The notes under the pieces are model-generated. The model searched no databases. It was given only the letters and a program-made list of their open reading frames with translations, and had not been told where the DNA came from. Source: Thermococcus sp. (GTDB lineage Archaea > Methanobacteriota_B > Thermococci > Thermococcales > Thermococcaceae). From it: a DNA stretch of 56,850 nt. Shown here in pieces: positions 1 through 56,850 of the stretch. The stretch is taken from assembly GCF_026988555.1 (NCBI RefSeq), contig NZ_JALSLB010000036.1, forward strand, positions 1 through 56,850, given 5' to 3'. Within the stretch, counting starts at the first letter, position 1. Each line of letters begins with the position of its first letter. The translations under genes and the position numbers were made by a program.

Positions 1-29
1 CTACTGATTTATTTACCTGCCTTATTTAG

Positions 30-1338
30 GTTTCAATTCTCCTAGAGTCTTATTGCAACAGCAAGATGGCAAGTTATACACTAAGAGATGTACTATGTTT
101 CAATTCTCCTAGAGTCTTATTGCAACTTTCTTCAACAGTTGTTGATTGGGCTGACTGGTAAGAGTTTCAATTCTCCTAGAGTCTTATTGCAACATAAAAA
201 ATCTCTCGGGATAAAAATTTTTGATGGTACTGTTTCAATTCTCCTAGAGTCTTATTGCAACACTTTCCAAGCTGGTAAATAATCATATAATCGTTGCGTT
301 TCAATTCTCCTAGAGTCTTATTGCAACTAGAAGAGCAGGGAGAGGATGAAGAATGAAGCTAATGTTTCAATTCTCCTAGAGTCTTATTGCAACAGGAGCA
401 AGACAGGCGAGAGACATCATAAAGCTTATGTTTCAATTCTCCTAGAGTCTTATTGCAACGAGAGCCTACAGCTAATTACTACGTTGAGTGTTGTGAGTTT
501 CAATTCTCCTAGAGTCTTATTGCAACGAGGCTTAGGAGCGGGCTAAGGTTCTGTAAACTGAACATCGTTTCAATTCTCCTAGAGTCTTATTGCAACCGTA
601 TGCTCTTATCTCCACTCTCATTGTTGCAGTAGGTTTCAATTCTCCTAGAGTCTTATTGCAACGAGGAAGTTCAGGACTATCGCAACCATGACAAAGCCGT
701 TTCAATTCTCCTAGAGTCTTATTGCAACCTGAGTAACTCTAAAGTCTTTGAGCACAAAGTACTTCTCGTTTCAATTCTCCTAGAGTCTTATTGCAACCCC
801 CAACCCTAACCGGCTTGAGTGTTTTTACTCAAAAAGGTTTCAATTCTCCTAGAGTCTTATTGCAACGGTGTTTGAAGTGGGAGTAACCGACACTATAAAT
901 AGTTTCAATTCTCCTAGAGTCTTATTGCAACCTATATCTAACGCATATAATGCCCCAATTTCCCTGAGGTTTCAATTCTCCTAGAGTCTTATTGCAACCA
1001 ATCACCTCCAAAGCCGAACAGGGAGAAACGACGCTTGTTTCAATTCTCCTAGAGTCTTATTGCAACCTGTTGAAACGCTGCAGGGTGATGGTTTCGTTGT
1101 TCGTTGTTTCAATTCTCCTAGAGTCTTATTGCAACTTGTGGGGTCGTATGAATACGGGCTGTAGAACAAGACGGTTTCAATTCTCCTAGAGTCTTATTGC
1201 AACCTGAGGAAATGAGAAAAATCATTGCCCGGGAAGAAGAGGTTTCAATTCTCCTAGAGTCTTATTGCAACTTGACGTGCATTATCTTGTTCGCGTGCAG
1301 GCGCGTGGGTTTCAATTCTCCTAGAGTCTTATTGCAAC
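30..1338 (-). CRISPR. CRISPR array, 20 identical 30-bp repeats, 19 complete spacers
   Basis: Twenty copies of a 30-bp repeat that begins GTTTCAATTCTC and ends GTCTTATTGCAAC on the plus strand occur at 30, 97, 164, 232, 298, 364, 430, 497, 567, 633, 699, 768, 837, 902, 969, 1037, 1106, 1174, 1242 and 1309. All look identical. Spacers are 35-40 bp. Read on the minus strand the repeat ends in ATTGAAAC, the 8-nt 5' tag of Thermococcales crRNAs, so the array is transcribed right to left and the leader is to the right of 1338. The 29 bases before the first repeat may be a further spacer cut by the window edge. No cas gene lies in the window, so the array must use Cas proteins encoded elsewhere. Short open frames through the array are artefacts of the repeat. 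Confidence 0.98.
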
Positions 1339-1793
1339 AGGGCGAAATTTTGGCCCGTTTGCCCTGTAAAGTCCTAAGAACGTTCCAATATTTAAATCTT
1401 TCTGGAAATCCCTCCAAAGGAAGTTCCCAGGGGGCTCGAAAATAAGCCATTAAATAACTCGAACATTGAAAACACGAAAGCGGAAAAGCCCGAACTGCTG
1501 ATGAGCAAAAGCATACACACGATTTCCGGGTCTCAGATAATGCAGAAAACGACAAATAGAAACAGACAAAGGCACCAATGGTAAAAGGAAACGATTTTAA
1601 CAGTATTTAAGCAGAACCAATTTATTAAACGGCCCTGTTCCAAACCCCGAAGAAAATTCGTTACATTAGTTCAAATTAGTGCGCCAGGAAGTTACAATCA
1701 AAAAACCAGTAAAATCGACCCCTCCAAAGCAGGAGGGAGACCTAAACCTACAACCGGACCTGAACAGAACCCCAAAACAAAAAACAAGGAACC
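1339..1793 (-). promoter_or_regulatory. CRISPR leader with array promoter; no gene seen
   Basis: This 455-bp gap separates the array from maf and contains no convincing gene. On the minus strand a purine-rich BRE-like stretch followed by ATTTAAATAT (complement of 1388-1397) makes a good archaeal promoter. It predicts a start about 25 nt downstream, near 1366, so the transcript enters the first repeat after roughly 28 nt. An inverted repeat ACAGGGC (1337-1343) / GCCCTGT (1361-1367) spans this short 5' leader and the leader-repeat junction. Placement and orientation agree with the repeat polarity. Promoter position is inferred from sequence only. Confidence 0.75.
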
Positions 1794-2354
1794 TTAATGT
1801 GATAGGACCTCAAATCCCAGCTCCCCCAGCTTCCAGATTATCTCAATGGGGAACCCGACGACGTTGTAGTAGTCCCCGCGGATCCACTCGACGAAGAGGG
1901 CCGCCTTCCCCTGTATGCCGTAGGCCCCGGCCTTGTCCATAGGCTCGCCGGTGTCGATGTACGCCCAGATGATGTCGTCGTCCAGCTCGCGGAACTTGAC
2001 CTCCGTAACGGCAACCCCCGAAATCTCCCGGCCCTCATGGATTATGCAGTAGCCCGTTGTGACCCTGTGGACCCTCCCGCTGAGGAGCCGGAGCATCTCG
2101 AAGGCCTCCTCTCTGCTCCAGGGTTTGCCGAGGATGTGGCCGTCTATGCTGACGACGGTGTCGGCACCGATAACGGTTCCGCCCACGCGGTCGTACACCT
2201 CCCTGGCTTTCCTCCTGGCCAGCTCGAGCGTGTACTCGGCGGGGTTTTCTATGCTGCACTCCTCGCTCGCATTGCTTGGAATAACCTCGAACTCCCGTAT
2301 GAACCTGGCGAGTATCTCCCGCCGCCTCGGTGAAGCCGATGCCAGAACGAGCAT
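1794..2354 (-). CDS. maf: Maf-like nucleoside triphosphate pyrophosphatase
   Basis: Cytosolic Maf/HAM1-fold enzyme of about 186 residues that hydrolyses non-canonical or pyrimidine nucleoside triphosphates (dTTP/UTP type) to the monophosphate plus pyrophosphate, as a house-cleaning function. The N-terminal motif LASASPRR that holds the triphosphate is present right after the start, followed by the conserved GADTVVSIDG block with its acidic residue, the GKPWSREEA block, and the MDKAGAYGIQGKA signature in the C-terminal half. A longer reading begins at TTG 15 bp upstream. I chose the internal ATG because GGGGTGAGG lies directly before it at normal spacing. It is transcribed toward the CRISPR leader and is separated from it by little more than its stop. 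Substrate preference cannot be read from the sequence. Confidence 0.93.
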   Translation of the reverse strand: MLVLASASPRRREILARFIREFEVIPSNASEECSIENPAEYTLELARRKAREVYDRVGGTVIGADTVVSIDGHILGKPWSREEAFEMLRLLSGRVHRVTTGYCIIHEGREISGVAVTEVKFRELDDDIIWAYIDTGEPMDKAGAYGIQGKAALFVEWIRGDYYNVVGFPIEIIWKLGELGFEVLSH

Positions 2355-2400
2355 TTCCTCACCCCTCAAAAGTTAAAGGAAAAGTGTCCTACGGTCCTTA

Positions 2401-2455
2401 CGATGATGAGGATTTCGCTAGCTGATGTGTGATGACTACCCCCGCAACTGACCTA
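2401..2455 (+). ncRNA. C/D box guide sRNA
   Basis: A complete archaeal C/D box architecture occurs in about 50 nt: box C ATGATGA (2403-2409), a 12-nt guide, box D' CTGA (2422-2425), box C' GTGATGA (2429-2435), a 12-nt guide, box D CTGA (2448-2451). The D' guide ends ATTTCGCTAG. Its nine bases ATTTCGCTA can pair with the universally conserved 23S segment UAGCGAAAU near E. coli position 1935, so it probably directs 2'-O-methylation there. The D guide CTACCCCCGCAA has no target I can assign. A weak TATA-like TTAAAG lies at about 2374. It sits between maf and the next gene, antisense to neither body, and ends at the stop codon of the convergent gene. Confidence 0.8.
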
Positions 2456-2821
2456 GGCGAGGCACTCCTCTATCACCCTCACTATACAATCAACGTCCCT
2501 CTCAAACTCAAGGATCGAACCGCGGTTTCCCTCTATCGACGGGCAGTTCTCCGCGATTTTCCTCAGTTTGATGTGGACGGTTCCCTTTTTCCCGTCCTTC
2601 TCAATGATGTACTTCCTGTAGAGGACGTCGCACTCATCACCATCCAGCTCCTCAACACTTGCCTTAAAGTTCGCCCTGATGAACCTATCAATGCCATCCA
2701 CTGCCTCCATGGCTATATCGTAGCTTCTGTCTTCAATGACGATTGGAACGCAGATGTGCTCCATAGTGTGCTTGTCAAAGCGGTGAAAGCTCTCGGGGAT
2801 TATGACGACATCGTACCTCAT
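2453..2821 (-). CDS. Hypothetical protein, small soluble
   Basis: A 122-residue soluble protein with no signal peptide or membrane segment that I do not recognise. It is rich in acidic and basic residues and alternates strands and helices in a pattern like a small alpha/beta domain (RYDVVIIPESFHRF at the start, then VPIVIEDRSYDIAMEAV, later KYIIEKDGKKGTVHIKLRKI). A GTG three codons upstream is possible, but the ATG at 2821 has GGTGGTG at the right distance and is preferred. The stop codon abuts the D box of the guide RNA on the other strand. It probably belongs to a Thermococcales-restricted family. No function is proposed. Confidence 0.65.
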   Translation of the reverse strand: MRYDVVIIPESFHRFDKHTMEHICVPIVIEDRSYDIAMEAVDGIDRFIRANFKASVEELDGDECDVLYRKYIIEKDGKKGTVHIKLRKIAENCPSIEGNRGSILEFERDVDCIVRVIEECLA

Positions 2822-2867
2822 GAACACCACCGAAGATGGAAAGGGAGTTAGGGTTTAAAAGTCTGTC

Positions 2868-3056
2868 TCAACCGGACTGGGGCTTTCCAAAGTTCTTCTG
2901 AAGGAATTTGACTGTCAGGTAAACGAAGGCACTCAGCCACAGGAGGTCTCCAATTAGAAACGCTAAGGTGTGTCCTGAAACTAAAACGCCAAGGAGATAC
3001 GAGAGCAGTCCACCTATGAACAGGGCCCAGAAGAGCCCATCATCCCAGAGCTCCAT
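2868..3056 (-). CDS. Small membrane protein, two TM segments
   Basis: A 62-residue protein with two hydrophobic segments (about residues 8-28, LFWALFIGGLLSYLLGVLVSG, and 30-50, LAFLIGDLLWLSAFVYLTV) and a short basic C-terminal tail (KFLQKNFGKPQSG). It is therefore probably a small integral membrane hairpin with a cytosolic tail. GGGGGATGG precedes the ATG at suitable spacing. It lies between two other minus-strand genes, about 50 bp downstream of the PIN-ATPase gene, so it may be cotranscribed with it. Function unknown. Confidence 0.6.
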   Translation of the reverse strand: MELWDDGLFWALFIGGLLSYLLGVLVSGHTLAFLIGDLLWLSAFVYLTVKFLQKNFGKPQSG

Positions 3057-3108
3057 AATGCCATCCCCCGTGCAGTTGTAGGGAGATCATAAAGAGAAGT
3101 TAAAAGGT

Positions 3109-4917
3109 TTACGTACTGGCCCAGATGGGTATCCCTGCTTCTATGAGTCTTTTCAGCTCTTTTCCTATGGGCGTGCTCTTGCTCACCTTCACGAGACCCT
3201 TCTTGCTGGGCGTTGCGGTGAAGACATACTGCTCACCGCCGTAGAACTTGAGCGGCCTCTTCGCGTAGTCCGGCGAGACGTGGAAGACTATGGTTTTCTT
3301 CTTCTCCTCGACCTCAACCGGTATCTTCTCCTTTGGCTTCTCTGCCTCGCGCTCGGCGAAGCTTTTGACGTCGATGCTTATGCCGATTCTCTTCTCCAGT
3401 TCGGTAATTCTCTTGCCCTTCTTGCCGATTATTGCAGGGATATCGAACTCGTCCGCGTAGACTATCGCCTTGTGCGGGCTGACTACCTCCACCTCGGCGT
3501 AGACATCGGGCAGGAACTTCTTTATCTCCTGCTTGAGTCGCCTCTCCGCTAGTTTAAATGCCGGGGATTTCTCCTCCCTTCTGACCGGGACGATGCTGAC
3601 CTCTTCGCCGTAGGTGTATATCTCGTACTCCAGCTCGCCGGTCTCGAAATCGCGAACCTCTATCACGGGCCTGGCCAGGTCCTCCTCCTTCATGCCACTG
3701 GGCACCTTGACAAGGTACTCGAGCGTCAGGACCTTCGAAACGCGGCCCGCCTTTATGAAGATGACGGTATCGGTTATCTGCGGTATCATTCCGAGCTCCA
3801 CCCTTCCGATGAAGCGCTGGATAGCGTCTATCGGCTTCGTCGCGTGAACAACTCCGACCATACCAACCCCCGCGAGCCTCAAATCGGCATATATCTTGAA
3901 GTCGCTGGTTTTTCTCATCTCGTCGAATATCGTGTAGTCCGGTCTGACGAGGAGCAGTATGTCGCCGGTGAGCTCCATCCTGCCGTTCAAAGCGGTGTAC
4001 TGGGTTATCTCCTCGCCCACCTGCAGGTCCCTCGGCTTCTCCATCGTCTTGACGACCCTACCCATCCCTGCGTACCACTCGGCCAAGGCCTGGGCGAAGG
4101 TTGTCTTGCCCTCACCCGGTGCTCCCGCTATAAGGATGCCCTCCGCTTTGTCTTTCAGCCTCTCAAGGAGCTTCTCGCTCAGCTCGTAGTCCTCTATGTT
4201 CAGCTTTTTAACAGGTCTGACTGCGGTTATCTCGATTCTGTCCGCGAAGGGTGGCTTGGCGATGACTATGCGGTAGTTCCTGAGCTGGACAACCGTCGCC
4301 CCCGGTTCGTCGAGTTCGATGAAAGACTCTGGGTCTCGCTTCGCTCGCTCAACGATGTCATCCGCTATCTCGTGTAACTCTTCATCCATGAGGGATTCCT
4401 TTCGTATTGTAACGAGTTGCCACTCCCCGGGTTTCCCCTTCTTGGCAACGGGAGGCATCCCTCCCTTCAGGTGAACGCTCATAGTGGTCTCGTCGAAGAA
4501 GTCCTCCAGTTTGTGGCGTAGCTCCCTTTTTGCGTAGAGGTACACCACGTCGATGCCCTTTGCGATGGCGACGTCCCTTTGGACCCTGTCCCCGGTTATC
4601 AGTGTGGCACCGAGAGCCTGGGCGACTTCCCTAACCATGTGATCGATCTCACCTGCTTTTGCACGTCGTATCTGCCATAGCTCCGGCCTCCCACCGTAGA
4701 ACTCGAGGGTTAACTCTCCTCTCTCGGCCATATCACGGAGCTTTTTGAGCTCTTCAAGGCCGGTGTGGCCTATAGCCTTTCCCTCATTTGCCTGATGCTC
4801 GATCTCGGCGACAACCGACTCGGGGATGACAACCTTAGCTTCCTCCCCGAGTGCTGAGAGGAACTGTGTAAGCCTCCCGTCAACTATAACGCTCGTGTCA
4901 GCGACAAAAACTTTCAT
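3109..4917 (-). CDS. PIN domain - ATPase - KH domain protein
   Basis: A 602-residue cytosolic protein of the conserved archaeal PINc-ATPase family. Residues 1-130 are a PIN nuclease-like domain with acidic residues D7, E38/E40, D92 and D110. The central part is a PilT/VirB11-type P-loop ATPase with Walker A GAPGEGKT at 265-272 and an acidic Walker B-like region (TIFDEM). The C-terminal part holds a KH RNA-binding domain with the GxxG loop GKKG at 498-501. The combination suggests an ATP-driven RNA-binding or RNA-processing factor. The exact substrate is not established for the family. A longer frame extends 75 bp upstream, but the ATG at 4917 follows GGGGTGAG at good spacing and begins directly with the PIN motif, so I use it. 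It is divergent from minD. Confidence 0.9.
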   Translation of the reverse strand: MKVFVADTSVIVDGRLTQFLSALGEEAKVVIPESVVAEIEHQANEGKAIGHTGLEELKKLRDMAERGELTLEFYGGRPELWQIRRAKAGEIDHMVREVAQALGATLITGDRVQRDVAIAKGIDVVYLYAKRELRHKLEDFFDETTMSVHLKGGMPPVAKKGKPGEWQLVTIRKESLMDEELHEIADDIVERAKRDPESFIELDEPGATVVQLRNYRIVIAKPPFADRIEITAVRPVKKLNIEDYELSEKLLERLKDKAEGILIAGAPGEGKTTFAQALAEWYAGMGRVVKTMEKPRDLQVGEEITQYTALNGRMELTGDILLLVRPDYTIFDEMRKTSDFKIYADLRLAGVGMVGVVHATKPIDAIQRFIGRVELGMIPQITDTVIFIKAGRVSKVLTLEYLVKVPSGMKEEDLARPVIEVRDFETGELEYEIYTYGEEVSIVPVRREEKSPAFKLAERRLKQEIKKFLPDVYAEVEVVSPHKAIVYADEFDIPAIIGKKGKRITELEKRIGISIDVKSFAEREAEKPKEKIPVEVEEKKKTIVFHVSPDYAKRPLKFYGGEQYVFTATPSKKGLVKVSKSTPIGKELKRLIEAGIPIWAST

Positions 4918-5012
4918 CTCTCTCACCCCAGAAATATGAATTTCTCTGTCCTCTGGGAACTCTTTAACTAAAGGTTCATAAAGGTTTAGCAAGATATGGG
5001 TACGGTGGGAAA

Positions 5013-5759
5013 ATGGGGCGTCTTATATCCATTGCTTCCGGCAAGGGAGGCACCGGGAAAACCACCACTACCGCTAACCTCTCAATAGCCCTGGGCAAGA
5101 TGGGGTTCAAGGTTCTGGCGATTGATGCTGACTTAACCATGGCCAACCTCAGTCTTGTGATGGGTATAGACGATGCCAGCATAACTATTCATGATGTACT
5201 GGCTGGTAGGGCTGAGATAACCGATTCGATATACGCTACAGCTTTTGAAAACGTCCACTTGATCCCGGCCGCGATCGACTGGGAGCACGTCATCAGGGCG
5301 GACCCCAGAAAGCTCCCTGAGAACATAAAGAAGCTCAAGGCCCAGTTTGACTTCGTTCTGATCGACTGTCCCGCGGGCCTTCAGATGGACGCTATGAACG
5401 CGATGCTGAGTGGTGATGAGGTTCTCTTGGTCACGAACCCGGAGATCTCGTGCATAACCGACACGATGAAGGTTGGTATAGTCCTCAAAAAGGCGGGTTT
5501 GGTTATCTTGGGTTTCGTACTCAATCGTTACGGGAGGAGTGACAACGATATCCCCCCCGACGTGGCGGAGGAGGTGATGGAGGTTCCGCTACTTGCGGTT
5601 ATTCCAGAGGATCCCTCGGTCAGGGAGGCCACCCTGGAGGGCGTCCCGGTCGTGGAGTACAGGCCCACCTCCAAGGGCGCGGAGGCCTACATGGACTTGG
5701 CTAAGGAAGTGGCCAGGATCTCCGGCCTTAAGGCAAAAGTTCTGGGGGGCGCCTATTAG
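5013..5759 (+). CDS. minD: MinD/ParA-family ATPase
   Basis: A 248-residue SIMIBI-class ATPase. The deviant Walker A motif KGGTGKTT occupies residues 11-18, with the characteristic extra lysine. IDADLTMANL (switch I region) and DCPAGL (switch II / Walker B) follow, then the TNPEISCITDTMKV and NRYGRSDNDIP segments typical of MinD. It probably cycles between membrane or partner binding and the cytosol to position another protein. Archaea have several MinD paralogues and the partner of this one is unknown. There is no MinE or obvious membrane-targeting helix nearby. GGTGGGAAA lies just before the ATG. The promoter must lie in the roughly 95-bp region shared with the divergent PIN-ATPase gene. Confidence 0.9.
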   Translation: MGRLISIASGKGGTGKTTTTANLSIALGKMGFKVLAIDADLTMANLSLVMGIDDASITIHDVLAGRAEITDSIYATAFENVHLIPAAIDWEHVIRADPRKLPENIKKLKAQFDFVLIDCPAGLQMDAMNAMLSGDEVLLVTNPEISCITDTMKVGIVLKKAGLVILGFVLNRYGRSDNDIPPDVAEEVMEVPLLAVIPEDPSVREATLEGVPVVEYRPTSKGAEAYMDLAKEVARISGLKAKVLGGAY

Positions 5760-5896
5760 ACCCCCCCAGCGCTGATTCATTTGTATCTCCACTTTTTCAG
5801 TCTTCTTTCATGTGAGTGTCCCTTTTTTGAAAACGTTTTCATGGAGGAACGGGCAAGGCTTTTCTGTTGGGTTGCCAAGTTTGAGGGGGATAAACC

Positions 5897-7339
5897 ATGT
5901 GTCTGGTGGCAGGGGGAATCGGTGAGGGCATCCGGGGAAAGTTCATCGCGATGATCAACGCCGGAAAGCACAGGGGAGGGGATAGCTTCGGTGTTTGGAC
6001 CGACGGCGGTGTCCTCAAAAGTGAGGACTTCTCCGAGGTTGGTGAGATACCCGACGGTAGTATAGGGCTTCTTCAGTGCAGGCTTGCAATGACGGGTTCC
6101 AAGGAGTTTATGCAGCCTTTTTTCAATCGTCTGGTTCTCGTGCACAACGGGGAGGTATACAATCACCGTCCCCTACGGTCTTGGTTAATGGGCAGAGAGG
6201 TCTCGTTTGAGAGTGATGTTGACAGCGAGGTCATACTTCGCCTTATCGAGTACCTGCTGGAGAACGGGTTGGGAATCGAGTCCGCGATAAGGAAATCTAT
6301 GGGGCTCCTGGATGGGGACTACGCTGTGGGGCTGAGCGACGGGAGGGACATCTATCTCTTCCGGGATCCCCTCGGCATAAGGCCCCTCTATTACTCCCGG
6401 GGAGGTTTCTTTGCCTCGGAGAAGAAGGTTCTCTGGGCCATTGGGGAGGAAGCCATAGCCGTTCGGCCTGGAGAAGTTGTGAGGATATCCCGAACGGGGG
6501 TCGAAAGGAGAAAGGTGTTTGAACTGAGAGCGGTTGGGAAAACCTACCCCAGCATAGAGAGGGCTGAGCTGGCCCTTGTAAAAACCATTGAACCTTCGGT
6601 TAAGGGGAGGGTAGGCAGAAAAACGGGTGTCCTCTTCTCCGGGGGGTTGGATAGTTCGGTAGTTGCGCTACTGGCGTCGAAATACTCCGATGTTGTCCTG
6701 TACACCGCGGGGGTGGAGGAGAGCCCGGACGTGACGTGGGCCCGCAGGGTCAGTGACGCCCTTGGACTTCCGCTTAGGGAACGCCTCTTCGACGAAGAAG
6801 ACGTCAAAGAAGCTGTTGAAAGGGTGATCTTCGCCATTGAAGAACCCAGCGCGATGAACCTTGCCATAGGTCTTCCCCTGTACTTCGCCACAAAGCTCGC
6901 CAGTGCTGATGGGGTTAAGGTGCTCCTCAGCGGCGGCGGTGCAGACGAGCTCTTCGGTGGCTACGCCAAGTACGTTGGGGACCCCAGCCTGATGGAGGAG
7001 GATCTGCGGAACTTGAGTGAGAGGAACCTTGCCAGGGACGATAAGATCACCATGTTGAACGGTGTTGAGGGCCGCTTCCCGTTCCTCTCCCTGCCCGTTG
7101 TGCAGACCGCGCTGAAAACGCCCCTTGAGTTTAAGATACGCGGTGACACCCGAAAGCTCATCCTCCGCAGAACCGCCCTCCGGCTGGGCCTTCCAGAATG
7201 GGTGGTGAAACGGGAAAAAAAGGCGGCCCAGTACGGAAGCGGGGCCCAGAAAATCCTGGGAAGGCTCGCCAAGAGGAGGGGTCTGAGACTCCACGAATAC
7301 GCGGAATACCTTTTCAATGGGGTTTTTAAACGGGGGTGA
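5897..7339 (+). CDS. asnB: Asparagine synthetase (glutamine-hydrolysing), AsnB type
   Basis: A 480-residue two-domain enzyme. The N-terminal class II glutamine amidotransferase domain begins with the nucleophile Cys2 after Met removal, followed by the KHRGGDS, NGEVYNH and DPLGIRPLYY motifs. The C-terminal ATP-pyrophosphatase domain has the PP-loop SGGLDSS at 248-254 and LSGGGADELFGGY further on. It makes asparagine from aspartate, glutamine and ATP, with ammonia channelled between the domains. It is shorter than the roughly 550-residue bacterial AsnB, as usual in archaea. GAGGGGGATAAACC precedes the ATG, and this start is forced by the need for Cys at position 2. The 137-bp gap upstream shows no gene. 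Related enzymes amidating other substrates cannot be fully excluded. Confidence 0.88.
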   Translation: MCLVAGGIGEGIRGKFIAMINAGKHRGGDSFGVWTDGGVLKSEDFSEVGEIPDGSIGLLQCRLAMTGSKEFMQPFFNRLVLVHNGEVYNHRPLRSWLMGREVSFESDVDSEVILRLIEYLLENGLGIESAIRKSMGLLDGDYAVGLSDGRDIYLFRDPLGIRPLYYSRGGFFASEKKVLWAIGEEAIAVRPGEVVRISRTGVERRKVFELRAVGKTYPSIERAELALVKTIEPSVKGRVGRKTGVLFSGGLDSSVVALLASKYSDVVLYTAGVEESPDVTWARRVSDALGLPLRERLFDEEDVKEAVERVIFAIEEPSAMNLAIGLPLYFATKLASADGVKVLLSGGGADELFGGYAKYVGDPSLMEEDLRNLSERNLARDDKITMLNGVEGRFPFLSLPVVQTALKTPLEFKIRGDTRKLILRRTALRLGLPEWVVKREKKAAQYGSGAQKILGRLAKRRGLRLHEYAEYLFNGVFKRG

Positions 7340-7471
7340 ACGGTTCTAAACGTTCCTTAAACTTCCGCCCCTTCACCGCGGCCGTCTTCCTCCAGTTTCA
7401 AACCTGACGGAATGGTTTCATGAAAAAGGCTTAAATATGCCGCTTTCGTTATTTTGCAGGAGGGTAGAAGT

Positions 7472-8680
7472 ATGTTAAGTGGAAAATTCGCCGCTCTCTT
7501 CCTGGTCATGTTCATCGTACTGGCCCCGCTGGCCTTTTGGCACCCAGTGAGTGCATCCGATTCAAACCTCGTAATCTTGGTGAGCGATAATGAGGCCGAC
7601 TATGCGCTGGCGAGGGGTGTAGCGACCCTCCTCGGGGCGAAGCTCGTGGTTGCTCCCTGGGGCAACTACAACGCCACTGTAAGCGCCGAAGTTCTAACGG
7701 CCGGGCCGGATAAGGTTATCATAATAGGGGGACCGGTCGCGGTCGTGAACGAGTACACGCAGGATCTGAATGATTTCGGCATTCCATACGAGCGCTTGTA
7801 CGGGGCCGATAGATACGGAACCAATCTCGCTGTTGTGGAGTATCTTAAGATGGAGTTTCCCGGTCAGCTCAGCAAGATCCAGGGTGTTGTGGTGGTCAAC
7901 GGCCATGACGTACTCGCTATGCAACACTACCTCCGTTACTACAGTGGGATGCAGCTGGGAAAGGGCTGGCTTCTTGTTTTGACCGGTCCGCAGCACATCA
8001 ACGAGACGTTGGATGTGTTTGAGATGGTCGGCCTTCCAAGGAACCTCACATACATTGCGAGTGTCAGCGAAAACTCCTTGAATCCCATGTTTCCCATTGA
8101 GCGGAAGCAACTGGAGGAATGGTTCAGTACACACTTTGGAGGGATACCCTCCGTTAGAATAGACAGAATCTCACCCGGGAGCATGGGAAGGACCTATGAG
8201 GTTTTGGTTGATGTCCAGAACAGAACCCGGCGGGCGGAGCGGTACCTCGATGGCCTGAACCTGCCGTATGCCCGAAAGAACCTGGAGAACGCCCGGAGGT
8301 ATATCTCAAGGGCGTGGGATGCCTACAACTCAGGTGATAGCACGGAGGCATACCTTCTAGCGGTTAAAGCGGCCTTTATGGCGGACTCCGTAATGCTGGA
8401 GGTCCACAGGGCCATGAACACGGTGTTCCAGGGATCTCCGAAGCTGCGCCTATCGACGAAACTCCAGTGGATGAAGGAGATCCTGGATTATCTGAAGACC
8501 CACGGCTATGATGTTAGTTCGCTGGAGGCCCTGCTCTCGCAGGCTGAGAACGCCCTGAACGCCGGGCAGTTTGAAACGGTTCTGCAGGAGCTTCATCAGA
8601 TAAAGGAAAAGATGCCGTCCAGTGTTAGGAAGGGCCACAGCCCATGGCACAGAAACGGTGGGGGCCATAGGGGACCATAA
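7472..8680 (+). CDS. Exported protein with CWB2-like domain and helical C-terminus
   Basis: A 402-residue exported protein. After a basic start, residues 4-28 form a Sec signal peptide (FAALFLVMFIVLAPLAFW ... ASA). The next 150 residues match the cell-wall-binding repeat 2 fold, with the hallmark PDKVIIIGGPVAVVNEY and YERLYGADRYGTNLAVVEYL. This domain is known from clostridial surface proteins and also occurs in archaeal exported proteins. The C-terminal half is charged and helical (repeated A-rich amphipathic helices around YLDGLNLPYARKNLENARRY and LSQAENALNAGQFETVLQEL) and ends in a His/Gly-rich tail. There is no C-terminal anchor. TATA-like TTAAATATG lies near 7430 and GGAGGG precedes the ATG. 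A longer TTG-started reading 18 bp upstream is disfavoured. It probably binds envelope glycans. Confidence 0.75.
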   Translation: MLSGKFAALFLVMFIVLAPLAFWHPVSASDSNLVILVSDNEADYALARGVATLLGAKLVVAPWGNYNATVSAEVLTAGPDKVIIIGGPVAVVNEYTQDLNDFGIPYERLYGADRYGTNLAVVEYLKMEFPGQLSKIQGVVVVNGHDVLAMQHYLRYYSGMQLGKGWLLVLTGPQHINETLDVFEMVGLPRNLTYIASVSENSLNPMFPIERKQLEEWFSTHFGGIPSVRIDRISPGSMGRTYEVLVDVQNRTRRAERYLDGLNLPYARKNLENARRYISRAWDAYNSGDSTEAYLLAVKAAFMADSVMLEVHRAMNTVFQGSPKLRLSTKLQWMKEILDYLKTHGYDVSSLEALLSQAENALNAGQFETVLQELHQIKEKMPSSVRKGHSPWHRNGGGHRGP

Positions 8681-8717
8681 CCCTTTTTAGCCCCTTTACC
8701 TACTTAGCCCGGTCAAA

Positions 8718-9752
8718 ATGAGAATTCTAATGGTAGGTCATTATCCCCCACACGGCGGGGGAGTCGCAACGCATCTGGACAATCTGGTAAAAGAGCTCCG
8801 TGTGAGGCATGAGGTTCATGTGCTCACCTACGGGCCGGTTAAAGTTCGAAAATGGGAAGAGGGGCTGGTTCATCAGGTGAACGTTCCGCCGGTCTATGGA
8901 CTAAGGGGGACGGTTTTTGCCCTTCTGGGGGCACGGAAGATCTTGGAGCTCGATTCCCTGTATGACTTTGATCTCGTGCACGCTCATTTTGTGGGGACCA
9001 CCAGCTACGCCGCAGCCCTGGCCAAACCCAGAATAAGGAAGCCGCTGGTGATAACCGCCCATGGCAGCGACCTTCAGCACACCGCCACACTGACCCTGGG
9101 CAGGTTTTACGTAGTTAAGAGCCTGAAGGCAGCGGATAGGGTTGTAACGGTGAGTCATGAGCTTGCGAAGATCGCGGCAAGGTTGGGGGTAGGCGGTATC
9201 AGAGTAATCCCCAACGGAATAAAACACATGAAACGGGGAAGGAACCTCAGGAGAAGACGTTACGTAACTTTTATAGGTGCCCTCCGGGAGTATAAATCTC
9301 CTGAAACCTTTATAGAACTTGCCAGGCACTTTCCTGATCGTGGGTTCCTGATCGTGGGTGACGGTCCTCTCAGAAAGAGACTCGAGAAAGCTGCCCCGAA
9401 CAACGTACGCTTCCTTGGGTATCGGGACGATGTGGGGGAGGTGCTCTCTAAGACCCTCCTCCTCGTGCTCCCCTCCAGCAGGGAGGGCTTTGGACTGGTC
9501 GTCCTTGAGGCCAACAGCTTTAATGTGCCTGTGGTCGGACGGGCCGTTGGAGGTGTGCCAGAACTCATCCGGGGCGGAAAGAACGGTTTGCTGTTTCAGA
9601 CGTTTGATGAACTTCTTAATGCGGTCAGTGTCCTCCTGGAACCAAAATCAAATAGAAAGATGGGGAGCATCGGGAAAAACGTCGTGGAAGCATATCGCTG
9701 GGAGAGGGCGGCCTCTGCGATCGAGGGCATTTACCGTGAGCTCGTTGGATAA
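8718..9752 (+). CDS. Glycosyltransferase family 4 (GT-B fold)
   Basis: A 344-residue GT4 retaining glycosyltransferase. The N-terminal Rossmann half starts MRILMVGHYPPHGGG with the acceptor-side glycine loop, followed by HAHFVGTTSYAA and the TAHGSDLQ segment. The C-terminal half carries the donor-binding EGFGLVVLEA motif at 256-265 and GGVPELI, typical of nucleotide-sugar-dependent enzymes. It most likely transfers a sugar onto a lipid, glycan or protein acceptor at the cytosolic face of the membrane. It lies 37 bp after the CWB2-like exported protein, so the two may be cotranscribed and both may concern the envelope. No strong ribosome site is visible (CCGGTCAAA). The acceptor and sugar are unknown. 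Confidence 0.88.
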   Translation: MRILMVGHYPPHGGGVATHLDNLVKELRVRHEVHVLTYGPVKVRKWEEGLVHQVNVPPVYGLRGTVFALLGARKILELDSLYDFDLVHAHFVGTTSYAAALAKPRIRKPLVITAHGSDLQHTATLTLGRFYVVKSLKAADRVVTVSHELAKIAARLGVGGIRVIPNGIKHMKRGRNLRRRRYVTFIGALREYKSPETFIELARHFPDRGFLIVGDGPLRKRLEKAAPNNVRFLGYRDDVGEVLSKTLLLVLPSSREGFGLVVLEANSFNVPVVGRAVGGVPELIRGGKNGLLFQTFDELLNAVSVLLEPKSNRKMGSIGKNVVEAYRWERAASAIEGIYRELVG

Positions 9753-9790
9753 AGTTTTTAACTCCATTTTTTCGGGATGATGCTGGTGAG

Positions 9791-10813
9791 ATGGTGACGG
9801 TTGTAATCAACATGCGAGACGGAATTGACGAGAGGAAGCTTGCCGTGGCCGTCAGGTTCATACTGGATGGCAAACTGGTTGCCTTCCCCACTGAAACCGT
9901 CTACGGCCTTGGGGCAGACGCCCTCAACGAAAAAGCCGTCAGGAGGATCTTTGAGGCCAAGGGAAGGCCCGCAGACAATCCGCTTATAGTCCATATAGCG
10001 CGTTTTGACGACCTTTACCTGCTTGCGAGGGACGTGCCGGGGGAGGCGAAAGTTCTGGCTCGGAAGTTCTGGCCTGGACCGCTTACGCTGGTTCTCCCCC
10101 GCGGAGAGGGTGTTCCCGACGTCACCACCGGGGGCCTGGACACCGTGGCCGTAAGGATGCCCGCTCATCCAATTGCACTTGCCCTGATACGGGAAAGCAC
10201 ACCGGTGGCAGCTCCATCTGCGAACATAAGCGGAAAGCCCAGTCCGACCCTAGCGGAGCACGTGGTTGACGACTTCTACGGCAGGATAGAGTGCATAATA
10301 GATGCAGGGGAAACACGCATAGGGGTCGAATCAACGGTGCTCGATCTGAGCTCAGAAAAACCCACCCTGCTCCGTCCTGGGGGTCTGCCCCTGGAAGAGA
10401 TAGAGGGGGTAATCGGTGAGGTTCGGATACACCCGGCGGTCAGGGGAGAGCTGGTGGAGGTTGCTAGGGCCCCGGGTATGAAGTACAGGCACTACTCCCC
10501 AAACGCGCAGGTGATTCTGGTCGAGGGGCCCAGGGATAGGGTCAGGGATAGGGTAACTATGCTGGTGGAGGAGTACCGTTCGAGGGGCCTTAGGGTGGGT
10601 GTTATGGCCACCAGGGAGTACGATGCCGACGAGTTTGTGCACCTTGGAAGCACCGATGTGGAGGTTGCTAGGAACGTGTTCAGAGCACTCAGGGAGCTGG
10701 ACAAACGGGATGTTGACATCATAATTGCCGAGGGTGTGGATGAAAAGGGCCTGGGCTTTGCGGTCATGAACCGACTTAGAAAAGCAGCTGGGTACAGGAT
10801 AGTGTGGGCATAG
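9791..10813 (+). CDS. sua5: L-threonylcarbamoyladenylate synthase (Sua5)
   Basis: A 340-residue enzyme that condenses threonine, bicarbonate and ATP to threonylcarbamoyl-AMP, the first step of t6A37 tRNA modification. The YrdC domain covers about residues 10-210, with FPTETVYGLGADA, the KGRPADNPL motif at 57-65, APSANISGKPSPT and GVESTVLDL. A linker containing the KYRHYSPNAQV motif then leads to the C-terminal Sua5 domain, so this is the long two-domain form. The ATG at 9791 directly abuts GGTGAG. GTG at 9794, one codon later, has slightly better spacing and is an alternative. The gene is 38 bp downstream of the glycosyltransferase. Confidence 0.95.
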   Translation: MVTVVINMRDGIDERKLAVAVRFILDGKLVAFPTETVYGLGADALNEKAVRRIFEAKGRPADNPLIVHIARFDDLYLLARDVPGEAKVLARKFWPGPLTLVLPRGEGVPDVTTGGLDTVAVRMPAHPIALALIRESTPVAAPSANISGKPSPTLAEHVVDDFYGRIECIIDAGETRIGVESTVLDLSSEKPTLLRPGGLPLEEIEGVIGEVRIHPAVRGELVEVARAPGMKYRHYSPNAQVILVEGPRDRVRDRVTMLVEEYRSRGLRVGVMATREYDADEFVHLGSTDVEVARNVFRALRELDKRDVDIIIAEGVDEKGLGFAVMNRLRKAAGYRIVWA

Positions 10814-10846
10814 ACAAGACTTAAATAATGGGGATTCAAAGATAAT

Positions 10847-10860
10847 GTGATTTCAATCAC
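10847..10860. promoter_or_regulatory. 14-bp inverted repeat at predicted transcription start
   Basis: GTGATT-TC-AATCAC is a perfect inverted repeat that lies 20-35 bp downstream of a TATA-like ACTTAAATA (10820-10828). It therefore overlaps the predicted transcription start of the helical-repeat gene that follows. It could be a repressor site or a short 5' hairpin. No regulator is known. Confidence 0.4.
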
Positions 10861-10865
10861 ACGGG

Positions 10866-12056
10866 GTGGGGAATTTGGAGGAGGATATCGGACTTGGATC
10901 TCCTGAGGACATGGAACATCTGGCATTCAAAAGGTTCAGCGAGGGTGAAATAAAAGATGGCCTTAAACTGCTTCTCAGAGCGGCGAAAGGATACGAGAGC
11001 GAGGGAATGAAAGAGGACGCCGCCAGGCTGTACAAGTACCTTGGACTGCTCCTTGTGAAGAAAATAGGATCCGTTGAAAAGGCCCGCCCCTCTCTCCTTA
11101 AAAGCGCGTATCTCTACTTGGATATGATAGACTCCGAACTGGCCAAGCCAGAGGTTGACATTGATCTCCTGGATGAGTACTGCACGAACGTTCTTGAAAT
11201 ATTCCTAGCCCTTAAAGACGAAAGGAACTTGATTAAATACGTGGAAGAGTTCACCACGATATATGAAGACCTGGCCGAGGCATACAAGGACAACGCCGAC
11301 GTGTCCATGGCCGCCAAAGCTTATGAAATCGCCTACATATACTACAGGATGATAGGCAACGAGGAAGGATATAAGCGGATCTCCGAGACGATGATAACCC
11401 TCTATGGTCAACTTGCCGAGGAACGGCTTGAGAGGGGTGATGTTGAAAAGGCCGCCGATGCGTTTTACCGCCTCGCCGCATTCATCCACGCCATCTTTGG
11501 ATACGACATCCATTTCATCGAGATGATGGATACTGCGGCGAAGAACTACGAAAAAGCTGGAAAACTGGCCTACTCCTCCGGAGACCTTCCAAAGACCACT
11601 ACCCTCCTTGTCAAGGCCCAGTACGCTTACCTTCTGGCGAGAAACACCAGTAGGGCTAAGCTCATTGGAATCAACACTGTGAAGATGCTGAACCAGCTCG
11701 TGAAGAGCTATCGTTCGACTGGGAATGAAGAAAGCGCTTCTAAAAAGCTGGTTGAATTAGCTGAGGCCCTTATAGGCGTGGGGAAATTGGAGGAAGGATT
11801 TCAGGCGTACAAAAGGGCCCTGGAAATGCTTACGGGCCTTGAACCCAAGACGAGGGTGCGGCTTGCCGTACTCAAGAAGTTCGCCTCGGAACGGGGTGAC
11901 GGTGAGGTCTTGGAGAAGATCGAACTTGTTGAGTACTACCTCTCCCGTGGAAAGCAGTCCCGTGCCCTGGACATAGCCGAAAAGGCCCTTATAGTAATCC
12001 CCGATGTCGAAAGAATCATGGAGCTGCTCCACAGGGCCGAGGGCATCTACGAGTAA
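10866..12056 (+). CDS. TPR-like helical repeat protein
   Basis: A 396-residue soluble, almost entirely alpha-helical protein built of tetratricopeptide-like helix pairs. Examples are DGLKLLLRAAKGYESEGMKE, MAAKAYEIAYIYYRMIGNEE, EKAADAFYRLAAFIHAIFGY and EEGFQAYKRALEMLTGLEP, each with the spacing of small and aromatic residues seen in TPR motifs. Such proteins act as adaptors, and no catalytic motif is present. The frame opens with GTG at 10866. A TTG three codons later (10875) has the better-placed GGGGTGGGG ribosome site and may be the true start. There is its own promoter (ACTTAAATA near 10820) and an inverted repeat at the predicted transcription start. The partner is unknown. Confidence 0.75.
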   Translation: MGNLEEDIGLGSPEDMEHLAFKRFSEGEIKDGLKLLLRAAKGYESEGMKEDAARLYKYLGLLLVKKIGSVEKARPSLLKSAYLYLDMIDSELAKPEVDIDLLDEYCTNVLEIFLALKDERNLIKYVEEFTTIYEDLAEAYKDNADVSMAAKAYEIAYIYYRMIGNEEGYKRISETMITLYGQLAEERLERGDVEKAADAFYRLAAFIHAIFGYDIHFIEMMDTAAKNYEKAGKLAYSSGDLPKTTTLLVKAQYAYLLARNTSRAKLIGINTVKMLNQLVKSYRSTGNEESASKKLVELAEALIGVGKLEEGFQAYKRALEMLTGLEPKTRVRLAVLKKFASERGDGEVLEKIELVEYYLSRGKQSRALDIAEKALIVIPDVERIMELLHRAEGIYE

Positions 12057-12109
12057 ACCGGCTGGTGCCTATGTTGGCATCGGTAAAAGGGAAATGTTCG
12101 GGGGTCTGG

Positions 12110-12535
12110 TCACGACTGGCTCTTGACCTCGACCCTTGGAATCGGGACATGATATGGGAGACGCATCTCCTTGGCCATGATCATGAGCAGAGGTGAGACT
12201 TCCTTGGTGATGAAGTTGACTATCTCGGCGAACGTCAGTGACTCCATCTTCTTTTCATCTTCCCAGAGGTTCAGTATCTCGTCTATCTTGTACTTTTGAG
12301 GTGGCACGTAGAGGATAACTCCCTCTATGGCTCCGGCCGCTATCCTGGGATTGTACTCTATCTCGTACCTGAACAGAACCTCAATACCGTTCATCTTTCC
12401 CGTGGGGGTGCGTATCTCGCCGAGTCTCATCTCGGTGACCCTGGGAGAGAGTCTGACTTCAACCTGTCCCGAAACGGTGCCCACGCCCTCTTTTCCCATC
12501 TCGATCTTCGTTATGTTGAATCCAAGTACCGGCAT
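12110..12535 (-). CDS. Conserved hypothetical protein, possible SecB-like fold
   Basis: A 141-residue soluble protein I do not recognise with certainty. It has long beta-rich segments (GFNITKIEMGKEG, SGQVEVRLSPRVTEMRLGEI, GIEVLFRYEIEYNPRIAAGAIEGVILYVPP), then a helix-rich part (EILNLWEDEKKMESLTFAEIVNFI), and ends LPYHVPIPRVEVK. That order and the proline-rich end resemble SecB-like or SecB-related chaperone folds, but this is only a shape comparison. The longer reading starts at 12550. The ATG at 12535 has GGTGGTGA seven bases before it and is preferred. It is divergent from the nucleotidyltransferase and convergent with the helical-repeat gene. Confidence 0.6.
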   Translation of the reverse strand: MPVLGFNITKIEMGKEGVGTVSGQVEVRLSPRVTEMRLGEIRTPTGKMNGIEVLFRYEIEYNPRIAAGAIEGVILYVPPQKYKIDEILNLWEDEKKMESLTFAEIVNFITKEVSPLLMIMAKEMRLPYHVPIPRVEVKSQS

Positions 12536-12617
12536 TTTTTTCACCACCATGAACTTGGTAGCTCCATATAAAACGCTATCGGTAGAGATTTAAAAGTTTA
12601 GGTAGGAGTATGAGCCG

Positions 12618-13322
12618 ATGCCAAGGGAGAAGGTCGTTAGGATATGGGATGAGAGGGGGGTCATCTATTCCCCGAAGCGATGGAGGTACCTTCGGGAGAA
12701 GAGGAAGAAGGCACTCCAGATAATGAGGAAACTGGCCGTTTTTGACCCCCTGTTGTACGGCAGCGTCGCGCGGGGCGACGTGAGGAGGGACAGCGACATA
12801 GACATCTTCATACCTATCAGGGCGCCGGGCTATCTTATTGAGTTGGCTCTGGAAGGCCTCGTCAGGAGAAGGAAGATAGTTATGGCGACGCCCTGGCACC
12901 TCATCAAGGGAGTAATCGAGATAGACGAGGAAACGACCGTGACGTTTCCATTAATAGAGCCGACCGACAGGGAGCTCGACTTCTACCGCTGGGGTGGAGC
13001 GATAGACCTGTGGGGGGTCAAAACCAAGGAGCGCGCTCCCGGCGTTAATAAAAAGCTCATCCTCATAATCCCAACGGAGAGGGGCCACATCGAGAGGGAA
13101 GTCGTCGGGCGGGAAAGCGAGGTGGCGAGAGTTTTAGGAGTGAGCACAGACATCGTTACCGAGCGTGTCCATGTTCTCACGAGGAGGGACGCCATCGGAA
13201 GGACCGGCATCTACATCAACGAGGAAGTGCCGGACTGGATGAGCTTTGAGGAGGCTCTGAAGCTCATAGCCGACCGCGACCCAGACGTGAGGAGGAAGGT
13301 AAGGGAGCGCGGTGGAATATGA
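12618..13322 (+). CDS. Nucleotidyltransferase (Pol beta-like), archaeal
   Basis: A 234-residue protein with the minimal nucleotidyltransferase core YGSVARGDVRRDSDIDIFI (about residues 50-68), including the GS motif and the DxD metal-binding pair. It is longer than stand-alone MNT antitoxins and lacks an adjacent HEPN partner. The C-terminal 100 residues contain a helix-turn-helix-like stretch (ESEVARVLGVSTDIVTERVHVLTRR), suggesting nucleic-acid binding. It probably transfers a nucleotide to an RNA or protein. The target is unknown. It is predicted cytosolic, starts 83 bp from the divergent hypothetical gene, and is convergent with serS. Confidence 0.75.
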   Translation: MPREKVVRIWDERGVIYSPKRWRYLREKRKKALQIMRKLAVFDPLLYGSVARGDVRRDSDIDIFIPIRAPGYLIELALEGLVRRRKIVMATPWHLIKGVIEIDEETTVTFPLIEPTDRELDFYRWGGAIDLWGVKTKERAPGVNKKLILIIPTERGHIEREVVGRESEVARVLGVSTDIVTERVHVLTRRDAIGRTGIYINEEVPDWMSFEEALKLIADRDPDVRRKVRERGGI

Positions 13323-13343
13323 GAGAACAGGGAAAGAGGGTGT

Positions 13344-14711
13344 TCAATTCTCACAGCACCTCTCCTTCATGTAAGCCGGCAGAATCTCCTTGAAGCCCGT
13401 GTACTTCCAGATGGCCTTTGGGAGCTTTACGACGCCCTCTGCTGTCTGGTGATTCTCGAGGATGGCAACGATTGCCCTCGACGTTGCTATTGCCGTCGAG
13501 TTGAGAGTGTGGACGAACTTGGGCTTCTCGTGGGTCTTGTCGCGGTAGCGGATGTTCAGTCTTCTGGCCTGCCAGCCGGTGCAGTTGCTTGCGCTGACGA
13601 CCTCCCTGAACTTGCCCTGACCCGCCATCCATGCCTCGATGTCGTACTTCTTTGCCGCAACGTAGCCGAGATCGCCGGTGCAGATGTTCACGATGCGGTA
13701 GGGTATCTCCAGAGCCTGGAATATCTCTTCAGCGTTGGCTATGAGCTTCTCGTGCCATTCCCAGCTCTCCTCCGGGCGAGAATAGACGAATTGCTCGACC
13801 TTGTGGAACTGGTGAACGCGGAAGATTCCCTTTGTGTCCTTTCCTGCTGTTCCGGCCTCCTTCCTGAAGCACGGGGAGAAACCAACGTACAACAACGGAA
13901 GGTCCTTTCCCTCGATTATCTCGTTGGCGTGAAGGCCGGCGAGGGGATGCTCGGCGGTTGGTATGAGATAGAGGTCCTCTCCTTCAACTTTGTATATGAC
14001 GTCTGCGAAGTCGTCGAAGCTCGTGACACCCTCCTCAACGAAGCGGTGAACCATATATGGGGGTACGACAGGTGTAAAGCCCTTCTCGATGAGTCTGTCG
14101 AGTGCGAACCTAACAAGGGCCAGATCCAGTATGACGAGCTCGTTCATGAGGTAATAAAAGCGCGCACCACTGACCTTTGCAGCACGCTCAAGATCGGCAC
14201 CTTTCAAAAGTTCAAGCAGGTCAACGTGAAGCTTCGGCCTCCATTCCAAGGTCTCGTACTCCATCTTCCCAAGGCTTTCCTCAAGGAACGTGTCCATGAA
14301 TCCTTTCCACACCTTGGCCTTACCCCAGAACCTTATCGGGACGTTCTCGGTATCGTCCTTTCCAACCGGAACACTCTCGTGGGTGATGTTCGGCAGACGC
14401 CAGAGGTAGTAGTCGATCCTCTTCTTGAGCTCCTCGACTTCCTTTTCAAGCTCCTCTATCCCCCTCACTATCTCAGTGCTCTTTGCGAGGAGGTCATCTA
14501 TGGTTTCACCTGCCTTCTTGCGTTTGCCTATTTCAATCGCCAGCCGGTTGCGCTCTTTTCTCAGCTGATTGATCTTTCTGAGGTCCTCACGCCACCTCGC
14601 ATCAAGTTCCAGGATCTCGTCAACCCATTTGAGCTTCTCCATCTCCCCACGCTTCAGGAGGTCGTTCTTCACTACCTCGGGATTTTCGCGGATGAGCTTT
14701 ATGTCCAGCAT
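13344..14711 (-). CDS. serS: Seryl-tRNA synthetase
   Basis: A 455-residue class II aminoacyl-tRNA synthetase of the common (bacterial-like) SerRS type, not the rare methanogen form. Residues 1-110 form the antiparallel coiled-coil arm that binds the tRNA extra arm (LRKINQLRKERNRLAIEIGKR ... IEELEKEVEELKKR). The catalytic core follows with TAEHPLAG, motif 2 (FSPCFRKEAGTAGKDTKG ... FRVHQFHKVEQF) and motif 3 (NSTAIATSRAIVAILENHQ). It charges tRNA-Ser (and tRNA-Sec where present). The frame could open three codons earlier at GTG, but the ATG at 14711 has GAGGTGA five bases upstream. It is divergent from padR. Confidence 0.97.
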   Translation of the reverse strand: MLDIKLIRENPEVVKNDLLKRGEMEKLKWVDEILELDARWREDLRKINQLRKERNRLAIEIGKRKKAGETIDDLLAKSTEIVRGIEELEKEVEELKKRIDYYLWRLPNITHESVPVGKDDTENVPIRFWGKAKVWKGFMDTFLEESLGKMEYETLEWRPKLHVDLLELLKGADLERAAKVSGARFYYLMNELVILDLALVRFALDRLIEKGFTPVVPPYMVHRFVEEGVTSFDDFADVIYKVEGEDLYLIPTAEHPLAGLHANEIIEGKDLPLLYVGFSPCFRKEAGTAGKDTKGIFRVHQFHKVEQFVYSRPEESWEWHEKLIANAEEIFQALEIPYRIVNICTGDLGYVAAKKYDIEAWMAGQGKFREVVSASNCTGWQARRLNIRYRDKTHEKPKFVHTLNSTAIATSRAIVAILENHQTAEGVVKLPKAIWKYTGFKEILPAYMKERCCEN

Positions 14712-14790
14712 GAGCATCACCTCTAGATAAGAACGTGGGGAGGTTTAAAAATAATTTGATGGAACCGCAAGGTTTTTAAGTTATCTATCG

Positions 14791-14804
14791 ACCGATACAT
14801 CGGT
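14791..14804. promoter_or_regulatory. Perfect palindromic operator for PadR-type regulator
   Basis: ACCGAT-AC-ATCGGT is a perfect inverted repeat that overlaps the predicted transcription start and the ribosome site of padR. The TATA-like GTTTTTAAG lies at 14772-14780, about 20 bp upstream. A dimeric winged-helix repressor bound here would block initiation, which fits autoregulation by the PadR protein encoded just downstream. The binding protein is inferred from position only. Confidence 0.65.
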
Positions 14805-14811
14805 GATCATC

Positions 14812-15288
14812 ATGGAGAGACCCAAATACAAAGGACATCTAAAGCTGCTCATACTCAAGATGCTCTCTGAGAAGCCCATGCATGGCTACGGGATAATGGC
14901 GGAACTTGAAAAAACATACGGAATTCCACACCCTAGTCCAGGGACCGTTTACCCCATACTCGCTTCTCTGAGGCGTTCCGGTCTCATTGAGATAACGGGG
15001 GGAGGGAAGAGGGAAAAGCGTCTCTACATGGCGACGGAGAAGGGGAACGAATACCTGAGGGAACATGGGGAAGAGCTCAGGGAGGTTATGGAGCTGCTCA
15101 ACCGCTTCAGGGAGTTTTCGCGGCTCGGTGGGAGGGATCTGGGGGAGGCGCTTAAGGAAGTGTTCAACTCCGTCGAGCGGCTCACGGACGAACAGAGACG
15201 GGCACTCATAAAGGAATTTGCTGAGTTCACGAAGAGGGTAAGGCTCATCCTCCTCGGCGAGATCCCGGAAGGTGAGGGAGATGAATGA
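14812..15288 (+). CDS. PadR-family transcriptional regulator
   Basis: A 158-residue PadR-type winged-helix regulator. Residues 5-85 hold the DNA-binding domain (HLKLLILKMLSEKPMHGYGI, then PSPGTVYPILASLRRSGLIE and the wing GGGKREKRLYMATEKG). The C-terminal part is a long helical dimerisation region. ATG 14812 follows GGTGA with five bases between, and an upstream in-frame GTG is disfavoured. The palindrome at 14791-14804 overlaps its start region. The gene heads a probable operon with a ferredoxin-like gene (8-bp overlap) and a DrrAB-type ABC exporter, an arrangement usual for drug-responsive PadR or MarR control. Both exporter genes are damaged here while this one is intact. Confidence 0.9.
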   Translation: MERPKYKGHLKLLILKMLSEKPMHGYGIMAELEKTYGIPHPSPGTVYPILASLRRSGLIEITGGGKREKRLYMATEKGNEYLREHGEELREVMELLNRFREFSRLGGRDLGEALKEVFNSVERLTDEQRRALIKEFAEFTKRVRLILLGEIPEGEGDE

Positions 15289-15703
15289 TGCACCCGACTG
15301 GAGGGGGTACTATAAGGAGATGAAGGATACAGCTCCACTGGTTATACACTACCCTCTCTGCGGAGGCGGGGAAGAGTGCATCTTCGTCTGTCCTTTCAGC
15401 GATAAGATCTGGGAAGTCGTGCCAATGAAGGTGAGCCTCTTCGGGGTCAAATACAAAGTCCGTCTCAGGCCCTTCATGGTAAACCCCGAGAACTGCAGAA
15501 AGTGCTACATCTGCGTCCAGGCGTGTCCAACCGGCGCGTTGAGGCCCGTTGAAAGGCCTGTAAAGCACCCGGCGCTCGTTTTCCTCTACAATTCTCTAAA
15601 ACTGCCTTTCAAAAAGAAATACGGTCTTAAGTTTGTCTTCCGCGAGGAGCACGGCGAGAGGTTCAGGCGCAACAACTGGCCGGAGAAGTATGAGGTGGTC
15701 TGA
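15281..15703 (+). CDS. Ferredoxin-like 4Fe-4S protein
   Basis: A 140-residue protein with one complete iron-sulfur motif, CRKCYICVQACP (CxxCxxCxxxCP, about residues 70-80), and a partial earlier cysteine group (CGGGEECIFVCPF, about residues 28-40) that supplies three further cysteines. It may therefore bind one or two [4Fe-4S] clusters, like dicluster ferredoxins. The C-terminal 50 residues are basic and aromatic. There is no signal peptide. The start overlaps the padR stop, and its own stop shares one base with the start of the ABC ATPase. This implies translational coupling. Why a redox protein would accompany an exporter is not clear. Confidence 0.8.
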   Translation: MNDAPDWRGYYKEMKDTAPLVIHYPLCGGGEECIFVCPFSDKIWEVVPMKVSLFGVKYKVRLRPFMVNPENCRKCYICVQACPTGALRPVERPVKHPALVFLYNSLKLPFKKKYGLKFVFREEHGERFRRNNWPEKYEVV

Positions 15704-16700
15704 TGAACGCGATTGAAGTTGAGAACCTCGTTAAGAGATACGGTGACTTTGAGGCCGTCAGAGGAATCTCGTTCGGGGTTAAACGGGGCGAGATCTTCGC
15801 TTTCTGGGGCCGAACGGGGCTGGGAAGACGACCACCGTTCACGTTCTAACGACTCTCTTGAAACCCACTTCTGGTGGAGCGACCGTTGCTGGCCATGACG
15901 TCGTGGAGGAGCCTGACGCGGTGGGAAGAAAAATCGGTATCGTCTTTCAAGACATGAGTCTGGACAGCGAGCTCACCGCCTATGAGAACATGTTTATCCA
16001 CGGCAGGATATACGGTCTGGGCGGAAACGAACTCAAAGACAAGATAGAGAGGCTCCTGAAGTTCGTTGAGCTGTGGGGCTTCAGGGACAGACAGGTCAAG
16101 ACCTTCAGCGGCGGTATGCAGAGGCGGCTTGAGATAGCGCGCTCGCTCCTTCATGAACCAGAGGTGCTCTTCCTTGACGAGCCCACAATCGGCCTAGATC
16201 CACAGACGAGGGCCCACATATGGGACTACATCCGGGCCATGAAGGAGGAGCATGACATGACGGTCTTCCTCACCACCCATTACATGGACGAGGCCGAGAT
16301 GCTCGCCGACAGGATAGCCATAATGGATCACGGGAAGATAATAGCTGAGGGAACGGCGGATGAACTGAAGGGGCTGATCGACAACGACGTGATATACCTC
16401 AGAATCAAAGCTCCTGAGGAGCTCAGGTGCCTCAAGGCGAACTTCATCAGGGGGTGCAAACTACTGCCGGATGGCAGGGTGAGGCTCGACGTTGAGAACG
16501 CCGCTGGGGCACTGCCAAGGCTCTTTGAGCTCGCATCCCGCGGTGGAATCAAAATCCTTGAGGTGACGTATCACAGACCGACTCTCAACGACGTCTTCTT
16601 GCACCTGACCGGTAGGGAGATACGCGAGGATGTCGATGAGAGGGAGGCCATGAGGGTCAAGATGAGGACAAGGATGCGCATGTGGGGACGGCGGAGGTGA
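15703..16700 (+). pseudogene. DrrA-type ABC exporter ATPase, frameshifted
   Basis: The first 34 codons (15703-15804) read MNAIEVENLVKRYGDFEAVR and continue to EIFAF, then run into WGRTGLGRR and a stop. One base back, in the minus-one frame from 15804, the sequence reads LGPNGAGKTTT, a perfect Walker A motif, and continues without a stop to 16700. It includes the FSGGMQRRLEIARSL signature, the LFLDEPTIGLDP Walker B and the TTHYMDEAE switch. One C is missing in GCTTTC(C)TGGGG. The repaired product would be about 332 residues, a DrrA/CcmA-type ATPase of a multidrug or polyketide exporter. There is no slippery heptamer that would suggest programmed frameshifting. It could be a genuine mutation or a sequencing error. 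Confidence 0.85.
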
Positions 16701-16704
16701 GAGG

Positions 16705-17469
16705 ATGAGGGTATTCACGACGATGGTGTATCGCGAGCTGAAGAAGTTCTCCCACTCGCGCGCAAGGGTGGTAGGAAGCATAGTAAACCCCCTGATCTGG
16801 CTCATCTTCTTCGGGAAGGGCTGGTCCGGTGTCTTCAGCAATCCGATGGCAACTTCAATATTCGGCGGCGTTGACTACATGACCTACCTAGTCCCCGGAA
16901 TAGTCGCGATGACGGTCTTCAACATGAGCTTCATGCAGGGGATAACGATAATCTGGGACAAGCAGTTCGGCTTCTTGAAGGAGATACTCGTTGCCCCGGC
17001 GAGCAGAACCGAGGCGATACTGGGAAGAATAACCGGTGGAGCGATAAGGGCCATGATGCAGGGCATCATAATCCTGGCCCTAAGCTTTGCGCTGGCTGAT
17101 TTAAAGCTCCCGGGGGTCCTACCCGCCCTTGGAATGGCGTTTCTGGTCGGGATAGCAATAGCGGGGATGGGCGTCGCGATAGCCCTGAATATGACGAGCA
17201 TGGAGGGCTTTTAGATGATCATCATGATGATAATGCTCCCGATGACCTTCCTCAGCGGGGCGTTCTATCCGATAAGCACGATGCCCGGCTGGATGCAGTG
17301 GCTCGCCAAAATGAACCCCCTTACATACGCGGTCGACGGCTCGCGCTACTACCTGGCCGGTGTCACCCCAGCCTTCGGTATGACTGCTGACTGGCTCGTG
17401 CTTGGTGGACTCGCCGCACTCCTTGCGGGGATAGCGGCGCTTGAGTTTAGGAGGGCAACTATAGACTGA
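16705..17469 (+). pseudogene. DrrB-type ABC-2 permease with in-frame amber stop
   Basis: Two consecutive open frames are in the same phase: 169 codons ending MTSMEGF, TAG at 17212-17214, then 84 codons starting MIIMMIMLPMTFLSGAFYPI. Together they make one ABC-2 type membrane component of about 254 residues with six hydrophobic segments, including the conserved ABC-2 region LPMTFLSGAFYPISTMPGWM. A CAG-to-TAG change (Gln to stop) is the simplest explanation. GGAGGTGA precedes the ATG, and the gene begins four bases after the ATPase stop. With the ATPase also frameshifted, the exporter is predicted to be non-functional. No pyrrolysine system is expected in Thermococcales, so readthrough is unlikely. 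Confidence 0.85.
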
Positions 17470-17510
17470 GATGGTACGGATGAAAGTGTGGTCTTTAAGG
17501 TACCGATGAA

Positions 17511-18776
17511 CTACGGGTGACCGCGGAGTGTGCGGTCTGTACGTCCTTTCACCATATCCCGGAACCTCTCATAACTCACCCTGAACGCTTCAAGAACCGG
17601 TAGCCTCTCCCCTGCGAAGAAACTCAGCATAGCACCTCCTCCGGTGGAGACGTGGCTTATCCCCTTTATGTTGTACCGGTATACACCCGCTATGCTGTGG
17701 CCACCGCCTACTACGCTGAAGGCCGGACTCTCACCGATTGCCTTGAAGACCCCAACCGTTCCAACAGCAAACTCATCCCTCTCAAAGACCCCCATCGGCC
17801 CGTTGGCCACTATTACCTTTGCCTCCATCAGAACCTCGCGGTACTTTCCGATCGTCCTAGAACCGATATCCAGTATCGGGTGATTATCAAACAGCCATTT
17901 CTCTTCGCTTAACAGGTCAACCTCGACGCGCTCCCCCCTGTAATCAACAGCGAAATCAACAGGGGTTTTCACCTGAGGATAGAACTCGTCGAGGATTTTC
18001 TCGGCCCGATCGATCAGCTCCAGGAGACCCAGCCTTTCCATGAACTCAAGGTTGGCGTCGCCGAGATGGAAACCTTTGGCGAGGGTGAAGACGTGGCCTA
18101 CCAGCCCACCGGTGAGTATGAGGTCAGCCCTCCCGGTTCTCAGGACGTTCTCGGCAACGCGGAGCGAGTCGCCCACCTTTGCCCCTCCTAGGACGTAAAC
18201 CCTGGGCCTCTCCTCCGTTCCGTACGCCTTGGTGAGGGCCTTGACCTCCCTCTCCATTAGAAAACCCATTATCATGGGTTTCAGATGGGCGAAGCCCACC
18301 AGGGAGGGCTGGGAACGGTGGGCGGCCGCGAAGGCGTCGTTGACCACGTAATCTATGAGTGGGGCGAGTTTTCTCACGAAGAACGTCCTCTCACACTCCT
18401 CGATGGGTTTGTATTTGACCTCCTCCGACGCGAAGCGAAGGTTTTCAAGGATCAACGCTTCACCCGGCCTCAACCCCCTGATTTTCTCACGGGCGTACCT
18501 TCCGAAGATGTCCTCAACGTACTCCACGTCCTGCCCAAGAAGATCGGTCAGGACCCTTGCGTGTTCCTCCGTGGTCGTGTAGTCCCCCTTGTACGGCTTG
18601 CTCTGATGGGTGCCGATGACGACCTTTGCCCCACCTTCGAGGAGGTATATCACGGTTGGTAGGAGGGCCCTAAAACGTGCATCACTTATGATTTTACCCC
18701 CCTTCACCGGGGAATTTAAATCGGCCCTGAGAAAAACGGTTTTCCCGTGATAGTCAAAGTCATCGAGCTTGAACAT
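17511..18776 (-). CDS. pgk: Phosphoglycerate kinase
   Basis: A 421-residue cytosolic enzyme that interconverts 1,3-bisphosphoglycerate plus ADP and 3-phosphoglycerate plus ATP. In Thermococcales the glycolytic direction is bypassed by GAPOR, so it serves mainly gluconeogenesis. Visible motifs are FLRADLNSPV at the N-terminus, GTHQSKP, the LENLRF strand, VNDAFAAAHRSQPS, the VLGGAKVGDS hinge and nucleotide-binding GGGHS / STGGGAML near the C-terminus. GGTGA lies four bases before the ATG. The promoter on this strand has a TATA-like CTTTTTAA at about 18809-18816, directly preceded by a Tgr-type motif. This is the arrangement known for genes activated during gluconeogenic growth. Confidence 0.97.
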   Translation of the reverse strand: MFKLDDFDYHGKTVFLRADLNSPVKGGKIISDARFRALLPTVIYLLEGGAKVVIGTHQSKPYKGDYTTTEEHARVLTDLLGQDVEYVEDIFGRYAREKIRGLRPGEALILENLRFASEEVKYKPIEECERTFFVRKLAPLIDYVVNDAFAAAHRSQPSLVGFAHLKPMIMGFLMEREVKALTKAYGTEERPRVYVLGGAKVGDSLRVAENVLRTGRADLILTGGLVGHVFTLAKGFHLGDANLEFMERLGLLELIDRAEKILDEFYPQVKTPVDFAVDYRGERVEVDLLSEEKWLFDNHPILDIGSRTIGKYREVLMEAKVIVANGPMGVFERDEFAVGTVGVFKAIGESPAFSVVGGGHSIAGVYRYNIKGISHVSTGGGAMLSFFAGERLPVLEAFRVSYERFRDMVKGRTDRTLRGHP

Positions 18777-18823
18777 TCCATCACCACGGAAATGTTGAAA
18801 TTGGTCGGTTAAAAAGTTATTTT

Positions 18824-18840
18824 GAACACTCCCAGTGATA
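18824..18840. promoter_or_regulatory. Candidate Thermococcales glycolytic motif (Tgr site)
   Basis: GAACAC-TCCCA-GTGATA matches the published TATCAC-N5-GTGATA motif at ten of twelve positions, with the exact five-base spacer and a perfect right half. For pgk it lies immediately upstream of BRE/TATA, the location at which the Tgr (TrmBL1) regulator activates gluconeogenic genes. It is also about 20 bp upstream of the TATA element (ATTTATAAAA, near 18860) of the divergent gene, so that gene could share the control. Confidence 0.65.
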
Positions 18841-18918
18841 ACGGTGGGAAGAGAAAGAGATTTATAAAATGATAAGGAAAATAGGAGGTGAGTAATTCCT
18901 GTTTATCGGGTGAGTGCA

Positions 18919-21051
18919 ATGCAGTGGAACTCTGATCTAATAATGATGGCGCCTGAGGATATCCTCATCAATGGAATCACTGAACTGCTCAGTAGAATGG
19001 GTTTCAGGGACTATGAGAGGGTTGCCAACCGTAGGGAGTGGGGAGTCGACATCGTAGCCGTAAGGGACGACCCCCTGACCGGAACGGAAAAGATAGTTAT
19101 AGCCCTACACAGGCGTGGGCTCGCCTCTTCCAAGGACGTTAACGTTTTTGCCGACCTTGTGAACAAATACAAAGCCGAGAAGGGCATCATAATCTCCCCC
19201 GCGGGGTTTACCAAGGACTCCAAGGTTCTTATAGCCCGCGACTATCGCGGTAAAATCGTTCCGTGGGACGGGGATAAGCTGGTTTTTCTCTTCCAGAACT
19301 ATGGTGTGGAGGCCCCTGAAGAGCTGACTCTTATAAAGAGGGAAGAGGAAAAGGAAGAGAGGTACCCCTTGAACGAGTTCGAGCTGGACGCTCCCCTCCT
19401 CTATGAGTTCTCGCCGGAAGGCCTGCTCAAGACAGTTTCCAAGGTAGTAGCCGAGGGGTATCCCATAAAACCAGCTGAGATAAAACTGAAATCCCTTTCC
19501 GTGTCCCTCTCCAGTGCGTACATATTCTCCTGGTCCCTGGACGGTGAGGATGTGAGGGATAAGGCGGTTGTGTTTTCCTCCGAGAACGTGACGGTTAAGA
19601 GTAGCGAGGATGAGAGGCTCAAGACGCCCGTGACCAAAGCCCTGCTGAACGACAGATCCAGCGTTAGGGCCACCGAGCGTGAGATAGAGGTTTCACTGAC
19701 TCCCAGTGAGGCGGTTCTCGTCCTCAAAGCCCATGCAGCAAGGGAACTGGGCGTTCCGGAAGGCAGAATCGTAATCCATGAACGGAAAAAGGTTTATATC
19801 CCGCTCAGTGCGAGACTGTTGCTCGGTGTGGGAAAGAACACCGCTACGGCATCGGTAGACCTCCGTACTGGGAAAGTCGTGTTTGAAATAAAACCCCTTC
19901 CCGATGAGTACTTCTTGAAAACGGCACGCGAGGCAGTTTTCAAAACCGTTAATGAAGAGCCGGAGGTGCTCAAGCTTGAGAGGGATGGTGGGAAGGTTAG
20001 GGTAACCGGAGGCACCGCCCGCTTCTCGTTTGAGTTGACCTTCAACGCTTACACAGGGAAACTGGTGCGCCTTGAGTCCCTTATGAACGATGCTGCCCTT
20101 GACGGACTCCTGTCCTCGTTGTATCCGGACGGGAACCTTCTCAATCTTGAGAAAGGGAAGAAAGTTGCCGTTGCCGATATCCTGACGGGGGAGGGGATAG
20201 CCGTCGTCGAGATAGACCTCACAACAGGAAGGTACTCCAAGGTGAGAAAGCTTCCAAGTCCTGAAACGGCATTTGAGAATTCGAGGGCGATAATAGAAGA
20301 GAACTTCCCATTAAGGAACCTCTCACTTAACTCCTACGGGATCCTCGAGCACAAGTACATTGAACTTGAGGCAGTCAGCGGGGACGGGGTTGCCCGGGTC
20401 AAGATAGACGGTGCAACCGGGGACATCTTGGATTACTCCGTTTCTATCTCCCCGGAGCGTGCGAGTGAGGTCTTCAGAACGAAGTACCCCGGCTTCAAAA
20501 TAACATCGCTCAACGAACTGGACGAGGTGTACGAGGTCAGGGCAGAGGATGGACGCCAGGAGGTGACCGTTAAGCTGAGCAAGGACGGCAAGCTTCTGGA
20601 GGAAACGGACAGGGTCCTCAAGAGGGAGGTGGTGGAGGAGATAGCCGGGAAGGAAATGGCAGGTATAGACGAGGATGCTACGATACGGGGAGTATCCCTC
20701 GATACGAACTGGAGGGTTGAGTTTGCCGGCAGCACAAAGGTCGGAACGCTGACCATTCATAGAAGCACGGGGGAGGTCCTTGAGCGCGACGTCAGGTTCA
20801 CCGAGATGGCGATTGAGGAGGCGTTCAAAGAGAGGGTCCGGAGGGAACGTGGGGAATCCAACCTCCAGACCGAGAGACTGACCCACTACAAGGACAAGGG
20901 CTACATCACGATAAAGCTGTCCGGTGAGAAGGCTCTGTACTACGCTAAAATCGACGTAAGAACCGGAAAAGTGCTCAGTCAGGATAGCGCCCCTGTAAAA
21001 GGGATAACGGCGAGATTGAAACAGCTGCAGCTGGACAACAAATATAAATGA
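18919..21051 (+). CDS. Mrr-like nuclease-fold domain fused to PepSY-like repeats
   Basis: A 710-residue soluble protein. Residues 8-125 have the Mrr/PD-(D/E)XK pattern of archaeal restriction endonuclease-like proteins: INGITELLSRMGF, the GVDIVAV strand with the metal-binding Asp, then VFADLVNKYKAEKGIIISPAGFT. The third-strand motif, usually Q-x-K or E-x-K, here reads IALHRR, so the catalytic lysine appears to be lost. The remaining roughly 550 residues repeat units of about 75 residues ending in DxxTGK/R (for example VDLRTGKVVFEI, NAYTGKLVRLES, IDLTTGRYSKV, IDGATGDILDY, IHRSTGEVLE, IDVRTGKVLSQ), which resemble PepSY domains. There is no signal peptide. ATG 18919 follows GGTGA. The role is unknown; it may be a sensor or DNA-end binding protein rather than an active nuclease. 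Confidence 0.75.
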   Translation: MQWNSDLIMMAPEDILINGITELLSRMGFRDYERVANRREWGVDIVAVRDDPLTGTEKIVIALHRRGLASSKDVNVFADLVNKYKAEKGIIISPAGFTKDSKVLIARDYRGKIVPWDGDKLVFLFQNYGVEAPEELTLIKREEEKEERYPLNEFELDAPLLYEFSPEGLLKTVSKVVAEGYPIKPAEIKLKSLSVSLSSAYIFSWSLDGEDVRDKAVVFSSENVTVKSSEDERLKTPVTKALLNDRSSVRATEREIEVSLTPSEAVLVLKAHAARELGVPEGRIVIHERKKVYIPLSARLLLGVGKNTATASVDLRTGKVVFEIKPLPDEYFLKTAREAVFKTVNEEPEVLKLERDGGKVRVTGGTARFSFELTFNAYTGKLVRLESLMNDAALDGLLSSLYPDGNLLNLEKGKKVAVADILTGEGIAVVEIDLTTGRYSKVRKLPSPETAFENSRAIIEENFPLRNLSLNSYGILEHKYIELEAVSGDGVARVKIDGATGDILDYSVSISPERASEVFRTKYPGFKITSLNELDEVYEVRAEDGRQEVTVKLSKDGKLLEETDRVLKREVVEEIAGKEMAGIDEDATIRGVSLDTNWRVEFAGSTKVGTLTIHRSTGEVLERDVRFTEMAIEEAFKERVRRERGESNLQTERLTHYKDKGYITIKLSGEKALYYAKIDVRTGKVLSQDSAPVKGITARLKQLQLDNKYK

Positions 21052-21059
21052 CGAAGGGA

Positions 21060-21683
21060 CTAAGCCATCAGCATGTTCTCTATCATCCGTATAGCTTCCA
21101 CGATCTTCTTTTCTGGTTTGTCCTCGTTCTTGGGTATCTCCAAGTTTATGACGAGGCGTTCCTCCTTCTCGTCTTCGAGGTCGTATATCTCAAGCTCCTC
21201 CACCTCAACGTCCTCGAATATGCTCTCCAGTTCCGGGCTCAGTATCTTCTTGTCGTTGCCGTAGACCTCAACCCTCACGACATCGTCCGTAGTCGAGGCG
21301 ACGACCACTATCTCGTACGACCCAACCCGTTTTGTGAATCGGATGATGCTCCCGTATCCCTGTACATCCTCCGTGAATCCCAGACTCTTCATGGTGCTCC
21401 GTATCGCCTCGGTCTTGCTCTTTATCCTGGCCAGTATCCTCTCACGGAGTTTATAACTCTCCTGGAGGGCCTTCATTATACCCTCCCCCATCCCTTCAAC
21501 ACTTCCTTCCCATATTCCTATGACTTTTATTCCGGATGATGTTGGTCTGAGCTCCACCCTTATGGATTCAACGTCAAAGTCTCGCATATCGTCTATCTTA
21601 AGCTCGCCAACGGTTAGTATATTGAACTCAATTCTCACAAGGTTACCGAAGGCCTTCCCCTTGAACTTCACCTTCATCACCAT
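21060..21683 (-). CDS. Conserved hypothetical protein
   Basis: A 207-residue soluble protein that I cannot assign. The first half is beta-rich (VKFKGKAFGNLVRIEFNILTV, SIRVELRPTSSGIKVIGIWEGSV). It is followed by a long helix (IMKALQESYKLRERILARIK) and a second alpha/beta part with a strongly acidic stretch (EDVEVEELEIYDLEDEKEE) and a final helix. It converges with the Mrr/PepSY gene, with only a few bases between the two stops. Two start codons lie close together (ATG 21683 and ATG 21677), neither with a clear ribosome site at ideal spacing. Confidence 0.65.
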   Translation of the reverse strand: MVMKVKFKGKAFGNLVRIEFNILTVGELKIDDMRDFDVESIRVELRPTSSGIKVIGIWEGSVEGMGEGIMKALQESYKLRERILARIKSKTEAIRSTMKSLGFTEDVQGYGSIIRFTKRVGSYEIVVVASTTDDVVRVEVYGNDKKILSPELESIFEDVEVEELEIYDLEDEKEERLVINLEIPKNEDKPEKKIVEAIRMIENMLMA

Positions 21684-21741
21684 GGTGGGGTTCAGGGGAC
21701 GGTTTAAAAACCTTCCCTAAAGGGAAAGAAAAGAAGAGGGC

Positions 21742-23748
21742 TCACTTCCTCCTTCTCATGAGCAGAGGAAGTATGGCCAGTGCTATGATGGCGGCTGGTC
21801 CGCATACGCTCTTACCGGAGCTGCTGGATGTTGTTGGGCTTGGGCTCGATGTTGAGGTCGGGTTTTTAATGCTTACTTCCTTTGTCACGACGGCCTTGTT
21901 GCCGTAGAAATCAACCGCCACCAGTTTGATCGTGTAGGTGCCTTGGTCAAGGGGTGGAAGCTCCACGGTGTAGAACGTGTTGTCAGGCTTTCCGCTTCCC
22001 ACCTCGGCCGGGAACTTGTCCACCTTTCCGTATTTTATCGGGTTCCCGTTCTTGTCGAGGACCTGTGCGTAGAGGTCACGTATTCCGAGGTTGTCCTGGG
22101 CCGTGAAGTAGATCATGGAGGTCTTTCCAGGCTTGGGATGACTTGGCTGGAGGTAAGCTATCTGAAGGACGGGCTTCTCTGTATCGGTGCCCTTGGTGAT
22201 AACTATCTGGGAGACCCCGGTCGGAACCGTTGCGTTCACCATCAGGTAATCGTTGTTGCCTATCTGTCTCTCACCGAGTACGGTGTAGGTGATGTTGGTG
22301 TGTTTTGGATCGATCTTCGCCCCGGCCGGTATCGTGAATGTTATGGGTCCGCTTACGCTGTGGTTGAGCTCGTTGATGAATTTGACCGCGGTTCCAAAAT
22401 CGGTGTTGTGGCGGAACACCATGAACTCCTGCGGAACGGGAACGCTTATGAAGTCGCTCCTGACCTTGTTTCCCTGTATATCAACGGGAGTCAAGGGCAT
22501 CTCAACGCTGCCGTTCTCCCCCACGAGGAGGAAGTTGGTTCCGTACCAGGTAGGGCTGTGTTTGGGGTTGCTGGCGGGGTTAGTCTCCTTATCGGGGGCT
22601 CCTGTTGACGTCAGCGTGAGGAAGTAGTGGACGTGACCCTCCTTGTCAACGTACCTCCAGTACATATCGTGGTGTATGTGGCCGCTCATGGTCAGGGGGA
22701 TGTTGTACTTGACCACATCTTCAAGGAAGCGCCGCGCGACCGTGAGGTTTCCCTTCCAGTAGTTTCCAACGTAGTTTTCGAGCTCTTTCCAGTCGTTGTC
22801 GTTGCTCGGGTCGAGACCGGTTATCACGCCACCGAGGTAGTTCCAGCGCGGGGCGAAGAAGTAGGGGTGGTGGTATAGGATTATTGGGGTGTATCCGGGG
22901 TGGTTCTTGAGGACCCCCTCCATCCACGTTATCTCATCCATCGTTGGCCAGCCGCGGTCTCCACCGGTGTCGAGACCTATTATGAGAAACTTCCCGATCG
23001 TCACGTAGAACATCGGGTTTGCGATTATCTGCTTGTATATCGTTGGAGGATCATCGTGATTTCCCTTGATGCTGATGTGGGTCTGGCCGTCCGCGGCGGC
23101 TTTTTCCATGATGTTGTATATGATGTTGTATCCGACGAGGTCGTTACTGCTGTCAACGTCATCACCGGTGTTTATTATCAGGTCGACCCCCTTCATGGCC
23201 CAGTACGTGTAGGCGCTGTCCGTGGCAACAACGCTGTGAAGGGGAATCGGGTTGGAACACATCTTCTCAAGCTGGTAGACGTCGCGCTGGAAGTACGGAC
23301 CGCAGACGAAACCGATCTTGGCACTGCTCGTGACGTGGGTATCGCTGACCCATGCCACCCTCAGAACCTTGGGCCACTGTTTGTACACTCTCAAACCGTT
23401 TGGTAGGACCAGTGTGCCTTTGTTGGTCTTTATCAGGAGGAAGTACTCATCCGGAACCACGTTCTCTGGAACCTTAACGGTCACGATGTTTCCGCTGGTT
23501 CCCGTTATTTCAAGGTTGTACGGACCGTGGAGAACTGAAACCGCTTGAACCCCCTCAACGCTCACCCCCTCCTTGACATGGAGTGAGAAGCTGCCCCCAG
23601 GCAGGGCAAATGCGGGCACCGCAGGGGCGGGCTGCTGGAGGTAATGGCTGTAGGTGGTGTCGTACTGAGCCGCGCTTGCTGGTACTGCTCCGAGAAGGGC
23701 AATAACCCCCATTAAAATGGCAAGACTTGCGATTAACCGCTTGACCAT
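21742..23748 (-). CDS. Secreted calcineurin-like metallophosphoesterase with CGP-CTERM
   Basis: A 668-residue exported enzyme. Residues 1-27 are a signal peptide. An Ig-like beta domain precedes the catalytic domain, which has all metallophosphoesterase motifs: SDTH (D136, H138), GDDVD (195-199), GNHDD (229-233), YHHPYF (292-297) and GHIHH (356-360). A further beta domain (about 510-625) and a Thr/Ser/Pro-rich linker lead to a C-terminal CGP-CTERM tail (SVCGPAAIIALAILPLLMRR), the Thermococcales sorting signal predicted to be processed and anchored. It should release phosphate or cleave phosphodiesters outside the cell. GGTGA is four bases from the ATG. It is the last gene of a six-gene minus-strand cluster with an ABC importer, 33 bp after the DUF447 gene. 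Confidence 0.9.
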   Translation of the reverse strand: MVKRLIASLAILMGVIALLGAVPASAAQYDTTYSHYLQQPAPAVPAFALPGGSFSLHVKEGVSVEGVQAVSVLHGPYNLEITGTSGNIVTVKVPENVVPDEYFLLIKTNKGTLVLPNGLRVYKQWPKVLRVAWVSDTHVTSSAKIGFVCGPYFQRDVYQLEKMCSNPIPLHSVVATDSAYTYWAMKGVDLIINTGDDVDSSNDLVGYNIIYNIMEKAAADGQTHISIKGNHDDPPTIYKQIIANPMFYVTIGKFLIIGLDTGGDRGWPTMDEITWMEGVLKNHPGYTPIILYHHPYFFAPRWNYLGGVITGLDPSNDNDWKELENYVGNYWKGNLTVARRFLEDVVKYNIPLTMSGHIHHDMYWRYVDKEGHVHYFLTLTSTGAPDKETNPASNPKHSPTWYGTNFLLVGENGSVEMPLTPVDIQGNKVRSDFISVPVPQEFMVFRHNTDFGTAVKFINELNHSVSGPITFTIPAGAKIDPKHTNITYTVLGERQIGNNDYLMVNATVPTGVSQIVITKGTDTEKPVLQIAYLQPSHPKPGKTSMIYFTAQDNLGIRDLYAQVLDKNGNPIKYGKVDKFPAEVGSGKPDNTFYTVELPPLDQGTYTIKLVAVDFYGNKAVVTKEVSIKNPTSTSSPSPTTSSSSGKSVCGPAAIIALAILPLLMRRRK

Positions 23749-23781
23749 GGTATCACCAAATAATATGGAAAGATGGGGCGG

Positions 23782-24372
23782 TTAAAAGTTTTCCCGTTGC
23801 CCATCAATACGGGGGTTTTCTGAGTTTTTCATTATGTACTCGGCAACCTCCGAGTGTCCCCCGAGTTTCCTGTACTCCCCATACAGCAGTTTTATTTTCT
23901 TGGAGAGATCTGGGTCTCTGGAAACAGTAAATCTTGTGAAATGAACCGCCATCTCCAGGAGCATGAAATCCGCCCTGCTCAACGGGAGCTGACGGAGTGA
24001 GCCCCCTATCCTACCGGAGGGAACGAACCTCCCCAAGAGCACCTCACTCTCACCGATCTCGTCCTTCCACACTGCCAGCTCGTAGTTCACATCTCCATAG
24101 CAACCGGGGAGGCCTGCTATCCACCTAAACCCACCGCCTCCCTCAAATTTGACGTCAATAGGCAGGTTGAGAGCCGCCTTCACGATAAGTTCAACGTCGT
24201 TCGTTATCTGTATTGACGCTCGTGGCTTCATCAGAAGGTCTCGGAAGCTCCTGCCCGGGAATAGTTTAAATCTGAGAACGTTGCCTTCTCTGACAACTCC
24301 GATTGGAGTGACGTTTGAGGTGGTCACCAGGAGAACCTCGTAAACCTTTCCCTCCTCCATCGAATTCAACAT
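23782..24372 (-). CDS. DUF447 family protein (flavin-reductase-like fold)
   Basis: A 196-residue soluble protein of the DUF447 family, known mainly from archaea and related to split-barrel FMN-binding proteins. The N-terminal signature VYEVLLVTTSNVTPIGVVREGNVLRF is clear, with the Asn-Val-Thr-Pro-Ile-Gly segment that contacts flavin in relatives. The C-terminal half is helical (LLEMAVHFTRFTVSRDPDL). GGTGA lies before the ATG at 24372. It begins 30 bp after the ABC ATPase and ends 33 bp before the phosphoesterase start, so it is probably part of the same transcript. A cytosolic oxidoreductase or flavin-binding role is an inference from fold; no substrate is known. Confidence 0.75.
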   Translation of the reverse strand: MLNSMEEGKVYEVLLVTTSNVTPIGVVREGNVLRFKLFPGRSFRDLLMKPRASIQITNDVELIVKAALNLPIDVKFEGGGGFRWIAGLPGCYGDVNYELAVWKDEIGESEVLLGRFVPSGRIGGSLRQLPLSRADFMLLEMAVHFTRFTVSRDPDLSKKIKLLYGEYRKLGGHSEVAEYIMKNSENPRIDGQRENF

Positions 24373-24402
24373 GCTATCACCAAGAAGAATAAGAGAGGGG
24401 GT

Positions 24403-25467
24403 TTAAAGTTGCTGCTTGGGGAGGACGATTATATCGTCCTTCTCTATGTAGAACGTGACGGGCTTTGTGGGTTTTAGGCCTTCCAACCCTCTGTCGCTTA
24501 TGGTTCTCGCTATGAGCCTCGTCTCTCCGAAGAGACCGATCACTTCAACGAAGAAGCCGTAGTACTCCACGAGGTCGACGGTGCCTGTTAGGGAGACCCC
24601 ATTCTCCACCTGGTTGAGCCTTATCCTCTCCGGCCTTATGACGAGAACCACGTCATCGCTGTTGTCGGTGTAGTGGAGGCCTTCCATGCGGAAGCTCTCG
24701 AACTCCACTGTGACGCGGTCACCGTTCCTCTCGACAACCTTGGCCGGAACTACGTTAGTTTTGCCCATGAACGAAGCGACGAACTCCGTTCTCGGGGTCT
24801 CGTAGATCTCCTTCGGCGTTCCGACCTGCTCGACGGTTCCGACGTTCATGACCGCGATCCTGTCGCTTATTGCCATGGCCTCCTCCTGGTCATGGGTGAC
24901 GTAGATGACGGTGATGCCCAGTTCGCGCTGGATTCTCCTGATTTCCGAACGCATCTCAAGGCGGAGCTTTGCGTCGAGGTTGCTGAGTGGCTCGTCCAAG
25001 AGGAGAACCTTGGGTTCGACAACGAGGGCCCTGGCTATTGCGACACGCTGCTGCTGCCCACCGGAGAGCTGGGTCGGATAGCGGTTCTCGAAACCCTTGA
25101 GCTTGATCAGTTCAAGTGCCCACTCGACTTTCTTTCTTACCTCTTCCTTTGGCATCCCCTTCAGCTTGAGGCCGTAGGCGACGTTGTCGAAGACGGTCAT
25201 GTGGGGCCAGAGCGCATAGTTCTGGAAGACAAGGACTGCTCCCTTCTGGTGTGATGGGAGGTACGTCACTTCTTCGTCCCCGAAGTATATCTTTCCGCTG
25301 TCCGGGTACTCCAGACCCGCTATTATCCTCAGTGTCGTTGACTTTCCACAGCCGCTGGGACCGAGCAGTGTGAAGAGCTCCCCGTGCTTTATGTCAAGGT
25401 CGATGCCCTTGAGGGCAACCGTCTCTCCGAAGGTTTTAACGATGTTTTGAAGCTTAACCTCAACCAT
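24403..25467 (-). CDS. ABC importer ATPase (PotA/FbpC type)
   Basis: A 354-residue ATPase that energises the adjacent permease. It has Walker A GPSGCGKST (36-44), the Q-loop VFQNYALWPHM, the signature LSGGQQQRVAIARAL, Walker B VLLLDEPLSNLDA and the switch His in VTHDQEEA. The final 110 residues form a TOBE-like regulatory domain (VIRPERIRL). The family (CUT1/PotA/FbpC) serves sugar, polyamine, iron and phosphonate importers and cannot be split by ATPase alone. GAGGTG lies six bases before ATG 25467, and the gene is 11 bp downstream of the permease stop. Confidence 0.92.
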   Translation of the reverse strand: MVEVKLQNIVKTFGETVALKGIDLDIKHGELFTLLGPSGCGKSTTLRIIAGLEYPDSGKIYFGDEEVTYLPSHQKGAVLVFQNYALWPHMTVFDNVAYGLKLKGMPKEEVRKKVEWALELIKLKGFENRYPTQLSGGQQQRVAIARALVVEPKVLLLDEPLSNLDAKLRLEMRSEIRRIQRELGITVIYVTHDQEEAMAISDRIAVMNVGTVEQVGTPKEIYETPRTEFVASFMGKTNVVPAKVVERNGDRVTVEFESFRMEGLHYTDNSDDVVLVIRPERIRLNQVENGVSLTGTVDLVEYYGFFVEVIGLFGETRLIARTISDRGLEGLKPTKPVTFYIEKDDIIVLPKQQL

Positions 25468-25477
25468 CTCAACCACC

Positions 25478-27325
25478 TCATGTAAGGCCTATGAACGAGT
25501 ACCTCTGTTTTGTTATCACGTTCGCAATGACTATGGCGAGTATCTGTACTAGCATGAGGAAGACACCCAGAGCCGCCGCGAGGCTGGCACTTCCGACGGC
25601 TCCCATGATGAGCTCCCTCATCTTGGCCGTTATCGGATACCACGTGGAGTTGATGGAACCAAGGGTGATGCCGACGCTTGTTTCGCTCATACAGTATACG
25701 AAGCTCAGCATGGCTCCTCCGAGCAGGTTCAGGAGTATCATAGGTATGAGGATGCTCGTGAGGGCCTTCCATCTCCCCGCTCCAAGGTTCACCGCTGCCT
25801 CTTCAAGGGAAACGTGTACCTGCTGGATCCCCGCGGAGATGGAGCGGGCTGCGAAGGGCAGGCGCCTTATGGAGTACGCTAGTATCAACGCCGCCCCCGG
25901 GAAGAAGGCGAGCAAGTTGGTTGGATCCAGTATCGTCCCCTTGAACGGCGGAACCGTGGAGAAGAAGAAGAAATAGCTCATGGCGATGACTATCCCCGGA
26001 ACCGCTATGGGTATCGTTGCGAGGCTGTCGAGGACAGGTGCGAGTTTGGCCTTCTTGAACCTCCCGGCGGCGTATGATGCGGTGAGGGAGAGCAGTAGGA
26101 TTATCGCTATGGCTACCGTTGAATATATAAGACTGTTCTCGATAACCCGGACTATGTCCGGTTGAGTCATGAGGGCCTTCATGTTGGCCAGGGTGAATCC
26201 CTCGGGCCACGTCCCGTACCACCTCCTGGAAAACGCCAAGAGAACGACACCGATCTGCGGGAAGATGGTGATTAGAAGGAGCGGTACAACCACCAGGTAT
26301 ATAATCGCCGCCTGCCATCCCTTTGGCTTTGCCACCCTTGGCTTCCATCTGCCGCCCTTGCTGAGCATGGCGTACTGCTTCATGCCGACGTACCAGCGTA
26401 TTGTCAGGAACATTATGAGGGCAATCGTGAGCATGATGAGACTCAAAGCGGCCATCTGGGGATTCCCAATTGCAAACCCTGAAACGAACGAGCTGTATAT
26501 CTGGAAGGACATGAGTTTTTTGGCTATGGCGGTTCCCTGGAATACTATGGGCGCGGCGAGGTCCTCAAGGCTGAATATTCCAACGAGGGTGGCACCAGCC
26601 GCGATTCCCGGGAGGGCCAGCGGAAACGTTACGGTTCTGAAAAGGTGGAACCCCCGGCTGCCCAGGTTCTCGGCCTGCTCCTCAAGGGAGGGGTCGATGT
26701 TTATGAAGCTGGCGTAGGCGTTGAGGTACACGATTGGGTAGTACGTTATTGACTGAGCTATGATGACACCCACGAGTCCGTCTATCCATATCGGGTGTGG
26801 GAACAGGTGAAGGTGCTGGTAGAATATCCAGTTTATTAGGCCGTTGGGGAGGAACATCTTCTTAACGACGACGACGTTGACGAACGGAGTCACGAGAAGC
26901 GGTACGAAGAGGAGTATCCTCATGATGTTCTTCCCGGGAAAATCGTACCTGGCCATCACAAAGGCAAATGTCACACCCAGTATCGTCGTCAGGAGCATGA
27001 CCGTCAGGGACACTAGGATCGAGTTTATGACCACCCCAAAATCCCAGCCTGAGAGGTAATAAACCGTCTGGTTACCCTGCTGGATGGTCGTCACTAGGGA
27101 ACCCTCGGGGTGCAACGGATTGAAGTAGTATGGTGACCCGAAGATGCTCTTGAACCAAAAGAGGGATATGTGTCCGTGGTAAAGGAAAGCCGTTAGGAGC
27201 ATCACGAGCACTGGTATTATTAAAAACGCTATCAGGTAGATAAGCGGGAACAGGAAAGAGGATATAACGACAGCATCCGGCATTGGGGTTCCGAAAAACC
27301 TTTCAACCCACTTGTTGACCGCCAT
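25478..27325 (-). CDS. Fused ABC permease, two BPD_transp_1 domains (FbpB type)
   Basis: A 615-residue integral membrane protein with about twelve hydrophobic segments in two homologous halves. Each half carries an EAA-like loop: EEQAENLGSRGFHLFRTVTFPLALPGI in the first and EEAAVNLGAGRWKALTSILIPMILLN in the second. This tandem-permease layout is typical of FbpB/AfuB and 2-aminoethylphosphonate transporters. The first TM is followed by a large outward loop (HISLFWFKSIFGSPYYFNPL). ATG 27325 follows GAGGAGGTCA at good spacing; the frame opens 27 bp earlier but without a ribosome site. It pairs with the lipoprotein encoded upstream and the ATPase downstream. The substrate is unproven. Confidence 0.92.
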   Translation of the reverse strand: MAVNKWVERFFGTPMPDAVVISSFLFPLIYLIAFLIIPVLVMLLTAFLYHGHISLFWFKSIFGSPYYFNPLHPEGSLVTTIQQGNQTVYYLSGWDFGVVINSILVSLTVMLLTTILGVTFAFVMARYDFPGKNIMRILLFVPLLVTPFVNVVVVKKMFLPNGLINWIFYQHLHLFPHPIWIDGLVGVIIAQSITYYPIVYLNAYASFINIDPSLEEQAENLGSRGFHLFRTVTFPLALPGIAAGATLVGIFSLEDLAAPIVFQGTAIAKKLMSFQIYSSFVSGFAIGNPQMAALSLIMLTIALIMFLTIRWYVGMKQYAMLSKGGRWKPRVAKPKGWQAAIIYLVVVPLLLITIFPQIGVVLLAFSRRWYGTWPEGFTLANMKALMTQPDIVRVIENSLIYSTVAIAIILLLSLTASYAAGRFKKAKLAPVLDSLATIPIAVPGIVIAMSYFFFFSTVPPFKGTILDPTNLLAFFPGAALILAYSIRRLPFAARSISAGIQQVHVSLEEAAVNLGAGRWKALTSILIPMILLNLLGGAMLSFVYCMSETSVGITLGSINSTWYPITAKMRELIMGAVGSASLAAALGVFLMLVQILAIVIANVITKQRYSFIGLT

Positions 27326-27527
27326 GATCTTGACCTCCTCTGGATTTTTCATGCATCACGCACATGCCTACGGTTTTTGATGACCTGAGTTTTAAAGGTT
27401 TCTGCAAAGCTCGTTTAAAAATTCAACCCCGACTCATCTCCCCGATGTACCCCGCGGGTCTAAACGCAGAGATGTCAAAAAACTGGGGTAAAGCACTGAA
27501 AATTGAAGGAAAAATGGAAACAATTCG

Positions 27528-29000
27528 TCAGCCGCTCATTGACTTGAGGTCGCTGAGGACCTTGTTGTACTTCTTCTGAGCAGCGGTCCTCCACTCCTGC
27601 ATGATCTGGCTCTGGAAGCTGGCGTCTGTGGATATCTTGTCGTTTATCTTGGCCGCGTAGGCCTCTGTGAATGTAACGGTCTTCCCCGTGAGCGGGTCCT
27701 TGAACTGGATCGGTGCGGTAAGCTCGTTTTCAAGCTGTTTGAACTGGCTCTCGCTTATCTTTCCACCCTTGTAGGCCTTGACTATTGCAGTCCAGGCCTG
27801 GTGGAGCGGCCCGTTAACGTCTATGAGTGTTGCTTTGAAGTAATACTGGAGAGAGTTGACGGTTTTAAGGGCTTCGTTGTCGTTGAAGGGTATCCCCTTG
27901 CTGGTGAGGGCTATCTGGTAAGCCTTGAGGAGGGCGGGTCTGGCCTGTCCGTAGGTCTTGCCCGCGAACTTGCCGTTGAAGAGAACCTTGGAGTACTCCT
28001 GGGTTATGGTCTGGTTAAAGATACCGCCCCATATCGGGAGCCTGTTGATGTCCGGACTCATCCAGACGGCCTGACCCTGGGTGAGGACCCAGTAGATGAA
28101 GGCCTGCGCGGCCTCTGGATGCTTGCTGTACTTGAGAAGCGCAATCGGGTCACCGTTGATGATGCTCTCACCCTGCGGGATGACGTAAACACAGTTCGGG
28201 TTCTGCTTCATAGCGGTGTAACCATAGAAGTCGATGGTGTTTCCGGCGGCAATCTCACCGTTGATGACGGCGTCCCTGACGGCATCACTCGCCTCATATA
28301 TCTTGGAGTTGGCGGCGATGAGGGTCATCACACGCCAGCCCTGGTCCCATCCGAAGGCCTGAAGTATGATCTGGTATATCCTGGTGTTTGAGGTACTTCT
28401 GGTTGGGTCGGCGATTCCGTACTGCGGCGGGTTAACCGCCCAATCGGGGGTCGCGAGATCTTCCCATTTGTTGGGGAATGGAAGGTTCCACTTCTGGAGT
28501 TCTTTCTTGTTGACGGTAAAACCGAAGGACGACAGGGCCGCCGCGATCCAGTAGACCTTGGTGCCGTTCTTTCTGATCATCGGCATGCCCGCGAGGCTCT
28601 CGGGTATCTTGGTCCCGATGAGGCTGAGAACCTTCTGGTTGGTTATGGGGACTAGGTACCCCATCTTGTACATGTCATCGAACAGCGTTGGACCTCCGCC
28701 CCAGCCGACGTCGGCACCCTGCTTGATGTACTGCGGCCACAGTGCCTCAGGAACGCCTATAAACTTGAGGCCGGTTATGTGGTACTCCTTGGCTATCTCG
28801 CTCTTCAGGAAAGTCTGCTTGACCTTGTACTGGATGGTTGCGTCGTGTCTGGTCACAATAACCAGTGTTATGCCGTTGGAGCTCTGGGTGGCGGTGCCGC
28901 TTGAGCCGCTACTTGAGCTGCTTCCACTGATGCAGCCGCTGGCTACTACGCTCAATCCCAACACCAGAACGAAAAACAGGGCCATGAACTTCCTCTTCAT
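27528..29000 (-). CDS. ABC substrate-binding lipoprotein (AfuA/FbpA type)
   Basis: A 490-residue lipoprotein. The signal peptide ends in the lipobox VVASGC, so Cys23 should be lipidated. A Ser/Gly/Thr-rich linker (about 24-42) follows, then an extracellular type II periplasmic-binding fold with the AfuA/PotD-type motifs (TRHDATIQYKVKQTFLKSE, GADVGWGGGPTLFDDMYKMG, AAALSSFGFTVNKKEL, INGEIAAGNTIDFYGY). GGAGGGATTCAC precedes the ATG. It lies 76 bp downstream of the CGP-CTERM gene and about 200 bp upstream of the permease. Relatives bind iron, polyamines, hexose phosphates or aminoethylphosphonate. The linked phosphoesterase favours a phosphorylated ligand, but this is inference. Confidence 0.92.
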   Translation of the reverse strand: MKRKFMALFFVLVLGLSVVASGCISGSSSSSGSSGTATQSSNGITLVIVTRHDATIQYKVKQTFLKSEIAKEYHITGLKFIGVPEALWPQYIKQGADVGWGGGPTLFDDMYKMGYLVPITNQKVLSLIGTKIPESLAGMPMIRKNGTKVYWIAAALSSFGFTVNKKELQKWNLPFPNKWEDLATPDWAVNPPQYGIADPTRSTSNTRIYQIILQAFGWDQGWRVMTLIAANSKIYEASDAVRDAVINGEIAAGNTIDFYGYTAMKQNPNCVYVIPQGESIINGDPIALLKYSKHPEAAQAFIYWVLTQGQAVWMSPDINRLPIWGGIFNQTITQEYSKVLFNGKFAGKTYGQARPALLKAYQIALTSKGIPFNDNEALKTVNSLQYYFKATLIDVNGPLHQAWTAIVKAYKGGKISESQFKQLENELTAPIQFKDPLTGKTVTFTEAYAAKINDKISTDASFQSQIMQEWRTAAQKKYNKVLSDLKSMSG

Positions 29001-29076
29001 GTGAATCCCTCCTGGGAAGTTAGGAAGGTTCTTTAAAAAATGCTGTGGTTCAACTATAAAAATAAAGGAAAGGTCG

Positions 29077-30165
29077 TCACTTCTTCCTCCTCAGCAGGAG
29101 TGGAAGTACCGCCAGTCCAACTATCAGAGCCGGACCGCAGATTCCTCCACCGGAGGTCCCCTCCTTCTTGGTCATCTCAAGGCTCCACTCAAAGACGTTG
29201 GTTATGACGGTCGGACCGTCGAGGTTGACACCGTAGTACTGGCTGGCCCACATGGGCTCGTAGCCGCCGATCGGGGTCTCACCGCTGACGATGATAACAT
29301 CGGGGTTCTTTCCACTGAGCTTGACTATCTGGGCGGCTATGATCGGGAACTCGCCTGTCTGGCCGGCCTGGTAGGCGTTTCCAGCGGGGGCGTTGTTCTC
29401 TGTGATATCCGAACTGGCGTTGCTATGGACTATAACGTAGGTATCGGCTGGCTTAACGTTGGTGTTGAGTGGGTGCCAGTTTCCGCTCCCGTCCTTGCCG
29501 TCAATCCAAGCGACGACGCCAGGACCGTGGGCGAGGATCCTTCCACCGTACTTGAGGTTCTGGGTGAGAATGCTCCTCTTCGGTGTGTCCTTCCATGGGT
29601 CGTCAAAGGCGACGACACGGTAGGACTTCCCACCCGCGTTGCTGACGGCGTCCTCAACGGAGGTGAGGTCAACGCGCAGGTTGGTTATGTTTAGCTGGTC
29701 GAGGAGGCTGTCGACGAACTGCTGGGTCTTGGCACCGTTTCCGTAGTCGCTGTCACCGGCTATCCAGAGGACGTGGCCACCCTCCTGAAGCCACTGTTTT
29801 ATGGCCTTTATCTCCGAAGGAAGGAACGGGCTCGTGGGCTGGCCGAGAACGAGTATCGAAACGTTGTTGTTCTTGAGGGCGTCGTAGGTTATCTGTCCCC
29901 CGAGGTCCTTGATTCCAAGCTCGTCCTCATATTTGGTGTCGCCGAAGTAGACGAAGGTGTACTGGGTCAGGGTCTCGACCATTCCAGCCGTCAGGGTTTT
30001 GTTCTTGTAGGTCACAGGCAGGAGACCCTTGGGGTTCTCCCCATGTATGAGATCAACCGCTATCACTGGCTTTCCGGTTGTTGCAGCGCTGGCCATTGGT
30101 GTGGCAAAGACACCAAAAAGAGACAGCAGCACGAGGGCCGCCATTAGTATAGCAACCTTCTTCAT
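29077..30165 (-). CDS. Exported CGP-CTERM protein with GATase1-like domain
   Basis: A 362-residue exported protein with a signal peptide (residues 1-28, ending ASA) and a C-terminal CGP-CTERM tail (GGICGPALIVGLAVLPLLLRR). The body is an alpha/beta domain of the kind found in GATase1-like and DUF4350-like surface proteins (VSILVLGQPTSPFLPSEIKA, then WLQEGGHVLWIAGDSDYG), with no obvious catalytic Cys-His-Glu triad. It has a promoter-like TTATAAATC near 30200 and appears to be the first gene of the importer cluster. It probably binds the substrate or organises the transporter at the cell surface. It shares its general layout with the protein at 38284-39315. Confidence 0.75.
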   Translation of the reverse strand: MKKVAILMAALVLLSLFGVFATPMASAATTGKPVIAVDLIHGENPKGLLPVTYKNKTLTAGMVETLTQYTFVYFGDTKYEDELGIKDLGGQITYDALKNNNVSILVLGQPTSPFLPSEIKAIKQWLQEGGHVLWIAGDSDYGNGAKTQQFVDSLLDQLNITNLRVDLTSVEDAVSNAGGKSYRVVAFDDPWKDTPKRSILTQNLKYGGRILAHGPGVVAWIDGKDGSGNWHPLNTNVKPADTYVIVHSNASSDITENNAPAGNAYQAGQTGEFPIIAAQIVKLSGKNPDVIIVSGETPIGGYEPMWASQYYGVNLDGPTVITNVFEWSLEMTKKEGTSGGGICGPALIVGLAVLPLLLRRKK

Positions 30166-30288
30166 GGTATCACCTGCCTATGTAACGCTTTAGAAGTTAT
30201 AAATCTTATGAATCCTAACTTTAACAAGCCAGAAAAACTTCCGCAAAGTCCTTAAAGGCTTGCACCGTTTTGCCCTCAGGTGGTGAGC

Positions 30289-31416
30289 ATGGATATTGAG
30301 AGAAGGATAGAGCTCATTAAGAGAAGGCCCACGGAGGAGCTTCTGACGGAGGAGAACCTCAGGCACCTGCTTGAAGTCGGCGTTCCAATGCAGCACTACA
30401 TCGGGTTCGAGATAAGCGGTTACATTCACCTCGGAACCGGGCTTATGGCTGGAGCGAAGATAGCCGACCTCCAGAAGGCTGGAATCAAGACGAGGATATT
30501 CTTAGCGGACTGGCACAGCTGGATAAACGACAAGCTCGGTGGAGACCTCAAGGTCATTCAGAAGGTCGCGCTGAGTTACTTCAAGGAGGGCATGAAGCAG
30601 AGCATAAAGGTCATGGGCGGCGACCCGGAGAAGGTCGAGTTCGTTCTCGCGAGCGAGATACTGGAGAAAGGCGACTACTGGCAGACGGTCATAGACATAT
30701 CCAAGAACGTTACCCTCGCGAGGATGATGCGCTCGATAACGATAATGGGTCGCCAGATGGGAGAGGGGATAGACTTCGCCAAGCTTATCTACCCGGCGAT
30801 GCAGGTGGCTGACATCTTCTACCAGGGCGTCACGATAGCCCACGCCGGAATGGATCAGAGGAAGGCCCACGTCATAGCGATTGAAGTCGCTCAAAAGCTG
30901 AAATATCATCCCCTTGAGTGGAAGGGGGAGAAGCTCAAGCCTGTGGCTTTACACCACCACCTCCTGCTCGGCCTTCAGGAACCGCCGGTCTGGCCGATAG
31001 AGGACGAGGAAAAGTTCAAGGAGCTGAAGACCCAGATGAAGATGAGCAAGAGCAAGCCTTACTCGGCGGTCTTCATCCACGACACGCCGGAGGAGATAAG
31101 GCAAAAACTCAGGAAGGCCTTCTGTCCGGTCAGGGAGGTCAGGTACAACCCCGTCCTCGACTGGGCGGAGTACATAATCTTCCGGGAAGAACCAGTCGAG
31201 TTCACAATCCACAGGCCGACCAAGTTCGGCGGCGACGTTACCTACACGACCATTGAGGAGCTCAAGAGGGACTTCGCCGAGGGCAAGCTCCACCCGCTCG
31301 ACCTCAAGAACGCGGTGGCAGAATATCTCATTGAGCTCCTCAAGCCCGTCAGGGACTACTTCGAGAAGAACCCGGAGCCCCTTGAGCTGATGCGGGAGAT
31401 AAAGATCACCCGCTGA
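30289..31416 (+). CDS. tyrS: Tyrosyl-tRNA synthetase
   Basis: A 375-residue archaeal-type class I TyrRS. The HIGH-like motif is HLGTG (about residues 47-51), the KMSKS-like motif is KMSKSKP (about 248-254), and MDQRKAHVIAIEVAQ is characteristic. The short C-terminal helical domain recognises the C1-G72 pair of archaeal tRNA-Tyr, as known for this family. The frame can open at GTG 30280, but ATG 30289 preceded by AGGTGGTGA is the better start. A TATA-like CCTTAAAGG lies near 30250. It is followed after 30 bp by an Lrp-type regulator in the same direction. Confidence 0.96.
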   Translation: MDIERRIELIKRRPTEELLTEENLRHLLEVGVPMQHYIGFEISGYIHLGTGLMAGAKIADLQKAGIKTRIFLADWHSWINDKLGGDLKVIQKVALSYFKEGMKQSIKVMGGDPEKVEFVLASEILEKGDYWQTVIDISKNVTLARMMRSITIMGRQMGEGIDFAKLIYPAMQVADIFYQGVTIAHAGMDQRKAHVIAIEVAQKLKYHPLEWKGEKLKPVALHHHLLLGLQEPPVWPIEDEEKFKELKTQMKMSKSKPYSAVFIHDTPEEIRQKLRKAFCPVREVRYNPVLDWAEYIIFREEPVEFTIHRPTKFGGDVTYTTIEELKRDFAEGKLHPLDLKNAVAEYLIELLKPVRDYFEKNPEPLELMREIKITR

Positions 31417-31446
31417 TTTTTCCTTCCCTTTTAGCTGGTGGAGCCG

Positions 31447-31911
31447 ATGCCGGGGATAGACGAGAAGGATAGGGAGATACTCAGAATCCTCCGGAAGGAG
31501 GGCAGGATAACCCTCACAGAGCTCGGGAAGAGGGTTAGCCTGTCCCCGGCGAGCGTGAAGAACAGGGTAGAAAAGCTGGAGAAGCTCGGGGCAATTAGGG
31601 GCTACTCAGCCATCGTTGACCCGGCTTTTCTGAATGAATTTATTCAGGCCCTCTTTGAAGTCCGTTTATCCGTCGATGATAGGAGCGTCGATGGGATCCT
31701 CAGGAGGATTGCTTCCTTGGACAATGTCTGCGGGGTCTACCGCAGGACCGGAGAGAATCAGGTTTTGATAAAGGCCCATTTTAGGGACATCACAGGGGTG
31801 AAGGAGTTCGCGGGCCTTTTAAAAAGGAGGTACTTTGGAAAGAACCTTGAGAGGGTCGAGGTAACGATAATCCTGGATTCATTTAAGGACAACTGGGTTA
31901 AGCTCTGGTGA
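31447..31911 (+). CDS. Lrp/AsnC-family transcriptional regulator
   Basis: A 154-residue Lrp/AsnC regulator. Residues 4-55 are the winged helix-turn-helix (DREILRILRKEGRITLTELGKRVSLSPASVKNRVEKLEKLGAI). The C-terminal RAM-like domain (FIQALFEVRLSVDDRSVDGI ... VCGVYRRTGENQVLIKAHF) would bind an amino acid or other small ligand and form the dimer or octamer. ATG 31447 follows GGTGGAG; an earlier GTG at 31438 is less likely. Its stop lies six bases before the helicase start, and the two genes are probably cotranscribed. Targets are unknown. Confidence 0.9.
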   Translation: MPGIDEKDREILRILRKEGRITLTELGKRVSLSPASVKNRVEKLEKLGAIRGYSAIVDPAFLNEFIQALFEVRLSVDDRSVDGILRRIASLDNVCGVYRRTGENQVLIKAHFRDITGVKEFAGLLKRRYFGKNLERVEVTIILDSFKDNWVKLW

Positions 31912-31916
31912 TTCTG

Positions 31917-34499
31917 ATGCTCTTCGTTGTGAGGCCCGGCAGGAAGAAGAAAGAGCTTGAGGCGTTCTTCATCGAGAATGAACCTGAAAAGCTCACCGCG
32001 ATGAAGAACCTGAAGGCCGATGCGATATATCGCTTCATAATGCATGAGGGAAGGCTCTTTAAGGTCCTTGAGGGGAGCAGCTACCGAAACCCAAAGGAGA
32101 TGGAGAAGCTCCTCCGCGGGGCGAGACTCGTTCTGGTGAACGCGGACGAGTGGGAGGACTACTTTAAGCGCAGGCTCCAAAACAAGCGCGTTGAGAAGGC
32201 CGAGCTCTGCCGTCTCTGCCTCCTCGACGGCAGGATAACCGTCCTCACCGGGGGCAACCGCATTAAATATCACGGCGAGTACATCTGCGAGCGCTGTGCC
32301 GAGGACGAACTGAAGAGGGAACTCCGCTTCAGGTTCAAGAGCGTTGCCATGTTCGACCAGGCGAAGAAGCTCCTTGACCGGTTCAGGGACCTCGATAAGG
32401 TTCTTTACGCCTTTGACCCGCGCTTCGACCCGACGAGGCACCCGGAGATAACCAAGTGGGACGAGCTGAAGGCCAAGCATCTCAGGGTAGAGAAGGTAAA
32501 GGTTGACGAGCTCCCGCTTCCCGGGAAGTTTAAATTCGTTCTCAAAGCTGAAGGCGTTAACGAACTTCTCCCGGTCCAGAGTTTGGCTGTAAAGAACGGC
32601 CTCCTTGAGGGCGAGAGTCTCCTTGTGGTTTCAGCCACTGCGAGCGGTAAGACCCTCATCGGTGAGCTGGCGGGAGTTCCAAAGGCTATGAAAGGAAAAA
32701 AGCTCCTCTTCCTCGTCCCCCTCGTTGCCTTGGCGAACCAGAAGTACGAGGACTTCAAGCGGCGCTATTCTAAACTCGGCCTCCGCGTGGCGATAAGAGT
32801 TGGCATGAGCCGCATAAAGACCCGGGACGAGCTGGTTGTGGTTGATACTGGGATAGATGCGGACATAATCGTTGGAACCTACGAGGGAATAGACTACCTC
32901 CTCCGCGCCGGCAGGAAGATAGGAAACGTTGGAACCATAGTTATAGATGAGATACACACCCTGGACGACGAGGAGCGCGGGCCGAGGCTGGACGGTTTAA
33001 TAGCTCGCTTAAGGAGGCTTTACCCAGATGCCCAGTTCATAGGCCTGAGCGCCACCGTCGGGAACCCCGACGAGCTGGCCAGAGAACTCGGGTTGAAGCT
33101 TGTCCTGTACGACGAGAGGCCGGTGGATCTGGAGAGGCACATAATCATAGCGAGGAACGAGAGCGAGAAGTGGCGCCACATAGCGGTTCTCTGTAAAGCC
33201 GAGGCGATGAGGAAATCCCCGCAGGGCTACAGGGGGCAGACGATAGTCTTCACCTTCTCGCGCAAGAGGACGCACGAGTTAGCCGCCTACCTCACGAGCA
33301 AAGGCCTTAAAGCCAAGCCCTACCACTCCGGCCTGCCCTACAAGCAGAGGAAGCTCACCGAGATGGAGTTCTTAGCGCAGAGGTTGGACGTTGTCGTTAC
33401 CACAGCGGCTTTGGGGGCTGGCGTTGACTTCCCAGCCTCCCAGGTAATCTTCGAGAGCCTCGCGATGGGCAACAAGTGGCTCACCGTCAGGGAGTTCCAC
33501 CAGATGCTCGGAAGGGCGGGAAGGCCCCTCTACCACGAGAAGGGCAGGGTCTACCTCATCGTCGAGCCAGGGAGGAAGTATTCCGCCCAGATGGAAGGCA
33601 GCGAGGATGAGGTTGCATTCAAGCTCCTTACCGCACCGATTGAGCCCGTCATCGTCGAGTGGAGCGACGAGCTGGAGCAGGACAACGTTCTGGCCCACTC
33701 CTGCGTCTTCAACCGCCTCGACGTCATCGAGGATGTCCAGTCCAGATGCCTCGGTGCCAACCAGAGCGCGGAAAAGGTTCTCGAAAAGCTTGGGGAGTTC
33801 GGCTTCGTCCGGCTCAGGGGCTCTTTAGTTGAGGTCACGCCCTACGGGCGAGCGGTCAGCATGAGCTTCCTCCTGCCCAAGGAGGCGGCGTTCATAAGGG
33901 ACAACCTCGGAAAGAAGCCGGCCCGGTGGATAGCAGTCAAGCTCCTGCCCTTCGAGAACCTCTACCTTAGCGGAACCCTCCAGAGGGAGCTTGAGGGCGC
34001 AGTTAGGGGAAGGCTGAGTGCAAACGTCTTCTCGCCGAGCTTTGCCTCAATACTCGATGAACTGGATAAAGTGATTCCCGAGCTCAGTCCGAACGCCGCC
34101 GAGAAGCTCTTCACTATTTACCAGGAGTTCTTCATGTGTCCCGAGGAGGACTGCACCGACTACGCGATGGAGCGCGTGAGCGATATGATAATCGAGCTGA
34201 GGAGAAACGGCAAACACCCGACCCAGATAGCTGAGCACTTCAGGAAGGTCTACGGGCTGATAGTCTATCCCGGGGATGTCTTCACGTGGCTTGACGGCAT
34301 CGTGAGGAAGCTCGAGGCGATAGAGAGGATAGCTAGGGTCTTCCGCGTGAGGAACGCCGAGGAGGAGGCCAAGCCCCTTAGAAGGGAAATTGAGGAGGGC
34401 AGGATGATACGCCGGGATTACGGGGACAAGAGGGGGTATCAAAGGCCTGCAAGCCATAGAGACCAAAGAAAAAGGGGAACACAGGACCAGGCCCAGTGA
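31917..34499 (+). CDS. Ski2-like helicase with zinc ribbon (ASH-Ski2 type)
   Basis: An 860-residue superfamily 2 helicase. An archaeal-specific N-terminal domain includes four cysteines (C98, C101, C124, C127), probably a zinc site. RecA1 has SATASGKT (239-246), DEIH and SATVG. RecA2 has FTFSRKRTHELA, TTAALGAGVDFP and QMLGRAGRP. A C-terminal helical region contains another CPEEDC pair. This matches the archaeal-specific Ski2-like family (ASH-Ski2) that in Thermococcales associates with aRNase J and the exosome in RNA decay. Assignment to that subfamily rather than Hel308 or Lhr rests on the zinc ribbon and overall layout. GGTGA is five bases before ATG 31917, overlapping the Lrp gene's last codons. 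Confidence 0.85.
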   Translation: MLFVVRPGRKKKELEAFFIENEPEKLTAMKNLKADAIYRFIMHEGRLFKVLEGSSYRNPKEMEKLLRGARLVLVNADEWEDYFKRRLQNKRVEKAELCRLCLLDGRITVLTGGNRIKYHGEYICERCAEDELKRELRFRFKSVAMFDQAKKLLDRFRDLDKVLYAFDPRFDPTRHPEITKWDELKAKHLRVEKVKVDELPLPGKFKFVLKAEGVNELLPVQSLAVKNGLLEGESLLVVSATASGKTLIGELAGVPKAMKGKKLLFLVPLVALANQKYEDFKRRYSKLGLRVAIRVGMSRIKTRDELVVVDTGIDADIIVGTYEGIDYLLRAGRKIGNVGTIVIDEIHTLDDEERGPRLDGLIARLRRLYPDAQFIGLSATVGNPDELARELGLKLVLYDERPVDLERHIIIARNESEKWRHIAVLCKAEAMRKSPQGYRGQTIVFTFSRKRTHELAAYLTSKGLKAKPYHSGLPYKQRKLTEMEFLAQRLDVVVTTAALGAGVDFPASQVIFESLAMGNKWLTVREFHQMLGRAGRPLYHEKGRVYLIVEPGRKYSAQMEGSEDEVAFKLLTAPIEPVIVEWSDELEQDNVLAHSCVFNRLDVIEDVQSRCLGANQSAEKVLEKLGEFGFVRLRGSLVEVTPYGRAVSMSFLLPKEAAFIRDNLGKKPARWIAVKLLPFENLYLSGTLQRELEGAVRGRLSANVFSPSFASILDELDKVIPELSPNAAEKLFTIYQEFFMCPEEDCTDYAMERVSDMIIELRRNGKHPTQIAEHFRKVYGLIVYPGDVFTWLDGIVRKLEAIERIARVFRVRNAEEEAKPLRREIEEGRMIRRDYGDKRGYQRPASHRDQRKRGTQDQAQ

Positions 34500-34526
34500 A
34501 GGGCGGAAGGAAGAGGAAAAAGGAAC

Positions 34527-34542
34527 GGCTGAATGCTCAGCC
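34527..34542. terminator. Hairpin between convergent genes
   Basis: GGCTGA-ATGC-TCAGCC is a perfect six-base-pair inverted repeat with a four-base loop in the 37-bp gap between the convergent helicase and DUF63 genes, overlapping the DUF63 stop codon. There is no T-tract directly after it, so a role as terminator or RNA-stabilising hairpin is only suggested. Confidence 0.35.
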
Positions 34543-35331
34543 TCCTATCTGCATCACCATTTGCGCCGGATCCCTTACCGCGGGTCCCAGTCCAAGGATA
34601 TATATGGCCAGGTACCAGTACTTTCTCTCTTCCTCATCTGGCACGAGGTACCTGAGACCGTAGTAAACCGCTATCAGTATCACCGTTATCCAGGGGTAGT
34701 AGACGTAGGCTCCGAACCAGTCCACCAGGTGGTGCTCTATCCAGTGAACCTCGTAGTAACCGTAGAAGTGGATGGCAACCACGGTTGACCCCATGTCGTA
34801 GAGATGTGCCAGTACGGGATAGAGGTACATCCGGTCAAAGGGCCTCCATCTATAGAACGCCAGAACGAGGGCCCAGCTGATGAATGTGTGCAGGAGCGTT
34901 AGCCCGTAGGGTTCCCAGCTCTTTGCGTGGGTGAAGAGAAGGTAGTTCGCCCATAGCGCAAGGAGGGTGCCCCACCCAACGGTGACCTTTGGGTACATCT
35001 TCGTCTTCGCGTCTATCACGAGCGCGGGCACTATGAGAATGAACGCGGTGAAGAAGATTCCCGGCGTCAGAATCCACGGGTTCTCCGGCAGGACACCGCC
35101 GTCCACAAGTGCCCTCACCGTGGCGCCGAAGACGACCATGGGCGTGACGGCCCAGAACAACCTCTCATCAACCTTTATCTTGAGGGGTTTTATTATATAC
35201 CTGTATGAGTATATGACACCGAGTCCAAATAGGAACGCGTACAAAAACGTGTTAACGGCGTTGTATCCGCTGCGGGTATACATGGGTGTTATGAAGTACT
35301 GATTGAGGAAGTTCCACAAGGATTCGAGCAT
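34537..35331 (-). CDS. DUF63 family membrane protein
   Basis: A 264-residue integral membrane protein of the archaeal DUF63 family with seven to eight hydrophobic segments. The conserved opening (FITPMYTRSGYNAVNTFLYAFLFGL) and the FGATVRALVDGGVLP and HLYDMGSTVVAIHFYGYYEVHWIEHH regions, rich in His, Asp and Glu within membrane segments, are recognisable. The family has no established function; the charged intramembrane residues hint at an enzyme or ion-binding protein. GGGGGATGGGA precedes ATG 35331; a further ATG lies two codons upstream. It is divergent from the RecA-like gene. Confidence 0.8.
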   Translation of the reverse strand: MLESLWNFLNQYFITPMYTRSGYNAVNTFLYAFLFGLGVIYSYRYIIKPLKIKVDERLFWAVTPMVVFGATVRALVDGGVLPENPWILTPGIFFTAFILIVPALVIDAKTKMYPKVTVGWGTLLALWANYLLFTHAKSWEPYGLTLLHTFISWALVLAFYRWRPFDRMYLYPVLAHLYDMGSTVVAIHFYGYYEVHWIEHHLVDWFGAYVYYPWITVILIAVYYGLRYLVPDEEERKYWYLAIYILGLGPAVRDPAQMVMQIGG

Positions 35332-35395
35332 TCCCATCCCCCCATTAACTCGGCCGCCCCCTTTAAAAGTTCTCCCCTCGAAATCTATAAAAGGA

Positions 35396-36064
35396 ATGGA
35401 CGACTATATCCCAGCGATTAAGATGCCGGTATTCATAAAGCCATCCGATATTCAATTGAGGGAGGTCAAACCGTTCGACGCGTTTCCCCTGGGATTTTCC
35501 GAAGGCAGTTTATCGGCCCTTCTTTTTGGAGATGAGCTTTCAAAGGCCCTCTTCATGCGGGGCATCATTTCCTCGGTCCCCTCCGAGACGGGGATATATA
35601 ACATCGGACCGGCCGGGTTGATTCCCCCGAAGGGTCCCTTGGGTGGCACCGAGAACCTATACCTTGGCAGGGTGTACTCCCTCGATGAACTGGTCTCGGC
35701 ACTGGGCCTCGTTGAGGAGGCCTCTATCGTCGTTGTTAGTGGATTTTCGGCCCTGCTTAACAGGAACGTGGAGGGGCTTGTTGAGACGCGGCGTATCGCC
35801 GATGAGAGAGGCCTGACCCTGATCCTCACACACGAAACAATGGAGATGAACGAACTCAACCTTCCCGCGGAGTTCACCGAGCACTTCCTGCTCCCAGGGC
35901 TGTTCGATTCCCTCATCGTTCTAAGAACGAACTCATACCGCGGCCACTACCGCCTGAACATAACCATCCTGAAGGCGCCACTGGACGCCGTATCCGCCCT
36001 AGGTGACCACTCCATCCCCGCGGACTCCCTGGTCAAGCCCCTTCTGAAACTCATCCGTGAATGA
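35396..36064 (+). CDS. RecA/Rad55-like protein lacking a P-loop (hypothetical)
   Basis: A 222-residue soluble protein I do not recognise by name. Its strand-helix order resembles a KaiC/RadA core: GSLSALLFGD in the place of the first strand and P-loop, ASIVVVSGFSALL as a Walker B-like strand, RGLTLILTHE, and a final hairpin DSLIVLRTNSYRGHYRLNITILK that recalls the end of Rad55-like domains. There is no GxxxxGKT and no Asp in the Walker B position, so it should not hydrolyse ATP in the usual way. A TATA-like CTATAAAAG at 35386-35394 lies next to the ATG used here. The real start could be ATG 35423. Its 3' end overlaps the convergent ecfT by 14 bp. Confidence 0.6.
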   Translation: MDDYIPAIKMPVFIKPSDIQLREVKPFDAFPLGFSEGSLSALLFGDELSKALFMRGIISSVPSETGIYNIGPAGLIPPKGPLGGTENLYLGRVYSLDELVSALGLVEEASIVVVSGFSALLNRNVEGLVETRRIADERGLTLILTHETMEMNELNLPAEFTEHFLLPGLFDSLIVLRTNSYRGHYRLNITILKAPLDAVSALGDHSIPADSLVKPLLKLIRE

Positions 36065-36812
36065 TGATGTGCCCCATCCCAAGGCCGTAACGGATGTACA
36101 ACGCCGCTGCTAGAAGGAGTAGAACGGTCGCCATCGCCGCGTAATCACGACGTTCCATCCGTATGTCATGGAGGAACGTTCTCTTTTTGCTCGCGCCAAG
36201 TGCCCTGCTCTCAAGGGCTATGCTGAGTTCGTGGGCTGTTTTTAGGGATGAGATAAGGAGGGGAATGAGAACAACCGTCGTTTTTCGGATCCTCGTTATC
36301 ATGTTCCCCTTTTCCATCTCCCACCCCCTGCTCTTCTGTGCGTCCATGATGTTGGTTGCCAGGAGATACAGCGTTGGAATGTAGCGTAGGGCTATGCTTA
36401 CTGTCAGACCGAACTCGTAGGGCAGGCCTAACCTAACAAAGCCGAGGATCAGGTCCCTCTGCTGGGTCGTCATCAGCAGGAGAAAAGTAACGAGGGCGAA
36501 CGTGAGGAGTCGAAAGCCGAAGGAGATCCCAAACAGAAGTCCCCTCAGCCGCGGGGTGTAGATTATGGGCCACAGGATCACGGTGATCATGGAAATTGGG
36601 AAGATGGGTTTCAGGAGCTTCAGCTGCTCCTTTATCCCTGTTCTTCCCAGGAACCTTCCTCCGAACAGGATGAGGAAGAACAGTCCCATCAGCACCGCAG
36701 GATCGTTAAAGAGCAGCATGGCAGCTATTCCTGCGCCACTCCCCACTATCTTGACGCGTGGGTCGAGTCTGTGAAGGAGTGAATCTCGCTCTACATAAAA
36801 TGAGTACATCAT
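36051..36812 (-). CDS. ecfT: ECF transporter transmembrane protein EcfT
   Basis: A 253-residue membrane component of an energy-coupling-factor transporter. It opens with the conserved VERDSLLHRLDPRVK segment, has five or six hydrophobic segments, and carries the cytosolic coupling helices with the AR-motif-like AQKSRGWEMEKG and ESRALGASKKRT (A-R-x motifs that contact the ATPase). Its ATG overlaps the TGA of the ecfA gene (ATGA), so the two are translationally coupled. With BioY encoded divergently next door it should form a biotin transporter. Whether other S-components share it is not known. It lies in the membrane and has no signal peptide. Confidence 0.92.
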   Translation of the reverse strand: MMYSFYVERDSLLHRLDPRVKIVGSGAGIAAMLLFNDPAVLMGLFFLILFGGRFLGRTGIKEQLKLLKPIFPISMITVILWPIIYTPRLRGLLFGISFGFRLLTFALVTFLLLMTTQQRDLILGFVRLGLPYEFGLTVSIALRYIPTLYLLATNIMDAQKSRGWEMEKGNMITRIRKTTVVLIPLLISSLKTAHELSIALESRALGASKKRTFLHDIRMERRDYAAMATVLLLLAAALYIRYGLGMGHIIIHG

Positions 36813-37600
36813 CCCCCATCGCCCCGAATGGCGTCTATGAGTTCGTGGGAGTCCCTCACAAATCCAACGCCCAGTCCCTCGCTTATCCTCAGCAGCTCCG
36901 GTTTGACAAGGGCGTATCCCTTGAGTTCCATCTTGAAAAATTCCTCAACGGGACCGTCGAAGATCTTCTCACCCTCAAAAAGCAACACAACTCTGGACGC
37001 CACCTCCAGAACCAGCTCCATGTCGTGGGTGATGAGGAGGATCCCGTGTCCTTCCGAGTGGAGCCTTTCGATGACCTCAACAACGCTCCTCGTGCTTTTA
37101 GCGTCCAGTCCCGTAGTCGGTTCGTCGAGGATTATATAGCGTGGTCTCATGGCCAGAATGCACGCTATGGCCAGCCGTTGCTTCTCTCCCCCGCTGAGCG
37201 AGTAAGGTGTCCTCTCCTCGTAGCCTTCAAGATTGACTGCCTTAAGCGCCCACTCAACACGTCCATCTATCTCCTCTTCACCTAACCCAAGGTTTCTTGG
37301 ACCAAAGGAGACTTCCTTATAAACCGTCTCCTCAAAGAACATGTTCTCAGGGTTTTGAAAGACGTAGCCAACCTTCCTTGAAATTTCGGCGACGGTGCTT
37401 TCTCGCGTATCCAGACCATCAACCGTTACCCTGCCACGGTTCGGTTTAAGCAAGCCGTTCAGGTGTTTGGCAAGAGTCGTCTTTCCAGAGCCGTTGGGGC
37501 CAACTAGGGCAACGATTTCGTTTTCCATAGTGAAGTTTATTCCCTTCAGGGCAATCCTTCCGTTTTCGTATATATGCCAGATATTCTCTGCCCTCAGCAT
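36809..37600 (-). CDS. ecfA: ECF transporter ATPase EcfA (BioM-like)
   Basis: A 263-residue ABC ATPase of the ECF type. It has Walker A GPNGSGKT (34-41), the Q-loop VFQNPENMFFEETV, the signature LSGGEKQRLAIACIL, Walker B YIILDEPTTGLDA and the switch His in LLITHDMELV. Only one ATPase gene is present, so the complex should use a homodimer, as BioMNY-type biotin transporters can. The start at ATG 37600 has an upstream GGTGA about ten bases away. It is transcribed divergently from bioY, with 160 bp between the starts, where a palindrome may serve as a shared operator. Confidence 0.93.
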   Translation of the reverse strand: MLRAENIWHIYENGRIALKGINFTMENEIVALVGPNGSGKTTLAKHLNGLLKPNRGRVTVDGLDTRESTVAEISRKVGYVFQNPENMFFEETVYKEVSFGPRNLGLGEEEIDGRVEWALKAVNLEGYEERTPYSLSGGEKQRLAIACILAMRPRYIILDEPTTGLDAKSTRSVVEVIERLHSEGHGILLITHDMELVLEVASRVVLLFEGEKIFDGPVEEFFKMELKGYALVKPELLRISEGLGVGFVRDSHELIDAIRGDGG

Positions 37601-37728
37601 CACCTACCAGTCACCGTCAGCAGCTTAAAAAAGTTCCCACCAGGGTCATTGGCGTGAAAATGATGCCAGTCCTAGCTTTGGTTTTTTCACGGGCCACATG
37701 GGTCGGCTCCCCAACCGGAACCGTTTTA

Positions 37729-37742
37729 AACATCGGGATGTT
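37729..37742. promoter_or_regulatory. Palindrome in bioY/ecf control region, candidate biotin operator
   Basis: AACATC-GG-GATGTT is a perfect 14-bp inverted repeat that directly follows a TATA-like GTTTTAAA (37723-37730) and lies 19 bp before the bioY start. A second pair, GGAAC (37717-37721) and GTTCC (37740-37744), brackets it. Position between TATA and start codon suits a repressor, plausibly a BirA- or BioR-like biotin sensor. Confidence 0.5.
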
Positions 37743-37760
37743 CCCCGTCCCGGTGATGGG

Positions 37761-38279
37761 ATGGACTCCCGAGAGGTTGCATACGCCGCCCTCTTCATTG
37801 CCCTGACTGCGGTCGGTGCGTGGATAGAGATTCCCATCGGTCCCGTTCCTGTGACTCTGCAGGTTTTGATGGTTCTGTTGGCCGGTTTGCTTCTCGGGGC
37901 ACGGCTCGGTTTTGTGACCGTTCTGCTCTATGTCCTGGCGGGGGCGGTTGGCTTTCCTGTGTTCAGCGGTTTTTCGGGCGGTTTTGCCCACCTTTACGGC
38001 CCGAGCGGGGGCTACATAATCGCTTTTCCCCCTGCCGCGTACGTTGCCGGCCTGTTCGCCGAACGCTGGGAGGATGTTAGAGGATATCTGCTCGGCTCCC
38101 TTCTGGCTGTAGGCCTGATATATCTTCTGGGATGGCTTCGCCTTGGTTTTTTCATGGCGGGGGACTTCAGAAGGGCGTTCGAGCTTGGCGTGTTACCCTT
38201 TGTGCCGTTCGATATCCTAAAGGCTATTGTGGCCGTGGGAGTTGCAAGGCGGGTGAGAAAAATGGTGGAATTGATGTGA
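37761..38279 (+). CDS. bioY: Biotin transporter substrate-binding component BioY
   Basis: A 172-residue S-component with six hydrophobic segments. The BioY signatures are clear: ALFIALTAVGAWIEIPIGPVPVTLQVLMVLLAGLLLG at the N-terminus and GAVGFPVFSGFSGGFAHLYGPSGGYIIAF in the centre, which build the biotin pocket. It captures biotin in the membrane and needs EcfT and EcfA, encoded divergently, for high-affinity import. GGTGATGGG precedes the ATG at 37761; a longer frame opens 63 bp upstream but would start before the promoter palindrome. The end is five bases from the convergent exported protein gene. Confidence 0.95.
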   Translation: MDSREVAYAALFIALTAVGAWIEIPIGPVPVTLQVLMVLLAGLLLGARLGFVTVLLYVLAGAVGFPVFSGFSGGFAHLYGPSGGYIIAFPPAAYVAGLFAERWEDVRGYLLGSLLAVGLIYLLGWLRLGFFMAGDFRRAFELGVLPFVPFDILKAIVAVGVARRVRKMVELM

Positions 38280-38283
38280 TGGC

Positions 38284-39315
38284 TCACCAGTCGGCCATCG
38301 CATCGTTGAGTATCTTTACGGCCTGCTTCTGATGAAGCGCCGCCTTTCTCAGGTCTATGAAGATGTAGATTCTCGGGAAGTTTGCCACAACCGGGCCGTA
38401 CTGACTTGCGTTGGCGTAGTAATCAGCGGCTGTCTCGTTTTGGATGGCCGCCAGCCCCAGGGTCTCGTTGTCCATTCCCCCTGCAACGGCCTCTTTGTAC
38501 AGGGAGTTGTATCTCTCAAGGTTCCGGTGGTACTGGACGTAGTAGTAGAAGTTGAAGAGCATTATGTTGAGGCCCTTCGCCGTTGGAACCGGTTGCTGCG
38601 GACCGACCTTTGAGTAGTCCAAGTTGGCGAGGATCATCTCCCGGTAGAACTCCTGCCATTCAGGCCCTTTTCTGGCAACGCTGTATTCCAGAGTCAAACC
38701 GGTGACGAAAACCCTGCCGTTCCCGAGGGTGTATATCGCGGTACTTGGCTTGCCGTAGTCTGGGCTTCCGGTGGGTGCCTGGACGGTTATTATCTCTGCA
38801 TCGGCCGGGAGGCCGACGAAGTAGCCGTGGCTGGCGTAGCTGCTGTAAAGCGTCGTGTTGTTGGCTATCACATAATCGTAGCTCGAATAGCTCCGCACTA
38901 TCGTGACGTTCCTTGGGAGGGGTGTCGTCCAAAGCCCTCCGTTCCATCCCCAGTTGGCGGCATGGATCTCAAGAACCTTCCCGGCCCTCACGTACTCTTC
39001 CAGCTTGCCCATCTGGAGCCCTATCTGGTCGTAAAAGCTCTGGGGCTGGTCGCTGATGAGGATAATCATATCATACGCGTCTATGAGCTCTTGGGCCGTT
39101 TTGTTCTGGAGCTCAGTACTCGTCATGACATCGTACGGGACGCCCATGTTGTTGAGGGTGTCCTCGACCGCCGGTGAGTTCCATGCATCCACGTTCTTCA
39201 GTATCAGCACGTTGTATCCGCTCAGCGGTTTTGCAGAAACGGCGGGGGGCCCTAACACCGCCATCAAACTAAACAGTACTAGCAGCGAGAGCGCTGCGCT
39301 CAGAATTTTTTTCAT
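38284..39315 (-). CDS. Exported protein with GATase1/ThuA-like fold
   Basis: A 343-residue exported protein with a signal peptide (residues 1-28, ending AVSA). The body starts with a Rossmann-like GYNVLILKNVDAWNSPAVEDTLNNMGVPYDVM and AYDMIILISDQPQSFYDQI, the pattern of ThuA/GATase1-like surface domains. The C-terminal 80 residues are helical (YNSLYKEAVAGGMDNETLG ... AALHQKQAVKILNDAM). There is no CGP-CTERM tail or TM anchor, so it is probably secreted or held by another protein. TATA-like ACTTAAATA lies near 39398 and GGAGAG precedes the ATG. The function is unknown; the layout is similar to the surface protein at 29077-30165. Confidence 0.7.
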   Translation of the reverse strand: MKKILSAALSLLVLFSLMAVLGPPAVSAKPLSGYNVLILKNVDAWNSPAVEDTLNNMGVPYDVMTSTELQNKTAQELIDAYDMIILISDQPQSFYDQIGLQMGKLEEYVRAGKVLEIHAANWGWNGGLWTTPLPRNVTIVRSYSSYDYVIANNTTLYSSYASHGYFVGLPADAEIITVQAPTGSPDYGKPSTAIYTLGNGRVFVTGLTLEYSVARKGPEWQEFYREMILANLDYSKVGPQQPVPTAKGLNIMLFNFYYYVQYHRNLERYNSLYKEAVAGGMDNETLGLAAIQNETAADYYANASQYGPVVANFPRIYIFIDLRKAALHQKQAVKILNDAMADW

Positions 39316-39443
39316 AATAAATCTCTCCTTTTGGTCCGAACCGGGCAGAAGAACCTGTGGAGCCCTACCCTTAATATACTGTAGGTCTTACACTATTTAA
39401 GTATTCTCGCATTAATTTGGGAAATCTCCAAAGTGAATTTGCA

Positions 39444-40040
39444 TCACAGCTTCCTAAGGGTCTCGGCCGCGAATCTAACGTCAAAGGAGTTCCTCACTCT
39501 GAAAAAGCTCAGCGTCACCTTGGGGTTCCTCTTCGCCAGCTCCTCAATGGGCAGCGGTTCGTAGTCGAGGAGCTCTGCTATTCTGCGCAGGTTCCTGTAG
39601 CCCTCTGCCAGCACCGCTTCTATGGCGTCCATGAGGGCATCGGGCTCGTAAATTGCGTGCGTGACCTCCGCCGTCCCGTCCTTCCAGATCGGTATCAGTG
39701 CCTCCGGCTCGTTCTCGTAGAACAAGCCTGTTAAATAGTTCACCAGGAAGGGCATTATCAGGGGCATGTTGCCCTCGGCCAAGAAGAACGGCTCTCTGGG
39801 CAGGGCTTTCAGGAGGGCCTCCATCCTGCTCCTCATGGAAACGGGAAGGGGATTCGAGACGTGGAGGGAATAAGTTTTGAGCTTGTCCCTCCGAACTACC
39901 GTGATGACTTCGTCTATCCTCTTGCTCATTAGAAGCCTTCTCTCGGTGAGCTTAACAACCGGCTCGTCCGCAACGGGGAGGGTGTAGTTCTCCCACCGCT
40001 TCTCCGGAAACGCCAGGATTACCCCGAGCATGATTGCCAT
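39444..40040 (-). CDS. MobA-like nucleotidyltransferase-fold protein, divergent
   Basis: A 198-residue soluble protein that aligns by order to MobA/NTP-transferase proteins: a start of MLGVILAFPEKRWENYTLPVADEPVVKLTERRLLMSKRIDEVITVVRR, and a middle LAEGNMPLIMPFLVNYLTGLF. In true MobA the first loop is GGxSxRxGxxK; here it is FPEKRWENY, and the later metal-binding Asp is in an unusual context (AEGNMPL). It is therefore probably a divergent or inactive relative of molybdenum cofactor guanylyltransferase rather than MobA itself. GGTGA is six bases before the ATG. No other molybdopterin gene is nearby. Confidence 0.55.
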   Translation of the reverse strand: MAIMLGVILAFPEKRWENYTLPVADEPVVKLTERRLLMSKRIDEVITVVRRDKLKTYSLHVSNPLPVSMRSRMEALLKALPREPFFLAEGNMPLIMPFLVNYLTGLFYENEPEALIPIWKDGTAEVTHAIYEPDALMDAIEAVLAEGYRNLRRIAELLDYEPLPIEELAKRNPKVTLSFFRVRNSFDVRFAAETLRKL

Positions 40041-40338
40041 CTCAACTCACCCTTTAAAAATTCAGCGTTTGAAATTTTGCATGCGTTTTGTTACTGGAGC
40101 CATTGGGCAAACACGAGGGATGCTTCCAACCATAGCTGGAACGCTCTTTGTGTTTGTTGGCGGAGCTATTAGAGCTCACCTCCGGAAATCAAGAATACCC
40201 ACCCGAGTACTTCGAGGGGAGCAAGAACGTCTGGGACTACACGCTTTGATGCCCGTCTTATAATTTCAGCCTACCTTTCTTTACGCGTTTAAGGAGAAAG
40301 TTTTATAAGGTCTCTTCTGGATTCCAAACGGTGGTCGG
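40041..40338. other. 298-bp gap with possible gene remnant
   Basis: No complete gene is visible. A 37-codon open stretch on the plus strand (40136-40249) reads like the end of a protein (SLCLLAELLELTSGNQ ... YFEGSKNVWDYTL, then TGA) but has no start, because TAG precedes it. It may be debris of an old gene. A TATA-like GTTTTATAAGG near 40301 is the promoter of the gene that follows. Confidence 0.35.
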
Positions 40339-41517
40339 GTGAAAAGAGTCATCTCAATGATTATATTAGTATTTCTTCTCATTCTTCCTCTCGTCACTGG
40401 TGCAACCTTGAAATGTCCCCCCAAAGCACCAACTCATAGAGTTGTTTGCAGGTTTAAAGGTAATGGGACGGGGGAGATTTATCTAAAGAGCGTTGATGGC
40501 TTACCCCCGAGAGCATACCTAATCACGATAAAGAACTCGGGAGGATACAAACACTCCATCAATGATGAGTGGGATACTTTCAAGCTTCCAGCCAATGTGA
40601 GTTTTAGCCCGGTGTCTGTCTTGGGCAGGATAAAAGATTACTACTTCTCCTTTGTCCCCGACTGGGTTCTGTTTAACAAGGAACACACATTTACGTTTGT
40701 TTTCATCGAAGAAAACGGAACTCAAAAAGAATTCGACGTACGTGTTTACCTTGAAGGAACGTCGAACTGGACTGAATTTAAAAAAGATTTGGAATGGATG
40801 ATTATTTCCTTTTTATTCACCTGGTTCATCCTCTCTGCCCTTTTCGGAGTTCTCTGGCTCTTTAACAGACGTCTCACTCAGCGTCCCGTAAAATTCCAAA
40901 TTGTGCCAACAACCAGCGGCTGGATTGCAGCTGTTATCTTCGGAATGTATCTTTCCCATCCCTTTATCTTTGGACTTCCCTACTACTTCGGAGGTGGGTC
41001 GAACCTGTGGGGGGACATAGTAACTGGGTGGAGTATTTGGGCTCTGGTGATGGTTGTTCCCTTTTACATTGGAAACTACTTACTGATACCCATCCACCTT
41101 AAGAGCACAGCTTATCACAAGCCCCTCCCGGTGCTTAAGAAAAGAAAATTAGCATTCTGTTCCGGGCTTGTTTGGATTATTGTTCCCCTTCTGCTGATCT
41201 CAGGAGCACTGGACTCAGAGATTAAAAGCCTTCTCCTCATGTCCTTTGCCGGGGCTTTTGCGGTCTTTACACATCACATTCTCAAAACCCTAAAGCCAGA
41301 AGGCGTCCTTTTCATAAACCTATCAATTGTGGGTTTTCTTACACTCAAATACCACCCGGATTTCGTATTCGTGGTCCTCTTGGTTATTCTCCTCTTCGTC
41401 GTTTACCTACTCCAGAGGGGGTGCTTCATCAAGTTCAACGAAGAGAAAGAACGCCTGATTGGGGAAATCTACGAGAAGGTCAAGTTGATCCAAGGCACCG
41501 AGAATTCAAAGAATTGA
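40339..41517 (+). CDS. Membrane protein of unknown function, paralogue A
   Basis: A 392-residue protein with a signal peptide or first TM (residues 1-21), an extracellular beta-rich domain of about 125 residues containing two cysteines (LKCPPKAP, VVCRFKG) and several N-glycosylation sites, then seven or so hydrophobic segments (from residue 155) and a short charged cytosolic C-terminal helix (FNEEKERLIGEIYEKVKLIQ). The start is GTG 40339 with GGTGG upstream. The codon use is richer in A/T than most of the window. It is followed after 10 bp by a gene of the same layout. The function is unknown; a surface receptor or channel is possible. Confidence 0.7.
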   Translation: MKRVISMIILVFLLILPLVTGATLKCPPKAPTHRVVCRFKGNGTGEIYLKSVDGLPPRAYLITIKNSGGYKHSINDEWDTFKLPANVSFSPVSVLGRIKDYYFSFVPDWVLFNKEHTFTFVFIEENGTQKEFDVRVYLEGTSNWTEFKKDLEWMIISFLFTWFILSALFGVLWLFNRRLTQRPVKFQIVPTTSGWIAAVIFGMYLSHPFIFGLPYYFGGGSNLWGDIVTGWSIWALVMVVPFYIGNYLLIPIHLKSTAYHKPLPVLKKRKLAFCSGLVWIIVPLLLISGALDSEIKSLLLMSFAGAFAVFTHHILKTLKPEGVLFINLSIVGFLTLKYHPDFVFVVLLVILLFVVYLLQRGCFIKFNEEKERLIGEIYEKVKLIQGTENSKN

Positions 41518-41527
41518 GGTGGCCAGT

Positions 41528-42613
41528 ATGAGAACACTCCCTGTATTGATCTCCCTGTTAATGCTCCTGATCTCCCTTCCGTTCGTTGCTCCAATTCATG
41601 TGGATTGCAACAACACTGCTCATTATAATGAGGTTAGCGGGGGCTGGGTAGTGGAGTGCCACCTGGGTAACACCTCAGAAAATCTTGAATACCTGGCAAA
41701 GATTGGAAAGAGAACAACGGTCCCGAGAACAGTCAGCGGCAGCTCTTTTGAAGTCTGGATTCGCCCCTCTGAATTAGTCAACTTCTCCTCTTTAATACTA
41801 TCGGACGCTGTGTTATCTAACACCAAGGTGCCCGTAACTGTTCATATTTTTAGTTACGACCCGAATGGGAGCTTCGAAATAACAATGAAGCACTTTGATG
41901 TTCACCTGGGAACACCTCTAAAAGTGTATGTGTTGTCCTCGATTTGGGGTGTCATGGCCCTAATACTGTTCTTAGGGACGGGCTACGAGAAACACGAGAG
42001 CGGCAGTAGTTTAGTTTCCAGTATACTCGGCATCCATTTAATATTCAGGGGAACGGAGGTGACCACACTTTCATCCATTATCCTCATCCCTTTTATACGA
42101 TATTCCCTGCTAATACAAGAAAAGAGTGAGATCTCGCTTCTCGTCCTATCCGGACTCTCAGCACTCCTGTTATTCGAGAGCGGTTATGCTTTTGGACTGT
42201 ATAAATCAAAATACCCGAAGGTCTCCTTCTACACAGGGCTCGGCTGGATTGCTGGCATTCCTATAGTGTTCAACTTTTTCTGGGATGATTTTCTGATTCC
42301 GTTTTTTGCAACGTTGATCCTGGCGATTCCAGTGGCAGTGGTAATCTGGAAGTACACCGAATTGCCATACTCCAGCTGCCACAAAGCCCTCACTCTGTTC
42401 AGGACATATTCCATACCCCTGGGCGTGGGGGTTGCATTAGTACTTGCACTTCAGTACACGACCGAGGAAACCCTTCCGCTGTTTGCTGTGTTCCTTGTCT
42501 CCTTGCTTCTCTACGCTTATGCATCAAAGCTCGCCTTCAATCGATTGGAGTGGGCAAAAAGAAAGTTCGACGAGGATATCGAGGGAATTAGAAAGAGGAT
42601 GATTATGGGGTAA
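41528..42613 (+). CDS. Membrane protein of unknown function, paralogue B
   Basis: A 361-residue protein with the same plan as its upstream neighbour: signal peptide, an extracellular domain of about 110 residues with paired cysteines (VDCNNT, VECHLG), seven or so membrane segments and a cytosolic helix (KRKFDEDIEGIRKRMIMG). The likeness in order, in cysteine placement and in the shared C-terminal region suggests an old duplication. GAGGTGG precedes the ATG. The pair forms a small AT-richer island, with degraded sequence at both ends, between housekeeping genes, which hints at horizontal gain. Function unknown. Confidence 0.7.
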   Translation: MRTLPVLISLLMLLISLPFVAPIHVDCNNTAHYNEVSGGWVVECHLGNTSENLEYLAKIGKRTTVPRTVSGSSFEVWIRPSELVNFSSLILSDAVLSNTKVPVTVHIFSYDPNGSFEITMKHFDVHLGTPLKVYVLSSIWGVMALILFLGTGYEKHESGSSLVSSILGIHLIFRGTEVTTLSSIILIPFIRYSLLIQEKSEISLLVLSGLSALLLFESGYAFGLYKSKYPKVSFYTGLGWIAGIPIVFNFFWDDFLIPFFATLILAIPVAVVIWKYTELPYSSCHKALTLFRTYSIPLGVGVALVLALQYTTEETLPLFAVFLVSLLLYAYASKLAFNRLEWAKRKFDEDIEGIRKRMIMG

Positions 42614-42812
42614 TCTTCATCGAAGCTCTGGGCACAACCCCGCGGCACATTGCAATCGCGTTATTCCCTGGACTGATGGGGATGACCTGAACCAAAAGAA
42701 GGAGAGTTTGAGATACTTGGCTTACTCATTTGTATCCTCTTTGGGACCAATTGTTTATGCAGTCATTATACACATGCCTTCAACAGTGGATGCCTGCCCC
42801 TTTCCCCCTTAA
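42592..42812 (+). pseudogene. Possible permease gene remnant, frameshifted
   Basis: Directly after the membrane protein gene, one frame reads VIFIEALGTTPRHIAIALFPG and LMGMT then a stop (42676-42690 region), and another frame continues NQKKESLRYLAYSFVSSLGP and IVYAVIIHMP before TAA at 42810-42812. Joined by a shift they look like the last segments of a membrane transporter; the TTPRH and LAYSFV segments recall AzgA-like (NCS2) permeases, but this is only an impression. There is no start codon or ribosome site. The likeliest reading is the 3' remnant of a lost gene. Confidence 0.35.
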
Positions 42813-42861
42813 GGAGTGTAACGGCTGGAACTCTGATTATTTTGCGACTTTCATGATCCTC

Positions 42862-42881
42862 AGTACCCTCTAGAGGGTACT
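42862..42881. other. Perfect 20-bp palindrome
   Basis: AGTACCCTCTAGAGGGTACT is identical to its own reverse complement. It lies between convergent genes, 24 bp beyond the stop of the peptidase gene read on the minus strand and after a T-rich run (complement of GGTTAAAAAGG). It could be part of a bidirectional transcription end, a protein-binding site, or a scar of an integration. It is not part of any gene. Confidence 0.6.
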
Positions 42882-42904
42882 AAAGGAGAGGGGTTAAAAA
42901 GGCA

Positions 42905-44800
42905 CTAAACCTTCAGCCACCTCTCCATCCATTCCGCTATCAGCTCCAAGCGCTTTATCCTGTGCTTCGGCTTTCCGCCCCTGCTGAGGTCGTGGTTCTC
43001 GCCGGGGAAGATGGCCAGCTCAACGGTCTTTCCGAGGTATTTGAGCGCCGTGTAGAACTGGAGAGCCTCGGGGAGCCAGCACCGGTAGTCCTCCATCGAG
43101 TGGATTATGAGGAGGGGAGTTTCCACGTTCGGTGCGTACTTCAGCGGGCTCTTCTCCCAGTAGCCTCCCGTATTGCTCCACGGGTCGTCGCCTATCTGGT
43201 CGGGAGCGAAGTAATAGCCTATGTCCGTTGTTCCGAAGAAGCTCACCCAGTTCGAGATGGAGCGCTGGGTTACCGCCGCTTTAAAGCGCTTCGTGTGCCC
43301 CACAATCCAGTTGGTCATGAAGCCGCCGTAGGAGCCGCCGGTGACGCCAATTCTCTCCTCATCGATGAAGTCGAAGCGCTTTATGGCTTCGTCAACGACC
43401 TCCATTAAGTCCTGATAATCCCTCTCCCCATAGTGCCCCCTTATATCGGCGAACTCCTCACCGTAGCCGTCGCTTCCCCTCGGATTTGAGAATATCACCA
43501 CGAAGCCTTTCGCTGTTAAAACGTGGAACTCGTGCATGAAGGAGTAGCCGTAGGCTGTCTTCGGTCCTCCGTGAATCTCAAGCACGGCAGGATACTTTTT
43601 GCCCGGCTCAAAGTCAACGGGCTTCATAATCCACGCGTCAATTTCAACGCCGTCGCTGGCCTTGACCTTGAAGTGCTCCGGCTTCGAGAGTTTGTAGTCC
43701 TTAATCCATCCGTTGAAGTCCGTAACCTTCTTTTCCTTCCCGTCACGGAGAACGTAGAGCTCCGTTGGAGTGACCGCGTCCTGGGCGGTGACGGCTATGT
43801 AGTCCCCGATGGCAAAGCTCTCGACGCTTCTATTACCACTGATGACACGCTCGATTCTCCCCTCAAGGTTTACCCTGAAGAGGTTCGCCCTCGGGCCATC
43901 CGTTGCCACGTAATAAACCCAGCCGTCCCTGAAAACCAGCTCCGCCCTCTGGCTCCCCCTGACGTCGCAGTTGAGGGAGTTGTAGGCCGAGCGGTCGAGT
44001 TCCGAGGTGAGCTTCCTCATCTCGCCCGTCTCCGGGTTGTAGTGGTAGATGTGTGTGTTTGTTGGAATGCCCCTCTCGCGGGTGTTTGCCTTGAGGATGA
44101 ACGTACCGTCGTCGAGGGGAATGAAGTCCTGAACGCTCCACTCTCCGGGAGTGAGCCTTTTCGCCTTCCTGCCCTCAAGGGCGTAGAGGTCGCTCACCAT
44201 GGGCTTCCTCTCGCGGTCTTCCTGGGCAATGAAGTAGAGCCTGCCCTTGTGGAAGCGAACCTGCGAGACGTCGAGGTTCTTGGGGGTTAAGCGCCTTTTT
44301 CTGCCCGTCTCGATGTCCACCAGATAGACGACGCTCCTCTTTCCGTAGACCCAGCCGACACCGTTGAACCAGAAGGGAATCTCCTTGATGACGTGGACGT
44401 CGTCCTTCGGCTTCTTCTCGATGTCCACTGGCGTGACGACCGCTATGCCCTTCCCGTCCTCGGTGAATCGGAGGTTCTTAATCCCGTACTTGAACTTCGC
44501 CAAAAGCCTTGCCTCGCCGCCGTCGGTCGGGATTACGTACAGCTCGGCCTCGTCGCCTTTATCGCGCTTTGAGGTGAAAGCTATCAGCTTCCCGTCCGGT
44601 GAGAAGCGCGGATTCCCGTCCTTCTTTCCTGAGGTGAAGGGCCTGACCTTTCTGCCGTCGTAGAGGTAGAGCCTTGAGAAGTAGTCGTCCTTCTCAACGC
44701 TTATCTCCGTCACCTGAAAGACGAGCCTTCTTCCGAAGGCGTCGATGTTTCCCACGAGCTTGAACTTCCCGAGGTCTTTAATGCTCAATCCCTTAGGCAT
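42905..44800 (-). CDS. Acylaminoacyl-peptidase (S9 family)
   Basis: A 631-residue cytosolic serine peptidase of the S9C type. Residues 1-370 form a seven-bladed beta-propeller (repeats such as SPDGKLIAFTSKRD, FHKGRLYFIAQEDRE). Residues 385-631 are an alpha/beta-hydrolase domain with the oxyanion region HGGPKTAYG, the nucleophile Ser in GGSYGGF, the Asp in HSMEDYRC and the His in GENHDLSR. It removes N-acylated amino acids from peptides or acts as an oligopeptidase; homologues in Pyrococcus are described as acylaminoacyl-releasing enzymes. GGTGA is five bases before ATG 44800. It is divergent from tmcA. Confidence 0.92.
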   Translation of the reverse strand: MPKGLSIKDLGKFKLVGNIDAFGRRLVFQVTEISVEKDDYFSRLYLYDGRKVRPFTSGKKDGNPRFSPDGKLIAFTSKRDKGDEAELYVIPTDGGEARLLAKFKYGIKNLRFTEDGKGIAVVTPVDIEKKPKDDVHVIKEIPFWFNGVGWVYGKRSVVYLVDIETGRKRRLTPKNLDVSQVRFHKGRLYFIAQEDRERKPMVSDLYALEGRKAKRLTPGEWSVQDFIPLDDGTFILKANTRERGIPTNTHIYHYNPETGEMRKLTSELDRSAYNSLNCDVRGSQRAELVFRDGWVYYVATDGPRANLFRVNLEGRIERVISGNRSVESFAIGDYIAVTAQDAVTPTELYVLRDGKEKKVTDFNGWIKDYKLSKPEHFKVKASDGVEIDAWIMKPVDFEPGKKYPAVLEIHGGPKTAYGYSFMHEFHVLTAKGFVVIFSNPRGSDGYGEEFADIRGHYGERDYQDLMEVVDEAIKRFDFIDEERIGVTGGSYGGFMTNWIVGHTKRFKAAVTQRSISNWVSFFGTTDIGYYFAPDQIGDDPWSNTGGYWEKSPLKYAPNVETPLLIIHSMEDYRCWLPEALQFYTALKYLGKTVELAIFPGENHDLSRGGKPKHRIKRLELIAEWMERWLKV

Positions 44801-44928
44801 AAGAATCACCGAATAAACTGGATGTATTTCGTATAAAAGCTTAGCGTTTCGATGATTATCGAGAAGCTTTCAAACCCGCCTAACCTTTTTAAATCCCCCT
44901 TCTCCCTTTTATCCGGGAGGTGGCGGCC

Positions 44929-47361
44929 GTGACCGTCAAGGTCCGCTTTGATAAGGAAGTGAGAGACTACGCCAAAAGTGAGAAGATTAAGGATCAGGTT
45001 CTCAGGCTCACCGAGACGGCTTTAGCTCAGGCGCTTGAGAAGTTCCACAGGAGAATGATAATCATAGAAGGGGACACACTGAGGAAGGCGGAATTAGCGG
45101 GAATCCTGGCCGGCGCATCGGCCCGGGTTCTCAGGGATGTCCTGGATGAGCTCAAGGAGAAAAGGCTGAGGGATGAGAGTGAGGATAAAATTGAGGTCCT
45201 CTACGCGACGGACGCGCTCGGCGAGGATACCTTTGGAAGGAAGCGCTACGAGGCTTTCAGGAAGCACTTCGACCTTTTGGCAGGGGGTGCCGAGGTAAAG
45301 GCGGTTACCTTCAAGCACACCCGCGACATCCTCGGAAGGACGTACGACCTGCTCGTCCTTGATATGAGCTACGATTACTTCCCCAACGACCTTGGTAGGA
45401 TTATCGAGACCGTCCGCGGCGGAGGACTCATCTTCATACTCGCCCACCCATTCGAGAAGTGGAAGAACATGTGGACGGGCTTCCACAAGAGCCTCGTCAC
45501 GCCGCCCTACACGATAGACGACGTCAAGAAGCGCTTCAACAGGCGCCTCATCAGGAAGTTCACCGAGCATGAGGGCATCTACATCATCACCGAGAACGGA
45601 AAGCTCAGGAAGAAGCCAAAGAGGAACAAAACTCAGGCAAAGATCAGAGCGAGGAAGGGCGTTGAGATTCCCGAGGAGACTATCTTCCCGCGCGAGCTCT
45701 ACGAGATGGCCCTCACCGAAGGGCAGGTTGAAGTCCTTAAGGCCTTTGAGGGTCTGGTTGAGGAGGAGGGCATGCTTGTCCTCACCGCTGACAGGGGCCG
45801 TGGAAAGAGCGTCTCCGTTGGAATAGCCGCGATCGGACTCGCAGTGGCGCTCAAGAAGAGAACCAGAATAGTCGTGACTGCCCCCGAGCCGGAGAACGTC
45901 CAGGCCCTCTTCCGCTTCGCCAAGAGGGCCTTAGAGAGGCTCGGGTTCAAGCCGCACGTCGTCGAGGAGAGGGGCCTCATCAAGGAGCTCTACGCGAGGA
46001 AGATCGGCCTCCGCTATTATCCCCCCGCTGAAGGCTACAAAAAGACCGCCGACCTGTACATCCTCGATGAGGCCGCCGGAATCCACGTCCCGATACTCCA
46101 CAGGTACCTCAGCAAGCCGCGTGTGGTGTACTCCTCCACCATACACGGCTACGAGGGAGCGGGAAGGGGCTTCTCGGTCAAGTTCCTGAAGAGGGCCAGG
46201 GAGAAGCGCTCCTTTAAGGAGCTCCACATGGAGGAGCCGATACGCTACGCCGAGGGCGACCCCATTGAGAAGTGGCTCTTTGACGTCCTCCTGCTCGATG
46301 CCGAGCCAGTTGAGCTTACCGATGAGGACTACGAGCTCATAAAGAGCAAGGAGGTCTACTTCGAGGAGCCCGACCTCGACGACTGGTTCGAGAACGACAG
46401 GGAAGACCTCAGAAACTTCGTCGGCATCTACATTTTAGCGCACTACCGCAACAGGCCCAGCGACGTTGCCCTGCTCGCCGATGCGCCCCACCACAGGGCG
46501 AGGGTTCTCCGCCTCAAGAACGGCAAGATAGTTACGGCGATTCAGATAGCCGAGGAGGGCAACATACCCAAGAAGGTCATCGAGAAGATGGCGAAAGGCT
46601 ACAAGCCGCGCGGCAACATAATCCCGGACATGATGGTCAAGCACCACATGGCGAAGGAGTTCGCGAAGCTGAGGGGATACAGGATAGTTAGAATTGCCAC
46701 CCACCCGGACGCGATGGACATGGGACTTGGAAGCAAGGCGCTGGAGCTCCTTGAGAAGGAAGCGAGGGAGAAAGGCCTCGACTGGATAGGCTCGGGCTTC
46801 GGTGCGAGTGAAGAGCTTGCCCGCTTCTGGGTCCGGAACGGCTTCGCGGTGGTGCACCTCAGTCCAGCCCGCAACCCGGTCAGCGGTGAGTTCACCGCGA
46901 TAGTCCTCAAGCCGATAAGCGAGAGGGCGAAGAAGATCATCAAGAAGGCCAACGACGAGTTCCGCATAAGGCTGACGGAGTGGCTGGGCGATACCCACAG
47001 GGAGCTTGAGCCCGGGATAGCGCGCTGGCTTTTCGAGACGCCCTTCGGTGAGGCCGTGGATTATCCGGTTTACCTCACTGACGTCCAGAAGAAGAGACTG
47101 GACGCCTTCACGGGCAAGGTTCTCACTTACGACACCGTGCTTGACTCTGTCAAGCCGATAGTGAAGCTCTACTTCCTGGACGGCTGGATGAAGCCCTACC
47201 TCGACGAACGCCAGATAAAGCTGCTGATCTACAGGGTCCTTCAGTCTCACAGCTGGGAGGAGACGGCGAAACTCATAGACAGGACTGAGACCTTCACGAT
47301 GATAGAGGTGCGGGACATCATTAGAGGGCTCTGGTACTACTACAAACGGGTAATGAAATAA
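44929..47361 (+). CDS. tmcA: RNA cytidine acetyltransferase (TmcA/Nat10 type)
   Basis: An 810-residue enzyme that makes N4-acetylcytidine in RNA. The order is an N-terminal domain with DUF1726 (VLYATDALGEDTFGRKRYE), an RNA helicase-like ATPase with the P-loop TADRGRGKS and DEAAGIHV, a GNAT acetyltransferase domain (IVRIATHPDAMDMGLGSKALELL, with acetyl-CoA binding), and a C-terminal tRNA-binding region. In Thermococcus kodakarensis this enzyme acetylates rRNA, tRNA and mRNA widely at CCG sites. GTG 44929 follows GGAGGTGG at good spacing and is preferred over GTG 44920. A TATA-like CTTTTTAAATC lies near 44890. Confidence 0.95.
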   Translation: MTVKVRFDKEVRDYAKSEKIKDQVLRLTETALAQALEKFHRRMIIIEGDTLRKAELAGILAGASARVLRDVLDELKEKRLRDESEDKIEVLYATDALGEDTFGRKRYEAFRKHFDLLAGGAEVKAVTFKHTRDILGRTYDLLVLDMSYDYFPNDLGRIIETVRGGGLIFILAHPFEKWKNMWTGFHKSLVTPPYTIDDVKKRFNRRLIRKFTEHEGIYIITENGKLRKKPKRNKTQAKIRARKGVEIPEETIFPRELYEMALTEGQVEVLKAFEGLVEEEGMLVLTADRGRGKSVSVGIAAIGLAVALKKRTRIVVTAPEPENVQALFRFAKRALERLGFKPHVVEERGLIKELYARKIGLRYYPPAEGYKKTADLYILDEAAGIHVPILHRYLSKPRVVYSSTIHGYEGAGRGFSVKFLKRAREKRSFKELHMEEPIRYAEGDPIEKWLFDVLLLDAEPVELTDEDYELIKSKEVYFEEPDLDDWFENDREDLRNFVGIYILAHYRNRPSDVALLADAPHHRARVLRLKNGKIVTAIQIAEEGNIPKKVIEKMAKGYKPRGNIIPDMMVKHHMAKEFAKLRGYRIVRIATHPDAMDMGLGSKALELLEKEAREKGLDWIGSGFGASEELARFWVRNGFAVVHLSPARNPVSGEFTAIVLKPISERAKKIIKKANDEFRIRLTEWLGDTHRELEPGIARWLFETPFGEAVDYPVYLTDVQKKRLDAFTGKVLTYDTVLDSVKPIVKLYFLDGWMKPYLDERQIKLLIYRVLQSHSWEETAKLIDRTETFTMIEVRDIIRGLWYYYKRVMK

Positions 47362-47449
47362 GATTTAACCAATCCTGACTAACTTTTTATACCCCAACGT
47401 CATACCGGGCATTAGCGGGTATTGATTTATTATAACATCGGTGACAGCT

Positions 47450-47962
47450 ATGGCGGGTGGAAGTTGGGAAAAGATAGTTTCGATAACCAAGGGTGGCATG
47501 AAGAGCATAGGAATGATGAAAAAACGTATAGGTCGCGGAAAAAAGATAGCACTGCTTATAGATGGGCCAAACATCCTCAGGAAGGAGTTCGGGATAAAGC
47601 TGGAAGATATAGTTGAGGCTCTCGAGGGCATAGGAGACATCAGGGTGGCCAAGGTTGTCCTCAACCAGTACGCCCCCCAAGGACTCATAGAGGCTGTGTC
47701 CAACCAGGGCTTTGATGTTGCTGTTGTCTCCGGGGAGACGGGGGTAAAGCTGGCCGTGGAAGCTATGCGTGAGATTTACAATCCACACATAGACGTCATC
47801 GCGCTGGCCACACGCAACGCGGAGTTCCTCCCGGTCATACTAAAAGCTAAGGAAAAAGGAAAGGAGGCGGTGGTCATAGGGATAGAACCCGGGTTTTCGG
47901 TGGCCCTCAAGCATGCCGCCGATTACACCATAACGCTGGGGGAAGGCGGTGAGGGGCGATGA
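47450..47962 (+). CDS. NYN-domain protein, degenerate paralogue
   Basis: A 170-residue NYN/PIN-like (LabA/DUF88, TIGR00288) protein. The first acidic motif is intact (LLIDGPN, D38), but the following metal-binding sites are lost compared with the next gene: GDTDVRV is GETGVKL here (Asp to Gly98), and TRDADF is TRNAEF (Asp to Asn123, Asp to Glu125). It is therefore predicted to be a poor or inactive nuclease. A basic N-terminal stretch (MMKKRIGRGKK) may bind RNA. GGTGA is five bases before ATG 47450. Its TGA overlaps the ATG of the second paralogue (ATGA), and part of the DNA (about 40 bp near 47650) is identical to the second gene. Confidence 0.85.
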   Translation: MAGGSWEKIVSITKGGMKSIGMMKKRIGRGKKIALLIDGPNILRKEFGIKLEDIVEALEGIGDIRVAKVVLNQYAPQGLIEAVSNQGFDVAVVSGETGVKLAVEAMREIYNPHIDVIALATRNAEFLPVILKAKEKGKEAVVIGIEPGFSVALKHAADYTITLGEGGEGR

Positions 47963-48486
47963 AAGAGACCCTCTTTAAGGTTCTTAGAAGGGGAGAGAAG
48001 GAGACCAAACCCCCGGAGGAGAAACCTCCCAAGCCCAAGATTAGGAAAGATATAGGCCTGATAATCGATGGGCCTAATATCCTCCGGAAGGAGTTCGGGA
48101 TAAAGCTGGAGGACATCATGGAAGCCCTTGAAAAAGTTGGGAAAGTACGCATAGCCAAGGTTGTCCTCAACCAGTACGCCCCCCAAGGACTCATCGAAGC
48201 CGTAGTCAATCAGGGACTTGAACCGATAATCGTTGCTGGGGATACCGACGTCCGGGTGGCGATCGAGGCCATGGAGATGATTTACAGCTCCGACGTTGGG
48301 GTCATCGCACTGGCGACCCGTGACGCGGATTTCCTGCCGATAATAAACGAGGCAAAGAGTCAGGGAAAGGAAACCATAGTAATTGGGGCGGATCCAGGTT
48401 TTTCGGTGGCCCTTCAGAACGCGGCCGACTACGTTATAAAAATGACGAGCCGTGGAGATGCTGAGAGGAGTCCGAATGGTTTTTAA
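47959..48486 (+). CDS. NYN-domain nuclease, catalytic paralogue
   Basis: A 175-residue NYN-domain protein of the LabA/DUF88 type. All expected acidic positions are kept: D37 in LIIDGPN, D95/D97 in GDTDV, and D122/D124 in TRDADF, a set that coordinates metal in PIN/NYN RNases. The N-terminal 30 residues are charged and proline-rich (KETKPPEEKPPKPKIRK), unlike the first paralogue. Translational coupling to the degenerate copy by a four-base overlap suggests a hetero-oligomer in which only this chain cuts RNA. The RNA substrate is unknown. It is followed by a cation exchanger gene. Confidence 0.87.
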   Translation: MKETLFKVLRRGEKETKPPEEKPPKPKIRKDIGLIIDGPNILRKEFGIKLEDIMEALEKVGKVRIAKVVLNQYAPQGLIEAVVNQGLEPIIVAGDTDVRVAIEAMEMIYSSDVGVIALATRDADFLPIINEAKSQGKETIVIGADPGFSVALQNAADYVIKMTSRGDAERSPNGF

Positions 48487-48519
48487 GTTTCTTCCCTAGA
48501 TTGTTTGGTGGGGCATTTG

Positions 48520-49434
48520 ATGGTTGAAATCGCTCTATTTGTACTTGGTTTTGTCCTTCTAATCTGGGGTAGCGACGTCTTCGTTGATGCTGCATCCCGT
48601 GTTGCGAAAGGCTTTGGTGTCAGCGAGTTCCTAATTGCCCTAATCCTTGCGAGTATAGCCACGACCCTTCCAGAGGTGACCGTGTCCGCTGTAGCGGCGT
48701 TTCACAAAAACAGTGGCATAGCCCTTGGAAACGCGGTGGGCAGTGCCCTCGCCAATATCTCCCTCATCCTCGGCGTTTCCTCCATCATCCGTCCCCTGGA
48801 GGTGGACACCGACGCATGGAAGAACGCCCTTTTTATGCTGGGGATAACCCTTTACTCGGCCATCCTCATGTACGATGGCACGATAAGCCGTCTCGACGGC
48901 CTCACGCTTGTACTCATCTACTTCGGTTTTCTGTACTTCCTCCACTCCAAGCACGTGCGGCTGGGGTACGGTGAGGTGGAGGGAGGAAACCCTCGCAGAG
49001 ACCTACTGATAATGCTCGGCAGTGGGCTGGCGGTTGTTTTAGGGGCTAGGGTAGTCGTCAGCACAGCTGTGGAGCTTGCGAGGACGCTGGGCATCCCTGA
49101 GGTTGTCATAGGGTTGACCCTCGTTTCTGTGGGCACGTCCATGCCGGAACTTGCCAATTCTCTGACCGCCACACTGAAGAACCTTCCCAACATAAGCGTT
49201 GGGAACATAGTAGGTGCAAACATCCTGGATATCCTGATGGTGATTGGGATAGCGGCCTTGATACACCCGATACGGGTTGATCCGGGTATCTTCTCTTTCA
49301 CCCTCCCGCTGACGCTCCTCGTCATGGGCCTACTGACAGGAATCCTGAGGTTAAGAAGTAGGGTCGACAGGATGACCGGTGCGGCCTTCCTCGCGGTGTA
49401 TTCGTACTTCCTCTACGTTCAGTTCGGAGGCTGA
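48520..49434 (+). CDS. Cation/Ca(2+) exchanger (CaCA family, YrbG-like)
   Basis: A 304-residue integral membrane antiporter with about ten membrane segments in two inverted halves. The alpha-1 repeat is ILASIATTLPEVTVSAVAAFHKNSGIALGNAVGSALAN; the alpha-2 repeat is GLTLVSVGTSMPELANSLTATLKNLPNISVGNIVGANILD. Each has the Glu (LPE, MPE) and Asn needed for Ca and Na binding, as in the archaeal NCX structure. It exports Ca2+ or exchanges it for Na+. A TTG 15 bp earlier opens the frame, but ATG 48520 with GGTGGGG upstream is preferred. The end is 143 bp before the thiamine-type binding protein, with a T-rich stretch after the stop. Confidence 0.92.
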   Translation: MVEIALFVLGFVLLIWGSDVFVDAASRVAKGFGVSEFLIALILASIATTLPEVTVSAVAAFHKNSGIALGNAVGSALANISLILGVSSIIRPLEVDTDAWKNALFMLGITLYSAILMYDGTISRLDGLTLVLIYFGFLYFLHSKHVRLGYGEVEGGNPRRDLLIMLGSGLAVVLGARVVVSTAVELARTLGIPEVVIGLTLVSVGTSMPELANSLTATLKNLPNISVGNIVGANILDILMVIGIAALIHPIRVDPGIFSFTLPLTLLVMGLLTGILRLRSRVDRMTGAAFLAVYSYFLYVQFGG

Positions 49435-49485
49435 GGCCGTACCGTCTGTTTTTAGATTTTCTTCTGCCCGGAGATTAAGCCGTGA

Positions 49486-49549
49486 TTCCCACATCTGGGA
49501 AGCAAACCTTTATTTACCCTGTTATCACCATCTCTTTGAAAATGATAAC
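49486..49549 (+). promoter_or_regulatory. Promoter and inverted-repeat operator of thiamine-type SBP gene
   Basis: A TATA-like TTTATTTA (49509-49516) predicts a start near 49537. The inverted repeat GTTATCA (49521-49527) / TGATAAC (49543-49549), a perfect seven-base pair match with 15 bases between, spans it and is a candidate operator. A second inverted repeat, TTCCCA-CATC-TGGGAA (49486-49501), lies before the TATA element. No THI-element riboswitch core is visible. Confidence 0.5.
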
Positions 49550-49577
49550 TTGGTATTAACATCTTGGAGGTGAGCGG

Positions 49578-50735
49578 ATGAGAAAACTCGCCGTGCTGAT
49601 GATTCTGGCGCTGCTGATTGGGATGGCTGGATCTGTCAGTCCCGTTAAGGGCGCGGAAAGCAAAGAACTCACGATCTACACCTACGACAGCTTTGTGAGC
49701 TACGGTCTAGCAAACGCCACCATACCTGAGTTTGAAAAGGCTTATGGGGTTAAAGTCAATGTGATAACCGCGGGGGACGCTGGGGAGGTCCTGAACAAGC
49801 TGATCCTTGAAAAGGGCAATCCTCAAGCCGACGTCGTCATCGGGATAGACAACAGCCTCGCGGCCAAGGCCATCGATGCGGGCGTCCTTGAGGTTTACAG
49901 ACCCCCCAACATCAACGTCGTTCCAAAGGAGCTGATAGACGCACTTGACCCCACCTATCACCTAATCCCCTATGACTACGGTGCCATCGCCATCGTCTAC
50001 AAGAAGAATCAGGTGCAGAACCCTCCGGAGACTTTTGGGGACCTCCTTAACCCCAAGTGGAAGAAGAGTCTTATCCTGGAGGATCCCAGAACGAGCTCCA
50101 CTGGGATGGCATTCCTTCTGTGGACCATCGCGGCCTACGGAGACCCCGGCTGGCTATACTACTGGGAGAAGCTAAAACCCCAGATATACCAGATAACCAA
50201 GGGCTGGGACGCTGGATGGGAGATGTGGGATAAAGGTGAGGCTCCCCTGTTCCTCAGCTACGCAACAGACCCTGCCTACGACGCCTACTATTACACCAAC
50301 GGTACGGAACCAAACATAGGTGCGATTCTGCTCAACAACACCGCTTACATTCAGGTTGAGGGCATTGGTATAGTAAAGGGCTGCAAGCACCCGGATCTCG
50401 CAAAGAAGTTTGTGGAATTCGTCCTGAGTAAGGAGTTCCAGAGGGAGGTGCCCCTTCATAACTGGATGTTTCCGGCGAGTAAAGAAGTTGGGCTTCCTGG
50501 AGTCTATAAGTACGCCGCGAAGCCCAGGAAGATCCTCGATCCAAAGCCCGGGGAGATAAAGGCTAACTACAACAGGTGGTTGCAGGAGTGGACGGAGCTT
50601 ATGGTTGAGGGCAAGAGTCCAGAGGAGATAATAAAAGAACATGAGACCAGGACCGGCTCGGAAAAAAGCATATGCGGTCCGGTGGCGATAGTCGCCCTCG
50701 CGGTAATTCCGCTCCTCCTCAGGAAGAGGAGGTGA
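49578..50735 (+). CDS. Thiamine-type ABC substrate-binding protein with CGP-CTERM
   Basis: A 385-residue exported binding protein. Residues 1-25 form a signal peptide. The mature part is a type II binding fold of the TbpA family: ELTIYTYDSFVSYGLANATIPEFEKAYGVKV, GNPQADVVIGIDNSLAAKA, PYDYGAIAIVYKK, DPRTSSTGMAFLLWTIAAYG, then YIQVEGIGIVKGCKHPDLAKKFVEF. The C-terminal CGP-CTERM tail (SICGPVAIVALAVIPLLLRKR) predicts surface anchoring rather than an N-terminal lipid. It should capture thiamine or a related cation and deliver it to a permease encoded elsewhere, as no partner genes adjoin it. GGAGGTGA precedes the ATG. A tRNA gene follows 63 bp downstream. Confidence 0.88.
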   Translation: MRKLAVLMILALLIGMAGSVSPVKGAESKELTIYTYDSFVSYGLANATIPEFEKAYGVKVNVITAGDAGEVLNKLILEKGNPQADVVIGIDNSLAAKAIDAGVLEVYRPPNINVVPKELIDALDPTYHLIPYDYGAIAIVYKKNQVQNPPETFGDLLNPKWKKSLILEDPRTSSTGMAFLLWTIAAYGDPGWLYYWEKLKPQIYQITKGWDAGWEMWDKGEAPLFLSYATDPAYDAYYYTNGTEPNIGAILLNNTAYIQVEGIGIVKGCKHPDLAKKFVEFVLSKEFQREVPLHNWMFPASKEVGLPGVYKYAAKPRKILDPKPGEIKANYNRWLQEWTELMVEGKSPEEIIKEHETRTGSEKSICGPVAIVALAVIPLLLRKRR

Positions 50736-50797
50736 GGTTTCTCCTTTTCCTTTCCCACCGCAACTTTTATAAGAGCGCCCCGGCACCTTAGGAGCGA

Positions 50798-51079
<282 letters not shown>

Positions 51080-51137
51080 TTTGGCCCACCTATGGGATAA
51101 TGGCCGGAGGTGGATATTAAGACTGCGGTCATGCGGA

Positions 51138-51491
51138 TCACCAAAGGTCCTTTAGATCTCCAATCTGGAATTTCCAAAGTTTGGCTATGGTCTCCATGCG
51201 GTTAGAAAAGCCGTCGCTAAGAATGTATGACTTATCAGAGCTTATACGGAGCATTTTCAGGGCCAGCATTTTCTTTATGACTCTAAAGTACACCACCTGG
51301 TCGCTCTTGTCCTTGAACATCTCCTTGTAGTCATCTGGATAAAGGCGGCCCTGCTCCTTAATGCGTTCGAGGACTTTGTACGCTATCTCCAGGCTCCTGC
51401 CGTCGAAGATTAGTTCGAGTGGGCTATCGGCCGGCTCATATGTGGGGATTTTGAGAGCGACATAATCTGGAAGTTTTCTTCGCCTTGGCAT
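51138..51491 (-). CDS. Winged-helix-like small DNA-binding protein
   Basis: A 117-residue protein. The first 30 residues are basic and extended (MPRRRKLPDYVALKIPTYEP). The following part looks like a winged helix: SLEIAYKVLERIKEQGRLYPDDYKEMF, then QVVYFRVIKKMLALKMLRISSDKSYILSDGFS as recognition helix and wing. It is probably a transcriptional regulator of the element. GGTGG lies seven bases before the ATG, and a GTTAGTAT motif overlaps the start region. TATA-like AATATTTTAG lies near 51525. It is the gene next to int(N), 59 bp from the integrase start. Confidence 0.65.
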   Translation of the reverse strand: MPRRRKLPDYVALKIPTYEPADSPLELIFDGRSLEIAYKVLERIKEQGRLYPDDYKEMFKDKSDQVVYFRVIKKMLALKMLRISSDKSYILSDGFSNRMETIAKLWKFQIGDLKDLW

Positions 51492-51695
51492 ACTAACACC
51501 ACCTTTTAGTTAGCCAAACAATCTAAAATATTATTCTCCAAGTTCCACTCACGGAATTGGAGAGTATAGTAACAGTTCTTGTTAGTATGAGGGGTTTGGT
51601 GGCGATTGGAGTTGGTTGTTCGCGGGAAAGTTTTTGGAAAGACGGATAATATACAGAGGCTGTTAGTATCTTGAACGTTAACATCCATACGAAAG
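51492..51695. promoter_or_regulatory. 204-bp noncoding region with repeated GTTAGTAT motif
   Basis: No gene is supported here; a 66-codon open frame across it has no ribosome site and low complexity of coding pattern. GTTAGTAT occurs at 51581-51588 and 51662-51669 and, on the other strand, at 51490-51497 over the start of the winged-helix gene. Two GTTAAC hexamers lie at about 51677 and 51695. The repeats may be binding sites for the neighbouring winged-helix protein. Confidence 0.35.
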
Positions 51696-51839
51696 TTAAC
51701 GGTCATTTTTCAACCCCCAATACAGCCATGGCATGACTTTCTCAGAGCCGCACTTTGGGCATTTATCTGGTACAGTAAGCCTCTTCCAAGTGTGGCCACA
51801 GTCGAGACACTTCCATTCGGGCCTCAAATCTTTAAACAC
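51696..51839 (-). CDS. Small zinc-ribbon protein (47 aa)
   Basis: A 47-residue gene, short enough to be missed by length filters. It reads MFKDLRPEWKCLDCGHTWKR then LTVPDKCPKCGSEKVMPWLY and ends WGLKNDR. Two CxxC pairs (residues 11-14 and 27-30) form a rubredoxin-like zinc ribbon, the kind found in small archaeal and viral transcription or translation factors. GTG 51839 is preceded by GGAGGTGA with six bases between. The start lies inside the last codons of the upstream gene (8-base overlap), so translation is coupled to it. It probably binds nucleic acid or a protein partner. Confidence 0.75.
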   Translation of the reverse strand: MFKDLRPEWKCLDCGHTWKRLTVPDKCPKCGSEKVMPWLYWGLKNDR

Positions 51840-52410
51840 CAACCTTCACCTCCACAGGCTCCTCTTCCATGCGTATTATAATCTCCTCTGGAGTCTCCAA
51901 CGCCACAAAATCCAGGCCATTGACTATGAACTCAGCCTTTCTGACCATCGAGAAGATGAGAGCCTTGTATTCGTCGAGCGTCATCTTGCAGGCGCTCTTG
52001 AGGAACTCCCTCTCACTTTCATGCTCCTTGAGGAACTCTCTATAAAGCTCCCCGAGCACTTCCCTCTCGGCCTTCAGCATGCCGGCAGGAGTTCCCCTGT
52101 ACTTCTCCTGGTAGCGCTTCCGTATGAGCCTACCAACTCTAGTCCTCCCATCCCAATACCGCCCCTTCCTCTTTTCCCACTCCTTCACGAGCTGTCTTTC
52201 GAGTTCAAAGATTTCCATAGCTTCCTCGTCTGGTTCGAAGAACGGGCACTTTCTCGCGTAAGTTGAGGAGACGTAGAGGGAGAAGTCCGCCTCCCCAAGG
52301 CCATACGTGCAGAAACCCCTCTTCCTAATATTGTCTTTGAAGCGCTCCTCATAGATCCTGATGAAGTGCCTACACACCCTACAACTCCTTCCAACCTCAC
52401 TCACGGCCAT
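51832..52410 (-). CDS. Hypothetical element protein with Cys-rich N-terminus
   Basis: A 192-residue soluble protein. The N-terminal 60 residues have a CxxC pair (CRVCRHF) plus two more cysteines (GFCTYG, RKCPFFEP), a likely metal site. The remainder is strongly helical and charged (EIFELERQLVKEWEKRKGRY, RLIRKRYQEKYRGTPAGMLK) and ends in EEEPVEVKVGV. ATG 52410 follows AAGGAG; GTG 52413 is directly adjacent and is an alternative. It overlaps the next gene upstream by about 14 bp and the zinc-ribbon gene downstream. Function unknown; nucleic-acid binding is plausible. Confidence 0.65.
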   Translation of the reverse strand: MAVSEVGRSCRVCRHFIRIYEERFKDNIRKRGFCTYGLGEADFSLYVSSTYARKCPFFEPDEEAMEIFELERQLVKEWEKRKGRYWDGRTRVGRLIRKRYQEKYRGTPAGMLKAEREVLGELYREFLKEHESEREFLKSACKMTLDEYKALIFSMVRKAEFIVNGLDFVALETPEEIIIRMEEEPVEVKVGV

Positions 52411-52651
52411 CACGCTCCTTACCTTGCGAGTCGAAAGATTCTTCGACTGCCAAGGTCAGCCAGTCCAAGAACTCCATAATATTCTCGCCTTCTTTTTCTG
52501 TTAGCTCTTTTGTGACATTAGTCCAGTCGAACCTGACAATGTATTTGTGCCGTTTCGAGTCATATCTGAACGTCAATGCGATGTCGTCATGACTCTCATT
52601 GTCCTCAATCTCATAGTAACCCCATTCTATCTTTTTCACCCGAATCGCCAC
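52397..52651 (-). CDS. Small hypothetical element protein (84 aa)
   Basis: An 84-residue acidic protein with a beta-rich N-terminal half (KKIEWGYYEIEDNESHDDIA, LTFRYDSKRHKYIVRFDWTN) and a C-terminal helix (EGENIMEFLDWLTLAVEESF). GTG 52651 is preceded by GGGGTGA and the same 15-bp leader found before the neighbouring gene at 52900. It overlaps the downstream gene start. It is not recognised. Its compact layout and strong ribosome site support it as a real gene of the element operon. Confidence 0.6.
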   Translation of the reverse strand: MAIRVKKIEWGYYEIEDNESHDDIALTFRYDSKRHKYIVRFDWTNVTKELTEKEGENIMEFLDWLTLAVEESFDSQGKERDGRE

Positions 52652-52657
52652 GCCCCG

Positions 52658-52900
52658 TCACCCCTCCTCGATTTTTCCCACGACCTTGTATCCCCGTTTG
52701 AGGAGCTCATCAGTGAGTTTGTTGAGCTCTTCAAGACTGCCCGCATCAACGATGAGAACCATCTCTGCTTCAATGAACTCGCCCCTCATGCACAAATCCC
52801 AATGAGGGCAATTTCTGTCGCACTGCCTGTTGTGGTACGGGTGGTTCTCTTCCTTCAGACAAATCTCAAACCACTTATTCTCAACCCTAACTCTAACCAC
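52658..52900 (-). CDS. Small Cys-rich hypothetical element protein (80 aa)
   Basis: An 80-residue protein with a cysteine cluster CLKEENHPYHNRQCDRNCPH and WDLCMRG (Cys at about residues 14, 27, 31 and 37, with His between), probably a zinc site, followed by an alpha/beta half (EMVLIVDAGSLEELNKLTDELLKRGYKVVG). GTG 52900 has GGAGGTGA at good spacing. The short leader repeats that of the next gene. It might be a small DNA- or RNA-binding accessory protein. Not recognised. Confidence 0.6.
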   Translation of the reverse strand: MVRVRVENKWFEICLKEENHPYHNRQCDRNCPHWDLCMRGEFIEAEMVLIVDAGSLEELNKLTDELLKRGYKVVGKIEEG

Positions 52901-52906
52901 GCCCCG

Positions 52907-53446
52907 TCACCTCCTTTCGAGGAGGAATTTTAAGTCGGTCCTGAGGTCTTCGAGAGAGTTTGAAACGATTAAGTCATCCATGTCTAAAATTGCATAATAA
53001 TCCCGCTTCTTGCCCTCATACCGAGTCTCGAACTGAGGCTTCACATTTAAAACGTTGAACATGACGAACTTCTCCCCGCCAATGCTAACGAAATAGTAAA
53101 GAGGGACCCTCAGCATTCTGGCAACCCTGCGAATCCTGAGGAACTGCCCGCCATTCAACTCCAACTCCCGGCCTTCGACAGTTCTCGGGCTCTTGAACTT
53201 TAACTCAAAAGCTGCTAACACTTTCTCGTCCCTAAAGCGCCCGAACCGGTCATAAACCGGCTTGAAGAGTATTGAATCCACATCAGTCATCCTGTACTGC
53301 CTGTAAAACAAGTGCTCAATAAGCCTGCTGAAGTACATCCTATTCCTCCCATCCTTCACCATGCGCTCCATGTAATCAAAAGCCGGGTCAAAATAATTCG
53401 GGCCCGCCTTCACATCAAAATGAACCATAGTAGCGCGGGAAGCCAT
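52907..53446 (-). CDS. PD-(D/E)XK nuclease-like protein
   Basis: A 179-residue protein with the pattern of a small PD-(D/E)XK nuclease or Holliday-junction resolvase: an N-terminal helix (FDYMERMVKDGRNRMYFSRL), DVDSILFKPVYD with the first metal Asp, then EKVLAAFELKFKSPRTV carrying E-x-K, followed by GGQFLRIRRVARMLRVPLYY, where a Gln starts the next helix as in Hjc-like enzymes. It would cut or resolve DNA during replication or maintenance of the element. GGAGGTGA precedes ATG 53446, and the start shares one base with the stop of the upstream gene. Activity is inferred only from the motif order. Confidence 0.7.
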   Translation of the reverse strand: MASRATMVHFDVKAGPNYFDPAFDYMERMVKDGRNRMYFSRLIEHLFYRQYRMTDVDSILFKPVYDRFGRFRDEKVLAAFELKFKSPRTVEGRELELNGGQFLRIRRVARMLRVPLYYFVSIGGEKFVMFNVLNVKPQFETRYEGKKRDYYAILDMDDLIVSNSLEDLRTDLKFLLERR

Positions 53447-53736
53447 CAACTCACCTCCGCTAAAGCGGTTTTAATGACCTCATCCAATGGCTTCAGCAAC
53501 TCCTCCGCTCTGATAGGCTTCATCCTGTGCGCTCTTTTTGGAGCGAGGCTGATGTCCATGACCTCCGCGTGGCCATCTCCTGACATCTTCCACGCCTGCG
53601 TCTCCAAATACACCCGCAACAGCCACCTCTCGTAAGCCCTCTTCGCCACCTCATAATCCTCAGCCTCAATGACAACCTCTTCAAAAACCAACTGCCTTCC
53701 CCCATCCCTCACCTCAAAAAAACCGTAAGCCTTCAT
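53446..53736 (-). CDS. Small hypothetical element protein (96 aa)
   Basis: A 96-residue protein with an antiparallel-looking start (YGFFEVRDGGRQLVFEEVVI), a long helix (DYEVAKRAYERWLLRVYLET) and a basic segment (APKRAHRMKP) before a final helix. GGAGGTGA lies four bases before the ATG. The start overlaps the upstream stop by four bases (ATGA), and its stop overlaps the nuclease-like gene. It is part of the same tightly packed operon. Not recognised. Confidence 0.62.
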   Translation of the reverse strand: MKAYGFFEVRDGGRQLVFEEVVIEAEDYEVAKRAYERWLLRVYLETQAWKMSGDGHAEVMDISLAPKRAHRMKPIRAEELLKPLDEVIKTALAEVS

Positions 53737-54074
53737 GCCCTCACCTCCCTGAGGGCCTCAAGGAATCCCTCGTAGTATTCACCGCCGCCCTCAAACTGCT
53801 TCATGAACTTCGCCTTCTCCTCCAGCTCCTGAATCCGCTTCTCCAGCTTCTTCAACCTCTGTAAAGCCGCGTTAATAACCTCCAGCCGCCCCTCCTCGTA
53901 AGCCGCCTTGAGGGGCTCATTCCTGAGAGAATACGAAAACCTCAAATTCTCCGCCCTGGCCCTTTCGCGCTCAAGCCACGCTACCACGTCCGCCACTGTG
54001 GGCCTTTCGGCCTGCTCCAACACCGCCCGCTCCCGAGCCACAAACTCCCAAAACCCGGCTTCCAACTCAGACAT
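53733..54074 (-). CDS. Coiled-coil hypothetical element protein
   Basis: A 113-residue, highly helical protein with an N-terminal acidic region (MSELEAGFWEFVARERAVLE), a central helix, and a coiled-coil segment (LQRLKKLEKRIQELEEKAKF) with regular leucine and charge spacing. The third Met of the open frame (54074) has GGAGGTGA six bases upstream and is chosen; the first Met abuts the ribosome site. It overlaps the RHH/coiled-coil gene upstream. A structural or oligomerisation role is possible; not recognised. Confidence 0.62.
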   Translation of the reverse strand: MSELEAGFWEFVARERAVLEQAERPTVADVVAWLERERARAENLRFSYSLRNEPLKAAYEEGRLEVINAALQRLKKLEKRIQELEEKAKFMKQFEGGGEYYEGFLEALREVRA

Positions 54075-54759
54075 CTGCATTCACCTCCAGCTTCTTAACC
54101 TTCCAGCCGAGGAGACCGACCTCATGCGAAGGCTCAAGAACGAGGCCGAGCTCCTTAGAAACGAAAACCTTGCCCCCAAGCACAAACCAACGCTTCTGGA
54201 ACGCTTCTGCCTTCTTCATCAACGCCTCGCCCTTCTCAGAATAACCAAGCCTCCTGAACAATTCGAGGAGCTTGAGCTCCTTATAAGTAGAGAGAACTTG
54301 ATGAATTTCTTCCCTAAGCTCAGTAGCTTCACGGTCTTTCTTCGACAATTGTTCCATTTTGAGCTTCTCAAGTTGGAGAACAAGTCTCTCGATTTTCTTG
54401 TCTCTCTTCTCTAATTCTTCTTGCAGTTTTTCAATGATTTTGTCTTTCTTCTCGTTCTCTTTAATTAGATGGGCCGTGAACTCTTTTTCTTGTTCCAGAA
54501 GCTCTTCCAACTCCCTGACCTTGGCCATTAGGTCAATGATGTTCTGGTTTCTGTGTTCAAGAAGCAAAATAAACCCCTTCGGCCTTGATATACCCAACTT
54601 CTTACACATCTCATCAAATTCAAGAAACTTTGATTGTGGCACGTTCATTGAAAGTAGACGCAATGGTTCTCCGTATTCAGAAGGCCTTCCCGGGCCGGCC
54701 CTGACTTTCTTTCGTTTTCTGGCCATGGGGAAAACACCTTCATAGACCAGTGTTTCCAT
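54067..54759 (-). CDS. RHH-like DNA-binding protein with long coiled coil
   Basis: A 230-residue protein. An Arg/Lys-rich start (MARKRKKVRAGPGRPSEYGE) leads to a ribbon-helix-helix-like segment (PLRLLSMNVPQSKFLEFDEM ... GISRPKGFILLLEHR). A long coiled coil follows (about residues 75-160; for example LEELLEQEKEFTAHLIKENE and KLQEELEKRDKKIERLVLQL), then a C-terminal globular end (RWFVLGGKVFVSKELGLVLE). It is probably a partition- or replication-type DNA-binding protein of the element. ATG 54759 has GGTGG six bases upstream and overlaps the previous gene; ATG 54726 is possible but with poorer spacing. Confidence 0.65.
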   Translation of the reverse strand: METLVYEGVFPMARKRKKVRAGPGRPSEYGEPLRLLSMNVPQSKFLEFDEMCKKLGISRPKGFILLLEHRNQNIIDLMAKVRELEELLEQEKEFTAHLIKENEKKDKIIEKLQEELEKRDKKIERLVLQLEKLKMEQLSKKDREATELREEIHQVLSTYKELKLLELFRRLGYSEKGEALMKKAEAFQKRWFVLGGKVFVSKELGLVLEPSHEVGLLGWKVKKLEVNADV

Positions 54760-54931
54760 TGGAGACCACCAGAAGCTTATTTGCCTTGTAGAACTCCCAC
54801 ATGTCGAGGATTAGGTCCCCCCAACTCATTTTGTGCTCATTTTTGTATCTCTCCATCTCTTTGACCGCATCGGGAGGCAGAAGTGCGTCAATTCTGACAC
54901 TCCGAACCCCATACTTTGGTTTCCGTCCCAT
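54740..54931 (-). CDS. Ribbon-helix-helix regulator, small (63 aa)
   Basis: A 63-residue protein starting MGRKPKYGVRSVRIDALLPP and continuing DAVKEMERYKNEHKMSWGDLILDMWEFYKA. The basic beta-strand (RSVRIDALLP) and two helices fit a ribbon-helix-helix repressor such as CopG. The open frame extends 108 bp further upstream through the promoter, so I chose ATG 54931, which has GGTGA five bases before it. The operator-like repeats at 54944-54965 lie directly upstream. It probably represses the operon it heads. Copy-number control, as for CopG in plasmids, is possible. Confidence 0.7.
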   Translation of the reverse strand: MGRKPKYGVRSVRIDALLPPDAVKEMERYKNEHKMSWGDLILDMWEFYKANKLLVVSNGNTGL

Positions 54932-54943
54932 CGTCATCACCTT

Positions 54944-54965
54944 GTGAGTATATTGCTCACGTGAG
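54944..54965. promoter_or_regulatory. Three GTGAG half-sites upstream of RHH gene, candidate operator
   Basis: GTGAG (54944-54948), CTCAC (54956-54960) and GTGAG (54961-54965) make one inverted pair with a seven-base gap and one perfect ten-base palindrome CTCACGTGAG. They lie between a TATA-like GCTTATAAG (complement of 54983-54991) and the ATG at 54931. RHH dimers usually bind such paired half-sites cooperatively, so autoregulation by the downstream gene is likely. Confidence 0.6.
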
Positions 54966-55141
54966 TAAATTACACACACAAACTTATAAGCTTTTTGGTC
55001 TGCCGTAATATTTACAAAACCGTTGCGTAAAATGTACAATTTTGGCAGAATTTTTACTGTATAAATTTAGAGCTCAAGAAAGCGGTCATGAGAGGTCTGT
55101 ATCAATCTGTAAAAGGGGTGAGATAGCTTAGAATAGATGAA

Positions 55142-55164
55142 TTAATAATTACTGTAATTATTAA
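55142..55164. other. 23-bp perfect AT-rich palindrome
   Basis: TTAATAATTAC (55142-55152), one T, then GTAATTATTAA (55154-55164) are exact inverted complements. It overlaps the stop codon of the AbrB gene and lies about 200 bp upstream of the RHH gene in the 229-bp noncoding stretch 54932-55160. It may be a terminator hairpin of the AbrB gene, a regulator site or an origin-associated site. Nothing else is visible in this stretch apart from AT-rich sequence and the RHH promoter. Confidence 0.6.
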
Positions 55165-55598
55165 ACTTGAAATAAATAACTATAACTAAGCTGTTTGAGC
55201 AAGTTGTATTCCTCTCCAGGGGACATGATTTTTGCCTGAGAAAAGGCCTGAATACGCTTCATTAACTCTTTTCCTTGTGGACTTATAAGCTTGTCGAATT
55301 TATGGATGGCTAAGATGAGAACTTCTACGGCATCTCTATGAGATAGATTCAACTCTACACGGGCGTTTGTTGGTACGACAATGTATCCTCTGACTCCAAC
55401 TTTTGCAATAATGAATGCACTGCCCAATATTTGGACAACTTTAGATTCACTATTCAATTCTATCTTTCTGATAACAGCCTCTACATAATCGTTCCCCTCT
55501 ATTCCTAAAACTTCCCTATCCCCTTTGGGGATTAAGACTCTGCCCTTTGGATCAAGTCTTGCATGAAACTTTGCGAGTGGTTCTTTGCTTTCCCTCAC
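55161..55598 (-). CDS. Double AbrB/SpoVT domain protein
   Basis: A 145-residue protein containing two swapped-hairpin AbrB-like units: FHARLDPKGRVLIPKGDREVLGIEGNDYVEAVI (about residues 11-43) and FIIAKVGVRGYIVVPTNARVELNLSHRDAVEVLIL (about residues 62-96), followed by a helical C-terminus. The duplication lets one chain form what is usually a dimeric DNA-binding unit. It is likely a regulator of the element, acting on the divergent control region beside it. GTG 55598 has GAGGTGA four bases upstream; an ATG at 55616 precedes the ribosome site and is unlikely. Confidence 0.75.
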   Translation of the reverse strand: MRESKEPLAKFHARLDPKGRVLIPKGDREVLGIEGNDYVEAVIRKIELNSESKVVQILGSAFIIAKVGVRGYIVVPTNARVELNLSHRDAVEVLILAIHKFDKLISPQGKELMKRIQAFSQAKIMSPGEEYNLLKQLSYSYLFQV

Positions 55599-55768
55599 TG
55601 TCTCACCTCTTCGCATGCTGATTTTACGAATTATTCTTACGGTATGAATGTTTAAAAGGTTTGAGAAAATTTCTCGTGGGTGGGATTTTTACCCTTAGCG
55701 TGAATTACCCACAATCCTTTTAATTTCCTTTTGAGTAATTTTTACGTAAGGAATAAATGGTGGTGCTC
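55599..55768. promoter_or_regulatory. Divergent control region with inverted repeats
   Basis: Between the AbrB-like and coiled-coil genes. GTGGGT (55676-55681) and ACCCAC (55707-55712) form a perfect inverted pair around an AT-rich centre. The segments ATTATTCTTACG (55630-55641 region) and CGTAAGGAATAAAT (55745-55758 region) form a longer imperfect inverted pair placed near the two gene starts. They are candidate operators for the AbrB-like protein. Confidence 0.4.
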
Positions 55769-56794
55769 ATGGGATTCGGCGACTTCTTTAAGAAAGTTGG
55801 AGAAGCCACTAAAAAGGCAATGGATAAAGCCGCCAAGGAAGCGAGGTATCGCGCCAAGGCGCTTGAGATTAAACGGGAAATTGCAGAGGCAGAGAGAAGA
55901 TTTAAAGAAGAAGTTACGAGAAAGGAGTTTGAGGCTAAGCGAGAAATTCTTTCTCAGCTTAAGATGAGGCAGCTTGAGGCTGTTTGTGCTGCTAAAGGTA
56001 TTCCTACTTACCGAACACAAATAGTGAATGGGGAGGAACGCCGTTACAAAATAAGGAACAAAGACGAGCTGATTGATGTTGTGGCAAGTCATTTAACCGT
56101 GGAGGAAGTCGCCGAGGTCGCGAAGAGGTATAAGGTAAAGTCTCGGCATGTAGTTCAGCACTTCACGAAGTGGCTTGAAGAGGCCAATGAGGCTCTAAAG
56201 GCCTTCAAGGAGCAGAAGCAGAAAGAGCTTGAGGAATACAAGGCTCAACTTTTTGGAGAGGAATCTCATGAGATTGCTTCCATTGAGCTTGAGTCTGAGA
56301 CTGTTGAATCTCTTGGTGGAGAGGAGCTTGGAGGGTATTCACTTGAAGAGGACAACCATCAGCCCGAACTTGATGTTGTAGATATTCTCTTTGATTTCGA
56401 GCCGGAAACTGTGAGGGATGAAGAGGATCTTGAAAAGCAGCTTTATCAGTACCTTAGGGCACGCCTTGGGAGGCGTGTTGTCCGCCAGTATCCTGTTGGA
56501 GATCAGAAGATTGATATTGCTATTGATGGCAATGTTGGGATTGAACTCAAGATTGCTGAGAGTCGGAGTAAGCTCCAGCGTCTTGTGGGGCAGGTCTTGG
56601 ACTATGTTGAGTATTTTGACGAGGTTATCGCGGTGATCCTTGATGTTGGAGCCAATGTTGACATTGACAAGTATATAAAGAAACTCCGGAGACTTGGCGC
56701 AAAGGTCATTGTTCTTGAGGGAGACATTAAAAGGAAAGGTCCTTCCAAGGAGATTATTATCAAAGACTCCAGGAGGAAAATAATTATACGGTAG
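55769..56794 (+). CDS. Coiled-coil protein with C-terminal PD-(D/E)XK nuclease-like domain
   Basis: A 341-residue protein on the opposite strand from the rest of the element. The N-terminal 80 residues are a long basic amphipathic helix (MGFGDFFKKVGEATKKAMDK ... EIAEAERRFKEEVTRKEFEA). A middle region has a helix-turn-helix-like part (LTVEEVAEVAKRYKVKSRHV) and an acidic linker (170-215). The C-terminal domain (about 220-320) has EKQLYQYLRARLG, a strand with KIDIAIDGN, then VGIELKIAES, the D...E-x-K pattern of PD-(D/E)XK enzymes, and QRLVGQVLDYVEYFD. ATG 55769 follows GGTGG. It could be a replication, restriction or packaging nuclease. No named family is claimed. Confidence 0.65.
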   Translation: MGFGDFFKKVGEATKKAMDKAAKEARYRAKALEIKREIAEAERRFKEEVTRKEFEAKREILSQLKMRQLEAVCAAKGIPTYRTQIVNGEERRYKIRNKDELIDVVASHLTVEEVAEVAKRYKVKSRHVVQHFTKWLEEANEALKAFKEQKQKELEEYKAQLFGEESHEIASIELESETVESLGGEELGGYSLEEDNHQPELDVVDILFDFEPETVRDEEDLEKQLYQYLRARLGRRVVRQYPVGDQKIDIAIDGNVGIELKIAESRSKLQRLVGQVLDYVEYFDEVIAVILDVGANVDIDKYIKKLRRLGAKVIVLEGDIKRKGPSKEIIIKDSRRKIIIR

Positions 56795-56850
56795 TTTCTA
56801 CTTTTTCTTCACTAATAGTTCTTGGCAGTTGTCTAGGGGCTCACCTCGGG
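56795..56850. other. Window end inside the integrated element
   Basis: These 56 bases follow the stop of the coiled-coil nuclease-like gene. They begin with a T-rich tract that could end transcription and finish with CTCACCTCGGG, which on the minus strand contains GAGGTGAG, a probable ribosome site of a gene outside the window. The right border of the element is not reached. Confidence 0.4.

Follow-up and report, generated by a model that had tools for sequence, protein, structure and literature searches.

The window analysed here, a stretch of 56,850 nucleotides of Thermococcus sp. DNA, carries two overlapping genes, A and B, that encode paralogous NYN proteins of the TIGR00288 family. The pocket of B is built from the five aspartates typical of this family, four of which are replaced in A, and this difference is fixed in every Thermococcaceae genome in which the pair was read. 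The two proteins probably form a heteromeric NYN RNase, in which B would be the catalytic subunit and A a pseudo-nuclease partner. A naturally evolved pair of an active and a dead subunit, in a widespread euryarchaeal NYN family, would offer a clean system to understand why PIN-like nucleases need a second subunit that does not cut, and the genetic tractability of T. kodakarensis makes each subunit directly testable. In the literature no mention of TIGR00288, TK0755 or TK0756 was found, nor anything on the NYN pair.

Both proteins match the Pfam NYN domain (PF01936) and belong to TIGR00288, with whole-protein scores of 200.1 bits (A) and 209.6 bits (B) against a curated cut-off of 178.45 bits; an alignment of 139 residues shows 65% identity between them. 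As the original prediction stated, the genes overlap by four bases, an ATGA in which the start codon of B meets the stop codon of A (Table 1). Such translational coupling is general: B starts at or before the stop codon of A in 86 of 88 pairs and exactly at −4 in 51, counts that depend on a heuristic choice of start codons, which is least certain in genus g3. No RNA family, promoter or terminator signal above chance was found at the locus of the pair.

Table 1. Positions in the window of the NYN gene pair, its pocket codons and conversion-prone tracts, and the upstream gene.
Feature	Position	Strand	Remarks
tmcA (tRNA/RNA cytidine acetyltransferase)	44920..47361	+	directly upstream of A, same strand
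Gene A	47450..47962	+	170 aa NYN (TIGR00288) protein, active site replaced; presumed non-catalytic partner
Gene-conversion-prone tract in A	47564..47698	+	equivalent of B codons 38-82
A codons E96-T97-G98	47735..47743	+	equivalent of D95-T96-D97 in B
A codons N123-A124-E125	47816..47824	+	equivalent of D122-A123-D124 in B
ATGA overlap	47959..47962	+	start of B, stop of A; translational coupling
Gene B	47959..48486	+	175 aa NYN (TIGR00288) protein, five-Asp set intact; presumed catalytic subunit
Gene-conversion-prone tract in B	48070..48204	+	codons 38-82
B codons D95-T96-D97	48241..48249	+	Asp invariant in 88/88 B and 20/20 single-copy relatives
B codons D122-A123-D124	48322..48330	+	Asp residues invariant

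The pocket of B comprises D37, D95, D97, D122 and D124, and the equivalent residues of A are D38, E96, G98, N123 and E125. The sequence had previously been read correctly for D37, D97, D122 and D124 of B and for the Gly, Asn and Glu at the last three of these places in A, but the further replacement of D95 by E96 had been overlooked. Three aspartates are absolutely conserved in NYN proteins, namely D14/D92/D115 in VPA0982, D358/D426/D452 in MARF1 and D13/D118/D143 in a Bacteroides fragilis NYN protein (PMC11346440). The motifs 'GDWDV...SGDGDF' of VPA0982 (2qip) align with 'GDTDV...TRDADF', and through this alignment the trio maps to D37, D97 and D122 of B. All three residues are found in 88/88 B proteins, as in catalytic NYN ribonucleases, whereas the 88 A proteins keep D38 but invariably carry G98 and N123. 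Three acidic residues (D38, E96 and E125) remain in or near the pocket of A, which could through them keep some metal binding or activity.

A search of 115 genomes of the class Thermococci detected TIGR00288 in all 12 genera. Among the 94 genomes of the Thermococcaceae, which represent six genera, 89 possess both A and B, five possess neither and none has a single gene. Eighty-eight pairs were fetched and read, and the pair of the 89th genome (G022) was read separately; in 89/89 the pocket is D-E-G-N-E in A and all Asp in B. The active-site changes, noted in one genome, are conserved in every pair read: E-G-N-E is invariant in the 89 Thermococcaceae A proteins, and a complete Asp set occurs in 0/89, an outcome that goes against refutation of the original prediction. 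One apparent loss of D37 in A results from a frameshift near codon 42 in a largely complete genome (L050:4068-4600, minus strand), with the aspartate present in the other frame; a sequencing error or a recent lesion may be responsible. Outside the Thermococcaceae, each locus read in the class holds a single copy, and all five aspartates are kept in 20/20 of these relatives. The pair-less genomes were considered as natural knock-outs and rejected as such, since four are only 73-82% complete and the fifth (G097), 96% complete, also lacks the gene that normally adjoins the pair in its genus; incomplete assemblies or a missing locus therefore provide no evidence of gene loss. Since the two genes are neighbours, linkage accounts for part of their co-occurrence.

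The active site of A had been described as decayed, a description that does not fit the selection acting on this gene. Nei-Gojobori dN/dS values, obtained from 67 moderately diverged genome pairs, are 0.024 for A and 0.026 for B, and 51% of A columns and 54% of B columns are invariant. Since A is as constrained as B, selection maintains its altered pocket, which was exchanged a single time and kept from then on, and a decaying pseudogene is ruled out by dN/dS together with pocket invariance. Given that roughly every second column is invariant in any case, the four invariant pocket columns are by themselves modest evidence, and the equal constraint over the whole protein is the stronger point. 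Strict co-occurrence (89 genomes with both genes, none with one) is accompanied by constraint on the presumed inactive gene, as would be expected of an active/inactive pair.

Long identical stretches of DNA had been attributed to recent duplication or gene conversion. One exact run of 41 nt (codons 66-79) does exist in the window, where A and B are 68% identical over the domain at the DNA level, and exact runs reach 64 nt among the pairs, but they are due to conversion and not to a recent duplication. In all six genera A falls into one clade and B into another, both in trees of the N-terminal part and in trees of the C-terminal part, and a wider tree from which the pocket columns were excluded gives SH-aLRT support of 98 for A and 96 for B. 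The duplication is thus older than the Thermococcaceae. Conversion was assessed in 68 dereplicated pairs at four-fold sites, by comparing A with B of the same genome and with B of a GC3-matched genome. Over codons 38-82, base sharing is 0.515 within genomes versus 0.352 between matched genomes (z = 13); over codons 83-162 the excess is weak (0.392 versus 0.340), and within codons 95-100 and 122-128 no conversion signal was detected by four-fold site sharing. The excess of synonymous sharing and the exact runs show that gene conversion still acts to keep the first half of the domain alike in A and B, sparing the active-site changes as the original prediction had supposed. Pocket segments may either escape conversion or lose converted variants to purging. 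The pair is an example of gene conversion that again and again makes one half of two paralogues alike, with the functional halves kept distinct by selection.

The fixed differences between the two proteins have a particular distribution. Residue sets of A and B do not overlap at 16 of 133 columns, 11 of which lie in segments 95-107 and 122-134, that is, in the loops of the pocket and in the pair of helices that comes after them. The corresponding hypergeometric p-values, 5e-6 for all columns and 8e-4 without the four pocket columns, are indicative only, since the segments were picked after inspection of the list. Charge is reversed between A and B at exactly three columns, 106, 131 and 134: the charges at these positions are −,+,− in 20/20 single-copy relatives, +,+,− in 88/88 A proteins and −,−,+ in 83/88 B proteins. 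This mirror-image pattern is newly described here. It leaves no complementarity between 106 and 131 within either paralogue and preserves it between A and B, a pattern expected when a self-associating protein turns into an obligate heteromer; judging from the topology of a PIN-like fold, the helices that hold the three positions would be expected to lie against a single face of the sheet. Positions 106, 153 and 154 (His) have also become basic in A, which would suit contact with RNA.

These features may be explained by the following model. The ancestor would be a single-copy protein, probably self-associating, whose gene was duplicated in tandem, after which two helices would have taken opposite charges, disfavouring A-A and B-B and favouring A-B association. 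B would supply the cluster of metal-binding aspartates and cut RNA. A, retaining the fold and the first aspartate without two of the three conserved in characterised NYN nucleases, would not cut but assist, by binding RNA and/or by completing the active site of B in trans, like the dead secondary PIN of engineered Regnase-1 dimers. An active/inactive heterodimer is supported by the strict co-occurrence of the genes, their coupled translation, purifying selection of equal strength and the mirror-image charges, and we infer that this association is obligate, as originally proposed.

Regnase-1 (ZC3H12A) offers the nearest functional parallel. The PIN domains of this RNase depend on forming head-to-tail dimers, and when the secondary subunit is a dead D226N/D244N PIN, it restores the activity of partners mutated in basic residues (PMC4772114). 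By motif position, D226 and D244 would correspond to D97 and D122, so that A may be viewed as the natural counterpart of a dead secondary PIN, serving an active primary PIN as proposed for A and B; Regnase-1 is, however, a homo-oligomer with an engineered dead subunit, while A is a natural separate gene. Archaea have split an RNase before: in the (alpha beta)2 type of the archaeal tRNA-splicing endonuclease EndA, a duplication led to one catalytic and one structural subunit (PMC6379350). The fold and chemistry of EndA are unrelated to those of the NYN pair. Among PIN domains, SMG5 and SMG6 likewise combine one domain without the acidic residues and a relative that keeps them, but these eukaryotic nonsense-mediated decay factors are not known to be encoded as a pair.

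The closest solved fold is that of the human MARF1 NYN domain. A model of A predicted from 38 sequences (pLDDT 85) adopts a NYN/PIN-like fold, with MARF1 NYN (6fdl) as its strongest PDB match (E 2e-6, TM 0.65/0.72) and no other PDB match of comparable strength. A sequence search of solved structures with B alone returned chance matches only, and the single-sequence model of B, of low confidence (pLDDT 61), was used for topology only. MARF1 NYN has equivalent catalytic aspartates but differs in being one domain of a large multi-domain protein and in being monomeric in solution (PMC6294520), which counts against a heteromeric A/B enzyme.

Other Euryarchaeota mostly possess a single TIGR00288 copy with all aspartates, in contrast to the coupled pair with one replaced pocket. 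In a sample of 295 genomes from the phylum that includes Archaeoglobi, Methanosarcina and haloarchaea, the matches listed above the cut-off are single-copy except in one genome, which has two copies of equal score. In the class Methanobacteria, 24/152 genomes score above the cut-off, 14 of these with two unlinked copies. The second copies of the Methanobacteriales read DDDND or DDDNE in 13/14 cases and DEDDD in one; loci L212-L214 and L242-L254 accordingly show TRNADF or TRNAEF instead of TRDADF, unlinked to the intact copy. The DEDDD copy (L255:2755-3486, plus strand, genome G259) is basal to the other second copies and may represent an intermediate or a different fate. A single Methanobacteria copy with TRGADF (D122G), at L235/L259 in genome G139, has no intact partner detected in that genome. 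The tree places the Methanobacteriales duplication apart from that of A and B, and the Methanobacteriales apparently duplicated the gene separately. An alternative in which A and the second copy are ancient paralogues is disfavoured by their separate clades and by a log-likelihood 32-37 lower when they are joined, although the AU test against joining is borderline (p 0.057 and 0.045). D122N was probably fixed twice, which would favour a useful non-cutting paralogue over an accident. The charge swap of A and B was looked for in the Methanobacteriales second copies and not seen; that the intact and the second copy are unlinked in the Methanobacteriales and lack the swap argues against a heteromer.

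Three other explanations of the pair deserve attention. A may be a dedicated inhibitor of B, antitoxin-like or dominant-negative, that restrains a potentially harmful RNase; the order of the genes, with the non-cutting gene first in a single operon with coupled translation, and the reversed charges, which suit heteromeric binding, would agree with such a role. Yet the pair is neither mobile nor patchy, as toxin-antitoxin and defence systems are, but near-universal in the Thermococcaceae (89/94 genomes) with both genes under equally strong constraint, single-copy relatives live without any inhibitor, and a PADLOC search for defence systems gave no match for A and, for B, only a weak hit to part of a NYN model (2.7e-5). 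We consider an inhibitory function unlikely. The same low probability is given to A being a nuclease whose metal site has been rebuilt (D38, E96 and E125 with N123) and which has another substrate or chemistry; this would make the operon one of two enzymes. All 88 A proteins carry the new acidic residues E96 and E125, a constancy that simple loss of activity would not demand; against this, G98 and N123 stand in place of two of the three aspartates common to characterised NYN nucleases, a D-to-N change at the equivalent site is a standard means of inactivation (Regnase-1 DDNN, with equivalence by motif alignment), and the second copies of Methanobacteriales have fixed D122N too.

Still more doubtful is the idea that A and B act separately, sharing only a transcript, with A a stand-alone RNA-binding protein and B an RNase. 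The unlinked Methanobacteriales copies do illustrate that a D122N paralogue can exist apart from the gene of its partner, but the mirror-image charge changes, the overlap of the genes (86/88) and the clustering of fixed differences on two helices point to mutual adaptation. The heteromeric RNase with a pseudo-nuclease subunit is the reading we prefer. A fuller version, more tentative and falling somewhat short of an even chance when all its parts are taken jointly, would combine an obligate heteromer that requires its natural pseudo-nuclease subunit, an electrostatic pairing code at 106/131/134 that prevents self-pairing, a first half of the domain in which conversion is tolerated, unlike in the active-site segments, and a parallel first step, D122N, after the separate duplication in the Methanobacteriales. 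If it holds, the parallel D122N suggests that the TIGR00288 RNase repeatedly gains from one dead subunit.

The gene tmcA, known in T. kodakarensis (TK0754) for its role in thermotolerance (PMC6393311), adjoins the pair in 67/88 cases and in four of the six genera. It was rejected as a fixed functional partner and placed outside the core unit, since it is missing beside the pair in genera g3 and g4. The intact Methanobacteriales gene lies just upstream of UPF0425/SelA-like and RNA 3'-terminal phosphate cyclase genes (L261:2933-5827 and L257:2972-5670); the cyclase, two genes away, is a mild hint towards RNA processing. Two further TIGR00288 sequences stand apart: an Archaeoglobaceae-like gene from a Thermococcaceae assembly, where it sits on a small contig (L120, genome G112, contig C77) and is probably a contamination, and a divergent long-branch protein of 'Thermococci archaeon B88_G9' (L168:2763-3317, plus strand), which falls outside the rest of the class.
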